64,000 bases of DNA from Rhizobium sp. SG_E_25_P2. GTDB lineage: Bacteria > Pseudomonadota > Alphaproteobacteria > Rhizobiales > Rhizobiaceae. How positions within the stretch are numbered: position 1 is the first letter of the stretch; every line of letters begins with the position of its first letter. Positions 1 through 64,000 of the stretch are shown here, one piece after another. The position numbers and the translations under genes were made by a program. The stretch lies in contig NZ_JARXVM010000004.1 in NCBI RefSeq assembly GCF_029892285.1, positions 186,001-250,000 of the forward strand. Direction: 5' to 3'. Below the pieces are notes generated by a model, which saw nothing but the letters and a program-made list of their open reading frames with translations, was not told the origin of the DNA and did not search any database.

Positions 1-1
1 C

Positions 2-1039
2 CGGCCCCTGTCGCTCGATCAACTCTATACGATTCAGTATTGGCTTTATGGCGGTTGGACCTTGCTCATCGCCGCGGCCGCCTCATCGGGTTTTCTCGTG
101 CGGGGGGAAAAAATCCGTGTGCGTTACGCCGGCGGAAAACTGGTTGCGGTTCCCAAGGGGTCGAGTGTTCTCGAGGCGAGCCGATCCGGCGGCGTGCCGC
201 ATGTTTCCGTCTGCGGCGGCAAGGGGCGATGTTCCACCTGCCGCGTCCAAGTGCTCGATGGCGGCCAAGGCCAGCCGGAGCCCGAGGCGCGCGAAGCCGC
301 GACGCTGCGCAGCATCGGGGCGGGGGCGGATGTCAGGCTCGCTTGTCAGTTGCGGCCCACTCATGATCTAACCGTGTTGCCGCTGCTGGACGCCTCCGAC
401 TTCGATCGGGCGCCCGGGCGGTCCAGCGACGGCGCGGCGGGTCGCGAGCGCCTCGTGGCCGCGCTGTTTTGCGACCTGCGCGGCTTCACGCAACTTTCGG
501 AGAGCAAGCTGCCCTATGACGTGGTGTTTCTGCTCAATCGTTACTTCTCCATGGTGGACAGGGCGGTGACGGAATCAGGCGGCGTGGTCGACAAATTCAT
601 CGGCGACGGCGCGATCGCGCTGTTTGGGTTGGAAACTGGTTTCGATGTTGGCTGCCGACAGGCGCTCGCCGCCGCCGCGCGACTCTCTGACGAATTGCGC
701 GGCCTGAACCTGTCGCTGGCCGCCGAGCTCGACAGGCCGTTGCGCGTCGCCATGGGCCTGCATGGCGGCACGGCCATTGTCGGGCGCATGGGGTCTGGCC
801 GGGCAGCCGGGCTGACGGCGATCGGCGACACGATCAACACCGCAAGCCGGCTTGAAGGCCTGGCCAAGCAACGCAATGTCGAGCTTGCCGTCTCCGCCGA
901 TCTCGTCCGCGCCGCCGGCGCCGACTGTACGGATCTGCAATCCGAGCATCTGGAAATTCGCGGCAAGAGCGGTCTTCTTGAAACCTGGCTGGTGCCGGAC
1001 GCTGCGACAGTGCGGCGCCTGCTGCCGGTCGCCAAGTAG
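2..1039 (+). CDS. Ferredoxin-adenylate/guanylate cyclase fusion (5' partial)
   Basis: The frame is open to the left edge, so the true start lies outside the window. The visible part begins with a hydrophobic, probably membrane-spanning stretch (about residues 10-30), followed by a plant-type 2Fe-2S ferredoxin domain with the Cys pattern CGGKGRCSTC and a last Cys in LACQLRP. A class III nucleotide cyclase domain follows: FCDLRGFT and FIGDGAIALFG carry the two metal-binding Asp residues, and AIGDTINTASRLEG is the typical late motif. It should make cAMP (or cGMP) at the inner membrane, with the Fe-S cluster possibly sensing redox state; that link is inference. Membrane-anchored ferredoxin-cyclases are known in Rhizobiales. 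It converges on the aldehyde dehydrogenase gene and is not obviously linked to the purine operon. Confidence 0.88.
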   Translation, partial: RPLSLDQLYTIQYWLYGGWTLLIAAAASSGFLVRGEKIRVRYAGGKLVAVPKGSSVLEASRSGGVPHVSVCGGKGRCSTCRVQVLDGGQGQPEPEAREAATLRSIGAGADVRLACQLRPTHDLTVLPLLDASDFDRAPGRSSDGAAGRERLVAALFCDLRGFTQLSESKLPYDVVFLLNRYFSMVDRAVTESGGVVDKFIGDGAIALFGLETGFDVGCRQALAAAARLSDELRGLNLSLAAELDRPLRVAMGLHGGTAIVGRMGSGRAAGLTAIGDTINTASRLEGLAKQRNVELAVSADLVRAAGADCTDLQSEHLEIRGKSGLLETWLVPDAATVRRLLPVAK

Positions 1040-1048
1040 CCGCCGGCT

Positions 1049-2563
1049 TCAGATCACCGCGCAGACGGTCTTGGTCTCCAGATAGTTTTCGAGCCCCTGT
1101 CCGCCGTTTTCATAGCCCCAGCCGGATTGCTTGTGGCCGCCCTTGGGCAGTTCCGGCGAGAAATAGGAATGGCAATTGATCCAGATCGTGCCGGCCTTTA
1201 CTGCCGCCGCGACGCGATGGGCGCTGGAGAGATCCTGCGTCCAGACGCTGCCGGCCAGGCCGTAGGGACTGTCGTTGGCGAAGGCGAGCGCTTCCTCGAT
1301 CTCGTCGAACGGCGTCACTGCCGCCACGGGGCCGAAAATCTCTTCCCGCATCATGCGCATGTCAGGCCGTACCGAGGTGACGACCGTCGGCAGATAGAAC
1401 GCGCCGGTCTCGCCCTCCTGCCGTCCGCCCACCGCGATCTCGGCGCCATCGGACTTGCCCTCATCGATGAAAGCCGCGACGCGATCGGCTTGCTTGCGGT
1501 TGACCAGCGGTCCGAGATCGACCTTGGGGTCGAGGCCATGGCCGAGCGTCATTCCACCCGCCGTCGCCGCTAGTCTTTCAACGACCTCCTCATAGACAGA
1601 GCGATGGGCATAGATTCTGGAGCCCGCGACGCAGACCTGGCCGGAATTGGCGAAAATGCCCCTGGCGACGCCGGGAATTGCAAGCGCCATATCGGCGTCG
1701 GAGAGGATGATGGCAGGGGATTTACCGCCGAGTTCCAGCGTCAGCTTTTTGAGATTGCCCTGGGCCGCGCGGACGATGAGCTTGCCGACCTCGGTCGATC
1801 CGGTGAAGGCGACCTTGTCGATATCGGGATGGGCGGTCAACGCTGCGCCGACATCCTCGCCGAAGCCGGTGACGATATTGACGACGCCGGCCGGCAGGCC
1901 TGCCTCTATCATCAATTCGCCGAGGCGTATGGCTGTGAGAGATGTCTCCTCCGCCGGCTTCAGCACCACTGTGCAGCCCGCGGCCAAAGCCGGCGCAAGT
2001 TTCATGGCGGCCATCAACATCGGAGAGTTCCAGGGCGTGATGGCGGCGACCACGCCGACAGGCTCGCGGGTGGTGTAGGCAAAAATCTGTTTGCCCTGGG
2101 GCTGATAGGCGATCGAGGTCGGGATCGTCTGCCCAAGGATTTTTGTGGCGAAGCCGGCATAGTAGCGGAATTGTTCCGCCGAGGCCGGGATCTCGCCGAA
2201 GCGGCCGGTCTTGAAGCTCTTGCCCTGATCGAGCGTTTCGAGTTCAGCCAGTTCGTCGACATGCGACTCGATGAGATCGGCAATCCGCCACAGAAGTTTG
2301 CCACGCGCCGAGGGCGTCATGCCTTTCCAAGTGGGGCTGGTCAACGCTCGGCGGGCTGCCGCCACGGCTTCATCGACATCCGCGGCCGTTGCGCGGGCGA
2401 GATCCGCAAGATGCTGACCGGTTGCAGGATCGTGACTCGGAAAGGTTTCGCCGTCTTCTGCCTTGCGCCAGACGCCGTCGATCAGAAGCTGTTTTTCCGG
2501 TGCGGCGAGAAATGCCCGCGCCCCTTCGCTTGCGGGTTCGTGGACGGTGAGCGTGAAGGTCAT
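1049..2563 (-). CDS. Aldehyde dehydrogenase (NAD(P)-dependent)
   Basis: This 504-residue protein belongs to the ALDH superfamily and oxidises an aldehyde to its acid in the cytoplasm. Visible motifs are the N-terminal TPWNSP segment, the LELGGKSP motif with the general-base Glu, and the catalytic Cys in NSGQVCVAGSR. The start at 2563 was chosen because its ATG overlaps the stop of the upstream 2Fe-2S subunit gene as ATGA; a longer in-frame extension would read through that gene. It is the last gene of the long minus-strand operon, after a molybdenum hydroxylase, a GMC dehydrogenase and a ThDP decarboxylase, so an aldehyde released by one of these is the likely substrate. The exact substrate cannot be read from the sequence. 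Confidence 0.9.
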   Translation of the reverse strand: MTFTLTVHEPASEGARAFLAAPEKQLLIDGVWRKAEDGETFPSHDPATGQHLADLARATAADVDEAVAAARRALTSPTWKGMTPSARGKLLWRIADLIESHVDELAELETLDQGKSFKTGRFGEIPASAEQFRYYAGFATKILGQTIPTSIAYQPQGKQIFAYTTREPVGVVAAITPWNSPMLMAAMKLAPALAAGCTVVLKPAEETSLTAIRLGELMIEAGLPAGVVNIVTGFGEDVGAALTAHPDIDKVAFTGSTEVGKLIVRAAQGNLKKLTLELGGKSPAIILSDADMALAIPGVARGIFANSGQVCVAGSRIYAHRSVYEEVVERLAATAGGMTLGHGLDPKVDLGPLVNRKQADRVAAFIDEGKSDGAEIAVGGRQEGETGAFYLPTVVTSVRPDMRMMREEIFGPVAAVTPFDEIEEALAFANDSPYGLAGSVWTQDLSSAHRVAAAVKAGTIWINCHSYFSPELPKGGHKQSGWGYENGGQGLENYLETKTVCAVI

Positions 2564-3048
2564 GCTAGGCCTCCGGTGGCGCGCTTGGCGCGCAGCATGG
2601 CGGCCGCCGACAGAGCGCCGCGCAGAATGGAATGATAGCCGGTGCAACGACAGAGATTGCCTTCGAGCCCGGCGCGAATGGCCGCCTCGTCGGCGTCAGG
2701 GTTCTCTTTGAGAAGCGCGAGCAGCGCGATGGAAAAGCCCGGCGCGCAATAGCCGCATTGAAAGGCGTTTTCCGCAATCAGCGCCTCTCGCAGGAGGCGG
2801 CCTTCCGGCAGGTTATCGAGGCCTTCGACCGTGACGATGTCGGCGCCGTCGATCCGCCAGGCCATGGTCAGGCATGTATTGATCGCTTTGCCGTCAATCA
2901 GCGCCAGACAGGCGCCGCAGCGGCCGAGACCGCAGGCGATCTTGGTCCCCATCATGCCCAAATGATCGCGCAACAGCGTGGCGAGCGAAAGATCAGGCGG
3001 ACAATCCAGCGATACGGTTTCGCCATTCAATATGAAGTTCATATTCAT
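2560..3048 (-). CDS. Molybdenum hydroxylase small subunit, two 2Fe-2S clusters
   Basis: The 162-residue protein is the iron-sulfur subunit of a xanthine dehydrogenase/aldehyde oxidase family enzyme. The N-terminal plant-type cluster is bound by C39, C44, C47 and C59; the C-terminal alpha-helical cluster by C98, C101, C133 and C135 (QCGYC and CRCTGY). It passes electrons from the molybdenum site to FAD, both of which lie on the adjacent fused subunit. Start and stop both overlap the neighbouring genes by four bases (ATGA), which indicates coupled translation with the large subunit and the aldehyde dehydrogenase. Length and motif order are normal for XdhC/CoxS-type subunits. In this setting a purine-type substrate is likely but unproven. 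Confidence 0.93.
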   Translation of the reverse strand: MNMNFILNGETVSLDCPPDLSLATLLRDHLGMMGTKIACGLGRCGACLALIDGKAINTCLTMAWRIDGADIVTVEGLDNLPEGRLLREALIAENAFQCGYCAPGFSIALLALLKENPDADEAAIRAGLEGNLCRCTGYHSILRGALSAAAMLRAKRATGGLA

Positions 3049-6000
3049 GCGGCCTCCAGAGCGGCGAGGATCGCTTCGGGAGAGAAGGGCGTCACGGTGG
3101 GCCAGACGCCGGAAATCACAGCCATGGCGTTGGCGATGGCTGGCGTGATCGCGCCGATGCCGAGTTCGCCGGGGCCGCGCGGCCCCAATTCGTCGCCGTC
3201 GTCGAGGCTCTCGAGCGCGAAAATCTGCATGGCGGCGGGCGCGTCCTGAATGCCAGGCAGCATATAACTGTCGAGATTGCCGGTGAGATAGCGGCCGTCG
3301 CGCATGGTCGCATCCTCCGTAAGCGTAAAGCCCAGGCCCTGCACCGCGCCGCCCTCCAGCTGGCCGAGATAGGCGGCGACGTCGATCACAGGCCCGGCGG
3401 CGGTGTGCTGGTGTATATCGAGGATGCGGATTTCTCCCGTCACGCGGCTCACGGCCACGCGCGCCAGCGCCGCGCCGAAGGCGAAGATGTAGCGGGCATT
3501 GCCGGCGGAATAACTGTTCTTCGGGAATTCGAAGGCGATGGTGACACTGGGGCGCTCATTCGGCGCGAGGCGTTCGGCGAGTTGTCGATAGGTCAGAAGC
3601 AGATCGCCGTGATTGGCGCCGCGCAGCGTGACGCCGCCGGGAGCGAGCGCCAAACTTTCGGGATCGCGTCCGAGACAGGCGGCTGCCGCAGTCCGCATCT
3701 TCAGAGAAAATTCCGGAGCGGCCCTGCGCGCCGTCAGCCATACGACGGCGGAACCACGCGAGGCGGTGGTGGAGCCGGATTCCGGCGCGAGCGAGGTGTC
3801 GCCGGTGACGGGCCAGACATCGTCGCGGCTGCAGCCGAGCTCGTCGGCCAGTACGGATTTGATGGCGGTCAGCAGGCCCTGACCCATTTCATCCAGACCA
3901 TAAGCGCCTTCGATCATCCCGTCCTCGGTGAGCGAGACCCGGCCGCCGGCAGGATCAGGGACCAACGAGCCCAGGCCGTTGCCCTGATAGTTCAGCGCCA
4001 TGCCGGCGCCGATGACCCATTCGCCATCAGGCTGGACGCCCGAGGGCATGCGCCAGATCGGCGACGCTGTAGCGGCGGCGAGCATGTCGTGAATACGCTC
4101 GGACGGCGCGACCTCCTGGCCGAGATAGCCTGGCGTTCCCGGCTCGCGAAGATTTCGGGCGCGGATCTCGATCGGGTCGAGGCCTGCGAGCGCTGCAAGA
4201 CGGTCCATCTGGCATTCGATGGCATAGGTCATCTGATTGGCGCCGAAGCCGCGAAACGCGCCGCAGACGCCGTTGTTGGTGTAGGCGAGCCGACCGCGCG
4301 TCGTGACATTCGCGACGACATAGGGACCGGCGGCGTGTTCATGCGCGGTTTCGAGCACGCCGGGCCCGAGCGAGGCATAGGCGCCGGCGTCCGACAGCAC
4401 GTCAACCTCCTGCGCCACCAGCCGTCCCTCAGCGTCGCAGGCGGTGCGCATGCGGATCGTCATCGGATTACGCTTCTGACCGGCGAGCACGGATTCTGCG
4501 CGGCTGAGCTGCAATCGGACCGGGCGACCACTCTTCAGCGCCAGAAGCGCGAGCGCCGGCTGGACCGTCAGTTCATCCTTGCCGCCAAAGGCGCCGCCGG
4601 TCGGGCTGGTGATGACGCGGATTTTCTCTTCCGGCATGGCGAGGATGCGCGACAATTGCATCCGGTCTCGGCCGCCATGCTGGCCGCCGACGGCGACAAG
4701 CAGCGATCCGTCCTCCTCGATCCGCGCATAGCCGCCTTCGGTCTCCATGAAGCCGTGCATCTGGCGGGGCGTCACATAGACGTCCTCGACCAAATGGGCC
4801 GCCGTGGCTAAGGCTGAGGCCGCGTCGCCGCGTGAGAAGGTGATGTCACGCTGCAGATTGCCTCCGTCGTGAACGAGGGACGCGTCCGGCTGCAGGGCCT
4901 GTTCGGGACTGGTCACCACCGGCAGCGCCTCGTAGTCGACCCGGATCAGCGACAGCGCCTTCTCCGCGGTCTCGGCGTCGACGGCAGCGACGGCCGCCAC
5001 CGCATCGCCGACATAGCGGACCTTGTCCGCGCAGAGCGCGGGTTGATCCTGCACGACGATGCCGAACGCGTTGTCGCCCTGGATATCGCGATGAGTCACG
5101 ACCGCGACGACGCCGGGCAGCGCCTCGGCGAGACTGGTGTCGATGGAGAGGATGCGGGCATGGGGGACGCCGGCGCGCAGGATACGGCCGACCAGCATGT
5201 CCTCCTGTCGCCGGTCGGTGAGGTAAGAAAGCTTGCCTTCGACCTTGTCGCGCATATCGGGTCTGACATGCCAGCGATCGGGGTGCTCGCTGCGCGACAG
5301 AGCGACTTCGCCGTCGATCCCTGGAGCAGTCGGCGGTGAGTAGGCGGCGCGATCAGCCATTGTCGGCAACACGCCGCCGAGACCGTGAACGAGGGCATTC
5401 GCCGCCGCCAGCCGCCGGTAGCGGCCCGACCTGAAATCATCATCCGGCGCGTCGATCATTTCGATAAGAGCGTCGCGGATCGCGCTCCAATCCAGATCGC
5501 AGTCGTTGCGGCCGATCAGCAAATTTTCGACGGCAAACAGCCTATGGGGGCGCGTGATGCCGCCCCCGACCGCGAGGCGCGCTCCAGCGATCTCGCCGCC
5601 GTCCATCGCGAGGATACCCGCGACATTGATGACGCTCGGCGTGAAAGCGGCGCGCAGGCCGATCTTGCGCCATGTCCAGCGTTGGACGTCTTGGCGCGGC
5701 AGCTCGATGGCGACAATCAGTTCCAGCGCCTGCGGCGACCCAGCCAGCCATTCTTGCAGCGGCATCACGAACTGACCACCCGGCGTGGCGAGGACCAGAT
5801 TGGCCTCAACAGCCAGAAGCGCGGGCAGCAGGCAGCCGTTGCGATTGGCGATATTGCCGCCGATCGTCGCCATGTTGCGGATCGAGGGTCCAGCGACGGT
5901 GCGGATGGCGGCGGCGAGAAGAGGACAGGCCTCCGAAAGCCTGCTGTTTCCGGCAAGCTCAGCGAGCGTCGTCAGTGCGCCGAGCGAGGCCCGTTCCTGA

Positions 6001-6185
6001 CTGAAGGAGATGCCACGCAAGGCCGATAGCCCCGAAAGATCGATCAACCCCTCCGGCTTCGGCGCGCCTTTGGCCCAATCGAGTTGCGTCGTCGTCGCAC
6101 CCGCGACGGGTTTCAATCTCCCGCCGCCGGTGCGGATCAGCGAAAACACGTCGTCGATGGAGCGCGCACGCCAGATCTGCATCAA
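3045..6185 (-). CDS. Fused FAD and molybdopterin subunit of xanthine dehydrogenase-like enzyme
   Basis: The 1046-residue protein joins two subunits that are usually separate in bacterial three-subunit molybdenum hydroxylases. Residues 1 to about 285 are the FAD domain (AGATTTQLDW at 29-38, NMATIGGNIAN at 104-114). From about 310 to the end is the molybdopterin-binding part, with GGAFGGK at 530-536, CGAFRGFG at 641-648 and the presumed base Glu at 1007 in GPGELG. The enzyme should hydroxylate an N-heterocycle or aldehyde and pass electrons through the small subunit. It lies among adenine and guanine deaminases, amidohydrolases and oxygenases, so xanthine, hypoxanthine or a methylated purine is a reasonable substrate. 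It lacks the XdhB sequence context (no XdhC insertion factor in view), so it may not be the housekeeping xanthine dehydrogenase. Confidence 0.9.
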   Translation of the reverse strand: MMQIWRARSIDDVFSLIRTGGGRLKPVAGATTTQLDWAKGAPKPEGLIDLSGLSALRGISFSQERASLGALTTLAELAGNSRLSEACPLLAAAIRTVAGPSIRNMATIGGNIANRNGCLLPALLAVEANLVLATPGGQFVMPLQEWLAGSPQALELIVAIELPRQDVQRWTWRKIGLRAAFTPSVINVAGILAMDGGEIAGARLAVGGGITRPHRLFAVENLLIGRNDCDLDWSAIRDALIEMIDAPDDDFRSGRYRRLAAANALVHGLGGVLPTMADRAAYSPPTAPGIDGEVALSRSEHPDRWHVRPDMRDKVEGKLSYLTDRRQEDMLVGRILRAGVPHARILSIDTSLAEALPGVVAVVTHRDIQGDNAFGIVVQDQPALCADKVRYVGDAVAAVAAVDAETAEKALSLIRVDYEALPVVTSPEQALQPDASLVHDGGNLQRDITFSRGDAASALATAAHLVEDVYVTPRQMHGFMETEGGYARIEEDGSLLVAVGGQHGGRDRMQLSRILAMPEEKIRVITSPTGGAFGGKDELTVQPALALLALKSGRPVRLQLSRAESVLAGQKRNPMTIRMRTACDAEGRLVAQEVDVLSDAGAYASLGPGVLETAHEHAAGPYVVANVTTRGRLAYTNNGVCGAFRGFGANQMTYAIECQMDRLAALAGLDPIEIRARNLREPGTPGYLGQEVAPSERIHDMLAAATASPIWRMPSGVQPDGEWVIGAGMALNYQGNGLGSLVPDPAGGRVSLTEDGMIEGAYGLDEMGQGLLTAIKSVLADELGCSRDDVWPVTGDTSLAPESGSTTASRGSAVVWLTARRAAPEFSLKMRTAAAACLGRDPESLALAPGGVTLRGANHGDLLLTYRQLAERLAPNERPSVTIAFEFPKNSYSAGNARYIFAFGAALARVAVSRVTGEIRILDIHQHTAAGPVIDVAAYLGQLEGGAVQGLGFTLTEDATMRDGRYLTGNLDSYMLPGIQDAPAAMQIFALESLDDGDELGPRGPGELGIGAITPAIANAMAVISGVWPTVTPFSPEAILAALEAA

Positions 6186-7051
6186 TGCCCCCCCGCCGTG
6201 GTGCCGTAGCGCAGGCCCTTCTCCTTGAGCCAGCGGCGATAAGCGATGGAAGAGCTGTCGGCGCGGGTGGGGATCTCGGCGCGCGGTTCGAGCGGCAGCA
6301 GCAGCGGCCGCTGGTTTTCGACGATGATCCGGTCCTGAAGAAAGATCACCTGTTCGAAATTCAGAAGCGCCTTATGGGTCGAGAGGCTGTCGACCAGATA
6401 CATCACCGGCTGCGCCCGGCAGAGCCCATCCTCCATCGGCTGGATGAACAGCGCGATGGCGTCGAGCCGGTTCGGCGAGGTCGGACAGACGCGGTAGAGC
6501 ATCACAACGAAAGGCGAGGGCACGCGATAGGTCAGCCGAACGAAATCGCCCTGCGCCTCGGTCGCGGCGATGCGCGGCTGGAAGAAGGTGCAATTGGTCG
6601 CCCAGACCTCGTCGACGTCGCGGCGGATTTCGCTCAGATAATTCGGCACCTCCGTATGCGGCTCGGACCCGAGAATATCCGTATGCACGAAGGGGAAATG
6701 CGCCATGTCGAGGAAATTCTCGACCACGCGCAGGCCAGACGCGCGCATCGTCACCCAACCGCACGGCACGAAGCGGCGATCGCTCTCCTCGGCTTCTTCG
6801 ATATGGACGATATCCTTTTGCGGGGCGCCGAGCGTGGTGAAAAGGCAGCCATAGCGGATGCGGGTCGGCAAGGGCGGGCCGAGCGCGCCGTCATCCAGCA
6901 TCTCGCGCACCTCAGGCGCGCCCGCAGCGTCGAGCACGTAGACCAGCGATTGGCCGAGGAGCTTGGTCGTCTGCGGCGCCTCGGTCACCTCGCTCGCGGT
7001 CGCGATGGCGTACCAATCGTCAAGCGCCACCTGATCGGTTGTTTTAGCCAT
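6182..7051 (-). CDS. Rieske oxygenase catalytic subunit lacking the Rieske cluster (NdmC-like)
   Basis: The 289-residue protein has the mononuclear-iron catalytic domain of ring-hydroxylating/O- or N-demethylating oxygenases: ENFLDMAHFPFVH supplies the bridging Asp (D115) and iron ligands H118 and H123, and D240 in FLQDRIIVENQ is the likely third ligand. The N terminus keeps the start of a Rieske fold (WYAIA, LLGQSLV), but both cluster loops (C-x-H and C-x2-H) are absent, replaced by a short linker. The catalytic site therefore needs electrons from another protein; the free-standing Rieske protein at 14632-15324 in the same operon is the obvious candidate. The length matches NdmC, the caffeine-pathway N7-demethylase subunit, which also lacks its Rieske centre. 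A close paralogue is encoded at 20876-21736. Substrate is not known; a methylated purine is my inference. Confidence 0.85.
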   Translation of the reverse strand: MAKTTDQVALDDWYAIATASEVTEAPQTTKLLGQSLVYVLDAAGAPEVREMLDDGALGPPLPTRIRYGCLFTTLGAPQKDIVHIEEAEESDRRFVPCGWVTMRASGLRVVENFLDMAHFPFVHTDILGSEPHTEVPNYLSEIRRDVDEVWATNCTFFQPRIAATEAQGDFVRLTYRVPSPFVVMLYRVCPTSPNRLDAIALFIQPMEDGLCRAQPVMYLVDSLSTHKALLNFEQVIFLQDRIIVENQRPLLLPLEPRAEIPTRADSSSIAYRRWLKEKGLRYGTTAGGH

Positions 7052-7054
7052 CGC

Positions 7055-8440
7055 TTACTCCGTTCCGTCGGTCCATTGCTTGGTCCCGCCGCCATTGGCC
7101 GCCAGCCATTCGGCGCGACGGGCGAAATGATCGGGCGCGAAGCGGTGGATCTCATTGATGATCTCGCTGATATCGGCCGTCTTCAGCGCGCCGTCTTCGA
7201 CGATGATGTCGCCATCGACCATGGTCAGTACGACATCGCCGCCGCGTACGGCATGGACGAGATTATGGTGCAGATTGAAATAGGGGCCTTCGGGGAAGAA
7301 CGGCGTCATGCGCGGCGTGTTGGATTTTACCGCGATGATGTCGGCGCGCTTGCCCACTTCGATCGAGCCGATCTCATGATCGAGGCCGATGGCCTTGGCG
7401 CCGAGGATTGTGGCCATGTGCAGGCATTGCCAGCTGTCCATTGCGGCGGCGTCGCGATCCCTGAGCTTGCCGAGCAGAGACGCGGTCTTCATCTCCTCGA
7501 ACATGTCGAAATTGTTGTTTTCCTTTTCGCCATCGGTGCCGATGCCGACGGCGACGCCATGGGCGATCATGTCGGCGATCGGTGCGATGCCGGAGGCCAG
7601 CTTCATGTTGGAGACCGGATTGTGGGCGACCGAGACATTGTATTTCGAGATCAGCTCGATCTCATGCGCATTGAGCCAAACGGCGTGGGCGATCATGGTC
7701 AGCGGCGTCTCGAAGAAACCGAGTTCCTCGAGCGCGAACATCGGCCGCTTGCCATAGCGGGTCATGAATTCCGCCACCTCGATCTCGGCTTCCGAGCAAT
7801 GGGTATGAAAGCCGGTCTTATGCTTCTTGGCGAGTTCGATCGCCCGCTTCTGGCCCGCCTCGTCGGCATAGAACAAATGTTCGAGGCCGACCCAGACATT
7901 GACGCGACCGCCGGCCTTGCGGTGCCAGGTCTCGATCAACGCCTCGTTCATGTCGAGCGTGTCGAAATAGTTGTAATCCGAATGCTCGCCGACATAGGGC
8001 ACGGCGACCAGCCGCGTGCCGATGGCTTCGGCGGCCCTGGCGCTGCCGTCCATATAGCGCCACATGTCGACCACCGTCGTTGTGCCCGCCAGCGCGGATT
8101 CGGCGTAGCAGAGCCAGCTGGCGGTTTCCGCCTCATGCGGCTGAAGCATGCGGTGCATGGGGTTGATGTGGATGGTCAGCCAGTCCCACACCGGCAAATG
8201 CTCGGCGGTGCCGCGCAGAAAGCCGGAATGGGCATGGGCGTTGATGAGGCCGGGCATCAACACGGCGTTGGTCATCATCTTGACCGGAAAATCCGGATAG
8301 GCTGCCGTGATCTCGTCGAGCGGTCCAACCGCGAGGATGCGGCCGTCATCGATTGCAACCGCTCCCTCGGCGATCACGGTGTTATCGTCATCCATGGTCA
8401 GCAGGCTCTCGCCCGCGATGATCATTGCCGTCTTCGCCAT
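7055..8440 (-). CDS. Amidohydrolase of the TRZ/ATZ deaminase family
   Basis: The 461-residue cytoplasmic enzyme is a metal-dependent amidohydrolase related to guanine deaminase, cytosine deaminase and triazine hydrolases. Metal ligands are visible as H69 and H71 in NAHAHSG, His in FHTHCSE and AHAVWL, and Asp in GIGTDGE. These enzymes remove an amino, halide or alkylamino group from an N-heterocycle. It sits three bases before the Rieske-less oxygenase gene in the operon, and a paralogue (21741-23081) sits beside the other oxygenase copy, so the two activities are probably consecutive steps. A deaminase for a modified purine would fit, but the substrate cannot be assigned from sequence. Confidence 0.85.
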   Translation of the reverse strand: MAKTAMIIAGESLLTMDDDNTVIAEGAVAIDDGRILAVGPLDEITAAYPDFPVKMMTNAVLMPGLINAHAHSGFLRGTAEHLPVWDWLTIHINPMHRMLQPHEAETASWLCYAESALAGTTTVVDMWRYMDGSARAAEAIGTRLVAVPYVGEHSDYNYFDTLDMNEALIETWHRKAGGRVNVWVGLEHLFYADEAGQKRAIELAKKHKTGFHTHCSEAEIEVAEFMTRYGKRPMFALEELGFFETPLTMIAHAVWLNAHEIELISKYNVSVAHNPVSNMKLASGIAPIADMIAHGVAVGIGTDGEKENNNFDMFEEMKTASLLGKLRDRDAAAMDSWQCLHMATILGAKAIGLDHEIGSIEVGKRADIIAVKSNTPRMTPFFPEGPYFNLHHNLVHAVRGGDVVLTMVDGDIIVEDGALKTADISEIINEIHRFAPDHFARRAEWLAANGGGTKQWTDGTE

Positions 8441-8480
8441 GTTCTCTCCTGGTCTCCCTCATGGAGACGCGATGCAAAAT

Positions 8481-10043
8481 TCAGGCCGCTCCCAACAGAA
8501 AATCGGCGGCGCGTTCGCCGATCATCGTGACGGGAGCATGGGTGTTGCAGGTCGGTATGATCGGAATGACCGACGCATCGGCGATCGTCAGACCGTCGAG
8601 GCCGCGCAGCTTCAGACGCGCGTCGACCACGGCCATTTCGTCATTGCCCATTTTCGCCGTCCCGACCGGATGGAAGAAGGTGGAGCATCCCTGGCGGATG
8701 AAATCGATCATCTCAGGCTTGGACAGCCGCCGGGACGGCGCGGAAAATCCATCAAACAGATCCGAGAAAGCGCGGGTTTCGGCGAGATCCATCATCGTCT
8801 CCACCGCCACTATGAGCGCATCGAGATCGGAAGGTTCGGCCAAATAATTCGGCTGGATGTCGAGCGGGCCGAACGGATCGGATGACAGCATTTTCACATG
8901 GCCAATGCTTTTGGAATGCATCAGCCCCGCGCCGATCGAGAAGACGTCGCCGGAGAGATCGTAAAGCTCGCGGATGCGCGGCTCGGCCGAATTTCCCTGG
9001 ACGGGAAAAGCGTGGATATCGGGCTGGAGAAGGCCGGAACGGGATTTCCAGTTGATCATCGAGCCGCCGCCATTGTCGAGCGCGGGTCCCATCGGCTGTT
9101 TCGATCGACAGACTACCGCCTGCACCAATGGATGATCCTGCAGATTCTTGCCGACGCCGGGCAGCGCATGGCGGAACTCTATGCCGAGGGATGCCAATTC
9201 CTCGGGATCGCCGATGCCGGAAAGCATCAGCAGGCGCGGCGTATCGATCGCGCCCGCCGCCAGCACGACCTGGGTGGTCGCGCGCGTCTCGATGGGCTGT
9301 CCTTCCACGAGATGCTGGACGCCGACGATCGCGCCGTTTTCGATCATCAGGCCGACAGCCTGGGAGTTGCACAGGATCGTGAGGCGCGGATTGCCGAATA
9401 TGGGCGCGAGATAGCCGGTGACAGAACTCCAGCGCTTGCCACCGGAAATGTTGAAATTGGAGGGAGCTGCGCCTTCATTGGTCTCGGAATTTGGATCGGC
9501 TATCCTTGGAATGCCGAGTTCCCCAGCCCCTTCGATCAACGCTTGCGCAACGGGATGCAGCGCCTTGCTGGTCTCGATCCGCAGCGGTCCGCCCGCGCCT
9601 CGGAAAGCTGTCTCTCCGCCTTCCCAATCTTCCGCGCGTTTGAAATAGGGCAGGCAGTCGGCGAAGCTCCAACCGTCGCATCCGGCGGCGCCCCAGGCGT
9701 CGTAGTCGGCGGAGTGGCCGCGATACCACATCATGGCGTTGGTGGAGGAGGAACCGCCGAGCACCTTGCCGCGCGGAATGCCGATCGTGCGACCGGCGAC
9801 GCGCTCGGTCGGGGCGTAGTCGTAAAGCCAGTCATGCCGGCTGCGGCCGAGCGGCACCCATCGGGTGGGATCGGTGATCTCCGGCGCGTCGAATTCTGCC
9901 GAGCCTGCCTCGATCACCAAGACTGTCGCATCCGCGCCCTCGATCAGCCGCCGCGCCACCGCCGCGCCGCCCGAGCCCGAGCCGACGACGATGTAGTCAT
10001 AGGCTTTCAGGAGCGGGCGGTTCGTAACGGGGCGTGGCATCAT
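8481..10043 (-). CDS. GMC family FAD-dependent oxidoreductase
   Basis: About 520 residues, typical in length for glucose-methanol-choline oxidoreductases. The N terminus has the dinucleotide fold (YIVVGSGSGGAAVARRL), followed by the GMC signature GKVLGGSSSTNAMMWYRG; near the C terminus CSTFFHPVGTAKMG carries the catalytic His and NTHAPVTMIGERAADF the second active-site region. It should oxidise an alcohol to an aldehyde, possibly feeding the aldehyde dehydrogenase of the same operon. I chose the ATG pair at 10043/10040; a TTG at 10052 that overlaps the upstream stop is an alternative. Substrate unknown. Confidence 0.87.
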   Translation of the reverse strand: MMPRPVTNRPLLKAYDYIVVGSGSGGAAVARRLIEGADATVLVIEAGSAEFDAPEITDPTRWVPLGRSRHDWLYDYAPTERVAGRTIGIPRGKVLGGSSSTNAMMWYRGHSADYDAWGAAGCDGWSFADCLPYFKRAEDWEGGETAFRGAGGPLRIETSKALHPVAQALIEGAGELGIPRIADPNSETNEGAAPSNFNISGGKRWSSVTGYLAPIFGNPRLTILCNSQAVGLMIENGAIVGVQHLVEGQPIETRATTQVVLAAGAIDTPRLLMLSGIGDPEELASLGIEFRHALPGVGKNLQDHPLVQAVVCRSKQPMGPALDNGGGSMINWKSRSGLLQPDIHAFPVQGNSAEPRIRELYDLSGDVFSIGAGLMHSKSIGHVKMLSSDPFGPLDIQPNYLAEPSDLDALIVAVETMMDLAETRAFSDLFDGFSAPSRRLSKPEMIDFIRQGCSTFFHPVGTAKMGNDEMAVVDARLKLRGLDGLTIADASVIPIIPTCNTHAPVTMIGERAADFLLGAA

Positions 10044-10048
10044 CTGTC

Positions 10049-10657
10049 TCAATTGTGCTCGCTCGGGCCCATGATGACGATGCCTTCGGTCGCCTCAACA
10101 TGGCGGACGAAAATGTATTTGTCCTCGCGTCCGTCGGAATGTTTGCGCTTGATGTCGGGCTGCACTGTGCCCGCCACTTTCGCGACGACGATATAGGGGA
10201 CATCTGCTGATAATCCGGCCTCGCAATGGGCGTCGAATTCTTCGAGCGTGCGAGCAGTGAAGGCGTTTTCGACGCCCGCGCCGCGAGCGATGGCGGCGAT
10301 ATCCACCCGGCCGAAGGCGGTATGCGTCGGCGGGCCGCCGATCGACTGGTAGCACTCGTTGTCCCAGACCACCACGAACAGGTTTTTCGGCTGCTCATTG
10401 CCGAGCGTGGCGAGGATGCCGAGATTGAACATCATGCCGCCATCGGTGTCGAGCGAGACGATGCGGCGATGCGGAAGGCCGGCGGCCAATCCAAAAGCCT
10501 GAGGCGTCACGCAGCCGAGTTGTTGCTGGAACAGGCTCGCCTCGCGCATATGCGGGGCGGCGTTGTACCATTCGTCCACCGAGGCCCCGAGCGAGAGGAT
10601 GACGAGCTCGTCTTTCAGGCGCGCAGCGAGCAGTTTCATGCAGTCGTAGCGCTTCAT
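10049..10657 (-). CDS. ThDP-dependent decarboxylase, beta subunit (ComE/phosphonopyruvate decarboxylase type)
   Basis: This 202-residue protein is the pyrophosphate-binding half of a thiamin diphosphate enzyme. LDTDGGMMFN is a version of the G-D-G...N metal and diphosphate motif. It overlaps the alpha-subunit gene by ATGA. Split enzymes of this type include sulfopyruvate decarboxylase ComDE; single-chain relatives include phosphonopyruvate and benzoylformate decarboxylases. The pair should decarboxylate a 2-oxo acid to an aldehyde, which could then be oxidised by the aldehyde dehydrogenase. Its presence in a purine-type operon is unexpected, and the substrate is open. Confidence 0.82.
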   Translation of the reverse strand: MKRYDCMKLLAARLKDELVILSLGASVDEWYNAAPHMREASLFQQQLGCVTPQAFGLAAGLPHRRIVSLDTDGGMMFNLGILATLGNEQPKNLFVVVWDNECYQSIGGPPTHTAFGRVDIAAIARGAGVENAFTARTLEEFDAHCEAGLSADVPYIVVAKVAGTVQPDIKRKHSDGREDKYIFVRHVEATEGIVIMGPSEHN

Positions 10658-11154
10658 CGCACGATCTCCCCGCCGAGCGCGATGGCCGAATGGTAATAGG
10701 CGTTGTAGGACCAGTTATAGGCATCGACGATCGACTGTTCGATCTGCTCCTCTTCGCGGACGATCCGGTAGGGAATGCGCAACGCATTCAGCACCGGCTC
10801 CATGGTGATGCCGTGGGGGATAGCCCACCAATTGTTCTCGCCGAGTTCGCCGCGATAGCTCATCAGCATCACCACCGGAATGCCGGCGCCGAGGCCCATG
10901 CGGGCGAGCGGTTCGACCGAGGCGCGCAGGCCGGAATTCTCCATCACCAGCGCTGCGCGCTTGCCGGACAGGAACACGCCGCCGCAGATAGCAGCGCCTT
11001 CGCCCTCATTGGTGACGCGGATGGTGCGGATGTCAGGATCGGCGTCAAGCGCCGGATAGAGCGGTTTGAAAAGGGAATCGGGCAGGTAGCAGACGATGGA
11101 TACGCCCGCTTTCTTGAGACCCCGCAGCACCGCGTCGACGGCTGATTGCTTCAT
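10654..11154 (-). CDS. ThDP-dependent decarboxylase, alpha subunit (ComD-like)
   Basis: The 166-residue protein is the pyrimidine-binding half of a two-subunit thiamin diphosphate decarboxylase. VTNEGEGAAI contains the conserved Glu that activates the cofactor; CYLPDSLFKPL near the N terminus is the substrate-side loop seen in sulfopyruvate/phosphonopyruvate decarboxylases. It is the first gene after the LysR gene, and the 93-base gap between them carries two inverted repeats, so a local promoter may start here. The length matches ComD-type subunits. It is not a full-length acetolactate synthase or pyruvate decarboxylase, both of which exceed 500 residues. Confidence 0.82.
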   Translation of the reverse strand: MKQSAVDAVLRGLKKAGVSIVCYLPDSLFKPLYPALDADPDIRTIRVTNEGEGAAICGGVFLSGKRAALVMENSGLRASVEPLARMGLGAGIPVVMLMSYRGELGENNWWAIPHGITMEPVLNALRIPYRIVREEEQIEQSIVDAYNWSYNAYYHSAIALGGEIVR

Positions 11155-11204
11155 GATTGTAACTCCGTTCGCTGGGAGCAGAGCAAATTGGAGGTGTTCC
11201 GAAT

Positions 11205-11222
11205 AGACAAGAAAATTTGTCT
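11205..11222. promoter_or_regulatory. Inverted repeat AGACAA-N6-TTGTCT, candidate LysR site
   Basis: Perfect six-base arms separated by six bases, in an AT-rich patch between the lysR gene and the ThDP decarboxylase genes. It lies about 50-70 bases upstream of the alpha-subunit start. LysR regulators bind imperfect T-N11-A dyads of this size. Binding by the adjacent LysR protein is inferred from position only. Confidence 0.45.
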
Positions 11223-11225
11223 GGC

Positions 11226-11246
11226 TTGTTGCGTCATAAGCAACAA
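11226..11246. promoter_or_regulatory. Inverted repeat TTGTTGC-N7-GCAACAA, candidate operator
   Basis: Perfect seven-base arms with a seven-base spacer, ending two bases from the lysR stop codon. It is not GC-rich and has no T-run, which argues against a terminator. It stands just upstream of the first repeat, so the two together could be recognition and activation sites for the neighbouring LysR protein. Confidence 0.45.
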
Positions 11247-11247
11247 C

Positions 11248-12180
11248 TCACGTTGTCGTGGCTGCGCCGAGACGATCGACCGCCTCGGCGAGCAGTTTAC
11301 CGAAAGCGGAGGCGGCGTCGGATATTTCCTTTTCGGAGCGCGACAGCAACATCAGCTTTCGCGGCGGCAGGCGGCTGTCCTTCAGCGGGATAAAATTCAG
11401 CGTGCCCTCGGCAAGCTCCTGTTCGACGCCGACTCGCGTCTGCAGCACTGCGCCAAGATTGCGCTTGGCGAGATCCACCATCAGCCCGATCGAATTGGTG
11501 CGGGCGCGGCGCGAGAGGTCGATGAGCGACCGGTTGAACGCCTCCTCGACCGAGGCGCCCAGCGTCAGCGAAGCGTCCGACAGGATGACCCGCTGGTTGG
11601 CGAGATCGAACAGCTTGAGTTCAGTGCGCTCCGCCATCTCGCTGCCTGGCAGGGCGAGAACGCCGAGCGGCAACAGCGCCTGGGTGATGCGCCGCATGGC
11701 GCGCGGAGGCCGGATATCGAAGACGACGGCGAGATCGCAATCGCCTTCCGCCACCGCTGTCGCCGCCTGTTGAGAACCCATCACCTTGATTTCGACGGTG
11801 ATGTCGGGATGCCGTCCCCAGAACTGCTGTAACGCCCCTGGCATCAGGCCGCGGGCGACGCTTTCCACCACCGCCACCGACAGCGAGCCACGATGCAACC
11901 CGTGCAACTCGTTGATTTCGTTGCAGGCGCGGTTGAGTTCGCCGAGACTCGCGCGGGCGTGATAGAGCATCAATTCGCCGGCGCTGGTGAGTTTCAGCCT
12001 TTGCCGGACGCGTTCGAACAGCGGCGTGCCCAACTCGTCCTCGAGCTGTTTCAGCACGCGGCTGATGGAGGAGGGCGCGACATTGAGCGCGAGCGCCGCC
12101 TGCCGGATCGAGCCCAGCCGCGCCACCAGCTGGAAATAGTGGATGCGGGTGGCGACGAGCCCGAGCCGGAAAGGGTCCAT
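11248..12180 (-). CDS. LysR family transcriptional regulator
   Basis: The 310-residue protein has an N-terminal winged helix-turn-helix (residues about 10-65; GSIRQAALALNVAPSSISRVLKQLE) and a C-terminal periplasmic-binding-like effector domain. The start at 12180 (MDPFRLGL) was chosen because it lies four bases after the adenine deaminase stop; a longer frame would overlap that gene. It is embedded in the minus-strand operon rather than divergent from it, between adenine deaminase and the ThDP decarboxylase. It probably controls the downstream genes through the inverted repeats at 11205-11246, with a purine or a downstream metabolite as possible effector. Confidence 0.93.
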   Translation of the reverse strand: MDPFRLGLVATRIHYFQLVARLGSIRQAALALNVAPSSISRVLKQLEDELGTPLFERVRQRLKLTSAGELMLYHARASLGELNRACNEINELHGLHRGSLSVAVVESVARGLMPGALQQFWGRHPDITVEIKVMGSQQAATAVAEGDCDLAVVFDIRPPRAMRRITQALLPLGVLALPGSEMAERTELKLFDLANQRVILSDASLTLGASVEEAFNRSLIDLSRRARTNSIGLMVDLAKRNLGAVLQTRVGVEQELAEGTLNFIPLKDSRLPPRKLMLLSRSEKEISDAASAFGKLLAEAVDRLGAATTT

Positions 12181-12184
12181 GGCG

Positions 12185-13984
12185 TCAGGCCGGCTCGAAC
12201 AGCGGCTGGATGCGCATCTCAGGCACCAGCACATTGCCCTTGTCGGTGATGCGGATTTCCGGGATCACCGACAGGGGGATCAGGTTGAAGCCCATATAGG
12301 GAATGGTGCAGCCCGCCTTTTCCCATTCGATCTTGAGCTTCTGCACCTCTTCGGCCACCACATGCACACGCTTGTCGGACAGGAGCCCGGCGATCGGCAG
12401 CGGCACCATGGCGGTCACCACGCCGTCCTGCACCACGCAGACGCCGCCCTGATGGGCTTCGATGGCGCGGAGCGCCACCTGCATATCCGCCTCGTTCGCG
12501 CCGGCGATGATGATGTTGTGGCTGTCATGGCCGACCGAAGAGGCGACCGCGCCGCTCTTCAGCGCGAAATTCGACAGGAGGCCATGGGCGACATTGCCCG
12601 AAGATTTGCCATGGCGCTCGATCACGGTGACGAAGCACAGGCCGTGGCGGTCGAACTGCGTCTGCCAGTCGTTCGCAGGCTCGAGCCGGATCTGCTCGTG
12701 ACCGAGAATGATGCCCGGCAATTCGGTGCGGATCGTATGCGCAATCACGGGCGTCGTCGGCAGGTCCGGGGTGAGCTTCAGCTCCTTCGGCAGCTTCACC
12801 GTATGATAGGCGGCTTCGGGATAGCGCCAGAGGTCGGACAGCGCTTCATCCAGGATCGGGGTGATCTTCTTCTGGTCGACAACGAGTTCGCCGCCATACC
12901 AGGTGCTGACGGGCTTGAGATCGTCGTCGAGCAGCACGAGATCGGCGCGTCGGCTGCCGCCCATGCCGCCAATTTCGCCTTCCTTGCCGAAGCGGGTCGC
13001 GCCATGGAGAGAGCCCATCGACCAGGCTTGTTCCTTGGTCATGCCGGCCTTCACCGCTTCGCGCACCACCCAGTCCATGCCGAAGGTCAGAAGGTCGTCG
13101 GCGTCACGGTCGTCGGTGCACACGGCGACGCGCTTGTGCGACGAGCCGAGTTCGGTGATCGTGCGGATGGCGTCCGGCAGCGAATGCCAGGGCGTGGTCG
13201 GCGGGCCGCCGCGCAGGAAGAGCCAGATGCCGGCTTCCAGCATGTCGTCGGCGATATCGCGGTCGATGGCTTCATGGGTGTCGGTGACGCCTGAAGCGGC
13301 GTAGGCCGCGACAAACTCTCTGCCATAGACATGGCCGCAGACCGGCTTGCCGCGCGACAGCGCCGCCGCCAGGATCGCGTGGCTGCGCTCGTCACCCATG
13401 GTCACCGGCACGAAATCCATCTTTTCACCGAGCGCCACGGCCTCGGGCCATTTGTCGAACAGCGCCGCGATCTTGTCGGGCGTCAGGTCGCCGCCGGCGG
13501 TTTCGAGTTCCGGCGAGGTCGCCGGCACGGTCGAGGGCACGGTGAGGAAGATGGACAACGGCGCATGCCGGGCATCCTCCAGCATCGCCTCGACGCCGGC
13601 GACATCCATGACATTGCCGATCTCGTGGCTGTCGCAGAAAATCGTCGTGGTGCCATTGAGGAGTGCGGCCTCCGCATAGGCGCAGGCCGTCACCATCGAG
13701 CTTTCGATATGGATATGCGGGTCGACGAGCCCGGGCGCGATGATGCCCCCCTTGGCGTCATAGCGTTTCGCGCCGCCCTTGTGGGTTCCGGCAGGCTTGA
13801 CGGCGGCGATGCGGCCGCCGGCGATCCAGACTTCCCGGGCTGGCAGGATGCGTTCGGAATAGGTCGAGAGCACGCGCGCGTCGGAGATGACGAGATCGGG
13901 ATCGGCGCGTCCGGAGGCGACATCGGCGAGCCTTCGGGTCATGCTGGCGAGTGGCGCGACGGAAAAACGGGTGAGGGACGTCAT
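12185..13984 (-). CDS. ade: Adenine deaminase
   Basis: The 599-residue enzyme converts adenine to hypoxanthine and ammonia. It has the full Ade architecture: an amidohydrolase barrel with [11 protein letters not shown] near residue 100, CDSHEIGNV, a late [10 protein letters not shown], and a C-terminal Ade-specific domain (SSVGHDSHN). The length matches the bacterial family. The start has an AGGAG Shine-Dalgarno sequence seven bases upstream. It follows the GST-like gene and precedes lysR by four bases. Together with guanine deaminase in the divergent arm it marks the region as purine catabolic. Confidence 0.94.
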
Positions 13985-14002
13985 GGTCTTCTCCTGAGGC
14001 CG

Positions 14003-14632
14003 TCAGTGATAATCGGGAATGCCCGGCATGGTCTTGAACCCGTCGAGCGTGCGGAACCGGCGGATCCAGCGCCGCAGCGCCGGGAATTCGTCGTGATCGA
14101 TGCCGAAATCGCGCGACAGCGCGAAGATCGGAAACAGCGTGACATCGGCGATCGTGGCGTGGTCGGCCGCAAACCATTCAACGCCGTCCATCTGGCGAAG
14201 GGTCATGTGGTCGTCCATGGCGCGAAAGGCTTCGCGCGCAGCGCTTCTCAGCGCATCGAGATCGCCCGGCTCACCAAACAGCGCCACAAGCCTGGCCTGC
14301 ATGGCAGGCGCGAGCGCCGAGGCGGAGAAATTCAGCCAGCGCATGGTTTCGCCGAAAGCCCTGAGCTCCATCGGCAGGAACTGCCCCGATGGATCGTAGG
14401 CCTTGGCGAGATAGGCGAGGATGGCCTCCGGGCCATACAGCGTCAACTCGCCATCCTTTATCACCGGCAGGGAGCCCAGCGGCGACAGCGCTCGCATGGC
14501 GGGGCCGAGATGTTCCTTGCCCGGAACCATGTCGACAGCCACGACCTCGTGCGGCGTCTTGAGCATCGACAGCAGCAGCCTGACGCGGTAACTGGAATCG
14601 TCGAGTTCGTAATTGTAGAGAGTGAGAGACAT
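14003..14632 (-). CDS. Glutathione S-transferase-like protein (possible NdmE-type partner)
   Basis: The 209-residue protein has the thioredoxin-like N-terminal GST domain (MSLTLYNYELDDSSYRVRL, with SLPVIKDGELTLYGPEAIL) and a helical C-terminal domain. Its start overlaps the stop of the Rieske protein gene as TAATG, so the two are made together. In caffeine-degrading Pseudomonas a GST-like protein (NdmE) forms a complex with the Rieske-less oxygenase NdmC and the Rieske-bearing reductase NdmD. Here a GST-like protein is coupled to a Rieske protein in an operon with a Rieske-less oxygenase, so a structural role is at least as likely as glutathione chemistry. That role is inference. Confidence 0.85.
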   Translation of the reverse strand: MSLTLYNYELDDSSYRVRLLLSMLKTPHEVVAVDMVPGKEHLGPAMRALSPLGSLPVIKDGELTLYGPEAILAYLAKAYDPSGQFLPMELRAFGETMRWLNFSASALAPAMQARLVALFGEPGDLDALRSAAREAFRAMDDHMTLRQMDGVEWFAADHATIADVTLFPIFALSRDFGIDHDEFPALRRWIRRFRTLDGFKTMPGIPDYH

Positions 14633-15324
14633 TACGCCACCTTCGCCATGGGAGTGACAGGGGCGGTTTCGATTGCGCGCCGGGCGTTCTCGGCCCATTT
14701 GGCTATGCTTTTCCGCGCAGCGGCGTCGACCGCGCCGATGGCCGCGATATGCAGCGCGCTTTTATCTGCCGCGACCGACTGACCGGCGATAAGAAGTTTG
14801 ACCTCACCGCTCGTGAAAAGCACAGCGCCCGAAGACAGCGTCTCCATCGACACATCCGCGCCGTCGATTGGCAGGCAAGGCAACAGGGGCGCAATGGCCT
14901 CGACCGGACGGTCGATATAGAGGCTGCGGATCGGCGTGACGTCGTCGGATATGGCAGGCAGCGCCGAAGCGTCCGCCGTCTCCTTGAGACAGGTCCAGAT
15001 CACGCCGCCGCGCTCAGTGACCGCATAGGACGGGATCTTGATGGTCGAGGGAACCTCAAGGTCGGGATGCGCCGGAATATAGCGGCATTGGCCGCCCGTA
15101 TCGTATTGCCAACCGTGATAGAGGCAGGCGATGTGATCGCCGCGCACAAAGCCGAAGCTCATGCGCATGCCGCGATGGGGACAGCGATCTTCCCAGACAT
15201 GCGCATTGCCGCTGTTGTCGCGCCAGACTACGATTTCAAACCCATTGATCTGTGTGCCTGCTGAGGTTCCGGCCTCAATCGAGGCGCTGAGCGCTACCGG
15301 CGTCCAGCCGCTTGCCGCTGTCAT
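14632..15324 (-). CDS. Free-standing Rieske 2Fe-2S protein
   Basis: This 230-residue protein has an oxygenase-type Rieske domain at residues about 5-115 with ligands C48 and H50 (DRCPHRG) and C67 and H70 (CLYHGW). The remaining 110 residues contain no iron-ligand motif and no reductase motif, so it is neither a complete oxygenase nor an NdmD-type reductase. The start at 15324 has an AAGGAG Shine-Dalgarno site seven bases upstream. Two oxygenase catalytic subunits in this region (6182-7051 and 20876-21736) lack their own Rieske cluster, so this protein probably delivers electrons to them. The C-terminal domain is unfamiliar to me and may mediate docking. Confidence 0.87.
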   Translation of the reverse strand: MTAASGWTPVALSASIEAGTSAGTQINGFEIVVWRDNSGNAHVWEDRCPHRGMRMSFGFVRGDHIACLYHGWQYDTGGQCRYIPAHPDLEVPSTIKIPSYAVTERGGVIWTCLKETADASALPAISDDVTPIRSLYIDRPVEAIAPLLPCLPIDGADVSMETLSSGAVLFTSGEVKLLIAGQSVAADKSALHIAAIGAVDAAARKSIAKWAENARRAIETAPVTPMAKVA

Positions 15325-15366
15325 CTTCTTGCTCCTTCGTATCCGATCCCGGGGATCATTCAATTC

Positions 15367-15609
15367 TCAATTCCTGACATCCGCGCGAGTGACCTCGCGG
15401 ATGATGCAATCCCTTGGCCCCAGGCTGCAGGCCATTTCGAACATGTCCACCAGGGCCTCCTGGCCGCTCACCCGCACGGTCGCCCGGCCGGAGTCGCAAG
15501 CGTCTATGGCGAGGGCGAGATCGAGCCGCGCCGCCCTGTGGCGCGCAAACTCGATGAAGCTTTCGCTGGCGATGTCGCCGATAAAGGCAAACTTGATCTC
15601 TTCGGTCAC
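15367..15609 (-). CDS. Small acylphosphatase-like protein, catalytic residues not conserved
   Basis: About 80 residues with an acylphosphatase-type ferredoxin fold pattern: a first strand with ASESFIEFARHRAARLDL, then ATVRVSGQEALVDMFEMAC and GPRDCIIREV. In true acylphosphatases the first loop has a GFR motif and an Asn after the helix; here the Arg position reads Ile and the Asn position Asp, so phosphatase activity is doubtful. I chose the GTG at 15609 because an AGGA lies seven bases upstream; an ATG at 15669 in the same frame is possible. It is the first gene of the purine-type minus operon, 42 bases before the Rieske gene. Function unknown. Confidence 0.62.
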   Translation of the reverse strand: MTEEIKFAFIGDIASESFIEFARHRAARLDLALAIDACDSGRATVRVSGQEALVDMFEMACSLGPRDCIIREVTRADVRN

Positions 15610-15705
15610 GTCGTGTCCTACATTGCGGGGCTTTGGCCAGACAGCACAAATGATAGCCTGCTGGCGCATGCGTTTTGTCCTTGTCTCGGCCCGTTAATTG
15701 GGCGT

Positions 15706-15724
15706 ATGGCTAAAAAATAGCCAT
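15706..15724. promoter_or_regulatory. Inverted repeat ATGGCTA-N5-TAGCCAT
   Basis: Perfect seven-base arms around an A5 spacer, about 100 bases upstream of the acylphosphatase-like gene on the minus strand. The AT-rich centre and lack of a following T-run fit a repressor or activator site for the leftward operon better than a terminator. The cognate regulator is not known. Confidence 0.45.
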
Positions 15725-15892
15725 GCACCCGATTTCATCACTGTAGACTTTGGCTTGCGCCGATTTCAAGCGATTTTTTCGCCCTACTTGTTGCGCTCAG
15801 CGCATCAACCGCGTCGAAATTTGAGGTCTATGCGGAACATCCTCTATTTGAAAGGCTGCCGATCCGGCGGTTCCTGATCCTCTGGCGGCGGT

Positions 15893-15918
15893 GCGCGCTG
15901 GTTATGCGTTGAGCGCGC
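15893..15918. promoter_or_regulatory. Inverted repeat GCGCGCT-N12-AGCGCGC
   Basis: Seven-base arms with a twelve-base centre. The dyad is centred about 100 bases upstream of the expected transcription start of the sigma-54 promoter, the usual distance for an enhancer-binding protein. It does not match the classic NtrC consensus (TGCAC dyad). Confidence 0.35.
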
Positions 15919-15942
15919 CGACAGCGATGGAGTTGCAAGGGT

Positions 15943-15961
15943 TTGCGGGGAATTCCCGCAA
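15943..15961. promoter_or_regulatory. Inverted repeat TTGCGGG-N5-CCCGCAA
   Basis: Perfect seven-base arms with the spacer GAATT, centred about 55 bases before the expected start of transcription and directly upstream of the sigma-54 -24 element. It may bind an activator, or a repressor that blocks polymerase. Confidence 0.45.
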
Positions 15962-15979
15962 GGGCTGCGACTGCGGGCC

Positions 15980-15996
15980 TTGGCACAGGAGTTGCT
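15980..15996 (+). promoter_or_regulatory. Sigma-54 (RpoN) promoter for the BMP importer operon
   Basis: TTGGCAC, five bases, TTGCT matches the -24/-12 consensus, with GG at 15982-15983 and GC at 15994-15995 exactly ten bases apart. It lies 63 bases upstream of the binding-protein start, leaving room for a leader of about 50 bases. RpoN promoters often control nitrogen-source use, which fits purine uptake and deamination. Confidence 0.78.
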
Positions 15997-16058
15997 TCAG
16001 TTACGTCGAAAGCGTCGGAAGCTAGGACTATCCGGCGGAAAACCAAAAAGGGGTTCAC

Positions 16059-17174
16059 ATGATCGATCTGCGTAGTCTTTCCCGCCGCGGCTTCCTCAAC
16101 ATGGCTGCCGCCGGCGCCGCATCCACCATGCTGCCGGGCGGCTTTGCCCGTTCGGCGATGGCAGCCACCCCGCTCGCGGCCGTCAAGGAAGAAGACGCCG
16201 TTATCGGCTTTGGCCATGTCGGCCCGATCACCGACGAAGGCTGGACCTGGAGCCACCATCAGGGCCTGCTCGCCGTCAAGGAAGCCTATCCGAAGCTCAA
16301 GAAGGTTCTCGAAGTCGAGAACGTTCCCTATTCCGCCGATGCGACGCGCACCTATCGCCAGTTCGTCAGCGAAGGCGCCAACATGATCTTCGATACGTCG
16401 TCGACCGGCGACTTCCTGCATGAAGTGGTCAAGCGCGCGCCTGATACGGCCTTCCTGGAATGCAACGGCCATATCCTGATGGATAATCTCGGCTGGTATT
16501 ATCTGGCTCACTGGTATCCGACCTATGTCCTGGGCGTTGCCGCCGGCATGTTGTCGAAGACAGGCAAGCTCGGTTACGTCGCCTCCTTCCCGGTCGCCTC
16601 GGTCTATGCCTCGACCAACGCTTTCCTGATGGGCGCCCGCACCGTCAATCCCAACGCGACCTGTAAGGCCATCGCGATCAATTCCTGGTTCGATCCGCAG
16701 GCCGCCTCGCAGGCCGGCACCGCGCTGATCGACGATGGTTGCGACTTCCTGTTCGGCATCATGGACGAGGCCGCCTATCTGCAGGTGGCTGAAAAGCGCG
16801 GCGTCTGGGCGGCGATGTGGAACACCGACATCCGCCGTTACGGCCCGAATTCCTACGTGTCCTCGATCATTATCGACTTCAAGAAGTTCTATGTCGATCA
16901 GGTCGGCAAGCGTCTCGCCGGAACCTGGACGCCGGCCGAAACCCTGTTCGGCATGGGCGCCGGCGTCGACCGCGACAAATGGGGCGAGAAGGTCCCGGCC
17001 GAAGTTGGCAAGGCGGCTGACGCCGTGCGCGACAAGATCCTCGGCGGCTGGTCGCCGTTCACGGGCGAACTCAAGGACTCCAAGGGCAATGTCAAGGTCG
17101 CCAAGGGCCAGACAATGACTGAGCTGGAGCTTTACAACTGGGATTGGTCCGTCGAAGGCGTCACCGGCCTCTGA
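16059..17174 (+). CDS. BMP family ABC transporter substrate-binding protein (Tat-exported)
   Basis: The 371-residue periplasmic protein belongs to the PnrA/BMP family that binds nucleosides or purine bases. Its N terminus carries a twin-arginine signal (SRRGFLNMAAAGAA) with cleavage expected after about residue 35, then the start of the BMP domain (AVIGFGHVGPITDEGWTW). The following genes encode an ATPase and two permeases of the same importer. A strong stem-loop after the stop probably lets this gene be expressed above the membrane components. Purine-type ligand is inferred from the deaminases downstream and divergent. Confidence 0.92.
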   Translation: MIDLRSLSRRGFLNMAAAGAASTMLPGGFARSAMAATPLAAVKEEDAVIGFGHVGPITDEGWTWSHHQGLLAVKEAYPKLKKVLEVENVPYSADATRTYRQFVSEGANMIFDTSSTGDFLHEVVKRAPDTAFLECNGHILMDNLGWYYLAHWYPTYVLGVAAGMLSKTGKLGYVASFPVASVYASTNAFLMGARTVNPNATCKAIAINSWFDPQAASQAGTALIDDGCDFLFGIMDEAAYLQVAEKRGVWAAMWNTDIRRYGPNSYVSSIIIDFKKFYVDQVGKRLAGTWTPAETLFGMGAGVDRDKWGEKVPAEVGKAADAVRDKILGGWSPFTGELKDSKGNVKVAKGQTMTELELYNWDWSVEGVTGL

Positions 17175-17186
17175 TCCCTTTTCTTG

Positions 17187-17211
17187 GGAAGGGCGCAGTC
17201 TGCGCCCTTCC
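17187..17211 (+). terminator. Intercistronic stem-loop after the BMP binding-protein gene
   Basis: A perfect eleven-base stem (GGAAGGGCGCA with its complement) closes a three-base loop, followed by a short CTTTC. It stands 12 bases after the binding-protein stop and 34 bases before the ATPase start. It may be a partial terminator or an mRNA-stabilising hairpin that raises binding-protein level. Confidence 0.72.
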
Positions 17212-17244
17212 TTTCCCGCATGTCCCCATATCCGGTCACGCCTG

Positions 17245-18825
17245 ATGTCAGAACATCCGATCCGCTATGTTGCTCCGCCCGGCGCTGCCCCTCTCGTGCA
17301 GTTGAAAGGCATCGCTAAGTACTTCCCCGGTGTCATCGCCAACGAGGATGTGGATCTCGACGTCATGCCGGGAGAAATTCATGCGCTTCTGGGCGAGAAC
17401 GGGGCCGGCAAATCCACGCTCATGAACATCCTCACCGGCATCTATCAGCCAGATGGCGGCGAAATCATCATTGACGGTTATGCGCGGGAATTTTCCACGC
17501 CGCAGCATGCCATTGCCGCTGGCATCGGGATGGTTCACCAGCATTTCAAGCTGGTCAACGCCTTCACCGTCGCGGAAAACATCCATCTCGGCTGGAGCGA
17601 AACGCCGCGCCGGGCCTCTGCTGCCGTGCTCGAAGCGCGCACCGCCGATCTTGCCGCCAAATTCAATCTTGACGTCCGGCCCGCGGCCCGCATCACCGAA
17701 TTGTCGACCGGCGAGCAGCAGCGCGTCGAAATCCTGCGCGTTCTGGCGCGCCGGGCGAAGGTTCTCATTCTCGATGAGCCGACAGCCGTTCTGACCCCCG
17801 GAGAAGCGCGCGAACTGTTCAAGGCGTTGCGCGAGTTCGTCTCGACCGGCAACGCCGTCATTTTCATCTCCCACAAGCTCGACGAAGTGCTGGAGATTTC
17901 CGACCGCATCACCATTTTGCGCGGCGGCCGCAAGATCGCCACCGAAAACGCCGAGGACTGTACGCCCGCCAAGCTTGCCCGCTTGATGGTGGGCCGCGAC
18001 ATCGTGCTCGCCGATATGCGCGGCCGTCCCGAAGGCGCCGCCCCGATGTCGGCGACCCCGGTGCTCAGCCTGCGCAATGTCATCGCGCTCAATGATCTGG
18101 GCGACGAGGCGCTGCATGGCCTGTCGCTGGATGTCCGCGCCGGCGAGATCGTCGGCGTCGCAGGCGTCGCCGGCAACGGTCAGCGCGAACTCTCTCAGGT
18201 GCTGACCGGCACCCGCGGCATTGCGTCCGGGGAAATCGTGCTCGACGGACAGGTGATAGGTCGCGCCAATGCCGCCGATTTTGTCGCGCGCGGCGTCGGA
18301 CACATTCCGGAGGACCGTCTGCATAGCGGGCTCGCGCCGGCGCTCAGCGTCGCCATCAACGTGGTGATGCGGGAATATGGCGCGCCGCCTGTCACCAAAG
18401 GCGGCGTCTATCGTCCTGGCGCGGCGACCGCGCTTGCCAAGGAGATCGCGGCGGCGGCAGACGTCGCCATTCCCGATTTCGCCATGCCGATCCGTAATCT
18501 CTCCGGCGGCAACCAGCAGCGCCTCGTCGCCCGCCGTGAGATGCGTGTAGCCACCAAGGCTCTGGTCGCCGCCTATCCCAGCCGGGGCCTCGATGTCGGC
18601 GCCATCAACACCATGCTGCGCTATATCGTCGAACTGCGCGACGCCGGCGCCGGCATCATTCTGATTTCAGAGGATCTCGAAGAATTGCTCAATCTCTCCG
18701 ATCGCATCGCAGTCCTCTATGAAGGAAAGATTATGGGCGTCGTGGACAACGACACTGTCGACATCGAGGAGATCGGTCTGCTGATGGGCGGCCGCAGCAA
18801 GGACGGGGGCGCCGTCCATGGCTAA
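17245..18825 (+). CDS. BMP-type ABC transporter ATP-binding protein (two nucleotide-binding domains)
   Basis: The 526-residue protein has two ABC ATPase halves. The first has Walker A GENGAGKST near residue 50, signature LSTGEQQRVEIL and Walker B VLILDEPTAVL; the second keeps LSGGNQQRL but its Walker A-like VAGNGQRE and Walker B ALVAAYPSRGLDVGA are the degenerate forms usual for sugar/nucleoside importers of this class. It energises uptake with the two permeases encoded next; its 3' end overlaps the next gene by eight bases. Confidence 0.93.
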   Translation: MSEHPIRYVAPPGAAPLVQLKGIAKYFPGVIANEDVDLDVMPGEIHALLGENGAGKSTLMNILTGIYQPDGGEIIIDGYAREFSTPQHAIAAGIGMVHQHFKLVNAFTVAENIHLGWSETPRRASAAVLEARTADLAAKFNLDVRPAARITELSTGEQQRVEILRVLARRAKVLILDEPTAVLTPGEARELFKALREFVSTGNAVIFISHKLDEVLEISDRITILRGGRKIATENAEDCTPAKLARLMVGRDIVLADMRGRPEGAAPMSATPVLSLRNVIALNDLGDEALHGLSLDVRAGEIVGVAGVAGNGQRELSQVLTGTRGIASGEIVLDGQVIGRANAADFVARGVGHIPEDRLHSGLAPALSVAINVVMREYGAPPVTKGGVYRPGAATALAKEIAAAADVAIPDFAMPIRNLSGGNQQRLVARREMRVATKALVAAYPSRGLDVGAINTMLRYIVELRDAGAGIILISEDLEELLNLSDRIAVLYEGKIMGVVDNDTVDIEEIGLLMGGRSKDGGAVHG

Positions 18826-19864
18826 GGTCCGTCTCCAACGACTTCCCTCCGCCCATCCCGGCATGGCGCTCGGCGCCCGAATCGCGGCTATCGCGCTCGC
18901 CTTGATTTTCGCCGGCGTCATCCTCGCGTTTGCAGGCCACAATCCGCTCATGCTGGGCATGGAGGTTATCGGGGCCTCGTTCGGCTCATCCTTCGGCATG
19001 GAGGATCTGGGGCTCCTGGTCATCCCGCTTATTCTCACCGGGCTTTCGGTGACGGTGGCGCAACAGATCGGCGCCTGGAATATCGGCGCTGAAGGCCAGT
19101 TTTACGCCGGCGCATTTGCTGCCACCGCCGTCGGACTGTTCATCCCCTTGCCGGACGGTTTGAGCCTGGTCGCAATGTTCATCGCCGGCGCGATCGGCGG
19201 GCTGATCTGGATCTTGATCCCGACGCTTGCGCGCGCCTACGCCAATGTCAGCGAACTCATCACGACCCTGCTTCTGAACTTCGTCGCCATTCTGCTGGTC
19301 TATTATGTCTCGACCGACGCCTGGCGCGAGCGGGGAGGGGTGGCCAATTCCGCCACGCCGCGCATCCCGGCCGAAATGCCGGAATTCTGGGGCCTGGTGC
19401 ATTGGGGCCTGCCGATCGCGGTGATCCTTGCCATCATCACGGCGCTGATCTTCAACTTCACCAAATGGGGCTATGAAATCCGGTTGATCGGCTCCAACCC
19501 TTCAGCGGGCCGTTACGCGGGCATCGCCTCGCGGCGCTATATGATCCTGGTCATGCTCGCATCCGGCGCGATCGCCGGCGTCGCCGGCATGCTGGAGATC
19601 GCCGGCACGGTGCATCGCCTGCAGGGCGGAATTTCCAACAATTACGGCTATCTCGGCATCATGGTGGCGGTGCTGGCGCGCGGCTCTTCGGTCGGTGTGA
19701 TCTTCTCGGGCGCGCTGATGGCCTTCATTCTCAATTCCGGCATCATCCTGCAGACGGAGGGTCTCACCACCTCCGCCGTGCTCGCCATGACCGGCCTTAT
19801 CCTCTTCCTCACCGCGATCGGCGATGAACTCGCCCATTACCGCATCGTGCGCGACAAGGCCTGA
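18818..19864 (+). CDS. BMP-type ABC transporter permease 1
   Basis: A 348-residue integral membrane protein of the RbsC/BPD_transp_2 family with about nine or ten hydrophobic segments. The conserved NIGAEGQFYAGA and ELITTLLLNFVAILLVYY segments are typical of nucleoside importers (YufP/NupP type). It overlaps the ATPase gene and precedes the second permease by eleven bases, forming the heterodimeric channel. Confidence 0.93.
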   Translation: MAKVRLQRLPSAHPGMALGARIAAIALALIFAGVILAFAGHNPLMLGMEVIGASFGSSFGMEDLGLLVIPLILTGLSVTVAQQIGAWNIGAEGQFYAGAFAATAVGLFIPLPDGLSLVAMFIAGAIGGLIWILIPTLARAYANVSELITTLLLNFVAILLVYYVSTDAWRERGGVANSATPRIPAEMPEFWGLVHWGLPIAVILAIITALIFNFTKWGYEIRLIGSNPSAGRYAGIASRRYMILVMLASGAIAGVAGMLEIAGTVHRLQGGISNNYGYLGIMVAVLARGSSVGVIFSGALMAFILNSGIILQTEGLTTSAVLAMTGLILFLTAIGDELAHYRIVRDKA

Positions 19865-19875
19865 AAGGACACGCC

Positions 19876-20814
19876 ATGGAACTCCTGACCGGTCTCCTCA
19901 CCACTGCTTTTCTCGCTGGCGGCGTGCTGTCGCTCGCGGCCATCGGCGAGGTGATTTCCGAACGCGTCGGCGTGGTCAATCTCGGCGTCGAGGGCCTGAT
20001 GGCGATGGGCGCGGTAACCGCCGTCGTCACCGTCACCGCCGCGCCCTATCCGATGCTGGGTTTCCTTGCCGCGCTCGTGGTTGGCGCGCTGCTCGGCGTG
20101 CTCTTCGCCACCGCCACCGTGGCGCTTCGCGCCAACCAGGTGCTGTGCGGACTGGCGCTGACGCTGATGGGCACCGGCCTCGCCCAGACTATCGGCAAAG
20201 CTTATTCGGGAATGCCGGTGCCGGCCACCTTCGAGGGCGTTGCGATCCCGCTTCTGTCCTCCATCCCGATCCTCGGCAAGGCCTTTTTCAGCCAGAACAT
20301 TCTGGTCTATCTCATCTACATCATCCTGCCGTTCGGCCTCTCCTTTCTGATGTTCCGCACCCGACACGGCCTCAATATGCGCGCGGTCGGCGAAAATCCG
20401 GCGGCCGCCGACGCCGCCGGCATTCCGGTCAATCTCATCCGTTTCGGCTATGTTGCGCTGGGTTCGGCCCTGGCTGCGGGGGCGGGTGCCTATCTCGTTC
20501 TCGCTTTCGTGCCGTCCTGGTCGGATGGCGTTGTCTCCGGCCGCGGCTGGATTGCCGTGGCGTTGGTGATCTTCGCCGGCTATCGACCCATTCCGGCGGC
20601 GCTTTCGGGCCTGTTGTTCGGCTTCATCACTGCGCTCGGCTTTGTCGGCCAGGCGCGCGGCTGGCCGATCGCGCCGGCCTTCCTGTCGATGCTGCCCTAT
20701 GCCGGCACGATCGCCTTCATCATCGCGCCCGTCGTGGCCTGGCAGCGGATGAAGCGGCTTATGGCGGCCCCGGCGGCGCTCGGCGAACCCTATTTCCGGA
20801 ATGTGAGGTCGTGA
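19876..20814 (+). CDS. BMP-type ABC transporter permease 2
   Basis: A 312-residue membrane protein, shorter partner of the preceding permease (YufQ/NupQ type). Conserved features are ERVGVVNLGVEGLMAMGA in the N-terminal half and GENPAAADAAGIPV, the cytoplasmic coupling loop. It completes the importer; a 61-base gap then leads into the oxygenase and deaminase genes. Confidence 0.93.
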   Translation: MELLTGLLTTAFLAGGVLSLAAIGEVISERVGVVNLGVEGLMAMGAVTAVVTVTAAPYPMLGFLAALVVGALLGVLFATATVALRANQVLCGLALTLMGTGLAQTIGKAYSGMPVPATFEGVAIPLLSSIPILGKAFFSQNILVYLIYIILPFGLSFLMFRTRHGLNMRAVGENPAAADAAGIPVNLIRFGYVALGSALAAGAGAYLVLAFVPSWSDGVVSGRGWIAVALVIFAGYRPIPAALSGLLFGFITALGFVGQARGWPIAPAFLSMLPYAGTIAFIIAPVVAWQRMKRLMAAPAALGEPYFRNVRS

Positions 20815-20875
20815 ACCGCTTGCCTCTGCGCGCGGACGGCGTCATGACAGGACAAGAGCTGAAGGGAGCACGGAC

Positions 20876-21736
20876 ATGACCATCGCCACAGACAAAGCGT
20901 CGCTCGACCAGTGGTATGTGATCGAGACCGAGGCGGCGCTGCCGGTGGGCACGTCGCCCAACCGCCTGCTCGGTGTCGATCTCGCGGTAACGCGGACCGA
21001 AGACGGCGACATCACCGTCATGGCGGAGGGCCGGGCCGAGCCCTTACCGATCCGCAAGCGCTTCGGCTTTGTCTGGACATCGCTCGGCGAACCCGCAGGC
21101 GAAATCTTCCCGGTGCCTGAAGCCGACGAACCCGATCGCCGCTATGTGCCCTGTGGAGCCGTTGCGGTGAAGGCGTCCGGTCTGCGCATCATCGAGAATT
21201 TCCTCGACATGGCGCATTTCCCCTTCGTGCACACCGACATTCTCGGCTCGGAGCCGCATACCGAAGTCGAACACTACAATGTCGAGATCCGCCGCGACGT
21301 CGACGAGGTCTGGGCGACCAATTGCCAGTTCTTCCAGCCGCAGGCGGCGCTCTCGGCCACCGACGGGCTCATGACCCAATATATCTACCGGGTGATGACG
21401 CCGTTCACGACGTTGCTCTACAAGACATGCCCGAATTCCGCCAATCGCTGGGATGTGATCTGTCTCTTCGTGCAGCCGCTCGATCCCGATCGCTGCCGTG
21501 CGCATCCGGTCATGTATCTGATCGACGACGTCTCGACGACGCCGGCGCTGATCCAGTTCCAGCAGCTGATCTTCCTGCAGGACCGCATCATTCTCGAAAA
21601 CCAGCGGCCGGTGCTGCTGCCGATGGAGCCGCGCTCGGAAATTCCGACCCGCGCCGACGCCTCCTCGATCGCCTATCGCCGCTGGCTCAAGGAAAAGGGC
21701 GTCACCTATGGCACCTCGCTGATGAACGCGGCCTGA
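20876..21736 (+). CDS. Rieske oxygenase catalytic subunit lacking the Rieske cluster, copy 2
   Basis: A 286-residue paralogue of the protein encoded at 6182-7051. Iron-site residues are D111, H114 and H119 in ENFLDMAHFPFVH, with D236 in FLQDRIILENQ as probable third ligand. The N terminus again keeps WY and the LLG strand, but neither C-x-H nor C-x2-H of a Rieske cluster is present. It follows the importer operon and directly precedes an amidohydrolase gene (four bases apart), the same pairing as in the leftward arm. It would need the Rieske protein from the divergent operon or an unseen donor. The two copies may act on different positions or different substrates, as NdmA/B/C do on methylxanthines. 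Confidence 0.85.
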   Translation: MTIATDKASLDQWYVIETEAALPVGTSPNRLLGVDLAVTRTEDGDITVMAEGRAEPLPIRKRFGFVWTSLGEPAGEIFPVPEADEPDRRYVPCGAVAVKASGLRIIENFLDMAHFPFVHTDILGSEPHTEVEHYNVEIRRDVDEVWATNCQFFQPQAALSATDGLMTQYIYRVMTPFTTLLYKTCPNSANRWDVICLFVQPLDPDRCRAHPVMYLIDDVSTTPALIQFQQLIFLQDRIILENQRPVLLPMEPRSEIPTRADASSIAYRRWLKEKGVTYGTSLMNAA

Positions 21737-21740
21737 CGTA

Positions 21741-23081
21741 ATGGCTGCGTCCGCGACCCAAATCGATCTCGCTTTCATCAACGCCACGGTGCTGCCGATG
21801 GGCGAGGCCGCCGAGATCGCCAACGGCGTGGTGGCGGTGCGCGGCGACAAGATCGCCGCCGTTGGCGCGGCTTCCGAGATCGATGTATCAGGCGCGACAC
21901 GCATCATCGATGCGAATGGACGCGTGGTGATGCCGGGTTTCGTCAATTGTCACACCCATATCGCCTCCAACATGCTGTTGCGCGGCCTGCTGGAAGATGT
22001 GCAGCTGTTCGAATGGCTGCAGACCATGTGGCGGCTCAAGCGCAATTTCGACGAGGAAACGCTCTATTGGGCAAGCCTGATGGGCCTCGTGGAGATGGTG
22101 AAGTCGGGTATGACCTGCTTCAACGAGCATTTCGACGGCTATCGCGTCGAGCCTCAGACCGAGGCGCTGAAGAAGGTCCCGCTCCGCGCCACGCTCGGTT
22201 ACGGCTTTGCCGATCGCGGCATCTATGCGCCAATCACCGATTGGTCGTGGAAGACGCTGGACAGGTTCGGCGATAAAGTCTCCGCGCATCATCGCAGCGG
22301 CGATGGCCGCATCCATGTCGGCCTGTCGCCGCATGCGCCTTACTCCTGTGGACCGGACATGTATCGCAAGGTGCGGGATGTCGCCGACGCCTATAGCCTC
22401 GCGATCCACACGCATCTCGCCGAGGGGCCGCAGGAGATGGCCTATATGCGCGAAACCTATGGGACGAGCCCGGTGAAATGGCTGCATTCCCTCGGCTTCC
22501 TGAAGCCGGATGTCACTGCGGCGCATTGCACGCAGCTCGACGATGACGATATTCGTATACTGGCGGAGACGGGAACCAAGATCGGTCATTGCCCCTGCTG
22601 CAACGCCAAGCTCGATTCCGGCACGCTGAGGCTGAGATGCTGCCAGGAGGCGGGCGTCACCGTCGGGCTCGCCACCGATGGCCCGGCCAGCCACAACAGC
22701 TTGGACATGTTTCAGGAAATGAAATTCGCGGGCATGATCCACAAGGACAAGACCCACGACGTCGAATTCCTGAAGACGCGCGACTTGCTGGAAATGGCCA
22801 CCTGCGAGGCGGCGAAAGCGATGAACCGGCCGGAGACCGGGCGTTTGACGCCCGGCGCCAAGGCGGATCTGATCATGATCGATCTCGACAAGCCGCATAC
22901 TCTGCCGGTCTATGATGTCGCGGCCGCGCTCGTCTATTCATCGCGCGCCGACGATGTCGAGATGACGGTGGTCGACGGCAAGATCCTGATGGAAAACCGC
23001 GCCGTGCTTGGCATCGATGAGCGGGAAATCCGGGCGCGGTTTCGCGAGGCGGCGCTTTCGCTGCGCGACCGCAGCCTTTGA
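21741..23081 (+). CDS. Amidohydrolase of the TRZ/ATZ deaminase family, copy 2
   Basis: A 446-residue metal-dependent hydrolase with CHTHIASNM (metal His pair near residue 72-74), IHTHLAEG, AAHCTQL and LATDGPASHNS, the standard ligand set. The SHNSLDMFQEMK segment is typical of AtzA/TrzA/guanine-deaminase-like enzymes. It is different from the guanine deaminase encoded directly downstream, so the operon has two deaminase-type enzymes with presumably different substrates. Pairing with an oxygenase subunit suggests a modified heterocycle. Confidence 0.86.
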   Translation: MAASATQIDLAFINATVLPMGEAAEIANGVVAVRGDKIAAVGAASEIDVSGATRIIDANGRVVMPGFVNCHTHIASNMLLRGLLEDVQLFEWLQTMWRLKRNFDEETLYWASLMGLVEMVKSGMTCFNEHFDGYRVEPQTEALKKVPLRATLGYGFADRGIYAPITDWSWKTLDRFGDKVSAHHRSGDGRIHVGLSPHAPYSCGPDMYRKVRDVADAYSLAIHTHLAEGPQEMAYMRETYGTSPVKWLHSLGFLKPDVTAAHCTQLDDDDIRILAETGTKIGHCPCCNAKLDSGTLRLRCCQEAGVTVGLATDGPASHNSLDMFQEMKFAGMIHKDKTHDVEFLKTRDLLEMATCEAAKAMNRPETGRLTPGAKADLIMIDLDKPHTLPVYDVAAALVYSSRADDVEMTVVDGKILMENRAVLGIDEREIRARFREAALSLRDRSL

Positions 23082-23101
23082 AAACGCCAAGAGGCGAGAC
23101 A

Positions 23102-24463
23102 ATGACCGTGCGCAACAAGACCCTACTCGCCAATGCTTTTCATGCGCCGACGCCCTGGAGCGTCGAGTGCCTCACTGACGCGCTGATCACCGTCGACGCT
23201 GACGGCGACATTGCCGACGTGATCGGGCCTGAGCATTCCAACTATGCGGGAAAGCGCGCGGCGCTTTCGGCGAGCGGGGACTTGGAGGTCCTGCCGCGTG
23301 GCTCCTATCTGCTGCCCGGTTTCGTCGATTGCCATGTGCATGCGCCTCAATATCCGCAGCTCGGCAATGCGCTCGATGTTCCCTTGGAAGTCTGGCTGCA
23401 GAAATACACTTTTCCGCTCGAAGCCCGCTATGCCGACGCTGCCTTTGCCCGCCGCGCTTACTCGCTGCTCGTTCAGGACATGCTGGCCAACGGCATTACG
23501 ACTGCGCTCTATTTCGCCACCATTCATCAGGAGGCGACGCGGCTTCTGGTCGATATCTGCCTTGAGAAGGGGCAGCGGGCATTGGTCGGCAAGGTGGCGA
23601 TGGACAATGCCGAGAGCTGCCCGGATTATTATCGCGATGGATCAGCCGCCGAGGCTGTCGAAGGGACGCGGGCGCTGATCGATTATGTCAGGAGCCATCC
23701 GGCCAATCGCGATCATCTCGTGCATCCCGTGGTGACGCCGCGCTTCATCCCCTCTTGCACCGATGCGGCGCTGGAAGATCTCGGCGCGCTGGCGAAGGAA
23801 TGCGGCTGTCATGTGCAGACCCATTGTTCGGAAAGCGACTGGGAGCATGGCTATGTGCTCGAACGTCACGGCATGACCGACGCCGAGAGCCTCGATCGCT
23901 TCGGCCTGCTCGGCCGGCGAACCATGCTTGCGCATTCCAACCTGCTGACGGCGTCTGATATGGAGCTGATCCGCACGCGTCAGGCGGCTGTGGCGCATTG
24001 CCCGCTGTCGAACGGTTATTTCGCCGGCGCGGTGTTTCCACTGCGCGCGGCGCTGGAAAAGGGGTTGAATGTCGGCTTGGGCACGGACATTTCCGGCGGC
24101 CCTTCCGCCTCGATGCTGGAAAACGCCCGCGCCGCTATCCTCGTCTCGCGCATGCTGGAAACTGGAGTCGATCCCGCAAAGACTGGCGCAGAGCGCGCGT
24201 CCGGCGCGCCCACGCGCATCGATTTCCGCCAGGCCTTCCATATCGCCACCGCCGGCGGCGCAAAGGCGCTCGATCTTCCGGTCGGCCGCTTCGAACCCGG
24301 CTGCAAATTCGACGCCATCGTCATTGATACCGAGGCGGAGAAGGGCACGATGCGGCTGTTCGACGAGTTCGACAGCGGCGAAGCGATCCTGCAGAAGATC
24401 ATTTTCACTGCGTCCCGCGCCAATATTTCCGACGTCTATGTGTCTGGCCGAAAGGTCGCCTGA
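23102..24463 (+). CDS. guaD: Guanine deaminase
   Basis: The enzyme converts guanine to xanthine and ammonia. Visible features are CHVHAPQYPQLGNALDVP with the metal His pair, the WLQKYTFPLEARYAD segment characteristic of guanine deaminases, QTHCSESDWEH, LAHSNLL and GLGTDISGG with the metal-binding Asp. About 453 residues, the normal length. I chose the ATG at 23102 with GAGG seven bases upstream; a TTG at 23078 that overlaps the preceding stop is possible. Xanthine formed here could enter the molybdenum hydroxylase of the opposite arm. Confidence 0.92.
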   Translation: MTVRNKTLLANAFHAPTPWSVECLTDALITVDADGDIADVIGPEHSNYAGKRAALSASGDLEVLPRGSYLLPGFVDCHVHAPQYPQLGNALDVPLEVWLQKYTFPLEARYADAAFARRAYSLLVQDMLANGITTALYFATIHQEATRLLVDICLEKGQRALVGKVAMDNAESCPDYYRDGSAAEAVEGTRALIDYVRSHPANRDHLVHPVVTPRFIPSCTDAALEDLGALAKECGCHVQTHCSESDWEHGYVLERHGMTDAESLDRFGLLGRRTMLAHSNLLTASDMELIRTRQAAVAHCPLSNGYFAGAVFPLRAALEKGLNVGLGTDISGGPSASMLENARAAILVSRMLETGVDPAKTGAERASGAPTRIDFRQAFHIATAGGAKALDLPVGRFEPGCKFDAIVIDTEAEKGTMRLFDEFDSGEAILQKIIFTASRANISDVYVSGRKVA

Positions 24464-24471
24464 GTTGAGAT

Positions 24472-24496
24472 CCGGCCAGTCCGGTGAACCGGCCGG
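24472..24496. terminator. Candidate bidirectional stem-loop between convergent genes
   Basis: CCGGCC and GGCCGG form a six-base stem around a 13-base centre that itself contains CCGG-N4-CCGG. It lies in the 42-base gap between guaD and the oppositely oriented flavoprotein gene. There is no clear T-run, so confidence is limited. Confidence 0.4.
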
Positions 24497-24505
24497 TCGT
24501 TGCCG

Positions 24506-26947
24506 TCAGGCTTTGATCCTGGCCATCTTGGGATCGTAGAGCGGTGCGAGATGCAGCGTGGCGGGCGCCTTGTCCATGGCGACGACGAGTTCGTATGTCC
24601 CGCTGTTCAGGAATTCATCGGTGACGCCTTCGGCATGTTTCACATAGCCGTAGCCGATATTCTTGCCGACCGTATAGCCATAGCCGCCGCTGGTGAGATA
24701 GCCGACAGCGACGCCGTCGCGCAGGATCGTCTCGCGTCCCAGAAGAACCACCGAGAGGTCGTCCACTGTGAAGCCGACGAGCCTTTTCTTGAGCGTCTGA
24801 CCCTTTACGGCTTCCAAAGCCTTGCGGCCGAGGAAGTCGATGGGCTTGCCGAGCTTGACGGCCCAGCCGAGCCCAGCCTCCTCAGGCGTGTCGTTCGGCG
24901 TGATGTCGGAGCCCCAGGCGCGGTAGCCTTTCTCGAGACGCAGAGATTCCAGCGCGCGATAGCCGACCGGTATCAAGCCATGAGGCGCCCCCGCGTCCAT
25001 TAAGGCGTCATAGATACGGCCGAGATCGCCGATCGGCGCATGCAGCTCCCAGCCCAGTTCGCCGACATAGGTGACGCGCAACGCCCGGACGGGAGAGCCC
25101 GCGATATCGATCTCCCGGACATGGCCGAAGGGGAAGGCTGCGTTTGAGAGGTCGGCGGATGTCGCGGCCGCCAGCGTGTCGCGCGCCTTCGGCCCCATCA
25201 GCGACAGCGTGCCCCAGGCTTCCGTGACATCCGTGAGCGTCACGTCGAGTCCCTCTGGAATATGGTCGCGGATCCAGCCGAGATCATGGGTGCGGAAGCC
25301 GGTGCCGGTGACGATGTAGAACCTGTCCTCGGCAATTCGCGCGACGGTCAGATCCGCCTCGACGCCGCCGCGGCTATTGAGGAGTTGCGTATAGGTGAGC
25401 CGTCCCACCGGCTTGCGGACATCATTGGCGCAGATACAGTCGAGAGCGGTGAGAGCATCCGGTCCCGACATCTCGAATTTCGCGAAGGAGGACTGGTCGA
25501 ACACCCCGACCGCCTCGCGCACATGACGATGTTCCACGCCGACCGCATCGAACCAGTTCTGCCGGCCCATGCTGTAACGGTCTTTCGGCTCCACGCCAAC
25601 GGGCGCGAACCAGTTGGGCCGCTCCCAGCCGAGCTTAGAGCCGAACACGGCGCCCGCAGCTTTCAGCCGGTCGTAAAGCGGCGAGGTCAAGCGGGGGCGA
25701 CCGCTGTCATATTCCTCATGCGGGAAAGCGACGGTGTAGTGTTTGCCATAGGCTTCCAGCGTGCGGTCGCGCACCCATTGACGGTCGCGATGCATTTCGG
25801 AGAAGCGCCTGATATCGACCACCCAGAGATCGAGCGGCGCTTCGCCATCGACCACCCATTGCGCGAGCACCCAGCCCGCGCCGCCGCCTGAGGCGATGCC
25901 GAAGGCGTTGAAGCCCGCGCCGACAAACATGTTCTTGCATTCGGGCGCGGCGCCAAGAATGAAATTGCCGTCAGGCGTGAAGCTTTCCGGACCATTGATC
26001 ATTTGCTTGACGCCGACCGTCTCCAGCGCCGGCACGCGGGCGATGGCCTGCTCCATATGCTGTTCGAAATGGTCGAAATCGTCGTCGAACAAGCGGAAAC
26101 CCCATTCATCCGGCACATCGCCGGTGGTCCAGGCCTGCGGATTGGGCTCATAACCGCCCATCACCAGACCGCCGACCTCTTCCTTGAAATAGGTGCGGCG
26201 GTCAGGGTCGCGGATGGTGGGGGCGTCGGTCGACAGGCCCTCGATCTTTTCGGTGACGATATATTGATGCTTGACTGGCTGCAGCGGCACATTGATGCCG
26301 GCCATCGCGCCCACCTGCCGCGCCCATTGGCCGGCGCAATTGACGACCTTTTCGCAGGCGATGTCGCCGAGCGTGGTCTTCACCTTGAGGATGCGGCCAT
26401 TGTCGATCTCGAAACCGGTGACGCGGACATTTTCGACGATCTTCGCGCCATGCATGCGCGCGCCCTTGGCGAGCGACTGGGTGATGTCTGAGGGGCTGGC
26501 CTGGCCATCGGTCGGCAGCCAACTCGCGCCGATGAGATCATCCGTCGTCATCAGCGGCCACATGCGCTTGACCTCTTCCGGCGAGATCAGATGCATCTCC
26601 ATGCCAAAGCTGCCAGCGGTGGTGGCGAGACGCCGGAACTCCGTCCAGCGATCCTGATTGGTGGCGAGGCGGAGGCAGCCGGTCATCTTCCAGCCGGTGG
26701 CGAGGCCGGTTTCCGCCTCCAGTCCTTTGTAGAGCTCCACCGAATATTTCAGCACACGGGTGATCGAGGCCGACGAGCGCAACTGGCCGACAAGGCCCGC
26801 GGCATGCCAGGTGGAGCCCGATGTGAGTTGGCCCTGCTCCAAGAGCAGCACATCCGCCTTGTGATCGCGGGCGAGGTGATAGGCGGTCGAGCAGCCGATG
26901 ATGCCGCCGCCGATGACGACGATCTGGGCGTGGGAGGGCAGGGTCAT
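24506..26947 (-). CDS. Dimethylglycine/sarcosine dehydrogenase-like flavoprotein with GcvT domain
   Basis: The 813-residue protein starts with a DAO-type FAD fold (VVIGGGIIGCSTAYHLA at about 10-26) and TWHAAGL, where H48 is the position of covalent FAD attachment in dimethylglycine dehydrogenases. A linker domain follows, then a GcvT-type tetrahydrofolate-binding aminomethyltransferase domain from about residue 430 (SGPDALTALDCICANDV, TGTGFRTHDLGWI, RVTYVGELGWELHAP). It should oxidatively demethylate an N-methyl amine or amino acid and load the one-carbon unit on tetrahydrofolate. The next gene starts by ATGA overlap and encodes a kinase-like protein. Whether the substrate is dimethylglycine, sarcosine or a methylated compound of the neighbouring pathways is not clear. 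Confidence 0.87.
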   Translation of the reverse strand: MTLPSHAQIVVIGGGIIGCSTAYHLARDHKADVLLLEQGQLTSGSTWHAAGLVGQLRSSASITRVLKYSVELYKGLEAETGLATGWKMTGCLRLATNQDRWTEFRRLATTAGSFGMEMHLISPEEVKRMWPLMTTDDLIGASWLPTDGQASPSDITQSLAKGARMHGAKIVENVRVTGFEIDNGRILKVKTTLGDIACEKVVNCAGQWARQVGAMAGINVPLQPVKHQYIVTEKIEGLSTDAPTIRDPDRRTYFKEEVGGLVMGGYEPNPQAWTTGDVPDEWGFRLFDDDFDHFEQHMEQAIARVPALETVGVKQMINGPESFTPDGNFILGAAPECKNMFVGAGFNAFGIASGGGAGWVLAQWVVDGEAPLDLWVVDIRRFSEMHRDRQWVRDRTLEAYGKHYTVAFPHEEYDSGRPRLTSPLYDRLKAAGAVFGSKLGWERPNWFAPVGVEPKDRYSMGRQNWFDAVGVEHRHVREAVGVFDQSSFAKFEMSGPDALTALDCICANDVRKPVGRLTYTQLLNSRGGVEADLTVARIAEDRFYIVTGTGFRTHDLGWIRDHIPEGLDVTLTDVTEAWGTLSLMGPKARDTLAAATSADLSNAAFPFGHVREIDIAGSPVRALRVTYVGELGWELHAPIGDLGRIYDALMDAGAPHGLIPVGYRALESLRLEKGYRAWGSDITPNDTPEEAGLGWAVKLGKPIDFLGRKALEAVKGQTLKKRLVGFTVDDLSVVLLGRETILRDGVAVGYLTSGGYGYTVGKNIGYGYVKHAEGVTDEFLNSGTYELVVAMDKAPATLHLAPLYDPKMARIKA

Positions 26948-27840
26948 GATCTCAGTCCGTATTGGGCGCGGTACGCATCGAGCGCCGCATCGAGCTTGTC
27001 GAGATTCTCCGCTGTGTAGGCGACATAATCGGCGCCGGGGGCGGAGAGGTGAAGTTCAGACGCCATGCTCCACATGGCTTCGCGCAGAAGCGAGGCGCAT
27101 TGCATGGCGGCGAAGGCGCGAAGGACCGAAGGGTCCGGCTTGGCCCCGAAATAGGCTTCCAGAAACTCCTGCGCCTCGTCCTGGCCGAACCCGGCATTCG
27201 AGGCAGCGCCGGCGAGATCGAACATCGCGGTCGAAAAGCCCGCATATTCGAAATCGATGAGCCAGAGCCGTTCGCCATCATCCAGCAGGTTCGACGGCAG
27301 GAGATCGTTATGGCCGAAAATGATCGGCAGCGGCGCTTGCGCCGCCTCCAATTCTTCGGCGAGCGCGAGATAATCCGGCAGCTTTTCCGTCATCCGGCTT
27401 TCGCCGTCACGCAGCACGCGCGCGTAATCGCGGATAACGTGGAAGACCCAGAACATATAGCCGGGGCCGGACACATGGCGGGGCATAAGCCGGTGGAACT
27501 CGGCGAGAAGCCGGGCAATGCGCAGCCGCTCCGCCGCGACATCCTGGGCGCCCAACGTCTTCGCGCCCAAATAGGCGGAGACCATCAGGCCCGGTTCGGC
27601 ATACTCAACGGCGGGCGCGAAGCCGGCCGCATGCGCCGCGCGCGCGGTCATCAATTCCCGGTCGCGATAGACCTGATGAAAAGGATAATCCTTGCCGAAA
27701 CGCACGACATGCCGGCCGCTGGCGTCCTCGACGACGAAGCTCTCATTGCTGAGGCCGCCCTTCAGCCTGTCGATGCCGATGGAGCCGTTCCAGCAGGGCA
27801 GGGCGCGGATGCGATCCTCGATCTCCGGGGCGATCGTCAT
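26944..27840 (-). CDS. Choline kinase/aminoglycoside phosphotransferase-like protein
   Basis: A 298-residue protein kinase-fold phosphotransferase. FGHNDLLPSNLLDDG is the Brenner-type catalytic motif and LIDFEYAG carries the metal-binding Asp, both closest to choline/ethanolamine kinases. The start at 27840 is preceded by GAGGCG. The stop overlaps the start of the flavoprotein gene, so the two form an operon. A choline-like or other amino alcohol substrate would fit the methyl-amine theme, but this is inference. Confidence 0.83.
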   Translation of the reverse strand: MTIAPEIEDRIRALPCWNGSIGIDRLKGGLSNESFVVEDASGRHVVRFGKDYPFHQVYRDRELMTARAAHAAGFAPAVEYAEPGLMVSAYLGAKTLGAQDVAAERLRIARLLAEFHRLMPRHVSGPGYMFWVFHVIRDYARVLRDGESRMTEKLPDYLALAEELEAAQAPLPIIFGHNDLLPSNLLDDGERLWLIDFEYAGFSTAMFDLAGAASNAGFGQDEAQEFLEAYFGAKPDPSVLRAFAAMQCASLLREAMWSMASELHLSAPGADYVAYTAENLDKLDAALDAYRAQYGLRS

Positions 27841-28095
27841 AGGCGCCTCGCAGTCTGAAGGGAAAGGAAAGTCGAGATATGGAGCTGGTCCATCGCGTTC
27901 TCCCGGTGTGAAGACCAGGCCGCGTGTTCCCTGTTTTTTGTCACGGCCTCGTCGTTGAGCGCATGACACGCCATCCAGCAAGACCTGTCAATCTGGAATC
28001 TGTGGTAATGTGTGGTTTTGTGACCGATTGCGTGGCGGCGCATTGTCATGCGGCTCAGGCTTCGGTTATGATCGTGGCAGTTGAATGAGGTGTCT

Positions 28096-28857
28096 ATGGT
28101 TCAGAGCAAGCGTCAGACGGACATATTGCGGCTGCTCGAAAGCGAGGGCGCGATCGGCATCGCGGAGCTCGCGGCTCGGCTCGGGGTGTCGCTCGAAACT
28201 GTCAGGCGCGATCTGAAGCCGCTTGCCGGCCTGGGCGCGGTCATCAAGACGCATGGCGAGGTCGGGCTCCCCTCCTCGATGGGCGAAGCGCCGTTTGAGA
28301 AGCGAATGCGCGAAAACAGCGCCGCCAAGAAGACCATCGCCGCCCATGTCGCCGCCACGATCCGCGACGGCGATTCCATCATGCTGGACACGGGTACGAC
28401 CACGAGTTTCCTGGCGCGAGCGCTCATCGGCCATCGACGGCTGACGGTGGTGACCAATTCCTCCGATATCGCCCGCACGCTCGCCACTGTCAATGGCAAC
28501 CGGGTCTATATGGCGGGCGGAGAATTGCGCAGCGACAATGGCGCAGCCTTCGGCTCGACGGCGATCGATTTCGTCAGCCGGTTCAGCGTCACCCACGCCA
28601 TCGTCTCGGCGGGCGGCATCGATAAGGACGGCGTGATGGATTTCGATCTCGATGAAGCGGATTTTGCACGCATGGCCTTGAGCCGGGGCCAGCGGCGGCT
28701 GGTCGTCTGCGACCACACGAAATTCGGCCGCCAGGGGCTGGTGCGGGTCTGCGGCTTCAGCGGCGTCACCGAGCTTGCCACAGATTATGCGCCGCCTTAC
28801 GAGATCAGCGCCGCGCTCGAGGCTTCGGGCGCGGCGCTGACGGTGGCTCACAAGTAA
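28096..28857 (+). CDS. DeoR/GlpR family transcriptional regulator
   Basis: A 253-residue repressor-type protein: N-terminal DeoR helix-turn-helix (RQTDILRLLESEGAIGIAE, then LGVSLETVRRDL) and a C-terminal sugar-phosphate-sensor-like domain with DTGTTTSFLARAL and NSSDIA. The ATG at 28096 has GAGGTG just upstream. It is divergent from the kinase/flavoprotein operon, with a 255-base AT-richer gap between start codons that should contain both promoters. A TTGACAGG on the minus strand near 27985 could be a -35 element for the leftward operon. Confidence 0.9.
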   Translation: MVQSKRQTDILRLLESEGAIGIAELAARLGVSLETVRRDLKPLAGLGAVIKTHGEVGLPSSMGEAPFEKRMRENSAAKKTIAAHVAATIRDGDSIMLDTGTTTSFLARALIGHRRLTVVTNSSDIARTLATVNGNRVYMAGGELRSDNGAAFGSTAIDFVSRFSVTHAIVSAGGIDKDGVMDFDLDEADFARMALSRGQRRLVVCDHTKFGRQGLVRVCGFSGVTELATDYAPPYEISAALEASGAALTVAHK

Positions 28858-28858
28858 G

Positions 28859-28887
28859 GATCGGGCCGCTGGACTGGCGGCCGGATC
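28859..28887. terminator. Bidirectional stem-loop between DeoR and permease genes
   Basis: Eleven-base arms (GATCGGGCCGC and GCGGCCGGATC) pair with one mismatch around a seven-base loop, in the 38-base gap between convergent genes. The plus-strand side is followed by GTTTCG. Probably ends transcription from one or both sides. Confidence 0.55.
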
Positions 28888-28895
28888 GTTTCGCG

Positions 28896-30683
28896 TCAGG
28901 CTGGCAGCTGGAACACCACATTGGCGATCAGCACGATCGCCAGGCCGCCGGCGAGCGCGAGATAGGGCAGCATGCCTGCCTTCTTCACCCCGAGATCCTG
29001 ACCGACCAGGCCGAGATCCTCCATGGCTTCCGGCGGGAATTTGCCCTTGTCCTGCACGAAATGTCGGTAGGCGAAGACCGGCAGGATGAGCGCGGCGAAG
29101 ATGAAGCCGACCCACAGTGCATTCGAATAGCCCCAGACCTTGGCGCCCGCGCCGAGGAACAGCGCGTTGACGAATGCCAGCACGGTGTTGACGCCGATCA
29201 GCCAGGTCGGCGCCTTCCAGGGGCGTTCGACATGGCCCGAATCCATCCGGTGGATCCAGCCGGAATTGAGGTTGAGGAAGTTGAAGATGATGTAGCCGAC
29301 ATTCGATACGGCCAGCACGAAGAAGTAGCCTGCGGCGTCCGACGCGATCGCCAAGAGCAGCAGATTGAAGCCGAAATCGGTCCACATCGCGCCGGTGGGG
29401 GCGCCGTTCTTGTTGACATGGCTGAGATAGCGCGGCAGCCAGCCGTCTCTGGAGCCCTGATAGAGCGTGCGCGAGGAGCCCGCCATCGCCGTCATGATGG
29501 CGAGAAACAGCGCCATGATCATCAGGATCACGAGGATCTGCGTGACGATGCGACCGCCATGGATGAGGCCGGCCAGCGCTTCGGCGACGCCGGTGCCGTC
29601 GACGATCCCCGGCGCCAGCATGCCGCTATGGCCGAGCACGCCCTGGAAGGCGAAGGGCACGAGGAAGAAGAACAGGCAGCAGACTAGGCCCGAATAGAAG
29701 ATGGCCTTGAACGTGTCCGTCTTCGGGTTCTTCAGTTCGCGGGTATAGCAGACGGCGGTCTCAAACCCGTAGGTCGACCAGGCTGCGATATAGAGCCCGC
29801 CGAGGAACAGCGTCCAGCCGCCATTGCTCCAGGTTCCATCGACGCCGGAATAGCCTGCGGTCGGCGGCACGAGGCCGGTAACGTTGGCGGCGACGATCTG
29901 ACCCGAAAAGATCGGCCAGAGGCCGATGAGCAAAAGCGGGATCAGCACGATGATCGCCAGCCATTTCTGCACACTGGCCGTTTCCGCAATGCCGCGATGC
30001 TGGATCGCGAAAATGATCAGCATCAGCGCGACGCCGATCACGAAGGTGGCGTTGAGATTGGCCTTGGCGAGGAAGGGAATGTCAAACGAGATCAGCGACC
30101 AGCTGCGGATGGCAGGCGTGAGCGCGGCGATCGCGTCATTGGACAGGAGCGCGTTGATCGCCTGATCGGGCGTCGATCCCGCATTGGCTGCGAGCCATTC
30201 CGCCACGCGCGGGCTGTCTGCAGCGAGCGTCGAGGCATGGGCGGCGACCCAATCGAGCACGGCCTGCGATTCCGCTACCGGGATCGGGAATAGCGCATTG
30301 AGAATATAACCAGCGGCAATCGCGCAGCCGAGCGACAGAACCGGCGACCAGGCGAACCAGTTGCACCAGACCGAAAGCGGCGCGATGAATTTGGAATAAC
30401 GCAGCCAGGCGGTGGCGCCATAAACAGAAGCGCCGCCGGATTTGTTGCCGAACATGCCGGCGATTTCCGCATAGGTGAAAGATTGCAGGAAGCCCATGAT
30501 CATCGAGATGATCCAGACGAGGAAAGCGAGCTTGCCCGTGGTGCCGGCGATGCCGCCGATCGAAAAGAGAACAAGGGGCGGCACGCCTGCGGCAACCCAG
30601 AACGCGCCTTTCCAATCAAGCGTTCGTTGAAGACTGCCTTGCGTAGCGGGCGGCGCCGAAGCGACGTCGGTAATATTGGTCAT
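28896..30683 (-). CDS. APC superfamily amino acid/amine permease
   Basis: A 595-residue inner-membrane transporter with about twelve hydrophobic segments. The APC signature region near the N terminus (GGIAGTTGK, then SFTYAEIAGMFGNKSGGASVYG) is conserved. It is longer than usual because of a soluble-looking loop of about 60 residues (around 150-210) between early membrane segments. Its gene is divergent from the trimethylamine N-oxide demethylase gene, so uptake of a methylated amine or N-oxide is a sensible guess. Family members transport amino acids and amines; the substrate is not determined. Confidence 0.86.
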   Translation of the reverse strand: MTNITDVASAPPATQGSLQRTLDWKGAFWVAAGVPPLVLFSIGGIAGTTGKLAFLVWIISMIMGFLQSFTYAEIAGMFGNKSGGASVYGATAWLRYSKFIAPLSVWCNWFAWSPVLSLGCAIAAGYILNALFPIPVAESQAVLDWVAAHASTLAADSPRVAEWLAANAGSTPDQAINALLSNDAIAALTPAIRSWSLISFDIPFLAKANLNATFVIGVALMLIIFAIQHRGIAETASVQKWLAIIVLIPLLLIGLWPIFSGQIVAANVTGLVPPTAGYSGVDGTWSNGGWTLFLGGLYIAAWSTYGFETAVCYTRELKNPKTDTFKAIFYSGLVCCLFFFLVPFAFQGVLGHSGMLAPGIVDGTGVAEALAGLIHGGRIVTQILVILMIMALFLAIMTAMAGSSRTLYQGSRDGWLPRYLSHVNKNGAPTGAMWTDFGFNLLLLAIASDAAGYFFVLAVSNVGYIIFNFLNLNSGWIHRMDSGHVERPWKAPTWLIGVNTVLAFVNALFLGAGAKVWGYSNALWVGFIFAALILPVFAYRHFVQDKGKFPPEAMEDLGLVGQDLGVKKAGMLPYLALAGGLAIVLIANVVFQLPA

Positions 30684-31125
30684 GATCTTGGTTCCCCAAC
30701 CGGTGTTGCGACGCTGTGCGTCCGTCGTTTTGCCCGGTCCGCCATGTTCGGTCGGCTGTTATGGGCCGCCTTCGCGTCCTTCTGTGTGTGGCGCGACGTG
30801 ACCGGGAAAACTATCCTCACAGTGGAATAAATTTCACAAAGGTCAAGGGATTCTGCGTGGAGCGAGACCAGTCTTTGCACTTTTCCGCCGATGAAATCCC
30901 GCTTGGGCTGTACGTCTGTTGGTGCATGCAATTTCTGGGGTGTGTGGAGGGCGTGGCGACGGTAAAAGAGCCCTTTGGTGGCCGATCACAGCGACGTCGC
31001 TTCGGCTCAGGCTTTCGTAGATTCGGTAATCAAGGGAATATAAATTGAACACAGTGAAAATATCTTTGCTTTGAAGACGGTTTTGTTGTTTCCTCCTGCC
31101 GAAGGTTCATGGGCAGGAGGCCTTT
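30684..31125. promoter_or_regulatory. Divergent promoter region between APC permease and tdm
   Basis: A 442-base non-coding stretch, AT-richer than its surroundings. It contains the dyad at 30822-30837, a related half-site CACAGTGAAAATAT at 31050-31063, and TATAAA at 31039-31044 that could be a -10 for tdm although no good -35 is visible. An AGGAGG five bases before the tdm ATG is a strong ribosome-binding site. I see no gene or RNA in it. Confidence 0.6.
30822..30837. promoter_or_regulatory. Imperfect palindrome GTGGAATAAATTTCAC
   Basis: Six of eight base pairs match across the dyad. It resembles the longer palindrome upstream of dmmD (39482-39504), which also has GTG, GGAATAA, ATTT and CAC in order. 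A shared regulator of the methylamine genes could bind both; no such regulator has been matched to them. Confidence 0.35.
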
Positions 31126-33525
31126 ATGACGCGCTTTGACAGTTCGGCGGGACAGAGCCGTTTAGCTGGCGGCTATCCGGTCGTCGTGCGATCCGCGCGG
31201 CCAAGCCAAACATTCATGCCCGGCTTCCAATCGCCGGCGTCTTCCGTCGAACGTTACAGGGTTCGAGGCGGCGGCAGCCTGACTACGCCCGTATTCGAAG
31301 GCGACCGTCTCACATTTGTCGACAAGGAAGGCCTGCAGCCTTGCGAAATTTCCTTTCTCGACAGTCAGGGCAGGTTCGCCGGGCAGCCTCTGGGCGTCGC
31401 GTTTAATGCCCCTGGCGATGGCCTCAAGGCGATCCTTGTAAGCCAGGATGTCAGCGCCCGAAGGCTTCGGTCCGCTTTGGAGCGCCGGAATGCCGATCTT
31501 TCCAACCTGATGGCGCTCCGCGTGTTCGGCGGCGGCTCGCGTCCCGGCGAAAGTGTCGATTTGACCGTCGCATCCGCTGGCCTGTTGATTGCCGCTGCGC
31601 CCGGCGCCGCTATGTCGCCGGACGAACAGGAAGCCGCCACCGAAATTGAAATCAGGATCGTTCGGGCCAATAAGGTGCGCGACTATGCGGCCTATCTGCC
31701 AGAACCACTCGCCGATCCCCTGCAGGATATCCGCATCGATGCGGCGACGGCGAAAGCCTATTTCGTCCGCGCTGGCGAATTCATCCAGGTGATCGACGTG
31801 TTCGGTCGGCAATGCACCGATTTCCAGGCGTTTTCCGCCCGCAAGCTCGACAAGGGGCTTGATCTCGCGCTTGACGCCACCGTGACCCGCACACTGCTTG
31901 GCCGCAGTTATCCGATCCCCGGCCTGCCGTCCAAGGCCTTCGACCGCGATTTCGAGCCTCTGGTGGAGGTGGTGCAGGACACTGTCGGCCGTCATGACGC
32001 CTTTGCGACGGCCTGTAATTCCCGTTATTATGACGACATGGGCTATCCCGGCCATGTCAATTGCACGGACAATTTCAACGAGGCGCTCGCGTCCTACGGC
32101 GTGGCGCCGCGCAAGGGCTGGGAAGCGCTCAATTATTTCTACAATACGCGCGTCGACGACCACAATCAGCTCTATCTCGATGAGCCCTGGTCACGGCCGG
32201 GCGACTATGTGCTCATGCGGGCGCTGACTGATCTTGTCTGTGTGTCCTCGTCTTGTCCCGACGATATCGATGCTGCAAACGGCTGGACGCCGACCGACAT
32301 TCATATCCGCACCTTCTCCGCCCAGGAAAAATTCTCTCGAGCCATGGCTTATCGCATGACCCCCGACGCGCCTGCCGAATTGACGCGGGAAACCGCCTTT
32401 CACGACAAACTGTCCGCGATGACCCGGGACATGACCGAATATCGCGGCTTTTGGCTGCCCAATCGCTTCACGGCCACGGGGCCGATCGAGGAATATTGGG
32501 CTTGCCGCGAGGCCGCCGCCTTGATCGACCTCTCGCCGCTCAGGAAATTCGAGGTCACCGGTCCGGATTCCGAAGCGCTGCTGCAATATTGCCTGACGCG
32601 CGACATCCGCAAGCTGACGACCGGCCAGGTGGTCTATTCTGCGATGTGCTTTGAGCATGGCGGCATGATCGACGATGGCACCCTGTTCCGGCTCGGCGAC
32701 CACAATTTTCGCTGGATCGGCGGCGACGACTATAGCGGCATCTGGCTGCGCGAGATCGCGGAGAAGAAAGGCTTCAAGGCATGGGTGCGCTCCTCCACCG
32801 ATCAACTGCACAATATCGCGGTGCAGGGTCCGAAATCGCGCGACATCCTCAAGGATATCTTCTGGACCGGACCGCGCCAGCCTGAGATTGCCGATCTCGA
32901 ATGGTTCCGTTTCACGGTCGCTCGCATCGGCCATTTCGAGGGGCCGCCGGTGGTCGTATCGCGCACGGGGTACACCGGCGAGCTCGGCTATGAAATTTTC
33001 TGCCACCCCAAGGATGCAGCAGCCGTGTTCGACGCGGTCTGGGCGGCCGGCGAGCCGTACGGATTGAAGCCCATGGGCCTGCAGGCGCTCGACATGGTCA
33101 GGATCGAGGCGGGGCTGATTTTCGCCCATTACGATTTCGACGACCAGACCGATCCCTTCGAGGCGGGTATCGGCTTCACCGTGCCTCTCAAGTCCAAACA
33201 GGATGATTTCATCGGTCGAGACGCCCTGATCCGCCGCAAAGAAAATCCAAGGATGCGCATGGTGGGGCTCGATATAGCCTCCAACGAAGCCGTGGGCCAT
33301 GGCGATCCGCTCTATATCGGCCGCGCCCAGATCGGCGTCGTCACCAGCGCCACCGCGTCACCTATCCTCGGAAAGGTTATCGCCATGGCGCGTGTGGATG
33401 TAACCCATGCGACGGTCGGGACTGAACTGGAGATCGGCAAGCTCGACGGGCTGCAGAAGCGCATTCCCGCAGTCATCACGACGTTGTCGCATTATGATCC
33501 GGAAAAGAAGCGCCCGCGGGCGTGA
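31126..33525 (+). CDS. tdm: Trimethylamine N-oxide demethylase
   Basis: The 799-residue protein converts trimethylamine N-oxide to dimethylamine and formaldehyde and can hand the formaldehyde to tetrahydrofolate. It has a DUF1989-type N-terminal part and a C-terminal GcvT-like tetrahydrofolate domain (about 405-799; SGYTGELGYEIF-like motif RTGYTGELGYEIF). Candidate zinc and catalytic residues are D232, C297, C313 and C377; their spacing (65, 16, 64) equals that I recall for D198, C263, C279 and C343 of Methylocella silvestris Tdm. The N terminus is about 34 residues longer. Start: AGGAGG five bases upstream. It lies opposite an APC permease and close to tmm and dmmDABC, giving the whole trimethylamine pathway. 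Confidence 0.9.
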   Translation: MTRFDSSAGQSRLAGGYPVVVRSARPSQTFMPGFQSPASSVERYRVRGGGSLTTPVFEGDRLTFVDKEGLQPCEISFLDSQGRFAGQPLGVAFNAPGDGLKAILVSQDVSARRLRSALERRNADLSNLMALRVFGGGSRPGESVDLTVASAGLLIAAAPGAAMSPDEQEAATEIEIRIVRANKVRDYAAYLPEPLADPLQDIRIDAATAKAYFVRAGEFIQVIDVFGRQCTDFQAFSARKLDKGLDLALDATVTRTLLGRSYPIPGLPSKAFDRDFEPLVEVVQDTVGRHDAFATACNSRYYDDMGYPGHVNCTDNFNEALASYGVAPRKGWEALNYFYNTRVDDHNQLYLDEPWSRPGDYVLMRALTDLVCVSSSCPDDIDAANGWTPTDIHIRTFSAQEKFSRAMAYRMTPDAPAELTRETAFHDKLSAMTRDMTEYRGFWLPNRFTATGPIEEYWACREAAALIDLSPLRKFEVTGPDSEALLQYCLTRDIRKLTTGQVVYSAMCFEHGGMIDDGTLFRLGDHNFRWIGGDDYSGIWLREIAEKKGFKAWVRSSTDQLHNIAVQGPKSRDILKDIFWTGPRQPEIADLEWFRFTVARIGHFEGPPVVVSRTGYTGELGYEIFCHPKDAAAVFDAVWAAGEPYGLKPMGLQALDMVRIEAGLIFAHYDFDDQTDPFEAGIGFTVPLKSKQDDFIGRDALIRRKENPRMRMVGLDIASNEAVGHGDPLYIGRAQIGVVTSATASPILGKVIAMARVDVTHATVGTELEIGKLDGLQKRIPAVITTLSHYDPEKKRPRA

Positions 33526-33536
33526 CCAACGGCTTT

Positions 33537-33558
33537 GGGCGAGCAGATCAGCTCGCCC
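33537..33558. terminator. Stem-loop between tdm and the PAS gene
   Basis: A perfect eight-base stem (GGGCGAGC and complement) with a six-base loop, twelve bases after the tdm stop. The stop codon of the convergent PAS-protein gene lies inside the loop. It likely acts as a terminator for tdm and possibly for both strands; no long T-run follows. Confidence 0.6.
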
Positions 33559-34147
33559 GCTTCTGTGCGGAGGTAATGGCGCGAGCCGCCTCTTCCGAGG
33601 CATTCGCCAGCTGACGCATTTCGGCGGCGAGCACGGCGAAGCCTGAACCCGCGTTTCCGGCGCGGGCGGCTTCGATGCCGGCATTGACGGCGAGCATCTT
33701 CAGATATCTCAGTGAATGGAGAATCTCGCCGGTCTTCGAGGCCGTCACCCGCATTTCCGATGTCTGCGCGTCGATCCGCTGGTAGAGCGACTCGATGTTG
33801 ATGATGCTGCCTTCGAGATACATCAGTTCGCCATTGTCGTCCCAGACGCCCCCGCCTGTTTCCGTCACCCAGATCAGATGCCCGTCCGCATGGCGCATGC
33901 GATATTCCATGGTCCAGTCGGTTCGCTTTTCCAGCGCCGCGCCGACGGTTTCGTCCATCCGCGCCACGTCTTCCTCGGAAATGAGCGAGGTGAAGGTCCT
34001 GACCTTGTTGCCGATCAGGTCATCGGCGCGATAGCCGAAGATCCTCTGGATGCCGTCGGTGATTTCCAACATCGTATATTCGGCGTCCGCCTTGCAGCGG
34101 TAAAGCACCCCATTCATGCGCCCGAGTATGCTGGTCTGGAAATCCAT
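33548..34147 (-). CDS. Short soluble PAS/chemoreceptor-like protein
   Basis: A 199-residue protein with a PAS domain (about 15-125; a PAS_3-like EYRMRHADGHLIWVTETG and EGSIINIE) followed by only about 70 residues of methyl-accepting chemotaxis helix, including VNAGIEAARAGNAGSGFAVLAAEMRQLA. There is no membrane segment, no HAMP domain, and the signalling helices are much shorter than in full chemoreceptors, so a complete four-helix bundle is not possible within one chain. It stands between tdm and tmm. It may be a soluble sensor that dimerises or docks on a chemoreceptor array and responds to a ligand of the methylamine pathway; this is inference. Confidence 0.82.
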   Translation of the reverse strand: MDFQTSILGRMNGVLYRCKADAEYTMLEITDGIQRIFGYRADDLIGNKVRTFTSLISEEDVARMDETVGAALEKRTDWTMEYRMRHADGHLIWVTETGGGVWDDNGELMYLEGSIINIESLYQRIDAQTSEMRVTASKTGEILHSLRYLKMLAVNAGIEAARAGNAGSGFAVLAAEMRQLANASEEAARAITSAQKRAS

Positions 34148-34229
34148 GAAACACCTGAGAAATGAATTTTATGATGAATTATTTCTTCCGCAAAATGCTT
34201 AGAAATCCGTGAATGCCCTGTCGAAAACA

Positions 34230-34261
34230 GCGGGAAACTGATCGTTCCGTCAGTTTCCCGC
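34230..34261 (-). terminator. Rho-independent terminator after tmm
   Basis: A perfect twelve-base stem (GCGGGAAACTGA and complement) with an eight-base loop. On the minus strand it is followed by TGTTTTC. It lies nine bases after the tmm stop and ends the dmmDABC-tmm transcript before the PAS gene. Confidence 0.85.
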
Positions 34262-34269
34262 CATCAACT

Positions 34270-35610
34270 TCAGTTCTGAAGATAGACCTCCATCGTGTCG
34301 TCGAGCGCGTCCTTCCACGGCGTGTGATGTTTCGGCGCCATGGTCCCCGTCAGCAGGGATTTGTAGGAATTGTCCCGGAACGCCATGATGCCGTCGACCT
34401 TGTGCTGCTTCCATTCGAAGAACGCCTTGCACATGCCATCGACGTCGAATTCAGGGTAATCGGTCGCCGCCAGCAGTTCCTTGACATAGGCGCCCTGATA
34501 TTTGATCGCGGATTTCACATCGTCATAGGCGTCTTCGCGGGCTTCACGATCCGCAACATCCGCCAGCAATGTCTCCTTGTCGGCGGGGATCGCAATGCGG
34601 CCCATGATGATGTCGCGCACATACCAGGCCTGGACGTCGAACATGTTGAACGTGAACCACTGGTCCTGCATGCCGATATAGAACATCTTCGGATTGTGGA
34701 CGAAGACCACCCCCTTGTAGAGATCGGCGGTCGCCAGCCGGTTCTTGGTTTTCAGCCGGAGATCGTCGGGCAGGAACGGGAAGTAATGGCGATAGCCGGT
34801 GCAGAGGATGATGGCGTCGACATCCTTGCTCGTGCCGTCCTTGAAAAAGGCGGTCTTGCCTTCGACCCGTTCGAGCGCAGGCTTTTCCTCCCAATTGTCG
34901 GGCCAGTTGAAGCCCATCGGCGCTGAGCGGTAGCAGGAGGTGACGGTCTTTGCGCCATATTTCCAGCATTGCGAGCCGATGTCCTCTGCAGAATAGGACG
35001 CGCCGACCACCAGCACATCCTTGCCGGAGAATTCGCGCGCATCGCGGAAATCGTGGGCATGCACGATGCGGCCGTTAAAGGTGGAGAAACCGGGATATTC
35101 GGGCACGTTCGGCGATGAGAAATGGCCCGAGGCGCAGATGACATAGTCGAAGCGGTCGGTCGTCACGCTGTCCTTGACAAGATCGTGGACGCTGACGCTG
35201 AAATCGCCGGTTTCTGGATGATATTCGATCCAGCGCACCACGGTCGAGAAGCGGATCCAGTCGCGGACGCCCGCCTTGACGACGCGGCCTTCGATGTAAT
35301 CGAACATCACCGCGCGCGGCGGGTAGGAGGCGATCTGCTTGCCGAAATGTTCTTCAAAAGGATAGTCGGCGAATTCGAGACCTTCCTTGGGGCCATTGGT
35401 CCAGAGATAGCGATACATGGAGCAATGCACCGGTTCGCCATTCTCGTCGACGCCGGTGCGCCAGGTGTAATTCCAAAGCCCGCCCCAATTGGACTGTTTC
35501 TCGAAGCAGACCACTTCGGGGATCTCGGCGCCCTTGGCGGCGGCGGATTGAAATGCGCGCAACACTGCGAGACCGGATGGACCGGCCCCGATCACTGCAA
35601 CTTTGGTCAT
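34270..35610 (-). CDS. tmm: Trimethylamine monooxygenase
   Basis: The 446-residue flavin-containing monooxygenase oxidises trimethylamine to trimethylamine N-oxide with NADPH and oxygen. FAD site GAGPSG at 8-13, FMO fingerprint [16 protein letters not shown] site [12 protein letters not shown]. Long stretches ([35 protein letters not shown]) match what I know of bacterial Tmm from Methylophaga and Ruegeria, so this is the Tmm clade rather than a generic FMO. I chose the ATG at 35610, with GAGGGGGG upstream; a longer frame would run into the dmmC end. It lies 64 bases after dmmC and before a strong terminator. Some Tmm proteins also oxidise dimethyl sulfide. Confidence 0.94.
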
Positions 35611-35674
35611 GGGATTTCCCCCCTCTTCTAGCATTGAGATATCGAAATCGTCGGCCATCCCAGGGGATGGTCGA

Positions 35675-36715
35675 TCAGTCGGGAAAGATGCCGGGACTGG
35701 TCGGCGCGCCGTCATCATACCGGGACAGCCAGTCGATAGTCGTGTCGCGGAAGCGGGGCAGGCCTTTGTAATCGACGAGTTCGGGCGGCAGAGTCTTGAG
35801 CACGCGGTGGAAACGGCGCGCCCATTTCGGGACTGTCACCAGTTCCTCCATGTTCATGAGATAGCAGCGGATCACGAACAGGATGGCGTTGGAGCGCGGC
35901 AGCCGCCAGAGGCTCTGCAATTCGACCCGCAGATGCACCTTTTCGCCGACGTTCTCGGAGGTGACCGTCGTGCGGTCCTTGCCCCATTTGGGATAGTTTT
36001 CAGGGCTGGTGTCGAGCCGCGGATTGATCGTCATCGTCCAGTTGAAGCGGCGCGTCGGCTGTCCCTGCTGAAGATTAAGCAGGAATTTGAGCGCGCGTTC
36101 GAACACGCCGATCTGATGGGCGAGCGGCACCGGGCCATGCCATTCCATGAAATTCATGCCGATGTCGAAATCGAGCGACCAATCGGCCTGGGTGGTCACC
36201 ATGCCGGCGTCCATCCAGAGATTGCCGTCACGCTGGTCGACAACGCAGATGTCGCCCTGGGTCTGGCGGGAGATGTATTCCAGCGGCTCATAGGGCAGGG
36301 TGGTGGGGTCGCCGAAGGTGAACGTGTCGTCGATGCCCAGGGGGCGATTGATCCAACGCCAGCGGTCGCCGTCCTTGGTCAGGGTGAAATGCTCGGGATA
36401 GCCGGCCGCCTGCTGCTCCATCAGGAGTTCGAGCGTATCCCATTGCGCCTGCATCATATGCGGCAGCGCCTGATAGCGCAGCGGGTCCTCTTTCAGCACC
36501 ATCGCCCGGTCGGCCATTTCCGAGACATAATGTTCGTCGACGTCGATCAGGCTTTCGAACACGGTGCCCGCTCTGCCCTTCACATGCGGCTCCATATTGA
36601 CCGAATACATGTAGCCGTCCTCGTGGAACGGGAAGGGAAAGCGCCGGATGTTTCCCGGACTGTTGCGATAGGTGAAGTCGTTGCGGAAAGTTTCCTGCTT
36701 GAAAACGATGGCCAT
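35675..36715 (-). CDS. dmmC: Dimethylamine monooxygenase heme subunit (DUF3445, HODM alpha)
   Basis: The 346-residue protein is the catalytic heme-binding PAS-fold subunit of the heme-dependent oxidative N-demethylase that turns dimethylamine into methylamine and formaldehyde. The DUF3445 pattern is visible: [19 protein letters not shown]-like N terminus and [24 protein letters not shown] near residue 270. Start at 36715 ([10 protein letters not shown]) avoids the overlap with the reductase gene. Gene order D-A-B-C and the reductase, small subunit and aminomethyltransferase partners agree with the published dmmDABC operon. Electrons come from the dmmB product. Confidence 0.9.
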
Positions 36716-36744
36716 GGATCGGGCCTCCTTGCGCTCGGGCGCCG

Positions 36745-37704
36745 TCAGAGATCGAGTTGCAGCCGCGTCCCCTCGAAACGGGAGACGCAGAGCATGATTT
36801 TCTTCCCAGACGCCTTTTCGGCATCGGTCAGGAACACGTCGTTGTGCATGATCACGCCGTTGCAGGCCGAGACTGATGTCTCGCATTGCCCGCAGGCTCC
36901 GCCGCGACAGAGATAGGGAGCGTCGACGCCCGCCGCCTCCAGCGCTTCCAGAATGCTCTCATGCGCGCCGACCGGCACTAAGACTCCGCTGCGCAGGAGA
37001 TCCACCGAGAAGGGCTTGCCCGGCGGCGGCGCTAGGAAGCGTTCGGAATGAAGATTATGCGCCGGCCAGCCAGCCTCGAGACCGGCGGCGAGTACCGCGT
37101 CGATCATGCCGCCGGGACCGCAGACATAGAGATGCGAGCCGAGCGGCTGGCGGGCGAACAGCGCGTCGAGCGAGATCGCCGATCCCTCCTCATCCACATA
37201 GATCTTGACGCGATGGCCGTAGCGGGCGGTCAGATCCTGGCAATAGGCGCCCCGGCTGCGCGAGCGGACTGCGTAGTGAAGCTCAAAGGCAATGTTTTCG
37301 CGGTCGAACTGCGCCATCATCGCGAGGAAGGGCGTGATGCCAATGCCGCCGGCGACGAGGATATGCTTGCGGCCGCGCCAATCCGGCTGAAACAAGTTTA
37401 CCGGCTGGCTGATCGTGAGCACATCGCCTTCATGAACCCGGTCATGCATGAAGATGGAGCCGCCACGTGATAGCGGCACACGCAATACGCTTATCTCATA
37501 GGCCGAGGTGTCGGCCGGATCCGACATCAGCGAATAGGCGTTGCGCCGGATGTGATCGTAATCGCGCATCGCCACTACGACATGGGCGCCGCCTGAAAAG
37601 ACCGGCAAGGGCTTGCCTTCGACATGTTCGAAGCGGAAGCGCTTCACACCGTCGGCTACGGCTTCGACACGGGTCACGCGAACGGAAAGATCGGTCTTGC
37701 TCAT
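36745..37704 (-). CDS. dmmB: Dimethylamine monooxygenase reductase subunit (FMN/NADPH/2Fe-2S)
   Basis: A 319-residue phthalate-dioxygenase-reductase type protein: FMN-binding RRNAYSLMSDP, nucleotide-binding VAGGIGITPFLAMM, and a C-terminal plant-type ferredoxin domain with CRGGACGQC and a last Cys in MLCVSRFEG. It takes electrons from NAD(P)H to the heme subunit. The start at 37704 overlaps the dmmA stop as ATGA. It is the only oxidoreductase of this class in the window, so it could in principle also serve the split Rieske system, though its gene belongs to the dmm operon. Confidence 0.92.
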   Translation of the reverse strand: MSKTDLSVRVTRVEAVADGVKRFRFEHVEGKPLPVFSGGAHVVVAMRDYDHIRRNAYSLMSDPADTSAYEISVLRVPLSRGGSIFMHDRVHEGDVLTISQPVNLFQPDWRGRKHILVAGGIGITPFLAMMAQFDRENIAFELHYAVRSRSRGAYCQDLTARYGHRVKIYVDEEGSAISLDALFARQPLGSHLYVCGPGGMIDAVLAAGLEAGWPAHNLHSERFLAPPPGKPFSVDLLRSGVLVPVGAHESILEALEAAGVDAPYLCRGGACGQCETSVSACNGVIMHNDVFLTDAEKASGKKIMLCVSRFEGTRLQLDL

Positions 37705-38306
37705 AGGAACAGCGCCTCCGGTTCCGGCCTGACGCCCGGTTCCTCGGCGTCGATGCAGACGCCCTGGAACGCGCCGAGCCGTCGCGAATAGTGATCGCGG
37801 ACGAGGAGAGACAGGCCGCAATGGCTGCAGGTGAAGGGCGTCGTGGCGACGTCCTCGGTGACGCCCTTGCAATGGACGCATTGAACGCGGCGGGCGAGCG
37901 AGCCGCGATGTTCGGTGGGAATGGTGGAATAGTCCATGCCCTGGTCGAGCGCGACCTGCATCGCCTTGCCGATGAAGCCTTCCGTGCCGGAAATGTAGAG
38001 CCGTGTTCCCATGTGAGCGACGGCCAGCATGGCTTTCAGCCGGAACAGCAACGTCTCGACCGTCGGCGCCGTCCAGGCGACATCGGCGCCGAGCGCCGAG
38101 AGCGCCTCGACATGTCCCTCGCCGGCGGAGCCCCGGGCGACATAGAGGATTTCCGTTGACGCCAGGATCGCCGGCGTCAGGCTGGGTTCTTGCTCCAGAA
38201 GAGCGCGGGCGCCTTCACCTTCGAGGACGAAGATATGTCGGCGCGCGCGAGGGTCCGCCGCGATCCCGTGATAGACAGGGCGGCTCTTGATGCCTTCAAC
38301 CAACAT
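37701..38306 (-). CDS. dmmA: Dimethylamine monooxygenase small subunit (DmmA family)
   Basis: A 201-residue subunit of the dimethylamine monooxygenase complex (HODM gamma). The C terminus has two CxxC pairs, VQCVHCKG and FTCSHCGLSLL, which probably bind a metal. The start at 38306 (MLVEGIKSRPVYHG) is ten bases after the dmmD stop; a longer frame is antiparallel to dmmD and unlikely. It is coupled to dmmB by ATGA. Its exact role in the complex is not established from sequence. Confidence 0.88.
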   Translation of the reverse strand: MLVEGIKSRPVYHGIAADPRARRHIFVLEGEGARALLEQEPSLTPAILASTEILYVARGSAGEGHVEALSALGADVAWTAPTVETLLFRLKAMLAVAHMGTRLYISGTEGFIGKAMQVALDQGMDYSTIPTEHRGSLARRVQCVHCKGVTEDVATTPFTCSHCGLSLLVRDHYSRRLGAFQGVCIDAEEPGVRPEPEALFL

Positions 38307-38316
38307 GACGCGATCC

Positions 38317-39450
38317 TCAGCCGATCGCCGTGCGCTTTTTCTTCTCGGGATCGTCGAAGGGCAGTTGATGCGCGATCGCCTTTGCCTGCATCCCCTTGCC
38401 TTTGACTTCGAGCGGCGTGCCGTGGACCGCCTTGTCGACGTCGAGACGGGCGATCGCCATGCTCTTGTTGGTGAGCGTCGAATAGCTCGGGCAGGTGATG
38501 ACGCCGACCTTTTTGCCATCGGCCCAGACCTCGTCGCCGAGATCGGCGGGGCCATCGGCCTCGATCAGCATGCCGTAGATCTTGAAGCGTTCCTTGCCCT
38601 CGAGGCGGGCATGTTCCTCCGCGCCGCGGAAGCCGGTCTTGCCGGGGCTGACGACGAAATCGAGGCCGAGTTCCCACAGGCTGTCGCCGGGCTGCTCATT
38701 GGCGAAGGGATACATCTGCGAATTGTCATAGGGATAGAACAGCAGGTAGCTTTCGACGCGCAGCATGTCGAGCACGCTGAAGCAGCAGGGGATGATGCCC
38801 ATATCCGCGCCTTCGGCGAGGATCGTATCCCATACTTTGCCCGCATCCTGGCCGCGCACGAAGATTTCGTAGCCGCGTTCGCCGGTATAACCGGTGCGGG
38901 AAATCATCACCGGCGCGCCGAACAACGTCGTCTGCATGTGATGGAAATATTTGAGATCGCGAATGCCCGGCACGTGCTTGGCGAGGAAATCCACCGCCAG
39001 CGGCCCTTGGAGCGAGAGATCGTGAAGATCGTCATCGAACAGGACGGCGCAGTTGCGGCCTGCGGCCTGCTTGTTGATTTCCTCATGCGCCGAGCCGGAA
39101 CCATGCACGAGCATCCAGGAATTGGGGCCGGTGCGATAGACGATGCAGTCATCGGTGAAATGGCCGCGCTCGTTGAGCATGGCGGCATAGACGGAGCGGC
39201 CGGGATAGATCTTTCCCATATCGCGCGTGGTGATATAGTCGAGCACGGCAATGGCGTGCGGGCCGACCAGATGGACCTTCTTGAGGCCCGAGACATCCAT
39301 CAGACCCGCCTTGGTGCGGATCGCCACATGTTCGGCGTAGATGTCCTTGTCATAGGTCCAGGCCGTGCCCATGCCGCTCCAGTCTTCGAGCTTGGAGCCG
39401 AGCGCGCGATGTCGTTCTGCGAGCGCGGAGAAGCGCCAGGAAAGAGTCAT
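38317..39450 (-). CDS. dmmD: Aminomethyltransferase-like subunit of dimethylamine demethylation
   Basis: A 377-residue GcvT-family, tetrahydrofolate-binding protein (RTGYTGERGYEIF, then FLCSVLDMLRVES-like FSVLDMLRVES). It probably captures the formaldehyde released by the monooxygenase as 5,10-methylene-tetrahydrofolate. It is first in the dmmDABC-tmm operon. It is distinct from the GcvT of glycine cleavage: no lipoyl-protein or P-protein genes are nearby. Confidence 0.9.
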   Translation of the reverse strand: MTLSWRFSALAERHRALGSKLEDWSGMGTAWTYDKDIYAEHVAIRTKAGLMDVSGLKKVHLVGPHAIAVLDYITTRDMGKIYPGRSVYAAMLNERGHFTDDCIVYRTGPNSWMLVHGSGSAHEEINKQAAGRNCAVLFDDDLHDLSLQGPLAVDFLAKHVPGIRDLKYFHHMQTTLFGAPVMISRTGYTGERGYEIFVRGQDAGKVWDTILAEGADMGIIPCCFSVLDMLRVESYLLFYPYDNSQMYPFANEQPGDSLWELGLDFVVSPGKTGFRGAEEHARLEGKERFKIYGMLIEADGPADLGDEVWADGKKVGVITCPSYSTLTNKSMAIARLDVDKAVHGTPLEVKGKGMQAKAIAHQLPFDDPEKKKRTAIG

Positions 39451-39481
39451 TGTAGTTCCCCATGCTTGACCACACTTTACT

Positions 39482-39504
39482 GTGCGGAATAATTATTTCC
39501 TCAC
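39482..39504. promoter_or_regulatory. Palindrome upstream of dmmD
   Basis: Arms GTGCGGAA and TTTCCTCAC flank the centre TAATTA; eight of eleven base pairs match. It lies about 30-55 bases upstream of the dmmD start, in an otherwise AT-rich patch that should contain the promoter. A related dyad exists in the tdm/permease region (30822-30837). Confidence 0.45.
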
Positions 39505-39592
39505 TATAGAACGAAAATGGCCGGTGGCAAGCACCTATCGCGGCAAAATCGACCAAGGTCGCATAGGAGGCTGGGGAGTTTGTCGGGGACTC

Positions 39593-39626
39593 AAAAAAAG
39601 ACCGGGCCACTCCATGCGGCCCGGTC
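39593..39626 (-). terminator. Rho-independent terminator after tctA
   Basis: A perfect nine-base stem (GACCGGGCC and complement) with a nine-base loop, followed on the minus strand by seven T residues. It ends transcription of tctCBA before the dmm promoter. Confidence 0.9.
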
Positions 39627-39653
39627 CGTAAGATGTGGGGACGAATTGAAACC

Positions 39654-41180
39654 CTACTGGGCGGCGGCCGAAGCTGCGGCCGCTGCGGCGTTGAGTCTGC
39701 GTTTGGCGCGCCGCGACAGGAACACCGGCAGGATCGCGACAAGAGCTGCAAGGCACCAGAGCACGATGGAGATGGTGCTTTCGAACAGGATCGACATGTC
39801 GCCGCCGCTGATCGCCAGCGCATTGCGCAGGTTGACTTCCATCACCCGTCCGAGAACGAAGCCGAGAATGATCGGCGCCATATCGAAGCCGGCCTTTCTC
39901 AGCAGCCAGCCCGCCATGCCAATGGCCAGCATCAGATAGATCGAGAAGACCGAGGCATGCGTGGAATAGACGCCGACGATGGAGAGAACCAGGATGCCAG
40001 GCACCAGGATCCAGTTCGGCATGGTCAGCACGCGGGCGAAGATGTTGACCAGCGGCAGGTTGAGCGCAAGCAGGATGAAGTTGCCGACGAACAGCGAGGC
40101 GACGAGGCCGCCGACGATTTCGGGACGCTCGACCATCAGCATCGGGCCCGGCTGGATATTGTAGAGCATCAGCGCGCCGAGCATGACGGCGGTGGTGCCG
40201 GAACCTGGCACGCCGAGCGTGAGCATCGGCACGAAGGCGCCGCAGGCCGTGGCGTTATTGGCGGCTTCGGGGGCGGCGAGGCCACGCACATCGCCTTTGC
40301 CGAAGGTGCCTTCGGTGTCGGAAATGCGCTTTTCCGTGGTGTAGGAGACTGCGCTCGACACGGAAGCTCCAGTGCCCGGCAGCACGCCGACGATGAAGCC
40401 GATGACCGAGCCGCGCAGCGTGGCGCCCGTGCATTTGACGATGTCGCTCATCCGCGCGGTCATCCGGCCGAGTTCGCGGATCACGGTCATGCCGCGGCCC
40501 TGATGCTCGAGAATGATCAGCGCTTCGGATATCGAGAACAGGCCGATGACCAGCACCACGAATTCGATGCCGTCGCCCAGTTCCGGCTCGTTGAAGGTGA
40601 AGCGATAGGCGCCGGAGGTTGCGTCCAGACCAACGGTCGCCAGCATCAGGCCGAGCACGCAGCCGATCAGCGTCTTGGCGGGCGCGCTGCCGACCATCGA
40701 ACCAAGGGTCGCAAAGGCAAAAACCATCAGCACGAAATACTCAGCCGGGCCAAAGCCGATTGCAAGCCCCGACAGGAGCGGCGCGAAGAAAGCCAGCCCG
40801 ATCGTGCCCGCAATGCCGCCGACAAAAGAGGCGAGGCCTGATAGCGCGAGCGCCTCGCCGGCGCGACCCTGCTTGGCCATGGGGTAGCCGTCCATCGCCG
40901 TCATCACTGCGCCGGCGTCGCCGGGAACGTTGAGCAGGATGGAGGAGATGCGGCCGCCATATTCGGCGCCGCAATAGATGGCGGCGAGCAGGATCATCGT
41001 GCTCTCAGCCGGAAGGCCCATCGTATAGGCGATGGGGAGCAGAAGTGCGATGCCGTTGATCGGGCCTATGGCGGGCAGGGCGCCGACCATAGTGCCGATG
41101 AAGCAGCCGACGAGGCCGATGATGAGGTTTTGCCAGGTCAACGCGACAGCGAAGCCTTGCCAGAGATAATCGAAATTCAT
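39654..41180 (-). CDS. tctA: Tripartite tricarboxylate transporter, large permease TctA
   Basis: A 508-residue membrane protein with about eleven or twelve hydrophobic segments. GAEYGGRISSILLNVPGDAGAVMTAMDGY is the TctA signature near residue 65-95, and a repeat with LGVPGSGTTAVMLGALML appears in the second half. It imports a carboxylate with the TctB and TctC partners. The substrate cannot be predicted from sequence. Confidence 0.94.
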   Translation of the reverse strand: MNFDYLWQGFAVALTWQNLIIGLVGCFIGTMVGALPAIGPINGIALLLPIAYTMGLPAESTMILLAAIYCGAEYGGRISSILLNVPGDAGAVMTAMDGYPMAKQGRAGEALALSGLASFVGGIAGTIGLAFFAPLLSGLAIGFGPAEYFVLMVFAFATLGSMVGSAPAKTLIGCVLGLMLATVGLDATSGAYRFTFNEPELGDGIEFVVLVIGLFSISEALIILEHQGRGMTVIRELGRMTARMSDIVKCTGATLRGSVIGFIVGVLPGTGASVSSAVSYTTEKRISDTEGTFGKGDVRGLAAPEAANNATACGAFVPMLTLGVPGSGTTAVMLGALMLYNIQPGPMLMVERPEIVGGLVASLFVGNFILLALNLPLVNIFARVLTMPNWILVPGILVLSIVGVYSTHASVFSIYLMLAIGMAGWLLRKAGFDMAPIILGFVLGRVMEVNLRNALAISGGDMSILFESTISIVLWCLAALVAILPVFLSRRAKRRLNAAAAAASAAAQ

Positions 41181-41207
41181 GGCGAATGTCCTTTCAGGTC
41201 GGCTCGC

Positions 41208-41678
41208 TCAGCCGAACAACATGCCGGCGGGCAGATAGACTTCGAGGAGATAGGAGAAGATGAACCACCAGAGCGCCGCATGCCCGATGGCGCCGATCAG
41301 CGCGAGTTTCAGCGGCGCGCCGAAAATATAGCCGGTTCCAAGCGTCAGCACGAAGATCGAGGCGGCGAAGCCCGCGGGTTCGAACAGCGCGATCGAAATC
41401 ACGGTCAGCACAGGAATGGCGAGCACCTTGACCAGCAGCGGACCGGTTGGGAAGCCTTCGCAGGCGCCGGGTTTCAGAAAGTAGAACACCGAAAGACCTG
41501 CGAGCACGATTGCTAGAGCCACCGGGAAAACGCGCGGCCCTAACGGATCGGAGGCGAAGGCGTATTCGATCACGCTGCCGCCGAGGCCGTAGACCAGAGC
41601 CAGAGCGATGAGAATGAGGGCTGCGATGCGGCCGGTGAGGCGCGTGGCGCGCGCGGAAGGTTGGTGGGAGTCCGGCAT
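41208..41678 (-). CDS. tctB: Tripartite tricarboxylate transporter, small permease TctB
   Basis: A 156-residue membrane protein with four predicted helices, the normal TctB size. SDPLGPRVFPVALAIVLAGL is the family's conserved region after the first helix. It lies 27 bases before tctA and 126 bases after tctC on the minus strand. Confidence 0.92.
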   Translation of the reverse strand: MPDSHQPSARATRLTGRIAALILIALALVYGLGGSVIEYAFASDPLGPRVFPVALAIVLAGLSVFYFLKPGACEGFPTGPLLVKVLAIPVLTVISIALFEPAGFAASIFVLTLGTGYIFGAPLKLALIGAIGHAALWWFIFSYLLEVYLPAGMLFG

Positions 41679-41721
41679 CGGCTCGCTCCAGTTTGGTTAG
41701 AGAAACTCTTTTTGTTGAAAC

Positions 41722-41790
41722 GGATCGCCTGGCGATCCTGATCTCCTCCTTGCCCCGGCCGACCTGTGGGCGCCCCAGGCTCGGGAGGAG
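41722..41790 (-). terminator. Two stem-loops between tctC and tctB
   Basis: One hairpin pairs GGATCGC with GCGATCC (41722-41738, three-base loop). A larger one pairs CTCCTCC (41743-41749) with GGAGGAG (41784-41790) around GC-rich sequence. No T-run follows on the minus strand. They may be an attenuator or an mRNA-stability element that raises TctC over the membrane subunits. Confidence 0.55.
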
Positions 41791-41803
41791 GAGAGGGGCT
41801 CGA

Positions 41804-42778
41804 TTACATGCCGGCTTCCTTGGCGAGGATCTTGAAGCGGGCGACGTCGGACTTCACGCGATCCTCGAAATCCTTCCCGAGCAGGGTGAATTCGAACAGG
41901 CCGCGTTCTTGGCGCTCCTTGGCGAATTCCGGCGTCTTGGAAGCGGTTTCAAACGCCTTCACCCACCAGTCGTAATCCGCCTGGGAAACGTCCTTGCCGA
42001 CGTAGTAGCCGCGCCAGACCGGCCAATCGATATCGAAACCCTGTTCCTTGGCGGTCGGCACGCCGGCGAGTTCGCCCGGCAGACGTTCGGACGACATCAC
42101 CGCGAGGATACGGACTTTGCCCGCGACATGGTGCTTGACCATTTCGGCAGCGTCGCCGGAGCCGACCTTGACATGGCCGCCTTCGAGCGCGGTCAGCACT
42201 GCGCCGCCGCCTTCGAGCGCGACATAGCGCATGGTCTTCGGATCCTGGCCGGCGGCCTTGGCGAGCAGCGAGCCCTTCATCCAATCCTGCGAGCCAACGG
42301 CGCCGCCGCCGGCGATGGCGAAGGCGGTCGGATCGGCCTTGTAGGCTTCGACAAGTTCGCCCAGCGTCTTGTAAGGCGCATCTGCGGCGACCACGAGCAC
42401 GCCGTAATCGGCGCCGAGCGCGCCGAGCCAGCGCACGGCCGTTTCGTCATATTTGCCGAACTTGCCCTGCGCGATCAGCAGCGCGGAGCCCGAAGAAGCT
42501 GCGGTGATCAGACTGCCGTCATGAGCGCGCTTGCCGATGACGTGATTATAGGCCACAGCGCCCACGCCGCCTTCCATATAGGTCACAGCCATGGGCTTGG
42601 AGATCTGCTTGGTGGCGAGCAGAGAATTGGCGGCGAGGCGGCACGTCAGGTCGAAGCCGCCGCCGGGCTTTGCGCCGGCCAGGCATTCGGGCTTGGCAGG
42701 TTCTGCAAAAGCGGTTGATGCGGCGCCGAGTGCGGCGAGGCTGGCTCCGACGAAAGCGGCGGCGAAAAATCTCTTCAT
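41804..42778 (-). CDS. tctC: Tripartite tricarboxylate transporter binding protein TctC (Bug family)
   Basis: A periplasmic solute-binding protein of about 324 residues. Signal peptide MKRFFAAAFVGASLAALGAASTAFA, then KPECLAGAKPGGGFDLTCRLAANSL, the Bug-family ligand loop. The start at 42778 has GGGAG seven bases upstream; an ATG immediately before it at 42781 is possible. It is divergent from the response regulator gene, as in known tct/bct systems where the regulator controls the importer. Confidence 0.92.
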   Translation of the reverse strand: MKRFFAAAFVGASLAALGAASTAFAEPAKPECLAGAKPGGGFDLTCRLAANSLLATKQISKPMAVTYMEGGVGAVAYNHVIGKRAHDGSLITAASSGSALLIAQGKFGKYDETAVRWLGALGADYGVLVVAADAPYKTLGELVEAYKADPTAFAIAGGGAVGSQDWMKGSLLAKAAGQDPKTMRYVALEGGGAVLTALEGGHVKVGSGDAAEMVKHHVAGKVRILAVMSSERLPGELAGVPTAKEQGFDIDWPVWRGYYVGKDVSQADYDWWVKAFETASKTPEFAKERQERGLFEFTLLGKDFEDRVKSDVARFKILAKEAGM

Positions 42779-42924
42779 CATGTCTCTCCCAATGGCGTGA
42801 TCTCCGGGAGAAGGCGCGCAAAGACAGGCCCTGTTCGAACCGTCTTTCACAGCGATTTTGATGGTGCTCCTCCCCGGAGCGGCTCCTCCTCTCGGAGCCG
42901 ATAACGATCCATTAACCCGCAAAC

Positions 42925-42941
42925 CTGTCACCTTGCTGTCA
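42925..42941. promoter_or_regulatory. Direct repeat CTGTCA-N5-CTGTCA, candidate response-regulator box
   Basis: Two identical hexamers start eleven bases apart, the spacing typical of OmpR-family regulator sites. An inverted copy TGACAG follows at 43008-43013 just before the regulator start. The repeat lies between tctC and the response regulator, so it probably binds the regulator encoded next door. Confidence 0.55.
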
Positions 42942-43021
42942 TGGCGCCGCAGCATGGAAATGCCGCGTATGGAGCGTTTCAGGCGGCTTGATCGCGCCTT
43001 GCGACCGTGACAGCATAGACC

Positions 43022-43699
43022 ATGCGCATTCTCTTGGTTGAAGACACACATGACGTCGGCGAGGCCATCTGCAGCCGTTTCCAATCGACCGGTCATACCG
43101 TCGACTGGCAGACCGACGGCGCGGCGGCGGCCGACATTCTCGACTTTACCGATTACGACCTGGTGATTCTGGATGTCATGCTGCCGGGCATGGACGGCTT
43201 CTCCATCCTGCGCCGCCTTCGCAAGGACAAGAGCAGCGTGCCGGTGCTGGTGCTGACCGCTCGCTCCGAGATCGACGATCGGGTGAGCGCGCTGGATCTC
43301 GGAGCCGATGACTATCTGGTCAAGCCCTTCGATTTCCGGGAGCTCGAGGCGCGGGCGCGTGTGTTGCTGAGGCGGCGCAGCGGCGGCGAAGCCACCAACA
43401 TCATCATGTGCGGGGATGTCAGTCTTGATCGCACGAATCGGAGCGTCAAGGTGGGAAAGCGGGAGGTTCAGCTCAAGCGCCGCGAAATGACGCTGCTCGA
43501 AGTGCTGGCGTCACGGCCTGGCAAGATCTTCAGCAAGGAGGAACTGCTCGACCGCCTGTTCGGATTCGAAGAGGCGGCTGGCCCGAACGCCATCGAGCTC
43601 TATGTCGGCCGGTTGCGCAAGAAGCTCGAAGGCGCGAGCGCCCGCATCGTCACCCAGCGCGGGGTCGGCTATCAGCTGGTGTCCGATGACCCTGCTTAA
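43022..43699 (+). CDS. OmpR family response regulator (TctD-like)
   Basis: A 225-residue protein with a receiver domain (D8, phosphorylated D51 in LVILDVMLPGMDG, Lys in YLVKPFD near 101) and a C-terminal winged helix DNA-binding domain (YVGRLRKKLEG). It should regulate tctCBA in the opposite direction after phosphorylation by the kinase encoded next, whose gene overlaps it by 14 bases. Confidence 0.94.
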   Translation: MRILLVEDTHDVGEAICSRFQSTGHTVDWQTDGAAAADILDFTDYDLVILDVMLPGMDGFSILRRLRKDKSSVPVLVLTARSEIDDRVSALDLGADDYLVKPFDFRELEARARVLLRRRSGGEATNIIMCGDVSLDRTNRSVKVGKREVQLKRREMTLLEVLASRPGKIFSKEELLDRLFGFEEAAGPNAIELYVGRLRKKLEGASARIVTQRGVGYQLVSDDPA

Positions 43700-45077
43700 G
43701 GATTCTCTCTTTTCCCGCCTGATGACGCGTGTCGCCGCCATATTGGCGCTGGGCGCCGCGGCACTCGTCACTGCAGCCTGGTTTTATGCCCGCGCGGCCG
43801 CCGACGACGCCTATGACCGGTTGCTGCTGGGCGCCGCCTTCCAGATGTCCGATAGTTTGATCATCACCGAGGGTCAGTTGAATTTCGAATTGCCGCCCTC
43901 GGCTTTTGATCTTCTCGGTCTCGCCCAGCGCGACCGCATCTTCTATCGGGTCATCGATCCCCAGGGGCTGACCCTGACCGGTTACCCCGATCTGACCACG
44001 CGGGCCGGTCTCGACGAAAGCCGCGCAAGGCCACGTCTTGAAAATGGCGACTATCGTGGCGCTTCGGTCAGGATCGTCACCGTCGCTCGCGCCTTGACGC
44101 AAGCTTCAGGCCCAGGCTGGACCTATGTGATGGTCGCCCAGACGACGGAGGCCCGCCAATCGCTCGCCGCAGAACTTACCTGGCGGGCGGTGATTCTGGT
44201 GGGCGCCATGAGCGGACTTGCGCTTGTCGGCTCGGCCTTCGCCGTTCGGTTCTCGCTGAAGCCGGTCGCCGATCTCGGCGAAGCGATCGAGAAACGCGAC
44301 CCTCAGGACTTTACGCCGATCGGAACCGCCGCGCCGCGCGAACTCCTGCCTTTCGTGGATGCGATCAACCACTTCATTCGCCGGCTCGATGAACGGATCA
44401 AGCTGTTGCAGCGTTATGTGGCCGACAGCGCCCACCAGATCCGCACGCCGCTCACGGCCCTGTCGGCGCAGGTCAGCCTGATCAACGAAGACAGTCTGGC
44501 GCCCGACGATCGCCGGCATCTGGAGCGGGTGCGCAATCGGACGGCGGAGCTCGCGCGCTTCACCAACCAACTCCTCAATCATGCCATGGTCATCCACCGC
44601 TTCGATTCTGCGCAATTGGTCGCCCTATCGCTGAATGATGCGGCGCGGACGGCTTTTCGGGCGGCGATCCCGATCACGGTCGATCCGGATCTAGTGGTGT
44701 CTTTCGAACCGGCGGAAGGCGATCCGGTGGTGGTGGGCGACATGCTGAGCCTGCGCGAGGCGATTGTGAATGTCATCGACAATGCGTTGCGCCACGGCGC
44801 CCGCAACCGGCTCGATGTTCGGGTCGAGAACGTGGAGGACCGGGCGCGGGTGGTCGTTGAAGATGACGGGCCTGGCATTCCCGTTTCCGAATGGGAGAAT
44901 GTCACCCAGCGGTTCTTTTCCTCGCGCACCGAGGGGCCTGCCTCCGGTCTGGGCTTCGCCATCGCCGCCGAGGTCGCCAATGCGCTCGGCGGCGCGATCG
45001 GTTTTCAGGAAAAGTCGCCAGAAGCGCCATTTGCGGTGTTTCTCGATCTGCCGCTTGCAAAGGAGCAATCGACATGA
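43686..45077 (+). CDS. Sensor histidine kinase (TctE-like)
   Basis: A 463-residue membrane kinase: one helix near residues 15-35, a periplasmic domain of about 130 residues, a second helix around 168-188, then H250 in SAHQIRTPLTAL as phosphoacceptor, VIDNALRHG (N box), EDDGPGI and GLGFAIAAEVANALGG as ATP-binding motifs. The start at 43686 (MTLLKDSLF) overlaps the response regulator end. It is likely to sense the TctC ligand, directly or through the binding protein encoded next. Confidence 0.93.
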   Translation: MTLLKDSLFSRLMTRVAAILALGAAALVTAAWFYARAAADDAYDRLLLGAAFQMSDSLIITEGQLNFELPPSAFDLLGLAQRDRIFYRVIDPQGLTLTGYPDLTTRAGLDESRARPRLENGDYRGASVRIVTVARALTQASGPGWTYVMVAQTTEARQSLAAELTWRAVILVGAMSGLALVGSAFAVRFSLKPVADLGEAIEKRDPQDFTPIGTAAPRELLPFVDAINHFIRRLDERIKLLQRYVADSAHQIRTPLTALSAQVSLINEDSLAPDDRRHLERVRNRTAELARFTNQLLNHAMVIHRFDSAQLVALSLNDAARTAFRAAIPITVDPDLVVSFEPAEGDPVVVGDMLSLREAIVNVIDNALRHGARNRLDVRVENVEDRARVVVEDDGPGIPVSEWENVTQRFFSSRTEGPASGLGFAIAAEVANALGGAIGFQEKSPEAPFAVFLDLPLAKEQST

Positions 45078-46165
45078 TGGTCCCGCGCAAGGCGTTGGCG
45101 GGGCTCGCCGCATTGCTGATGGCAACCCCGGCCGCCGCCATAGAAGGCCAGCGCGCCGTCTTTCCGGCGCTCTCCGGCCAAGAAAGCGCCCGCCTGATCA
45201 TTCATGCCGCCACCGATCTCGAAGCGATGCGGCCGCTGATCCTGGACTTTCAGGACACCGCGCCCGACCTCGCTGTCGATGTGACCGACTATGTCACCAA
45301 CGACCTGTTCCGCGAGGCGCAATTGGCCTGTTCGGACAAGGCCGGGAGCGGCGATATCCTGCTGTCGTCCTCGGTCGATCAGCTGGTGCGGCTGGCCAAT
45401 GACGGCTGTGCCCAGCCGCACAAGCCGCTCCCGACTTCGCGGATCAAGGAATGGGCCAACTGGCGCGACGAGGTGTTCGGCTTCACTTTCGAACCGGTGG
45501 TTTTCGTCTATGATCGATCTCGCGTGCCCGCAGAAGATGTGCCGGATAGTCATGAGGCTCTCGCCGACCTCCTGCGCCGCAACCCGCTGCGCTATCACGG
45601 ACGTATCGGCACCTATGACATTGAGGCCTCGGGCGTCGGCTATCTCCTGGCCTTCAACGATTCGCGCCAGGCGCCGACCACTTATGGACGTCTTATCGAA
45701 AGCGTTAGCCGCGCGGCCCCTGTCATCCGCTGCTGCAACAACGAGGTGCTCGGCGAGATCTCGAATGGCGGTGTCCGCATCGCCTATAATGTTCTGGGTT
45801 CTTATGCCTATGCTGCGGCGCGCCTCAATCCCAATCTCGGCATTGTCGTTCCGCGCGACTACACGTTGATCCTGTCGCGTGGCGCGATGATCCCGAAAGC
45901 AGCGACAAATCCCGCGCTGGGGCAACGCTTTCTCGACTATCTGCTGTCCGAGAGGGGCCGCGCCGTGGCGCGGGAGAAATCATTCTTCTTTGCCGAGGAC
46001 AGGCCTATGCCGCCGGGTGTCGACGGACCGGATGACTTGATGACGTCAGGGGTGGGGCGGCCGATCCGCATCGGCCCGTCGCTGCTGGCGGCCCAGGACG
46101 ACATTCAGCGTCGTCACTTCATCGGCGACTGGAAACGCCTGATCCGCAATGACGTCAAGCGTTAG
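45074..46165 (+). CDS. Periplasmic solute-binding protein co-transcribed with the two-component system
   Basis: A 363-residue protein with an N-terminal signal (MMVPRKALAGLAALLMATPAAA) and an iron(III)/2-aminoethylphosphonate-type binding-protein fold (SARLIIHAATDLEAMRPLILDFQ, then DILLSSSVDQLVRLANDG). The start overlaps the kinase stop as ATGA, with AGGAG upstream. There are no ABC permease or ATPase genes beside it, so it probably works as a ligand-sensing partner of the sensor kinase rather than in transport. This function is inference. Confidence 0.85.
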   Translation: MMVPRKALAGLAALLMATPAAAIEGQRAVFPALSGQESARLIIHAATDLEAMRPLILDFQDTAPDLAVDVTDYVTNDLFREAQLACSDKAGSGDILLSSSVDQLVRLANDGCAQPHKPLPTSRIKEWANWRDEVFGFTFEPVVFVYDRSRVPAEDVPDSHEALADLLRRNPLRYHGRIGTYDIEASGVGYLLAFNDSRQAPTTYGRLIESVSRAAPVIRCCNNEVLGEISNGGVRIAYNVLGSYAYAAARLNPNLGIVVPRDYTLILSRGAMIPKAATNPALGQRFLDYLLSERGRAVAREKSFFFAEDRPMPPGVDGPDDLMTSGVGRPIRIGPSLLAAQDDIQRRHFIGDWKRLIRNDVKR

Positions 46166-46641
46166 AGTCGACGATAGAGAAAATAACGGCCTTCCGGCAC
46201 GCCTTCTGGCTGTGGGAACGGCGCGAAGGCGGCGTGTTCAAGTGGCAGGCCGCTGACGGCGATGCCGCCGCTAGCGAGCGCTGCGGCCATGGCGTTGGGC
46301 AGCCATGTGAGCGTAACCGCGTCGCGATCGGGATGGCCGGTTCCGATATCGGCATGCACGAGCGCTGCCTGCCCGTTGAGATAGGGTGCGATCGTCTCCT
46401 GAATTTCTCCGACCACCATATCTGCGTCGTCAGGCCGGGAAATCTGGCCGCGCCGCTCGTCGCGATCAAAGGCGACGATGCGCCTGCCGGGAAACAATTC
46501 GCGCAGATGATCATAGGTTCGGCCATTGCCCAACCCGAGCTCCAGAACATCCCCCTCCAGACGCCGCGCATCCTCGGCGATCGCGTTCAAAATGTCGCGC
46601 TGCGCGAGAAGACGACGGATGAAACTGTCCAGGCGGCTCAT
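46162..46641 (-). CDS. Small class I SAM-dependent methyltransferase
   Basis: A 159-residue protein with the Rossmann methyltransferase pattern: GDVLELGLGNGRTYDHL (SAM motif I) and IVAFDRDERRG (motif II). It is short for the family and lacks a clear substrate domain. It converges with the binding-protein gene (four-base overlap). Substrate unknown. Confidence 0.75.
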   Translation of the reverse strand: MSRLDSFIRRLLAQRDILNAIAEDARRLEGDVLELGLGNGRTYDHLRELFPGRRIVAFDRDERRGQISRPDDADMVVGEIQETIAPYLNGQAALVHADIGTGHPDRDAVTLTWLPNAMAAALASGGIAVSGLPLEHAAFAPFPQPEGVPEGRYFLYRRL

Positions 46642-46654
46642 GTTGCGTGTCCCC

Positions 46655-46672
46655 GATCACTGTTTTGTGATC
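46655..46672. promoter_or_regulatory. Inverted repeat GATCAC-N6-GTGATC
   Basis: Perfect six-base arms in the 124-base gap between divergent methyltransferase genes. It is 14 bases upstream of the minus-strand start, so it may be a repressor site. No regulator is assigned. Confidence 0.3.
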
Positions 46673-46765
46673 CTCTATAGTCCGGCGACGGCATTGTCGA
46701 CGCCCGGCTGGAAGCGGGACGCGTTTCACGCTAGGGAACAGACAAAAAATCAGAGGTGAGCAGGT

Positions 46766-47620
46766 TTGAACGGCTGGAAAAAACTTTGGGCCAAGACCAG
46801 GGATCGATGGGCGACGCGCTTCTTTGATACGTCGACGGGCCGGCGGCTGCTCATTCACGGTATCGGACCGCGCGCCATTTCCATGACCGTCGATTGCGGC
46901 GATCATGTCATGACCTTCTCGCCCAGTGACTATATCGGCCGCAAGATCTTCCGGAAGGGCCATTACGACCGCGATCATGTCGCCAGACTGATGGAGATCC
47001 TGGCTGACGAGGGCGTGAAGACGGTTGATGGCGTGTTGCTGGAACTCGGCGGCAATATCGGCACGCATACGGTCTATTTCGCGCTCGAAAAGCAGTTTTT
47101 CCGCATTGTGACGGTCGAGCCCGATCCTCGCAATTTCGCGCTTCTCTCACTGAATGTCGCTCAAAACCGTCTCGCGGGGGATGTCACCGCACTGAATTGC
47201 GCGGCCGGCGAACGGGCTGGAATCCTCGATTTCTTTCAGAATCCCGACAATCACGGGCGCAGCGGCATGATCCGGCGCAGCGCCAAGGACGTCCAGATCT
47301 CCGTGCCCGTAAAACCGGTGATCGACCTGCTGGCGGAAGCGGGCATTCCCGAACAAGACGTCGTGCTGGTCTGGGCGGATATCGAGGGGTTCGAACCCGT
47401 GGCGTTTCGCAGCATGGAGCCGCTTCTCCGGCGCCGGGTCCCGATCCATACAGAATTCACACCGGAGCTTTATGGCCCGGAGGAGAGCGCCCGGTTTCGC
47501 GATTGGCTCGGTGAGTTCTATGAAGATTGCTGGGTGTTCATCGACGACGGTCGCCAGCGGATGAAAGTCATGGACATTCCGATCAGCGAGCGGCAGTTCG
47601 ACCTGCTGCTGTTGCCATAA
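46766..47620 (+). CDS. FkbM family methyltransferase
   Basis: A 284-residue methyltransferase. LLELGGNIGTHTVYFAL is the SAM motif and VTVEPDPRNFALLSLNVAQN the FkbM-specific continuation; DIEGFEP lies near residue 210. Such enzymes usually methylate sugar hydroxyls in surface polysaccharides. The start is a TTG at 46766, with GAGGTGAG eight or so bases upstream; no better ATG is present. It precedes the DUF3095 gene by about 55 bases and a UDP-sugar dehydrogenase lies close, consistent with polysaccharide work. Confidence 0.83.
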   Translation: MNGWKKLWAKTRDRWATRFFDTSTGRRLLIHGIGPRAISMTVDCGDHVMTFSPSDYIGRKIFRKGHYDRDHVARLMEILADEGVKTVDGVLLELGGNIGTHTVYFALEKQFFRIVTVEPDPRNFALLSLNVAQNRLAGDVTALNCAAGERAGILDFFQNPDNHGRSGMIRRSAKDVQISVPVKPVIDLLAEAGIPEQDVVLVWADIEGFEPVAFRSMEPLLRRRVPIHTEFTPELYGPEESARFRDWLGEFYEDCWVFIDDGRQRMKVMDIPISERQFDLLLLP

Positions 47621-47674
47621 ACAACGCCACCAAACTGTCATCGCGTTGCCGCAGCCGCCGTGCTAGGCTTGGCA

Positions 47675-48832
47675 ATGCCCTTGAAACTCACCGATCCGTT
47701 CTACGACAATGTTCCCGTTTTCACGCAGTTTTCCGGCGTGATCGACCTCGATAACTACCGGCCTTTGCCTGATGATTGGTGGCTTGCCACCGGAGACATC
47801 GTCGACTCCACCGGAGCCATCGCGGCGGGCGCTTACAAATCTGTGAATATGGCGGGCGCCGCGCTGATATCCGGCGTGCTCAATACGCTTGGTCATCAGG
47901 ATCTGCCCTTCGTGTTCGGCGGCGACGGCGCGCTCGTGGCGTTGCCGGCGTCAGGTCATGATCAGGCGCGCCAGGCGTTGGCAGCACTTCGGACCTGGGC
48001 CAAGGAAGCGATGGGGCTTGAAATGCGCGCAGCGCTCGTGCCGATGCGCGATGTCCGAGACGCCGGCCTTGATGTCCGCGTCGCGCGCTTTCGCGTTTCC
48101 GACCACGCGTCTTACGCGATGTTCGCCGGCGGCGGCGCGAGTTGGGCGGAAGCCCGGATGAAGAACAATGAATATGCCGTCGAGCCCGCGCCGTCCGGCG
48201 CCGCGCCGGATCTCGATGGACTGTCCTGTCGCTGGAGCCCGATCCCGGCTCGCCATGGCGCGATCGTGTCGATCATCGCCGTCCCTGGACCCGCCGATGA
48301 TATGCCGGCCTTCGCCCGCTTGATCGAGGCGATCGTGGCGGTCACCGGCGGCGAGGAGCGGGGCGGCCATCCCGTACCAGCCGAAGGACCGGAACCCAAG
48401 GCTTCCGGCAGCGGCGTGCTCATCGAAGGGCGCGCCGGGCCGCGAACTGGCAGAGTGAAACGTTACCTGAAGGCCTTGGCCGCCACCATTCTCGCCTTCT
48501 CGCTGATCAGGCTGAAAATCAGGATGGGACGTTTCGATCCCGTCGCGTATCGCCGCGACGTGGCCGATAACAGCGATTTCCGCAAATTCGACGACGGTCT
48601 GAAGATGACCGTTGATATCGACGCCGCCCGTCTTGCGGACATCGAGACGTTGTTGCGGGATGCGTCCGCCAAGGGAGTGTGCCGCTATGGCGTCAGCAAG
48701 CAGGATGCGGCGCTGATGACCTGTTTCGTGTTGACCGCGCTTGAGCGCGACCACATTCATTTCATCGATGGCGCGGCGGGCGGCTACGCCCGCGCCGCCG
48801 AGCATCTGAAAGCGTCGGCGCTTACGCCTTGA
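47675..48832 (+). CDS. DUF3095 family protein
   Basis: A protein of about 385 residues with the DUF3095 pattern: DDWWLATGDIVDSTGAIAAGAYKSVNMAGA in the N-terminal third and VFGGDGALVALP. The N-terminal half resembles a degenerate nucleotide cyclase-like fold, which suggests nucleotide-related signalling, but no function has been shown to my knowledge. The start at 47675 is a guess; a GTG at 47660 is also in frame. It overlaps the convergent UDP-sugar dehydrogenase gene by eleven bases. Confidence 0.72.
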   Translation: MPLKLTDPFYDNVPVFTQFSGVIDLDNYRPLPDDWWLATGDIVDSTGAIAAGAYKSVNMAGAALISGVLNTLGHQDLPFVFGGDGALVALPASGHDQARQALAALRTWAKEAMGLEMRAALVPMRDVRDAGLDVRVARFRVSDHASYAMFAGGGASWAEARMKNNEYAVEPAPSGAAPDLDGLSCRWSPIPARHGAIVSIIAVPGPADDMPAFARLIEAIVAVTGGEERGGHPVPAEGPEPKASGSGVLIEGRAGPRTGRVKRYLKALAATILAFSLIRLKIRMGRFDPVAYRRDVADNSDFRKFDDGLKMTVDIDAARLADIETLLRDASAKGVCRYGVSKQDAALMTCFVLTALERDHIHFIDGAAGGYARAAEHLKASALTP

Positions 48833-50189
48833 CGATGTGCCCGGCGGCAATTCCGAGCCGACCGAAGACGTTGCGGGTGTCGACGATCAGCGGCGCCCAT
48901 TCGGCAATCGCTTTGTAATCGACGTTGTCATGGTCCGTCGCCAAGAGCACCGCATCGAAACTGCGGACGATGTCTTCCGTTAGCGGCGTCGAGGTGCGAC
49001 CCTTGAAGCAGAGATATTCGCGCGTGGCGGGAATGGCTGCGACATGCGGATCATGGAAGGCGGTTTCGCCGCCACGCGCCTCAATCAGTTCGATCAGCTT
49101 CAACGAAGGGCTTTCGCGGATATCGGGCACGTTCTTCTTGTAGGCGAGGCCGAGCACCAGCACACGGCAACGGCTCAGCGCGCGGCCAAGTTTCATGTCC
49201 AAGGCTTCGGCCAGACGATCCACGACATAGCGCGGCATGGAGGAATTGATCTCGCCGGCGAGTTCGATGAAGCGGGTGGGAAGCTCATATTCATGCGACT
49301 TCCAGGTGAGATAGAACGGGTCGATGGGGATGCAATGCCCGCCAAGGCCCGGACCGGGATAGAAGGGCATATAGCCGAAGGGTTTTGTCTTGGCCGCATC
49401 CACCACTTCCCAGATATCGATGCCCATGGCGTCGTAGACGACCTTGAGTTCGTTCACCAGCGCGATGTTGACGGCGCGAAATACGTTTTCGGTGATCTTG
49501 ACCGCTTCGGCCGCCGCCGTGGACGAGACCGGCACCACCTTCTCCACCACCGCGCCATAGAAGGCCTGCATCAGGTCTGACGCCTCGGCGCCGTCGCCAG
49601 CGACGATTTTCGGGATGCTCGCGGTGCGGAAATTGCGGTTGCCGGGATCCTCGCGTTCCGGCGAGAAGCCGAGGAAGAAATCGCCTGCGGATTTCAGGCC
49701 GGCTTTTTCGAGGATCGGCCGCACCACCTCATCGGTGGTTCCGGGATAGGTGGTCGATTCGAGAACGATCATCTGTCCCTTGCGTAATGTCGCGGCGATC
49801 GCTTCGGTCGTCTTGACGATATAGGAGAGATCCGGGGCGCGATGCTTGGTGAGTGGCGTTGGCACACAGATGACGATGACGTCGCACGCTCCGAGGCGCG
49901 CAAAATCCGTGGTTGCCGCAAACGCGCCCGAAGAGACGTGGACGGAAAGCGTCTCGTCCGCCACCGCCTCGATATAGGAGGAGCCGGCTTCAATCCGCAC
50001 GATCTTGTCCGCGTCGATGTCGAAGCCGGTGACGCCGAAACCGCCATTGGCGATGGCCATGGCTAGGGGCAGGCCGACATAGCCAAGGCCGATCACGCCG
50101 ACCATGGCGGATTTCGAGGCGATCTTCTCGGACAGGGCGGAAAAGGAGGACACGGTTTCGGGCAAGACGGCTCTCTTGGTCTGATGCAT
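48822..50189 (-). CDS. Nucleotide-sugar dehydrogenase (UDP-N-acetyl-hexosamine or UDP-glucose type)
   Basis: A 455-residue enzyme that oxidises the C6 hydroxyl of a UDP-sugar to a uronic acid with NAD. VGVIGLGYVGLPLA near residue 30 is the NAD fold, CVPTPL and ESTTYPGTT are family motifs, GPGLGGHCIPIDPFY has the catalytic Cys, and LGLAYKKNVPDIRESPS ends the sugar-binding region. It is closest to WbpA/TviB-type UDP-GlcNAc or UDP-GalNAc dehydrogenases. The product would feed capsule or O-antigen synthesis. Confidence 0.92.
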   Translation of the reverse strand: MHQTKRAVLPETVSSFSALSEKIASKSAMVGVIGLGYVGLPLAMAIANGGFGVTGFDIDADKIVRIEAGSSYIEAVADETLSVHVSSGAFAATTDFARLGACDVIVICVPTPLTKHRAPDLSYIVKTTEAIAATLRKGQMIVLESTTYPGTTDEVVRPILEKAGLKSAGDFFLGFSPEREDPGNRNFRTASIPKIVAGDGAEASDLMQAFYGAVVEKVVPVSSTAAAEAVKITENVFRAVNIALVNELKVVYDAMGIDIWEVVDAAKTKPFGYMPFYPGPGLGGHCIPIDPFYLTWKSHEYELPTRFIELAGEINSSMPRYVVDRLAEALDMKLGRALSRCRVLVLGLAYKKNVPDIRESPSLKLIELIEARGGETAFHDPHVAAIPATREYLCFKGRTSTPLTEDIVRSFDAVLLATDHDNVDYKAIAEWAPLIVDTRNVFGRLGIAAGHIVKA

Positions 50190-50280
50190 TGTCGCCTTAT
50201 AGAGGCCTGGCGGCGGGGAGTGTCAAGCAAGAGGGGGAAACACAGCTTCGTGAAGGCTATGGGCTCGGGGACCGTTAAGA

Positions 50281-50312
50281 CGGGGGCGAAGTCCGGCTCC
50301 TTTCCGCCCCCG
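50281..50312 (-). terminator. Stem-loop after the ABC ATPase gene
   Basis: An eight-base GC stem (CGGGGGCG and complement) with a 16-base loop, 86 bases downstream of the ugpC-like gene on the minus strand and 90 bases before the UDP-sugar dehydrogenase start. Only a weak TCTTAA follows. Plausible terminator of the amino-sugar operon. Confidence 0.45.
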
Positions 50313-50397
50313 GAGATCCCGGTTTGTCCGATCGCCATGCTCCAAGTCTTCCGAAATGGCCGTTTACAAACCTTTTCGTCAGAAGGGACGGCGGCGG

Positions 50398-51465
50398 TCA
50401 GTTGAGCCGCAATCCGCTTTCCGGATCGAAAAGATGCAGCGCGGCGAGCGGGGCGGTGAGATCTATTGTCTCGCCCGGCTGGACGCGGCTGTATGGCGGA
50501 GCGGAGGCGAGCACGCGCTGGCCGCCGACAGCGCCGGTCAGGATGACCTCTGGTCCGGTCAATTCCGTCACCTCGATCGTCACGGGCAGGCGCGCGCCGT
50601 CGCCGCCGGGTTTCAGGGCTTCCGGCCGGACGCCGAGGACGACGGGCATGCCCGCTGGAATTACTTCTGCGCCGGGAGGCAGAGGCAGCTCTATCTCCGA
50701 TCCGTCGATCGTCAGGCCGTCGGCGCTGCGCCGGGCGTTGAGCAGGTTCATCGGCGGCGCGCCGACGAAGGTCGCGACATAGAGCGTGGCGGGACGGTTG
50801 TAGATCGCTTCGGGCGTGTCGAGCTGTTCGATCCGGCCGTTGCGCATCACCGCAATCCGGGTGGCGAGCGTCATCGCCTCGATCTGGTCATGCGTCACAT
50901 AGACGACGGTGGTCTTCATCATCTGGTGCAGGCGCTTGAGTTCGGTGCGCATTTCCATGCGCAGCTTGGCGTCGAGATTGGACAGCGGTTCGTCGAACAG
51001 GAAGACCTTGGGATGACGGACCAGCGCGCGGCCGATGGCCACGCGCTGGCGTTGCCCGCCCGACAGCTGGCTTGGCTTGCGGTCGAGCAGGTTTTCGATC
51101 TGCAGCAGGCGGGCGGCCTCGCGCACGGCCTTGTCGCGTTCAGCGGCAGGGACCTTGCGCATTTCCAGTCCGAAGCCGATGTTCCGCGCCACAGTCAGAT
51201 TGGGATAGAGCGCATAGGATTGGAACACCATGGCGATGTCGCGATCCTTGGGATGCACGCCCACGACCGAGCGCTCGGCAATGCGCACATCGCCGCTGGT
51301 CGGCTCCGCCAGGCCCGCAATGATGTTCAGCAGCGTCGATTTTCCGCAGCCCGAGGAGCCCAGGAGCACAAGGAACTCGCCGCTCTCCAGCGCGATGTCG
51401 ATGCCCTTCAGCGTTTCGACGTCGCCATAATTCTTGCGGATACTGTCGATGGTGAGCGCGCTCAT
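50398..51465 (-). CDS. ABC transporter ATP-binding protein (UgpC/MalK family)
   Basis: A 355-residue carbohydrate-importer ATPase: Walker A GSSGCGKST at 36-44, signature LSGGQRQRVAIGRAL, Walker B VFLFDEPLSNLDAK, switch VTHDQIEAMT, and a C-terminal TOBE domain. Last gene of the operon, overlapping the PfkB gene stop by ATGA. It should energise the permeases encoded at 53405-55134. Confidence 0.95.
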   Translation of the reverse strand: MSALTIDSIRKNYGDVETLKGIDIALESGEFLVLLGSSGCGKSTLLNIIAGLAEPTSGDVRIAERSVVGVHPKDRDIAMVFQSYALYPNLTVARNIGFGLEMRKVPAAERDKAVREAARLLQIENLLDRKPSQLSGGQRQRVAIGRALVRHPKVFLFDEPLSNLDAKLRMEMRTELKRLHQMMKTTVVYVTHDQIEAMTLATRIAVMRNGRIEQLDTPEAIYNRPATLYVATFVGAPPMNLLNARRSADGLTIDGSEIELPLPPGAEVIPAGMPVVLGVRPEALKPGGDGARLPVTIEVTELTGPEVILTGAVGGQRVLASAPPYSRVQPGETIDLTAPLAALHLFDPESGLRLN

Positions 51466-52385
51466 GCGGCGTCTCCTTGCTGGGCGGGTTCGTAACGGCG
51501 CGGGAATGTCGAGACCGCGCGCGAGGCAATAGCGACGCCCGCCTCAAGACAGGCGGTCAATGGTTCCTCCCGGGCGAGTGCGGCGAGAAAGCCGGCGTTG
51601 AAGACGTCGCCGGCGCCGATCGTGTCGATGACCTCGACTTTCGGGGCGGATGCAGTATGCAGAGCGCCGTCGGGGCCGATCGCGATCGCTCCCTCCGGGC
51701 CGCGCTTGACCACGACGATCGCGCCATCAGGCATGATGGTTTTCAGCGCGCGCGCGGCCTCTATAGGATCAGCGACGCCGATCAGCGTGGTGGTCTCGAT
51801 TTCGTTCATCAGCGCCAGGCGGCAGCGACCAAGCCAGGCGCGCGTCGCGGCGCAATTGGCGTCCGTCCAGCCATCGAGCGGCCAGCCGGTGTCGAGGGCG
51901 GCGTCGACGCCTCTGGCATCCAGCCAATCGAACAGCGCGTCGTAATCGCGGGTCAGCACATCGGTGAGGAAGGAGCCGCAGAGCAGGGCATAGCCGCCTG
52001 CGAAAGCCGCCGCTTCGAGCATCGTCCGCGTGTCTGTAAAGCTGAAATGCGGCAAATGACCCTTGGTGGTGAAGAAGGTGCGCTCGCCATCGGGATGGGT
52101 AATGCCCACCGAGATCGTCGTGCCCTCGGGACGGGCGGGCCAGGCCGCGCCATGGGCGCCGAATTCCCCTTGCAGCCAGCGGCCGAACTGGTCGTCGCCG
52201 ATATTGGCTGCGATGGTGAAGGAGGTGCCGAGCGCCATCCAGGCGAGCGCGGTGTTGCCCGCGGCGCCGCCGACGCGCAATTCGTTGTGGTCGACGATGA
52301 TCTCGGTTCCCGGCTGCGGCCAGGGCGCGGCGGGACCCATGATCAGATCGACATTGACGTTACCGATGACGGCAAGCGGCTTCAT
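51462..52385 (-). CDS. PfkB family carbohydrate kinase
   Basis: A 307-residue sugar kinase. GGAAGNTALAWMALG is the N-terminal PfkB motif and DTIGAGDVFNAGFLAAL the C-terminal one with the catalytic Asp (GAGD). The substrate is probably the sugar or amino sugar imported by this operon. Its start immediately follows the SIS-gene stop with no gap. Confidence 0.92.
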   Translation of the reverse strand: MKPLAVIGNVNVDLIMGPAAPWPQPGTEIIVDHNELRVGGAAGNTALAWMALGTSFTIAANIGDDQFGRWLQGEFGAHGAAWPARPEGTTISVGITHPDGERTFFTTKGHLPHFSFTDTRTMLEAAAFAGGYALLCGSFLTDVLTRDYDALFDWLDARGVDAALDTGWPLDGWTDANCAATRAWLGRCRLALMNEIETTTLIGVADPIEAARALKTIMPDGAIVVVKRGPEGAIAIGPDGALHTASAPKVEVIDTIGAGDVFNAGFLAALAREEPLTACLEAGVAIASRAVSTFPRRYEPAQQGDAA

Positions 52386-53402
52386 TCATTCGCTCCGGGT
52401 GATTTTGGACGAGCGGACGGGCGTGCCGGCATCGGGCACGCGCGCCTCGGCAAAGGCGACCATCAGGCGCTGGGCTGTCGGCAGCATCGCGAAAATGGCA
52501 GCCATGCCGCTCGCTGGCTTGAATGGAATGGTTATGGCGCCCTCGACCGAGGCTTCGCCCGAGGCGTCGAAGATCACCAGCGGCGCTCCCGTGGCGCTCA
52601 CCGATATCGCCATGGCCGTCACCAGATCGGATGTGGCGTCACGGCCGCGCAACAGCGCGACGCCTGTTGCGGGCGAAAGCATTTCCATCGGACCGTGGCG
52701 CAATTGACCGCCTTCGAGCGAGAAGCAGGGAAGACGCGACAATTCCGTGAGGCCAAGCGCCAGCGCTTCGGCGACGCCCTGGAGCCTGCGACCCGAGGTT
52801 ACTACGGTCTTAACGTTCGAAAAAGCGGCGAGCGCGGGCGTTATGTCCGGATTTTCGGGCGCATTGAGCGCGACGAGTGCGGCGGAGGGATCATCGCCCA
52901 TTGCTTCGAGCACGGCGAGATGCAGCGCAAAGGTGATGGTGAGGCTGCGGGTTGCGGCGAAGGCGCGTTCGGTGCCGCCGGCGCCAATGAGGCTCGGCGC
53001 CGCGCCGGCGAGGAAGGAGCCGGCTTCCAGCGTCAGGCCGAACGTGTCGGCGCTCGCGCCAGTCTCGTTGAACCAGCGGACGACTTCGGCGCTTTCGCCC
53101 GACTGCGAGGTGACGATGACGGTCTTACCGTCAAGCGACAGCGGCGCGCCGAGTTGCTCGGACAGCGGGATGGCCAGGGCGTCGATGCCGAGGGCGCGGT
53201 AAAGCGGCTCGACCGCGCGGCTGACGGCATGGGAGCCGCCCATGCCGAGCAGCAGAAGCTTGCCGGTTTTCTTCAACGACGCGGCGATGGCGGTTGCGCC
53301 GTCATGGGCAGCCTCGTAAGAAGCGATTGCGTCCGCATGCTGGCGGGCCATTTCGCGGTCGATGGCGAGTAGTCCTTCCGGACGTGGGTTGTCCTCAGTC
53401 AT
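52386..53402 (-). CDS. SIS domain sugar isomerase/deaminase-like protein
   Basis: A 338-residue protein with two SIS domains, related to the isomerase half of glucosamine-6-phosphate synthase and to AgaS. GKLLLLGMGGSHAVSRAVEP and VTSQSGESAEVVRWFNET lie in the first SIS domain; LEGGQLRHGPMEML is the glucosamine-phosphate-isomerase-like motif. There is no glutaminase domain. It would isomerise or deaminate an amino-sugar phosphate after the PfkB kinase. The start at 53402 has AAGGG six bases upstream; the ATG six bases before it would place the ribosome site too close. Confidence 0.87.
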   Translation of the reverse strand: MTEDNPRPEGLLAIDREMARQHADAIASYEAAHDGATAIAASLKKTGKLLLLGMGGSHAVSRAVEPLYRALGIDALAIPLSEQLGAPLSLDGKTVIVTSQSGESAEVVRWFNETGASADTFGLTLEAGSFLAGAAPSLIGAGGTERAFAATRSLTITFALHLAVLEAMGDDPSAALVALNAPENPDITPALAAFSNVKTVVTSGRRLQGVAEALALGLTELSRLPCFSLEGGQLRHGPMEMLSPATGVALLRGRDATSDLVTAMAISVSATGAPLVIFDASGEASVEGAITIPFKPASGMAAIFAMLPTAQRLMVAFAEARVPDAGTPVRSSKITRSE

Positions 53403-53404
53403 GA

Positions 53405-54250
53405 TCATCCCTTCACGCCGCCACTGGTGAGGCCTGAAATCAGGGCTCTTTGCATCAGAAGACCCACGGCGACCGGCGGCAATGCGGCGAGCACCCCGGC
53501 TGCGGCAATGAGCCCGTAATCGGAGACGCGGCCGCCGGCGAGATCGGCGATGGCCACGGTGAGCGTCTTGGCGCGCTGGTCGGAGGTGAACAGCAGCGCA
53601 TAGAAGAATTCGTCCCAGGCGAGCAGGAAGGCGAACAGCGCTGACGTCGCCATCACCGGCATCGCCAAGGGCAAGGTGACGATGCGCAGGGTCTGGAACA
53701 GGCTCGCGCCATCGATCATCGCCGCCGATTCCAGTTCGCGCGGAATGCCGTCGAAGCCGGATTTCATCAGCCAGGTGGTGAAGGGCGCAAGGATGGTGAG
53801 ATAGACCAACGCCAGACCGAAGACATTGTTGAGCATGCCGAAAAGGGCGAGCGCCATATAGAGCGGCACGGCGAGCGCCACCGGCGGCAGCATATAGGTG
53901 CCGATCACCAGTGTCAGCGACCAGCCGACCGAGGGCGTGCGCGACACCGCCCAGCCGGCCGGAATGGCGAGCAGTATTGCGGCGATCGTCGCCATGCTGG
54001 AGATCATCAGGCTGTTGCGCAGCGACGAGGTGAAGGCCGCGCCGGCGCTGTTTTCGATGGTCGACAGAAGCGTGGCGTAGCGGGAGAAATCCATCTCCGA
54101 CGGCCACCATTTCAGAGGCTTGGCGGCGAGATCGGCGGCGGGCGCGATGCTCATGATGAACAGCCAGGCGAGCGGCGCTAGAATCACGAGCGCGAGCAGC
54201 AGCGCAGCGAGATGGATGAAGATCGAGAAAAGCGGGCTCTGGCGTTCCAT
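53405..54250 (-). CDS. Carbohydrate ABC transporter permease (MalG type)
   Basis: A 281-residue membrane protein with six helices. The coupling motif ELESAAMIDGASLFQTLRIVTLPLAMP is present near residue 190. The start at 54250 (MERQSPLFS) overlaps the upstream permease stop as ATGA; a longer frame runs through that gene and is not used. Confidence 0.94.
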   Translation of the reverse strand: MERQSPLFSIFIHLAALLLALVILAPLAWLFIMSIAPAADLAAKPLKWWPSEMDFSRYATLLSTIENSAGAAFTSSLRNSLMISSMATIAAILLAIPAGWAVSRTPSVGWSLTLVIGTYMLPPVALAVPLYMALALFGMLNNVFGLALVYLTILAPFTTWLMKSGFDGIPRELESAAMIDGASLFQTLRIVTLPLAMPVMATSALFAFLLAWDEFFYALLFTSDQRAKTLTVAIADLAGGRVSDYGLIAAAGVLAALPPVAVGLLMQRALISGLTSGGVKG

Positions 54251-55134
54251 CAGGCGGCGCTCCCGGCGGTCTTGCGCACCAGCGCGCCATAGGCGAGCGC
54301 GAGCAGGGTGACGATCAGCGTGACGATGAGGGCGAGAGAGGCGCCCGATCCCGCGCGCTGGAAGGAAAAGGCTTCCTGATAGACGAGGATCGACAGCGTG
54401 CGGGTGGAATTGGCCGGGCCGCCGCGGGTCATGACCCAGATGATGTCGAACACCTTGAAGGCCTCGATCGTCCGCAGCACCAGCGCCACCATCAGCGGGC
54501 CGGCGAGATAGGGCAGGATCACGAAGCGGAAGCGCTTCCAGGCGCTGGCGCCATCGACCAACGAGGCTGAAATGATGTCGCGTGGGACGGCCTGGAGGGC
54601 GGCGAGCGCGATGAGCGCCACGAGCGGAAAATTCTTCCAGCAGTCGGCGACGATCAGCGCCGCCATAGCCGCGCCGGGTTCGCCGAGCCAGGAGCGATAG
54701 TCTGAGATCAGGCCGATCTGGGTGAGGGCGGCGTTGAGCGCGCCATATTCGGGATTGTAGATCAGCCGCCACAGCGTGGCGTTGACGATGGTCGGCAGCG
54801 CCCAGGGCAGGATCATCAGCGCGCGCAGCAGCGTGCGGCCATAGAATTGCTGATTGAGAAGCAGGGCGGCGAGCACGCCGAGCACCATCTCCGCCGTCAC
54901 TGAGATCACCGCAAACCAGGTAGTGGTCACTAGTGTTCGGCGGAAATTGGAGCTCGAGAGCATCTTCACGTAATTGTCGAGCCCGACAAAATGGCCCGGC
55001 GCGCCCACGAGCTTGGCGTCGGTGAAAGACAGCCTGACCGTGTCGATCATCGGCCAACCGATCACGGCGATCATCACCGCGAGCAGCGGAAGCATGAGAA
55101 GCCATGCCCGGGTCGTGAGCCAGGTGCTGGACAT
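54250..55134 (-). CDS. Carbohydrate ABC transporter permease (MalF/UgpA type)
   Basis: A 294-residue membrane protein with six helices and the EAA-like loop VPRDIISASLVDGASAWKRFRFVILPYL. It forms a heterodimer with the MalG-type permease whose gene overlaps its stop. A strong stem-loop lies between this gene and the binding-protein gene. Confidence 0.94.
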   Translation of the reverse strand: MSSTWLTTRAWLLMLPLLAVMIAVIGWPMIDTVRLSFTDAKLVGAPGHFVGLDNYVKMLSSSNFRRTLVTTTWFAVISVTAEMVLGVLAALLLNQQFYGRTLLRALMILPWALPTIVNATLWRLIYNPEYGALNAALTQIGLISDYRSWLGEPGAAMAALIVADCWKNFPLVALIALAALQAVPRDIISASLVDGASAWKRFRFVILPYLAGPLMVALVLRTIEAFKVFDIIWVMTRGGPANSTRTLSILVYQEAFSFQRAGSGASLALIVTLIVTLLALAYGALVRKTAGSAA

Positions 55135-55169
55135 CGTGTCCTCTCGAATTTTTGTGATTGGATGGTCTT

Positions 55170-55199
55170 AAAAAAGGCGGGCGGCGCCGGGCCGCCCGC
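55170..55199 (-). terminator. Intercistronic terminator-like hairpin after the sugar-binding-protein gene
   Basis: A perfect nine-base GC stem (GCGGGCGGC and complement) with a five-base loop, followed by six T residues on the minus strand. It stands between the binding-protein and permease genes, so some read-through is required; the result would be more binding protein than permease. Confidence 0.82.
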
Positions 55200-55208
55200 A
55201 GGTCGGGC

Positions 55209-56447
55209 TTAGAGCCCTGAATTTTCGACGGCAGATTTCAGCGCGTCTTCGGCAGAGGACTGGCCGAGCAGCGCTTCCTGGATCGCCTGCTGCAGCGCGG
55301 TCGACATTTCCTGATATTTCGGCGTGGTCGGACGCGGATACATGGCGGCGAGGCCCAGTTTTGCAGCCGCGATCAGCTCTTCCTGACCCTTGGTGACGGC
55401 GGGATCGTCATAGGACGACGCCCAGATCGGCAGGCTCAGCTTGGCGTACTGGTTCTGCACCGGCTGCGAGGTCATGAAGGCAATGTATTTCCAGGCTTCG
55501 TCCGGATGCTTGCTGGCGGTGGTCACGCCGAGGCCCATGGAGCCGTTGACGGCGGAGACGTCGCTTTTGCCCGCGACGCCCGGAGCTGGCACGACGCCGA
55601 CCTTGCCGGCAACCTTGCTGTCCTTGGGGTCGTTGGCCATGTTGTACATATAGGTCCAGTTGAGCGCGAAGGCCGCGTCACCATTCTGGAACACCTTGCG
55701 GACATCCTCTTCGAGGAATTCCTTGGAGTTCGGATTGGTGAGGCCGGACGTGTAGCTGTCGACCATGTATTTCAGCGCGTCGAGCGCGCCGCCCTGATCG
55801 AAGACCGGCTTGCCGTCCTTGATAAAGTCGCCCTTATAGGCGCTGACCAGCGTCGTGTAATCGCAGATCGCGGCTTCAGCCTGCGACCAGGACCAGGCGA
55901 CCGGGGTCTTCAAGAGACCCTTGTCCTGGATGAGCTTAGCCTGTTCCTTCAATTCGTCCCAGGTCTTCGGCGGGGTCTTTATGCCGGCCTTTTCCAGGAT
56001 TTCCTTGTTGTAGAACAGATATTTGGTGTCGAGGATCCAGGGCATGCCGTAGGACTTGCCGTCATACTGCACGGTGGTCCAGGCGCCCGGCAGCACGCCC
56101 TTCTTCATGTCGTCGGTGATGCGGGAGGAGACGTCGACCAGCACATTGTTGGAGGCGTATTCGGCCGGCCAGATCACGTCGAACAGCACGACGTCATAGC
56201 CGCCGCCGGAGCCCTGGGCGAGCACGGTCTTGTCGTGCAGGCCTTCATAGGGGACGAATTCGAGATTAACCGAAATCTCGGGATTGGCCTTGGTGAAGGC
56301 CTCGGTCATCGCGCGCACATCGGCTTCGCTATAGGCGGCCTGCGCCATGAACAGCGCATTGATCTTGGTTTCGGCGAACGCCTGCGATGCGAAGGCCGCG
56401 CCGATTGCGGCTGCGCCCATAAGGGTCATTGTCAGGGATTTCAACAT
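55209..56447 (-). CDS. Carbohydrate ABC transporter substrate-binding protein
   Basis: A 412-residue periplasmic binding protein of the MalE/UgpB-type cluster. Signal peptide MLKSLTMTLMGAAAIGAAFASQAFA; then KINALFMAQAAYSEADVRAMTEAF and GGYDVVLFDVIWPAEYASN, usual for family 1 sugar binders. First gene of the minus operon, divergent from the ROK regulator. Confidence 0.93.
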   Translation of the reverse strand: MLKSLTMTLMGAAAIGAAFASQAFAETKINALFMAQAAYSEADVRAMTEAFTKANPEISVNLEFVPYEGLHDKTVLAQGSGGGYDVVLFDVIWPAEYASNNVLVDVSSRITDDMKKGVLPGAWTTVQYDGKSYGMPWILDTKYLFYNKEILEKAGIKTPPKTWDELKEQAKLIQDKGLLKTPVAWSWSQAEAAICDYTTLVSAYKGDFIKDGKPVFDQGGALDALKYMVDSYTSGLTNPNSKEFLEEDVRKVFQNGDAAFALNWTYMYNMANDPKDSKVAGKVGVVPAPGVAGKSDVSAVNGSMGLGVTTASKHPDEAWKYIAFMTSQPVQNQYAKLSLPIWASSYDDPAVTKGQEELIAAAKLGLAAMYPRPTTPKYQEMSTALQQAIQEALLGQSSAEDALKSAVENSGL

Positions 56448-56594
56448 GTCTGCCTCCAGTGAGTGGCTACGCTTGATGTCCGCTGCGGCCCTCGGGTCGA
56501 AGCGGTGTGCGAAAGGGTCCGAGGACCCGTCGGATGTGGAGCGTCGCGGCGCTTGCGTGGCGCTTTCGCGTTCCCCGGAACTCTTCGGTTCCTT

Positions 56595-56619
56595 ATTAAG
56601 TCAAACATCTTGACTTAAT
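56595..56619. promoter_or_regulatory. Perfect palindromic operator ATTAAGTCAA-N5-TTGACTTAAT
   Basis: Ten-base arms match exactly around the spacer ACATC. It lies between the divergent sugar importer and ROK regulator genes, 40 bases before the regulator start and about 150 bases before the binding-protein start. AT-rich palindromes of this size are typical ROK (NagC/Mlc/XylR) operators. TTGACT may double as a -35 element. Confidence 0.85.
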
Positions 56620-56659
56620 CCTTGTGGAATATTCTATGGGTGTCAAGAGGGTATTTCGC

Positions 56660-57871
56660 ATGCATGATCTCAGAACGATCCGCGCCAAAAGCGGCACCAA
56701 TCAGGAAGGCGCGGGCGCTCACAACAAGCGCGTAATCATCGACGCGCTCCGGCTGAACGGGCAACTGTCGCGCGCCGATCTGGCGCGAGCGACGCGGCTG
56801 ACGAAGCAGACGATCTCCAACCTGATCGAAGCGCTCGAACTTGATGGCCTCGTGATGTCGGAAGATGTGGTGCGCAAGGGGCGCGGCCAGCCGTCGACGC
56901 CCTATAGTCTGGTGCCGGAGGGCGCTTTCGCCATCGGCCTGCAGATTGACCGGCATATGACGCGGGCGATCGCCGTGGACCTCGTCGGCAATGTTTTGGT
57001 GCGATCCGAGGCGGCGCTGCCGCCTGACGGGCCGGCGCGCGGCGTGCGCGTCATTCTCGACCTCATTGAGCAGACGCGACGCGAGCTTAGGGCGCTCCGG
57101 CCGGAGGCCGAAAGCCGGCTGGCGGGTCTCGGCGTGGCGATGCCGGGTCCTTTCGGACTTGAGCCTGCCGCCGACGATCCCTGGATGATGGGGGCCTGGC
57201 AGGCCTTTCCGCTCTTGGAGACGCTCGCCGCCGGGACTGGCCTCGACGTGGCGCTGCAGAACGACGCCGCCGCCTGCGCCACCGCCGAACGCATGGTGGG
57301 CGCCGCGCATGGTTTGGATCACGCCGTCTGCCTCTATCTCGGTTACGGCATCGGCGCTGGCCTCATTCTCGGCGGCGAACTTTATAGCGGCGCCCATGGC
57401 AATGCTGGCGAAATCGGCATGGCGCTGTTTTCCGACGGAGGGCGCCTGACGCCGCTCGAACACAGGGCGTCGCTCGCCTCGCTCTATCAGGCGTTGGGGC
57501 TCGATCCCGCGGCCGGCGATTTACACGACATCATCACGCGATTGGTCGAAGTGGATGACCCGGCTCTGCTGGCTTGGATCGACGCCGCAGCGCGCGATCT
57601 TCGCTGGGCTGTGCATCTGATCGAGACGGTGTTCGACCCGCAATCGATCGTTATCTCCGGCGGCGCGCCGCCGGCGCTCGCCAGCCGGCTGATAGCCGCC
57701 ATCGAGCCGCTGCTTCCCTCGAACGCCGAGCGCCGCGATCGGATGGCGCCGCGGCTGAAGGCCGGCATGTTTGACCCCTGGGCCGTCGCGCTCGGCGCCG
57801 CCGCCGAACCCATCGGCCGCGCCTTCGAGCCCCGCTTCGCCGCGATTTTGAAGGAGGCCATCGGTCGCTAG
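56660..57871 (+). CDS. ROK family transcriptional regulator
   Basis: A protein of about 403 residues with an N-terminal helix-turn-helix (KRVIIDALRLNGQLSRADLAR, then LTKQTISNLI) and a C-terminal ROK sugar-kinase-like sensor. Sugar-site motifs GVAMPGPFG and HGNAGEIGM are present. The usual ROK zinc motif CXCGXXGC is not visible after GEIGM, where the sequence reads ALFSDGGRLTPLEHRAS, so this regulator probably lacks the structural zinc. Start at 56660 has GAGGG eight bases upstream. It should control the amino-sugar importer through the palindrome. Confidence 0.9.
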   Translation: MHDLRTIRAKSGTNQEGAGAHNKRVIIDALRLNGQLSRADLARATRLTKQTISNLIEALELDGLVMSEDVVRKGRGQPSTPYSLVPEGAFAIGLQIDRHMTRAIAVDLVGNVLVRSEAALPPDGPARGVRVILDLIEQTRRELRALRPEAESRLAGLGVAMPGPFGLEPAADDPWMMGAWQAFPLLETLAAGTGLDVALQNDAAACATAERMVGAAHGLDHAVCLYLGYGIGAGLILGGELYSGAHGNAGEIGMALFSDGGRLTPLEHRASLASLYQALGLDPAAGDLHDIITRLVEVDDPALLAWIDAAARDLRWAVHLIETVFDPQSIVISGGAPPALASRLIAAIEPLLPSNAERRDRMAPRLKAGMFDPWAVALGAAAEPIGRAFEPRFAAILKEAIGR

Positions 57872-58045
57872 TCGCGGGGGCGAAAGCTCAGATTGACCGC
57901 GCGCTGGTGGTTTGCGTCGCGCTTACTTCGCCTTCTCAGTGTTGTGAAGGGCAAGATCTGGCGCCTCTCCGGTTTCCGATTATAGTAAGGACTCGTGAAG
58001 CGCGGCCTCGCGGTTGCGACTGGACCTGAGAGTGAGAGTGCCAAA

Positions 58046-59008
58046 ATGTTTCGTGTCCTGATGTCGGGGGTGTTGATGTCCTTGTTGGCCGCCGCGCCCG
58101 TGCCTGCCGATCCGTTGAATACCCGTCTTGAGGATCGGTTCGAGGGTCAGGACTTCTCTCCCGAAGGGGGGCTCTATTATAAAGACAATGCCGAGCAGCG
58201 AGCCGGATCGGTGGAGTTTCAGGGCGCGGACGTCTTTGAGGGCAAGGGGGCGTTGAAACTGTCCGTGCGCCCGCTTTGCAATGCCGCAGAAGAAGGTTGT
58301 AGCGAGCGCGCCGAAATCTGGGAAAAGCCGGAGCTTCGCGCACCCTATGAAAGCCCGGTCTGGTTCGGTTTCGCCGTCAAGTTCGCAGAGCCCATTCCCG
58401 ATGACGATCACCGCTATCTGATCGCCCAGTGGAAACGCGAGATCGAGGCGGATGCGGAAGGCGATTACAGCCCGTTCCTGGCGTTCCGCATGCGCAATGG
58501 CAAATTGTTCATCACCGTCGAGACCGATCTATTCGACGAGGGTGCGACGACTGGCGCTGGCAATGTCCAGAACGCCTGCCCATCTGGCGGAACCCCGGTG
58601 TGGTTGCGGCCCAAGGTCAAGCAGATGCGCGCTTTCGTGGCCGGGGACGCCGCCTGGAGCCCCGAGGATGGCGGCGAATTTGCGAGCTGCACGACTGCGA
58701 TCCAAGTGACTTCGCGCGGAGAATTGCCGAAACCCTCCTCCGGCTGGATCGATTTCGCTGTTCTCAGCAAGCCGGGTCCGAATGGAGACGGTCATATCGA
58801 GATATTCGCCAACAAGGTCTGGGTGGCGACGATCAAGGGTCGGATCGGGCATCAGGGCAAGGGACTCGGCCCCAACCAGTATTTCAAGTTCGGCCCCTAT
58901 CGCGCTGCGCGCGACGGCGTCTGGTCGCTGTATTACGATGATTTCCGCCGCTCGCCCGATTGTCGAGATGTATTGCGCGACAAGGCTTTGTGCGCCGCAA
59001 TCAAGTAA
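58046..59008 (+). CDS. Secreted polysaccharide lyase-like protein (heparin lyase I fold)
   Basis: A 320-residue protein with a signal peptide (MFRVLMSGVLMSLLAAAPVPA). The mature part resembles the Polysacc_lyase/heparin lyase I jelly roll: CSERAEIWEKPELRAPYESPVWFGFAVKF, LIAQWKRE and a C-terminal GPYRAARDGVWSLYYDDFRRSPDC. Such proteins cleave or bind acidic polysaccharides outside the cell. The start at 58046 was chosen for the signal peptide; GAGAGTG lies upstream. It stands alone between the ROK gene and the peptide importer operon. Confidence 0.75.
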   Translation: MFRVLMSGVLMSLLAAAPVPADPLNTRLEDRFEGQDFSPEGGLYYKDNAEQRAGSVEFQGADVFEGKGALKLSVRPLCNAAEEGCSERAEIWEKPELRAPYESPVWFGFAVKFAEPIPDDDHRYLIAQWKREIEADAEGDYSPFLAFRMRNGKLFITVETDLFDEGATTGAGNVQNACPSGGTPVWLRPKVKQMRAFVAGDAAWSPEDGGEFASCTTAIQVTSRGELPKPSSGWIDFAVLSKPGPNGDGHIEIFANKVWVATIKGRIGHQGKGLGPNQYFKFGPYRAARDGVWSLYYDDFRRSPDCRDVLRDKALCAAIK

Positions 59009-59050
59009 TGTTCGGCGGAGCTTCATAAAAATATTGTGAACGGCGCATAG

Positions 59051-59082
59051 ACGCATCCCTGGTCATGCGTTAGCCTCTTTTT
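59051..59082 (+). terminator. Terminator-like hairpin after the polysaccharide lyase gene
   Basis: ACGCAT and ATGCGT pair around an eight-base loop, followed by TAGCCTC and a run of five T. It lies 43 bases after the lyase stop and before the importer operon. Confidence 0.5.
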
Positions 59083-59126
59083 CAAAAAGAAGAAGAGCGC
59101 CGAGGGCGCGAAGGGGAAATAGTGGA

Positions 59127-61022
59127 ATGAGCCTTGGACGGGATCTCCTCAGGATCGAGGACCTGAGCATTTCCTTCTCTCTGCTTGGGGGGAAGTTCGA
59201 TGTCGTCAAGAAGGCGGCTTTGCGGGTGTCGCCGGGAAAGATCACGGCGTTGGTCGGCGAATCGGGTTCTGGAAAATCGGTGATCAGCCAGGCCGTGATG
59301 GGAATCCTGCCGTCTATTGCATCCGCTTCTGGCAAGATCCTGTTCAATGATCAACTCTGTGCACAAGGGCCGATCAATATCGTCGGTCTGCCGCGTGACG
59401 GGCGCGATATTCGCGCGCTGCGCGGCAACCGCATGGCGATGATTTTTCAGGAGCCGATGACGTCGCTGTCGCCGCTGCACACGATCGGCAACCAGATATC
59501 CGAAGTTCTCGCCATCCACGAGGCCATGTCCGCCGACGAGCGTAGGCAACGGACGGAAGAGATGTTGGGATTGGTCGGCTTTGCCGACCCCGTCCGCGCT
59601 TTCGGCATGTATCCGTTCGAACTCTCTGGCGGCATGCGACAGCGAGCGATGATCGCCATGGCGTTGATCTGCCGCCCGTCGCTGCTGATCGCTGACGAGC
59701 CGACCACCGCGCTCGATGTGACGATCCAGGCGCAAATTCTCAAGTTGCTCAAGGATTTGCAGGCCAAACTTGGCATGGCGATTCTGCTGATCACCCATGA
59801 TCTCGGCGTCGTCGCCAATGTCGCCGACGACGTGGTGGTGATCTATCACGGCGAGATCATGGAGGCCGGTCCGGTCGAGGAGATATTCCGCTCGCCGTCC
59901 CATCCCTATCTAAAGGCGCTAATGGCGGCGGTGCCGCATTTCGACATGGAGCCGGGACAGCGGCTAAAGTCGCTGCGCGAAGCCAAGGTCAACGTACAGT
60001 CGCTCGTCGGGCAAGGGGAGGCGGTTTCGGCTCATGCATCCGATGTAATCCTGAGCGTTCGCAATGTGTCCAAGACATTCAGCAAAGGGCGCTCCATCTG
60101 GTCACGCAAGGCGGAGACAAACACGACGCCCGCCGTGCGTGACGTGAGCTTCGATGTGAGGCGCGGCGAATGTCTCGGCCTTGTTGGTGAAAGTGGTTGC
60201 GGCAAGACCACGCTCAGCAAGATCCTGATGCGCGCGGTGACGCCTGACGCGGGCACTGTTACGTTCAACGGCGCCGATGGCCGCGATATCGACGTGCTTT
60301 CGGCCGAAGGCGGTGGGCTCGCCGCATTGCGCACCAAGATCCAGATGGTGTTCCAGGATCCGGTGTCGTCGCTGTCCCCACGCATGACGATCCAGAATGT
60401 GGTGTCCGAGCCGCTGGAAATTCATAAGCGCGGCGATGCGGAGATGCGCGCCGCGAAAGTCGCGGCTCTCATCGAGGCGGTCGGTCTGGAAAAACGCCAC
60501 CTCAACCGCTATCCTCACGGACTGTCGGGCGGACAAAGGCAACGTGTGGGCATAGCCCGCGCGCTCGCGCTCCGGCCGGAACTGGTGATCTGCGACGAGC
60601 CGGTCTCGGCGCTCGATGTGTCGGTGCAGGCGCAGATCCTCAATCTTCTCAAGGATCTGCAGTCTGAACTGTCGCTCACCTATATCTTCATCTCGCACAA
60701 TCTCGCCGTCATCGATTATATGGCGGATCGCATCGCGGTGATGTGTAAGGGACGGCTCGTCGAAATCGCCCCGCGCCACAAGCTGATGCGCGAGCCCGCG
60801 CATCCCTATACGAAGTCGCTTCTGGCGGCGGTGCCGTTTCCGGATCTCGACCGGCCCCTGGATTTCACCACGCTGCTCGCCAATGGCGCATCCGATCAAA
60901 AGAGCTGGAGTCCGCAATTCCGCGAAGAGGCTGATGAGCATGCGCTTGCGCCGGCCGATCTCGGCGACGGCCATTTCGTTCTCGCGCGGCAGACTGTCGA
61001 TGCGCGGGAGTTGCGCCCATGA
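59127..61022 (+). CDS. Dipeptide/oligosaccharide ABC transporter ATPase (two domains, YejF-like)
   Basis: A 631-residue protein with two ABC halves. First half: GESGSGKSVI, LSGGMRQRAMIAMAL and LLIADEPTTALDVTIQ; second half: GESGCGKTTL, LSGGQRQRVGIARAL and LVICDEPVSALDVSVQ. Each half ends in an oligopeptide-importer C-terminal region (HPYLKALMAAVPHF and HPYTKSLLAAVPFP). An AAGGGG site precedes the ATG. The stop overlaps the binding-protein start. Confidence 0.95.
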   Translation: MSLGRDLLRIEDLSISFSLLGGKFDVVKKAALRVSPGKITALVGESGSGKSVISQAVMGILPSIASASGKILFNDQLCAQGPINIVGLPRDGRDIRALRGNRMAMIFQEPMTSLSPLHTIGNQISEVLAIHEAMSADERRQRTEEMLGLVGFADPVRAFGMYPFELSGGMRQRAMIAMALICRPSLLIADEPTTALDVTIQAQILKLLKDLQAKLGMAILLITHDLGVVANVADDVVVIYHGEIMEAGPVEEIFRSPSHPYLKALMAAVPHFDMEPGQRLKSLREAKVNVQSLVGQGEAVSAHASDVILSVRNVSKTFSKGRSIWSRKAETNTTPAVRDVSFDVRRGECLGLVGESGCGKTTLSKILMRAVTPDAGTVTFNGADGRDIDVLSAEGGGLAALRTKIQMVFQDPVSSLSPRMTIQNVVSEPLEIHKRGDAEMRAAKVAALIEAVGLEKRHLNRYPHGLSGGQRQRVGIARALALRPELVICDEPVSALDVSVQAQILNLLKDLQSELSLTYIFISHNLAVIDYMADRIAVMCKGRLVEIAPRHKLMREPAHPYTKSLLAAVPFPDLDRPLDFTTLLANGASDQKSWSPQFREEADEHALAPADLGDGHFVLARQTVDARELRP

Positions 61023-62920
61023 TGGACAGGCGGACATTCCTGGGCGCTATGGCCGCGACGCTCCTTCCGGTCGGGAGCGAGGCGGCGACGCGAGAAGCGA
61101 AATTCTTCGAGGACCGTTTGCTGGCCGGTTCGCTCGACCCGGTGCAGATGCGGCTTCCCCGCCATCCGCGCGTGATCAATCTCGCCGCGATGGGCCGCCA
61201 GCCTGGCGTCTATGGCGGCACGGTGCGCAGCATTATAGGCAGCCAGAAAGACATTCGCCTGATGACGATCAACGGCTATGCCCGTCTGGTCGGCTATGAT
61301 GAGAACCTGGCGCTGCAACCGGACATTCTCGAAAGTTTTGAATCGATCGAGGATCGCGTCTTCACCTTCAAAATCCGCGAGGGGCATCGCTGGTCCGATG
61401 GGTCGCTGCTGACCTCGGAGGATTTCCGCTATACCTGGCAAGACGTCTATATGGACAAGGACCTCAAGCGCGGCGGCCTGCCGCGCGAGTTGCTTGTCGA
61501 TGGTGAAGGACCCGGTTTCGAGGTGCTCGACGCGTATACGGTCCGCTATACGTGGAAATTGCCCAATCCCGATTTCCTGCCCCGCATCGCCGGGCCGCAG
61601 CCGTTGGTGATGGTCATGCCGGCGGCCTATATGAAGCAGTTTCACAAGCGCTATCAGGACGAGTTCCGCCTGAGTTCGCTGATGAAAGAATATAAGGCCA
61701 AGAAATGGGTCGATCTGCACATCAAGATGTCACGCAGCTATAGGCCTGAAAATCCCGATCTGCCGACGCTCGATCCATGGCGCAACACCACCGCGCCGCC
61801 ATCCGAGCAGTTCGTGTTCGAGCGCAATCCCTATTTCCACCGCGTCGACGAGAACGGGCTGCAACTGCCCTATATCGATCGGATGATTCTAAGCGTGAGC
61901 GCCAACGACATTATCGCCGCCAAGACCGGCGCAGGTGAAGCCGACCTGCAATTCCGCGGGCTCGATTTCACCGACTACGCCTTCATGAAGGATGCGGAGA
62001 AACGCTATCCGGTGAAAGTGTCGCTGTGGAAGCGGACGACAGGTTCGCAGGTCGCGCTGCTGCCGAACCTCAACACCGCCGATCCCGCCTGGCAGGCTCT
62101 GATGCGCGACGTTCGCTTCCGCCGGGCGCTTTCGCTCTCCATCGACCGCACCGAGATCAACAAGGTGGTCTTCTATGGCCTGGCCGCGGAGAGCGCCGAC
62201 ACGGTGCTGCCGGAAAGTCCGCTGTTCAGGCCCGAACTCAAGACGGCCTGGGCAACTTTCGATCCCGCAGGCGCCAACAAGCTGCTCGACGAGATCGGTC
62301 TGACCGGGCGCGACGATGACGGCTTGCGCCTGCTGCCCGATGGTCGCCCGTTGCAGATCGTCGTCGAGACCTCAGGTGAAAGCACCCTGGAAACCGATCT
62401 TCTGGAGCTGATCACCGATCACTGGCGCGAAATCGGCGTCTCTCTCTTTATCAAGACGTCTCAACGCGACGTTTTCCGCAGCCGCGCCATCAGCGGAACG
62501 ATCATGATGTCGGTCTGGTCGGGACTCGACAATGGCGTGCCGACGCCGGACATGAATCCGGGCCAGCTCGCGCCGACCTCCGACGAGCAACTGCAATGGC
62601 CGCTCTGGGGCAGCTATTACCTGTCCAACGGCATGGAAGGCAAACCGCCTGAAATTCCAGAGGCGCAAAAGCTTGTCGACCTGCTCGGCCAATGGCGACA
62701 TGCAAGCGCCACGGAGGAGCGGCGACGGATTTGGGATGAGATGCTGTCGATCTATTCCGACCAGGTATTTTCCATCGGCATTGTCAATTCGGCGTTGCAG
62801 CCGATGATGCGCTCGTCTCGTCTGCGGAACATGCCGGACAAGGGCCTGTTCGGCTTTGATCCGACCTGCTATCTCGGCGTCTATATGCCGGACACGTTCT
62901 GGTACCAGGAGGAAGCCTGA
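61019..62920 (+). CDS. Family 5 ABC transporter substrate-binding protein, probably Tat-exported
   Basis: A 633-residue extracytoplasmic binding protein of the oligopeptide/family 5 class. The N terminus MMDRRTFLGAMAATLLP is a twin-arginine signal. Motifs include SFESIEDRVFTFKIREGHRWSDG and the late RRALSLSIDRTEINKVVFYG. It is coupled to the ATPase gene by ATGA; a second ATG at 61022 is an alternative. The ligand may be a peptide, opine or sugar oligomer. Confidence 0.93.
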   Translation: MMDRRTFLGAMAATLLPVGSEAATREAKFFEDRLLAGSLDPVQMRLPRHPRVINLAAMGRQPGVYGGTVRSIIGSQKDIRLMTINGYARLVGYDENLALQPDILESFESIEDRVFTFKIREGHRWSDGSLLTSEDFRYTWQDVYMDKDLKRGGLPRELLVDGEGPGFEVLDAYTVRYTWKLPNPDFLPRIAGPQPLVMVMPAAYMKQFHKRYQDEFRLSSLMKEYKAKKWVDLHIKMSRSYRPENPDLPTLDPWRNTTAPPSEQFVFERNPYFHRVDENGLQLPYIDRMILSVSANDIIAAKTGAGEADLQFRGLDFTDYAFMKDAEKRYPVKVSLWKRTTGSQVALLPNLNTADPAWQALMRDVRFRRALSLSIDRTEINKVVFYGLAAESADTVLPESPLFRPELKTAWATFDPAGANKLLDEIGLTGRDDDGLRLLPDGRPLQIVVETSGESTLETDLLELITDHWREIGVSLFIKTSQRDVFRSRAISGTIMMSVWSGLDNGVPTPDMNPGQLAPTSDEQLQWPLWGSYYLSNGMEGKPPEIPEAQKLVDLLGQWRHASATEERRRIWDEMLSIYSDQVFSIGIVNSALQPMMRSSRLRNMPDKGLFGFDPTCYLGVYMPDTFWYQEEA

Positions 62921-62922
62921 CC

Positions 62923-63921
62923 ATGCTGCGTTACATCGCCTGGCGCTTCCTTGTGATGATCCCGACTCTGGTGATCATCTCCGCGCTGATCTTCACCATC
63001 ATCGAACTGCCTCCCGGCGACTATTTCGAAAGTTATGTGGCTGAAATCCAGGCCCAGGGCGAAGCCGTCGACATGCAGGAGATCGAGGAACTCCGGGCTG
63101 AATACGGCTTCGACCAGCCGCCGGTGCTCCGCTACTTCCACTGGGTCGCCGGCATGCTGCAGGGCGATTTCGGCTATTCCTTCGAATATCAGCTGCCGGT
63201 GTCGGACGTGGTCGGCGACCGCTTGTGGCTGACCGTGCTGGTGTCGTTCTGCACAATTCTCCTGACCTGGCTGATCGCCTTTCCGATCGGCATTTATTCC
63301 GCCACGCATCAGTATAGCTGGTCCGATTATGGCCTGACCCTTTTGGGTCTGCTGGGGCTTGCGATCCCGAACTTCATGCTGGCGCTGATCCTGATGTATT
63401 TCGCCAATATCTGGTTCGGCACTTCGGTCGGTCACCTCATGGACCAGAAATATCTCGGCGAACCGATGAGCTGGGAGAAGTTCAAGTCGGTGCTGGAGCA
63501 TCTCTGGATCCCCGTTCTGATCATCGGCACGGCGGGCACCGCGAGCATGATCCGCAAGCTGCGCGCCAATCTTCTCGATGAGTTGCAGAAGCAATATGTG
63601 GTGACGGCGCGCGCCAAGGGCATGCATCCGTTCAGGGCGTTGGTCAAATATCCGCTGCGCATGGCGCTCAACTTCTTCATCTCCGATATCGGCTCGATCC
63701 TGCCGGCGATCATTTCCGGCGCCGAGATCACCGCCATCGTGTTGTCCTTGGAGACCACGGGCCCGATGCTGATCAAGGCGCTGCAGAGCCAGGACATGTA
63801 TCTTGCCGGCTCATTCCTGATGTTCCTTGCATTCCTGACCGTCATCGGCGTGCTGATCTCCGATATCGCGCTCGCGTTCCTCGACCCCCGCATTCGTCTT
63901 CAGGGCGGGAGCACCAAATGA
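62923..63921 (+). CDS. ABC transporter permease (OppB/DppB type)
   Basis: A 332-residue membrane protein. The N-terminal WRFLVMIPTLVIISALIFTI helix, then LLTWLIAFPIGIYSATHQYS, and the coupling region ARAKGMHPFRALVKYPLRMAL are typical. AGGAGG inside the end of the binding-protein gene serves as ribosome-binding site. The next permease gene overlaps its stop as ATGA. Confidence 0.95.
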   Translation: MLRYIAWRFLVMIPTLVIISALIFTIIELPPGDYFESYVAEIQAQGEAVDMQEIEELRAEYGFDQPPVLRYFHWVAGMLQGDFGYSFEYQLPVSDVVGDRLWLTVLVSFCTILLTWLIAFPIGIYSATHQYSWSDYGLTLLGLLGLAIPNFMLALILMYFANIWFGTSVGHLMDQKYLGEPMSWEKFKSVLEHLWIPVLIIGTAGTASMIRKLRANLLDELQKQYVVTARAKGMHPFRALVKYPLRMALNFFISDIGSILPAIISGAEITAIVLSLETTGPMLIKALQSQDMYLAGSFLMFLAFLTVIGVLISDIALAFLDPRIRLQGGSTK

Positions 63922-64000
63922 CATCCTATCTTCCCGAACCGGGCGCGCCGCTTGGCCATTATGTTTCCGAGGCTCCCTTCGATCCCTATTCGGTCGAGCA
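63918..64000 (+). CDS. ABC transporter permease (OppC/DppC type), 3' truncated by window edge
   Basis: Only the first 27 residues are visible (MTSYLPEPGAPLGHYVSE and following). The start overlaps the OppB-type permease stop as ATGA, which together with operon order makes the second permease almost certain. The rest of the gene lies outside the window. Confidence 0.75.
   Translation, partial: MTSYLPEPGAPLGHYVSEAPFDPYSVE

Follow-up and report, generated by a model that had tools for sequence, protein, structure and literature searches.

In Pseudomonas sp. ADP, the use of nitrogen-rich heterocycles through the atzR-atzDEF system is governed by a LysR-type regulator together with NtrC and sigma-54, with sigma-54 driving the regulator gene itself. 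Among the matches listed in our search of the atzR-atzDEF literature, NtrC is not mentioned. Rhizobial glnK-amtB promoters, which we take to be NtrC targets in the genomes considered here, combine a sigma-54 core with an AT-rich array of TGC/GCA half-sites that lies roughly 130 to 65 bp before the -24 element. As far as the consulted part of its published description goes, the NfeR1 promoter of S. meliloti is of the sigma-70 type, directs the synthesis of an sRNA and is controlled both by NtrC, which represses it, and by the LysR-type regulator LsrB (PMC10746234). The consulted part of that source also gives the footprinted S. meliloti NtrC motif as TGC-N11-GCA with an A/T-rich centre (PMC10746234).

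The locus described here, the upstream region of an importer operon in the soil bacterium Rhizobium sp. SG_E_25_P2, resembles each of these systems in part. Like glnK-amtB, it has a sigma-54 core with AT-rich TGC/GCA half-sites upstream. However, the boxes before the importer in this and related loci start at a variable distance of about 95 to 330 bp from the core and overlap a divergent promoter, and many glnK cores carry TTGAA or TTGTA at -12, unlike the importer core. With NfeR1, to the extent covered by the consulted text (PMC10746234), it shares an A/T-rich TGC-N11-GCA near a LysR-type T-N11-A box, but here the target is a sigma-54 importer operon that is presumably activated. The pairing of a LysR-type regulator with NtrC and sigma-54 would be common to this locus and atzR-atzDEF, whereas genes and layout differ. 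Judged by titles and the beginnings of abstracts, none of the papers listed in our literature searches deals with this purine-type cluster; PMC3596328 contains none of the six purine and deaminase terms sought, and the abstract, outline and one passage of PMC13054789 mention neither Rhizobium nor Rieske proteins nor ABC transporters. The reading that we favour, with a probability of about 0.7, is that this purine-type scavenging cluster is placed under nitrogen control by NtrC and sigma-54, through boxes at 15707-15740, and under substrate control by a LysR-type regulator.

The source DNA is a stretch of 64 kb (GCF_029892285.1, NZ_JARXVM010000004.1, positions 186,001-250,000 of the forward strand), hereafter the window, to which all coordinates refer. 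It holds the following genes:

16059-17174, plus strand: BMP/PnrA-like solute-binding protein of the importer (PF02608; nearest solved structures 6pi5, AtzT, and 3s99)
17245-18825, plus strand: importer ATPase (PF00005, two stretches)
18818-19864 and 19876-20814, plus strand: two importer permeases (PF02653)
20876-21736, plus strand: VanA_C catalytic half of a split Rieske oxygenase (PF19112; without C-x-H...C-x2-H)
21741-23081, plus strand: TRZ/ATZ-type amidohydrolase (below the family cut-off)
23078-24463, plus strand: guanine deaminase (TIGR02967, above the family cut-off)
15367-15609, minus strand: short conserved ORF that opens the divergent operon (we chose the GTG at 15609 as its start)
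14632-15363, minus strand: Rieske protein, divergent gene
14003-14698, minus strand: GST-like protein, divergent gene
12185-13984, minus strand: adenine-deaminase-like protein, divergent gene (score below the family cut-off)
11248-12180, minus strand: LysR-type regulator (PF00126 and PF03466 on the longer frame 11248-12234; start chosen by us)
10049-11154, minus strand: subunits of a TPP enzyme (sulfopyruvate/phosphonopyruvate decarboxylase-like, below family cut-offs), behind the second copy of the module described below

The importer is of the BMP/PnrA type, with a PF02608 binding protein, a two-stretch ABC ATPase and two permeases. In the consulted part of PMC6834077, AtzT is reported to bind guanine with a KD of about 0.11 uM, and the Brucella protein 3s99 is modelled with adenine. 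According to our mapping of residues, made from an alignment and the published residue numbers, the importer protein keeps the aromatic sandwich of AtzT and the Ser97 position (W62, W210, S114), but three guanine contacts are changed (E165 to S181, N218 to I234 and N220 to D236), so that guanine itself is not assured as the ligand. The imported compound is likely a purine or a similar heterocycle: the PF02608 family, the two nearest structures and the guanine deaminase within the operon all bear out the purine-type import that had been predicted.

For comparison, an initial ortholog search of 61 genomes, the own genome included, gave 8 strong orthologs, and 73 relative loci with flanks of up to 10 kb were then collected, which makes 74 loci with the window. 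Thirteen belong to acetic-acid bacteria and were excluded; in these, no sigma-54-type site scoring at least 10 was found within 400 nt. The remaining 61 loci are of the Hyphomicrobiales type (one is titled Rhodobacterales, and L106 stops within the importer gene); they are kin to each other, and the counts given below are not independent.

The promoter core stands directly before the importer:

15980-15996, plus strand: sigma-54 core promoter TTGGCACAGGAGTTGCT (GG at 15982-15983, GC at 15994-15995; conserved in 57 of 61 loci)

Its sequence has the GG-N10-GC core and matches TGGCAC-N5-TTGC in letters and exact positions, and the distance from the TTGC end to the importer ATG at 16059 is 63 bases, precisely as the original prediction had it. 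It is the top sigma-54-type GG-N10-GC site of the window, with a score of 12 out of 13, followed by two others at 11. In the whole 5.56-Mb genome, TGGCAYN5TTGCW occurs at 11 places against 5 for the reversed control pattern, so that a single match is weak when taken alone. What makes the core convincing is where it lies and how well it is conserved: in 57 of 61 loci a GG-N10-GC site with a score of 10 or more out of 13 is located 40-115 bases 5' of the start codon, whereas 40 resampled sets averaged 0.95 such loci and never exceeded 3. The core stays at -24/-12 in relatives while the flanking DNA diverges, and rpoN is encoded in the own genome. Judged by this comparison across relatives, the sigma-54 promoter that 15980-15996 provides for the importer operon (16059-24463) is both real and conserved.

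Four loci, L090, L091, L093 and L111, are without a canonical core. In L090, L091 and L111 an extra gene precedes the importer; the copy in L091, the only one profiled, is an adenosine deaminase (TIGR01430, PF00962), and that in L090 reads in two frames. Inspection of longer regions, which yields weaker evidence, placed CTGGCCTGAACATTGCT with its start 50 nt (L090) and 42 nt (L091) before the start of the extra gene and, in L093, 311 nt before the importer, while the longer region inspected in L111 held no recognisable sigma-54 site. An rpoN match above the cut-off was found in the genomes of 8 of 16 loci that lack the canonical site (the check covered 16 of 17 such loci, 13 from acetic-acid bacteria plus these four, with L098 left out as the same strain as L095). 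Since rpoN is kept in those 8 genomes, loss of the site there does not equal loss of the sigma factor.

Upstream of the core lie two inverted repeats, which the original prediction had regarded as binding sites for an activator:

15893-15918, no strand: dyad 1, GCGCGCT-N12-AGCGCGC (perfect 7-bp inverted repeat, loop 12; not conserved)
15943-15961, no strand: dyad 2, TTGCGGG-N5-CCCGCAA (perfect 7-bp inverted repeat, loop 5; kept only in L040)

Both are indeed present and perfect, and they are the sole perfect 7-bp inverted repeats with loops of 3-20 in 15893-16007. However, when this stretch is resampled with a Markov model, 3.3% of the sequences contain two or more such repeats, and the share among all 115-nt pieces of the window is 5.9%; the dyads are thus not clearly above chance. 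Allowing two mismatches, dyad 1 was found upstream of no other importer gene among the 74 loci, and dyad 2 elsewhere only in L040, with 1 mismatch; L039, with an importer as close as that of L040 (98% identity), has neither dyad. This lack of conservation, in the face of a conserved core promoter, speaks strongly against the dyads as the enhancer. They are best treated as incidental and probably are a red herring, the recognition of which spares footprinting in the wrong place.

It had further been suggested that a dedicated bacterial enhancer-binding protein (bEBP) acts on the dyads. Such a protein, encoded elsewhere, would bind 15893-15961 and activate the promoter; the dyads are perfect and well placed, and the own genome does hold candidates beyond NtrC, NtrX and DctD. 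Its six real bEBPs are NtrC (702 bits with TIGR01818, cut-off 558.6), NtrX (NF051870, above cut-off), a DctD-type protein, a further response-regulator type (RR531), a XylR/V4R type and an AcoR-like protein, where the last four labels were assigned from domains and likeness; two further weak activator-domain matches resemble Clp-type ATPases. As had been stated, no bEBP is encoded in the window, and no sigma-54 activator gene was found in the rest of contig C4 either. A tblastn search (E 1e-10) with the six own bEBPs returned no match in the 73 flanks and, in the window, one weak receiver-domain match only. An activator-domain search covered 50 of 56 carrier genomes, of which the eight with the fewest matches were then examined in full. 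Two of these, G084 (L063; 5.7 Mb) and G089 (L069; 6.1 Mb, metagenome-derived), have rpoN, and their bEBPs are limited to NtrC, NtrX and a DctD-like protein (52% identity with the own DctD), which argues that no extra bEBP is common to the carriers. Five others (G072, G079, G087, G093 and G105) have NtrC, NtrX and DctD with RR531 as the single extra bEBP. A dedicated activator for this promoter is unlikely on these grounds, and one that works through dyads without conservation, and of a kind found in 5.9% of window pieces, very unlikely indeed.

The same survey bears on NtrC. Of the eight carriers examined in full, seven encode it, as does the own genome; in the eighth, G086 (L065), a 4.1-Mb metagenome-derived assembly, NtrC and NtrX were not found, while a DctD-like bEBP and rpoN are present. 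If G086 is complete, it would count against NtrC. However, ntrC and ntrX are only about 4 kb apart in G084 and G089, which are relatives of G086, so that one missing contig would explain the absence of both, and this is the likely cause. Finding no NtrC in G086 nonetheless lowers slightly the reading in favour of NtrC and raises slightly one that invokes NtrX or a DctD-like regulator.

The original prediction was right that the dyads do not fit the NtrC consensus, but NtrC-like boxes do exist about 250 bp before the core, outside the stretch that it had considered:

15707-15723, plus strand: putative NtrC box 1, TGGCTAAAAAATAGCCA (palindrome; degenerate TGC-N11-GCA; homologous place; best match here to the 19-column glnK matrix)
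15724-15740, plus strand: putative NtrC box 2, TGCACCCGATTTCATCA (adjoins box 1, starts 17 bp apart; one mismatch, below the A/T cut-off)

The evidence for these boxes comes from the relatives. An exact AT-rich box is present in 37 of 57 upstream regions, compared with 34 of 6702 control pieces, 5 of 288 AT-matched pieces and, in local shuffles, a mean of 1.0 and a maximum of 4. With up to one mismatch the numbers are 56 of 57 against 771 of 6702 and 61 of 288, with shuffles giving a mean of 15.7 and a maximum of 27. Two adjacent boxes with starts 17 bp apart are also frequent: allowing one mismatch of 12, 27 of 57 loci have such a tandem, compared with 6 of 3154 control pieces; allowing two, the figures are 44 of 57 (a few of the 44 lie elsewhere in the region) and 147 of 3154. 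Both the A/T cut-off and the tandem rule were chosen with the block already in view. The window is the only locus of the 57 without a box at up to one mismatch under the A/T cut-off, and it is among the poorest members with respect to the tandem: TGGCTAAAAAATAGCCA and TGCACCCGATTTCATCA together have 3 mismatches of 12, a result that 940 of 3154 control pieces equal or better, and the window's own copy is not significant alone. We accept its boxes as NtrC-type only because they are located at the homologous place of the relatives' boxes; stronger counterparts occur, for example, in L060 and L070 (Rhizobium lusitanum). The classical TGCACC-N5-GGTGCA, allowing three mismatches, gave scattered matches only and was set aside; the rhizobial form is the looser TGC-N11-GCA.

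A matrix that was not tuned on this block gives a similar picture. It was trained, in versions of 19 and 34 columns, on 28 glnK-amtB promoters from 28 genomes, with upstream coding sequence trimmed; the exact box occurs in 10 of these 28 regions and, with up to one mismatch, in 26. By the 19-column version, the upstream region of the importer outscores the rest of its locus in 37 of 57 cases, while 9 of 239 AT-matched pieces attain the score, and the mean is 12.2 in the 57 loci with a core against 1.5 in the 17 without. The match also ranks first in L091 and L093, which have no canonical core directly before the importer. Against resampled sequences, p 0.05 was attained in 35 of 57 loci with 19 columns and in 33 of 57 with 34; for the window, p was 0.06 and 0.41, respectively, with the 34-column version preferring another place. 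On this comparative case, the enhancer is likelier to reside in the boxes at 15707-15740 than in the dyads.

Other sigma-54 sites of the own genome provide a reference. The strict sites presumably precede dctA, an nrtA-like gene, the importer, rutA, an ABC binding-protein gene, a GntR gene, an alcohol dehydrogenase gene and the gene of a nitrogen-starvation protein, by names that we read from the first residues of the products; the nrtA-like, rutA and starvation genes among them are apparent nitrogen-scavenging genes, in keeping with nitrogen control of the importer, and the remaining TGGCAYN5TTGCW sites look like chance. The glnK matrix scores at the rutA and GntR sites and weakly at those of the nrtA-like, second binding-protein and starvation genes. 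In the case of the nrtA-like and the starvation gene, only 32 and 27 nt, respectively, separate the best match from the core downstream of it, which is odd for an enhancer. The promoters of dctA (2.2; null 95% point 6.2) and of the alcohol dehydrogenase gene do not score. As a separate observation, the gene of the AcoR-like bEBP (G000:C27, L174) adjoins the sigma-54-type alcohol dehydrogenase promoter, which has an upstream dyad of its own.

It is conceivable that the sigma-54 promoter is driven instead by NtrX or by a DctD-like regulator, or that NtrC acts on it from solution without a specific site. All three bEBPs occur in G084 and G089, only the DctD-like one was found in G086, and the window's own boxes are degenerate. 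Moreover, NtrC reportedly activates the PatzR promoter of Pseudomonas ADP in a site-independent manner. Yet the published NtrC motif is strongly enriched in the relatives, the presumably DctD-driven dctA promoter does not score with the glnK matrix, and G086 is a small, metagenome-derived assembly. We regard such an arrangement as unlikely, if with a real chance of being correct, and prefer NtrC acting through the boxes.

The boxes overlap a probable divergent promoter on the other strand:

15739-15746, minus strand: probable -10 region of the divergent sigma-70 promoter, CTACAGTG (conserved block)
15765-15770, minus strand: probable -35 of the divergent promoter, CTTGAA (in most loci with both, the LysR-type box is about 24 bp away)

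An IHF-like reading of TTCAAG was set aside in favour of this probable -35 element. The boxes could serve the divergent promoter instead of the importer. Between them and the sigma-54 core lies a further conserved module, which recurs before the TPP-enzyme operon:

15789-15839, plus strand: module copy 1, TGTTGCGCTCAGCGCATCA (15789-15807), N20, CTATGCGGAACA (15828-15839)
11195-11245, minus strand: module copy 2, TGTTGCTTATGACGCAACA, N20, CTATTCGGAACA (the ATG of the TPP-enzyme operon follows after 40 nt)

The module has the form TGTTGC-N7-GCAWCA-N20-CTATKSGGAACA and spans 51 bp. Both of its parts were found before the importer, with up to two mismatches, in 36 of the 61 loci, and in each of these their starts are separated by exactly 39 bp, whereas the distance of the CTATKSGGAACA block from the core varies from 127 to 210 bp. 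CTATKCGGAACA occurs without mismatch twice in the whole genome, both times in the cluster, although at up to one mismatch there are 40 places against 32 for a control; the TGTTGC-N7-GCAWCA dyad has three genome sites, two of them in the cluster. This dyad contains TGC-N7-GCA and hence T-N11-A, the signature of LysR-type sites. The module and the LysR gene go together: with presence taken as at least one copy with up to four mismatches per locus and the gene sought in the fetched flanks only, 43 of the 61 loci have both, 18 neither and none is discordant. Four loci (L043, L044, L048 and L089) have only a poor copy in front of the importer, with 5-6 mismatches; L111 has none there, and in L046 the second copy is absent. 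From these patterns we infer that the LysR-type regulator controls the divergent operon and the TPP operon through the module, and probably adds control by the compound itself; perhaps the module also provides a second importer promoter.

Parts of the module were also considered as bEBP sites, but where the LysR gene is missing they are missing too, and the sigma-54 core remains. One could go further and suppose that the sigma-54-like site is unused and that a LysR-activated sigma-70 promoter at the module (15789-15839) transcribes the importer, since the module has a rigid layout, recurs 40 nt upstream of another operon and accompanies the LysR gene. Against this, the core is retained in 15 of the 18 loci without a LysR gene in the flanks and without the module, and its conservation is far beyond chance; we consider this scenario very unlikely.

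In the mechanism that we favour, nitrogen shortage would lead phosphorylated NtrC to bind the tandem AT-rich TGC-N11-GCA-type boxes at 15707-15740. Bound NtrC, via DNA looping, would then drive open-complex formation by sigma-54 polymerase at 15980-15996, from which the importer operon 16059-24463 would be transcribed. Independently, the LysR-type regulator would bind the 51-bp module at 15789-15839 and 11195-11245 and confer substrate-specific control on the divergent enzyme and TPP-enzyme operons, and perhaps on a second importer promoter as well. Within this explanation binding, looping, the response to nitrogen, the ligand, the operon extent and the direction of LysR control are inferred parts. 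A more speculative and rather doubtful extension is that one NtrC tandem, lying over the divergent sigma-70 start region, serves both as a remote enhancer of the importer (95-330 bp) and as an operator of the divergent operon. With the LysR module in between, this would amount to a two-input gate for nitrogen status and substrate, of which the sigma-54 half is kept and the LysR half is lost in some lineages. The cluster adds a conserved and testable case to the rhizobial nitrogen-scavenging genes, with a likely activator, its site and a co-regulator named, so that nitrogen limitation offers itself as the condition under which to look for the function of this purine-type catabolic cluster, as yet uncharacterised.

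The enzymes of the cluster have features of their own. The small ORF of 80 residues heads the divergent genes in 61 of 61 loci, and its longer reading frame matched no Pfam family. The two-subunit TPP enzyme of this purine-type cluster is 86-99% identical to that of the window in the other loci that hold it. The Rieske oxygenase is split over two genes in divergent operons (14632-15363, minus strand; 20876-21736, plus strand), both found in 61 loci. The aligned part of the Rieske protein has the C-x-H...C-x2-H iron-sulfur motif in all 62 loci with a match, while that of the VanA_C protein has D-x2-H-x3/4-H in 61 of 61 and the cluster motif in none of the 61. Such a stable split looks unusual and may merit more attention than the promoter.
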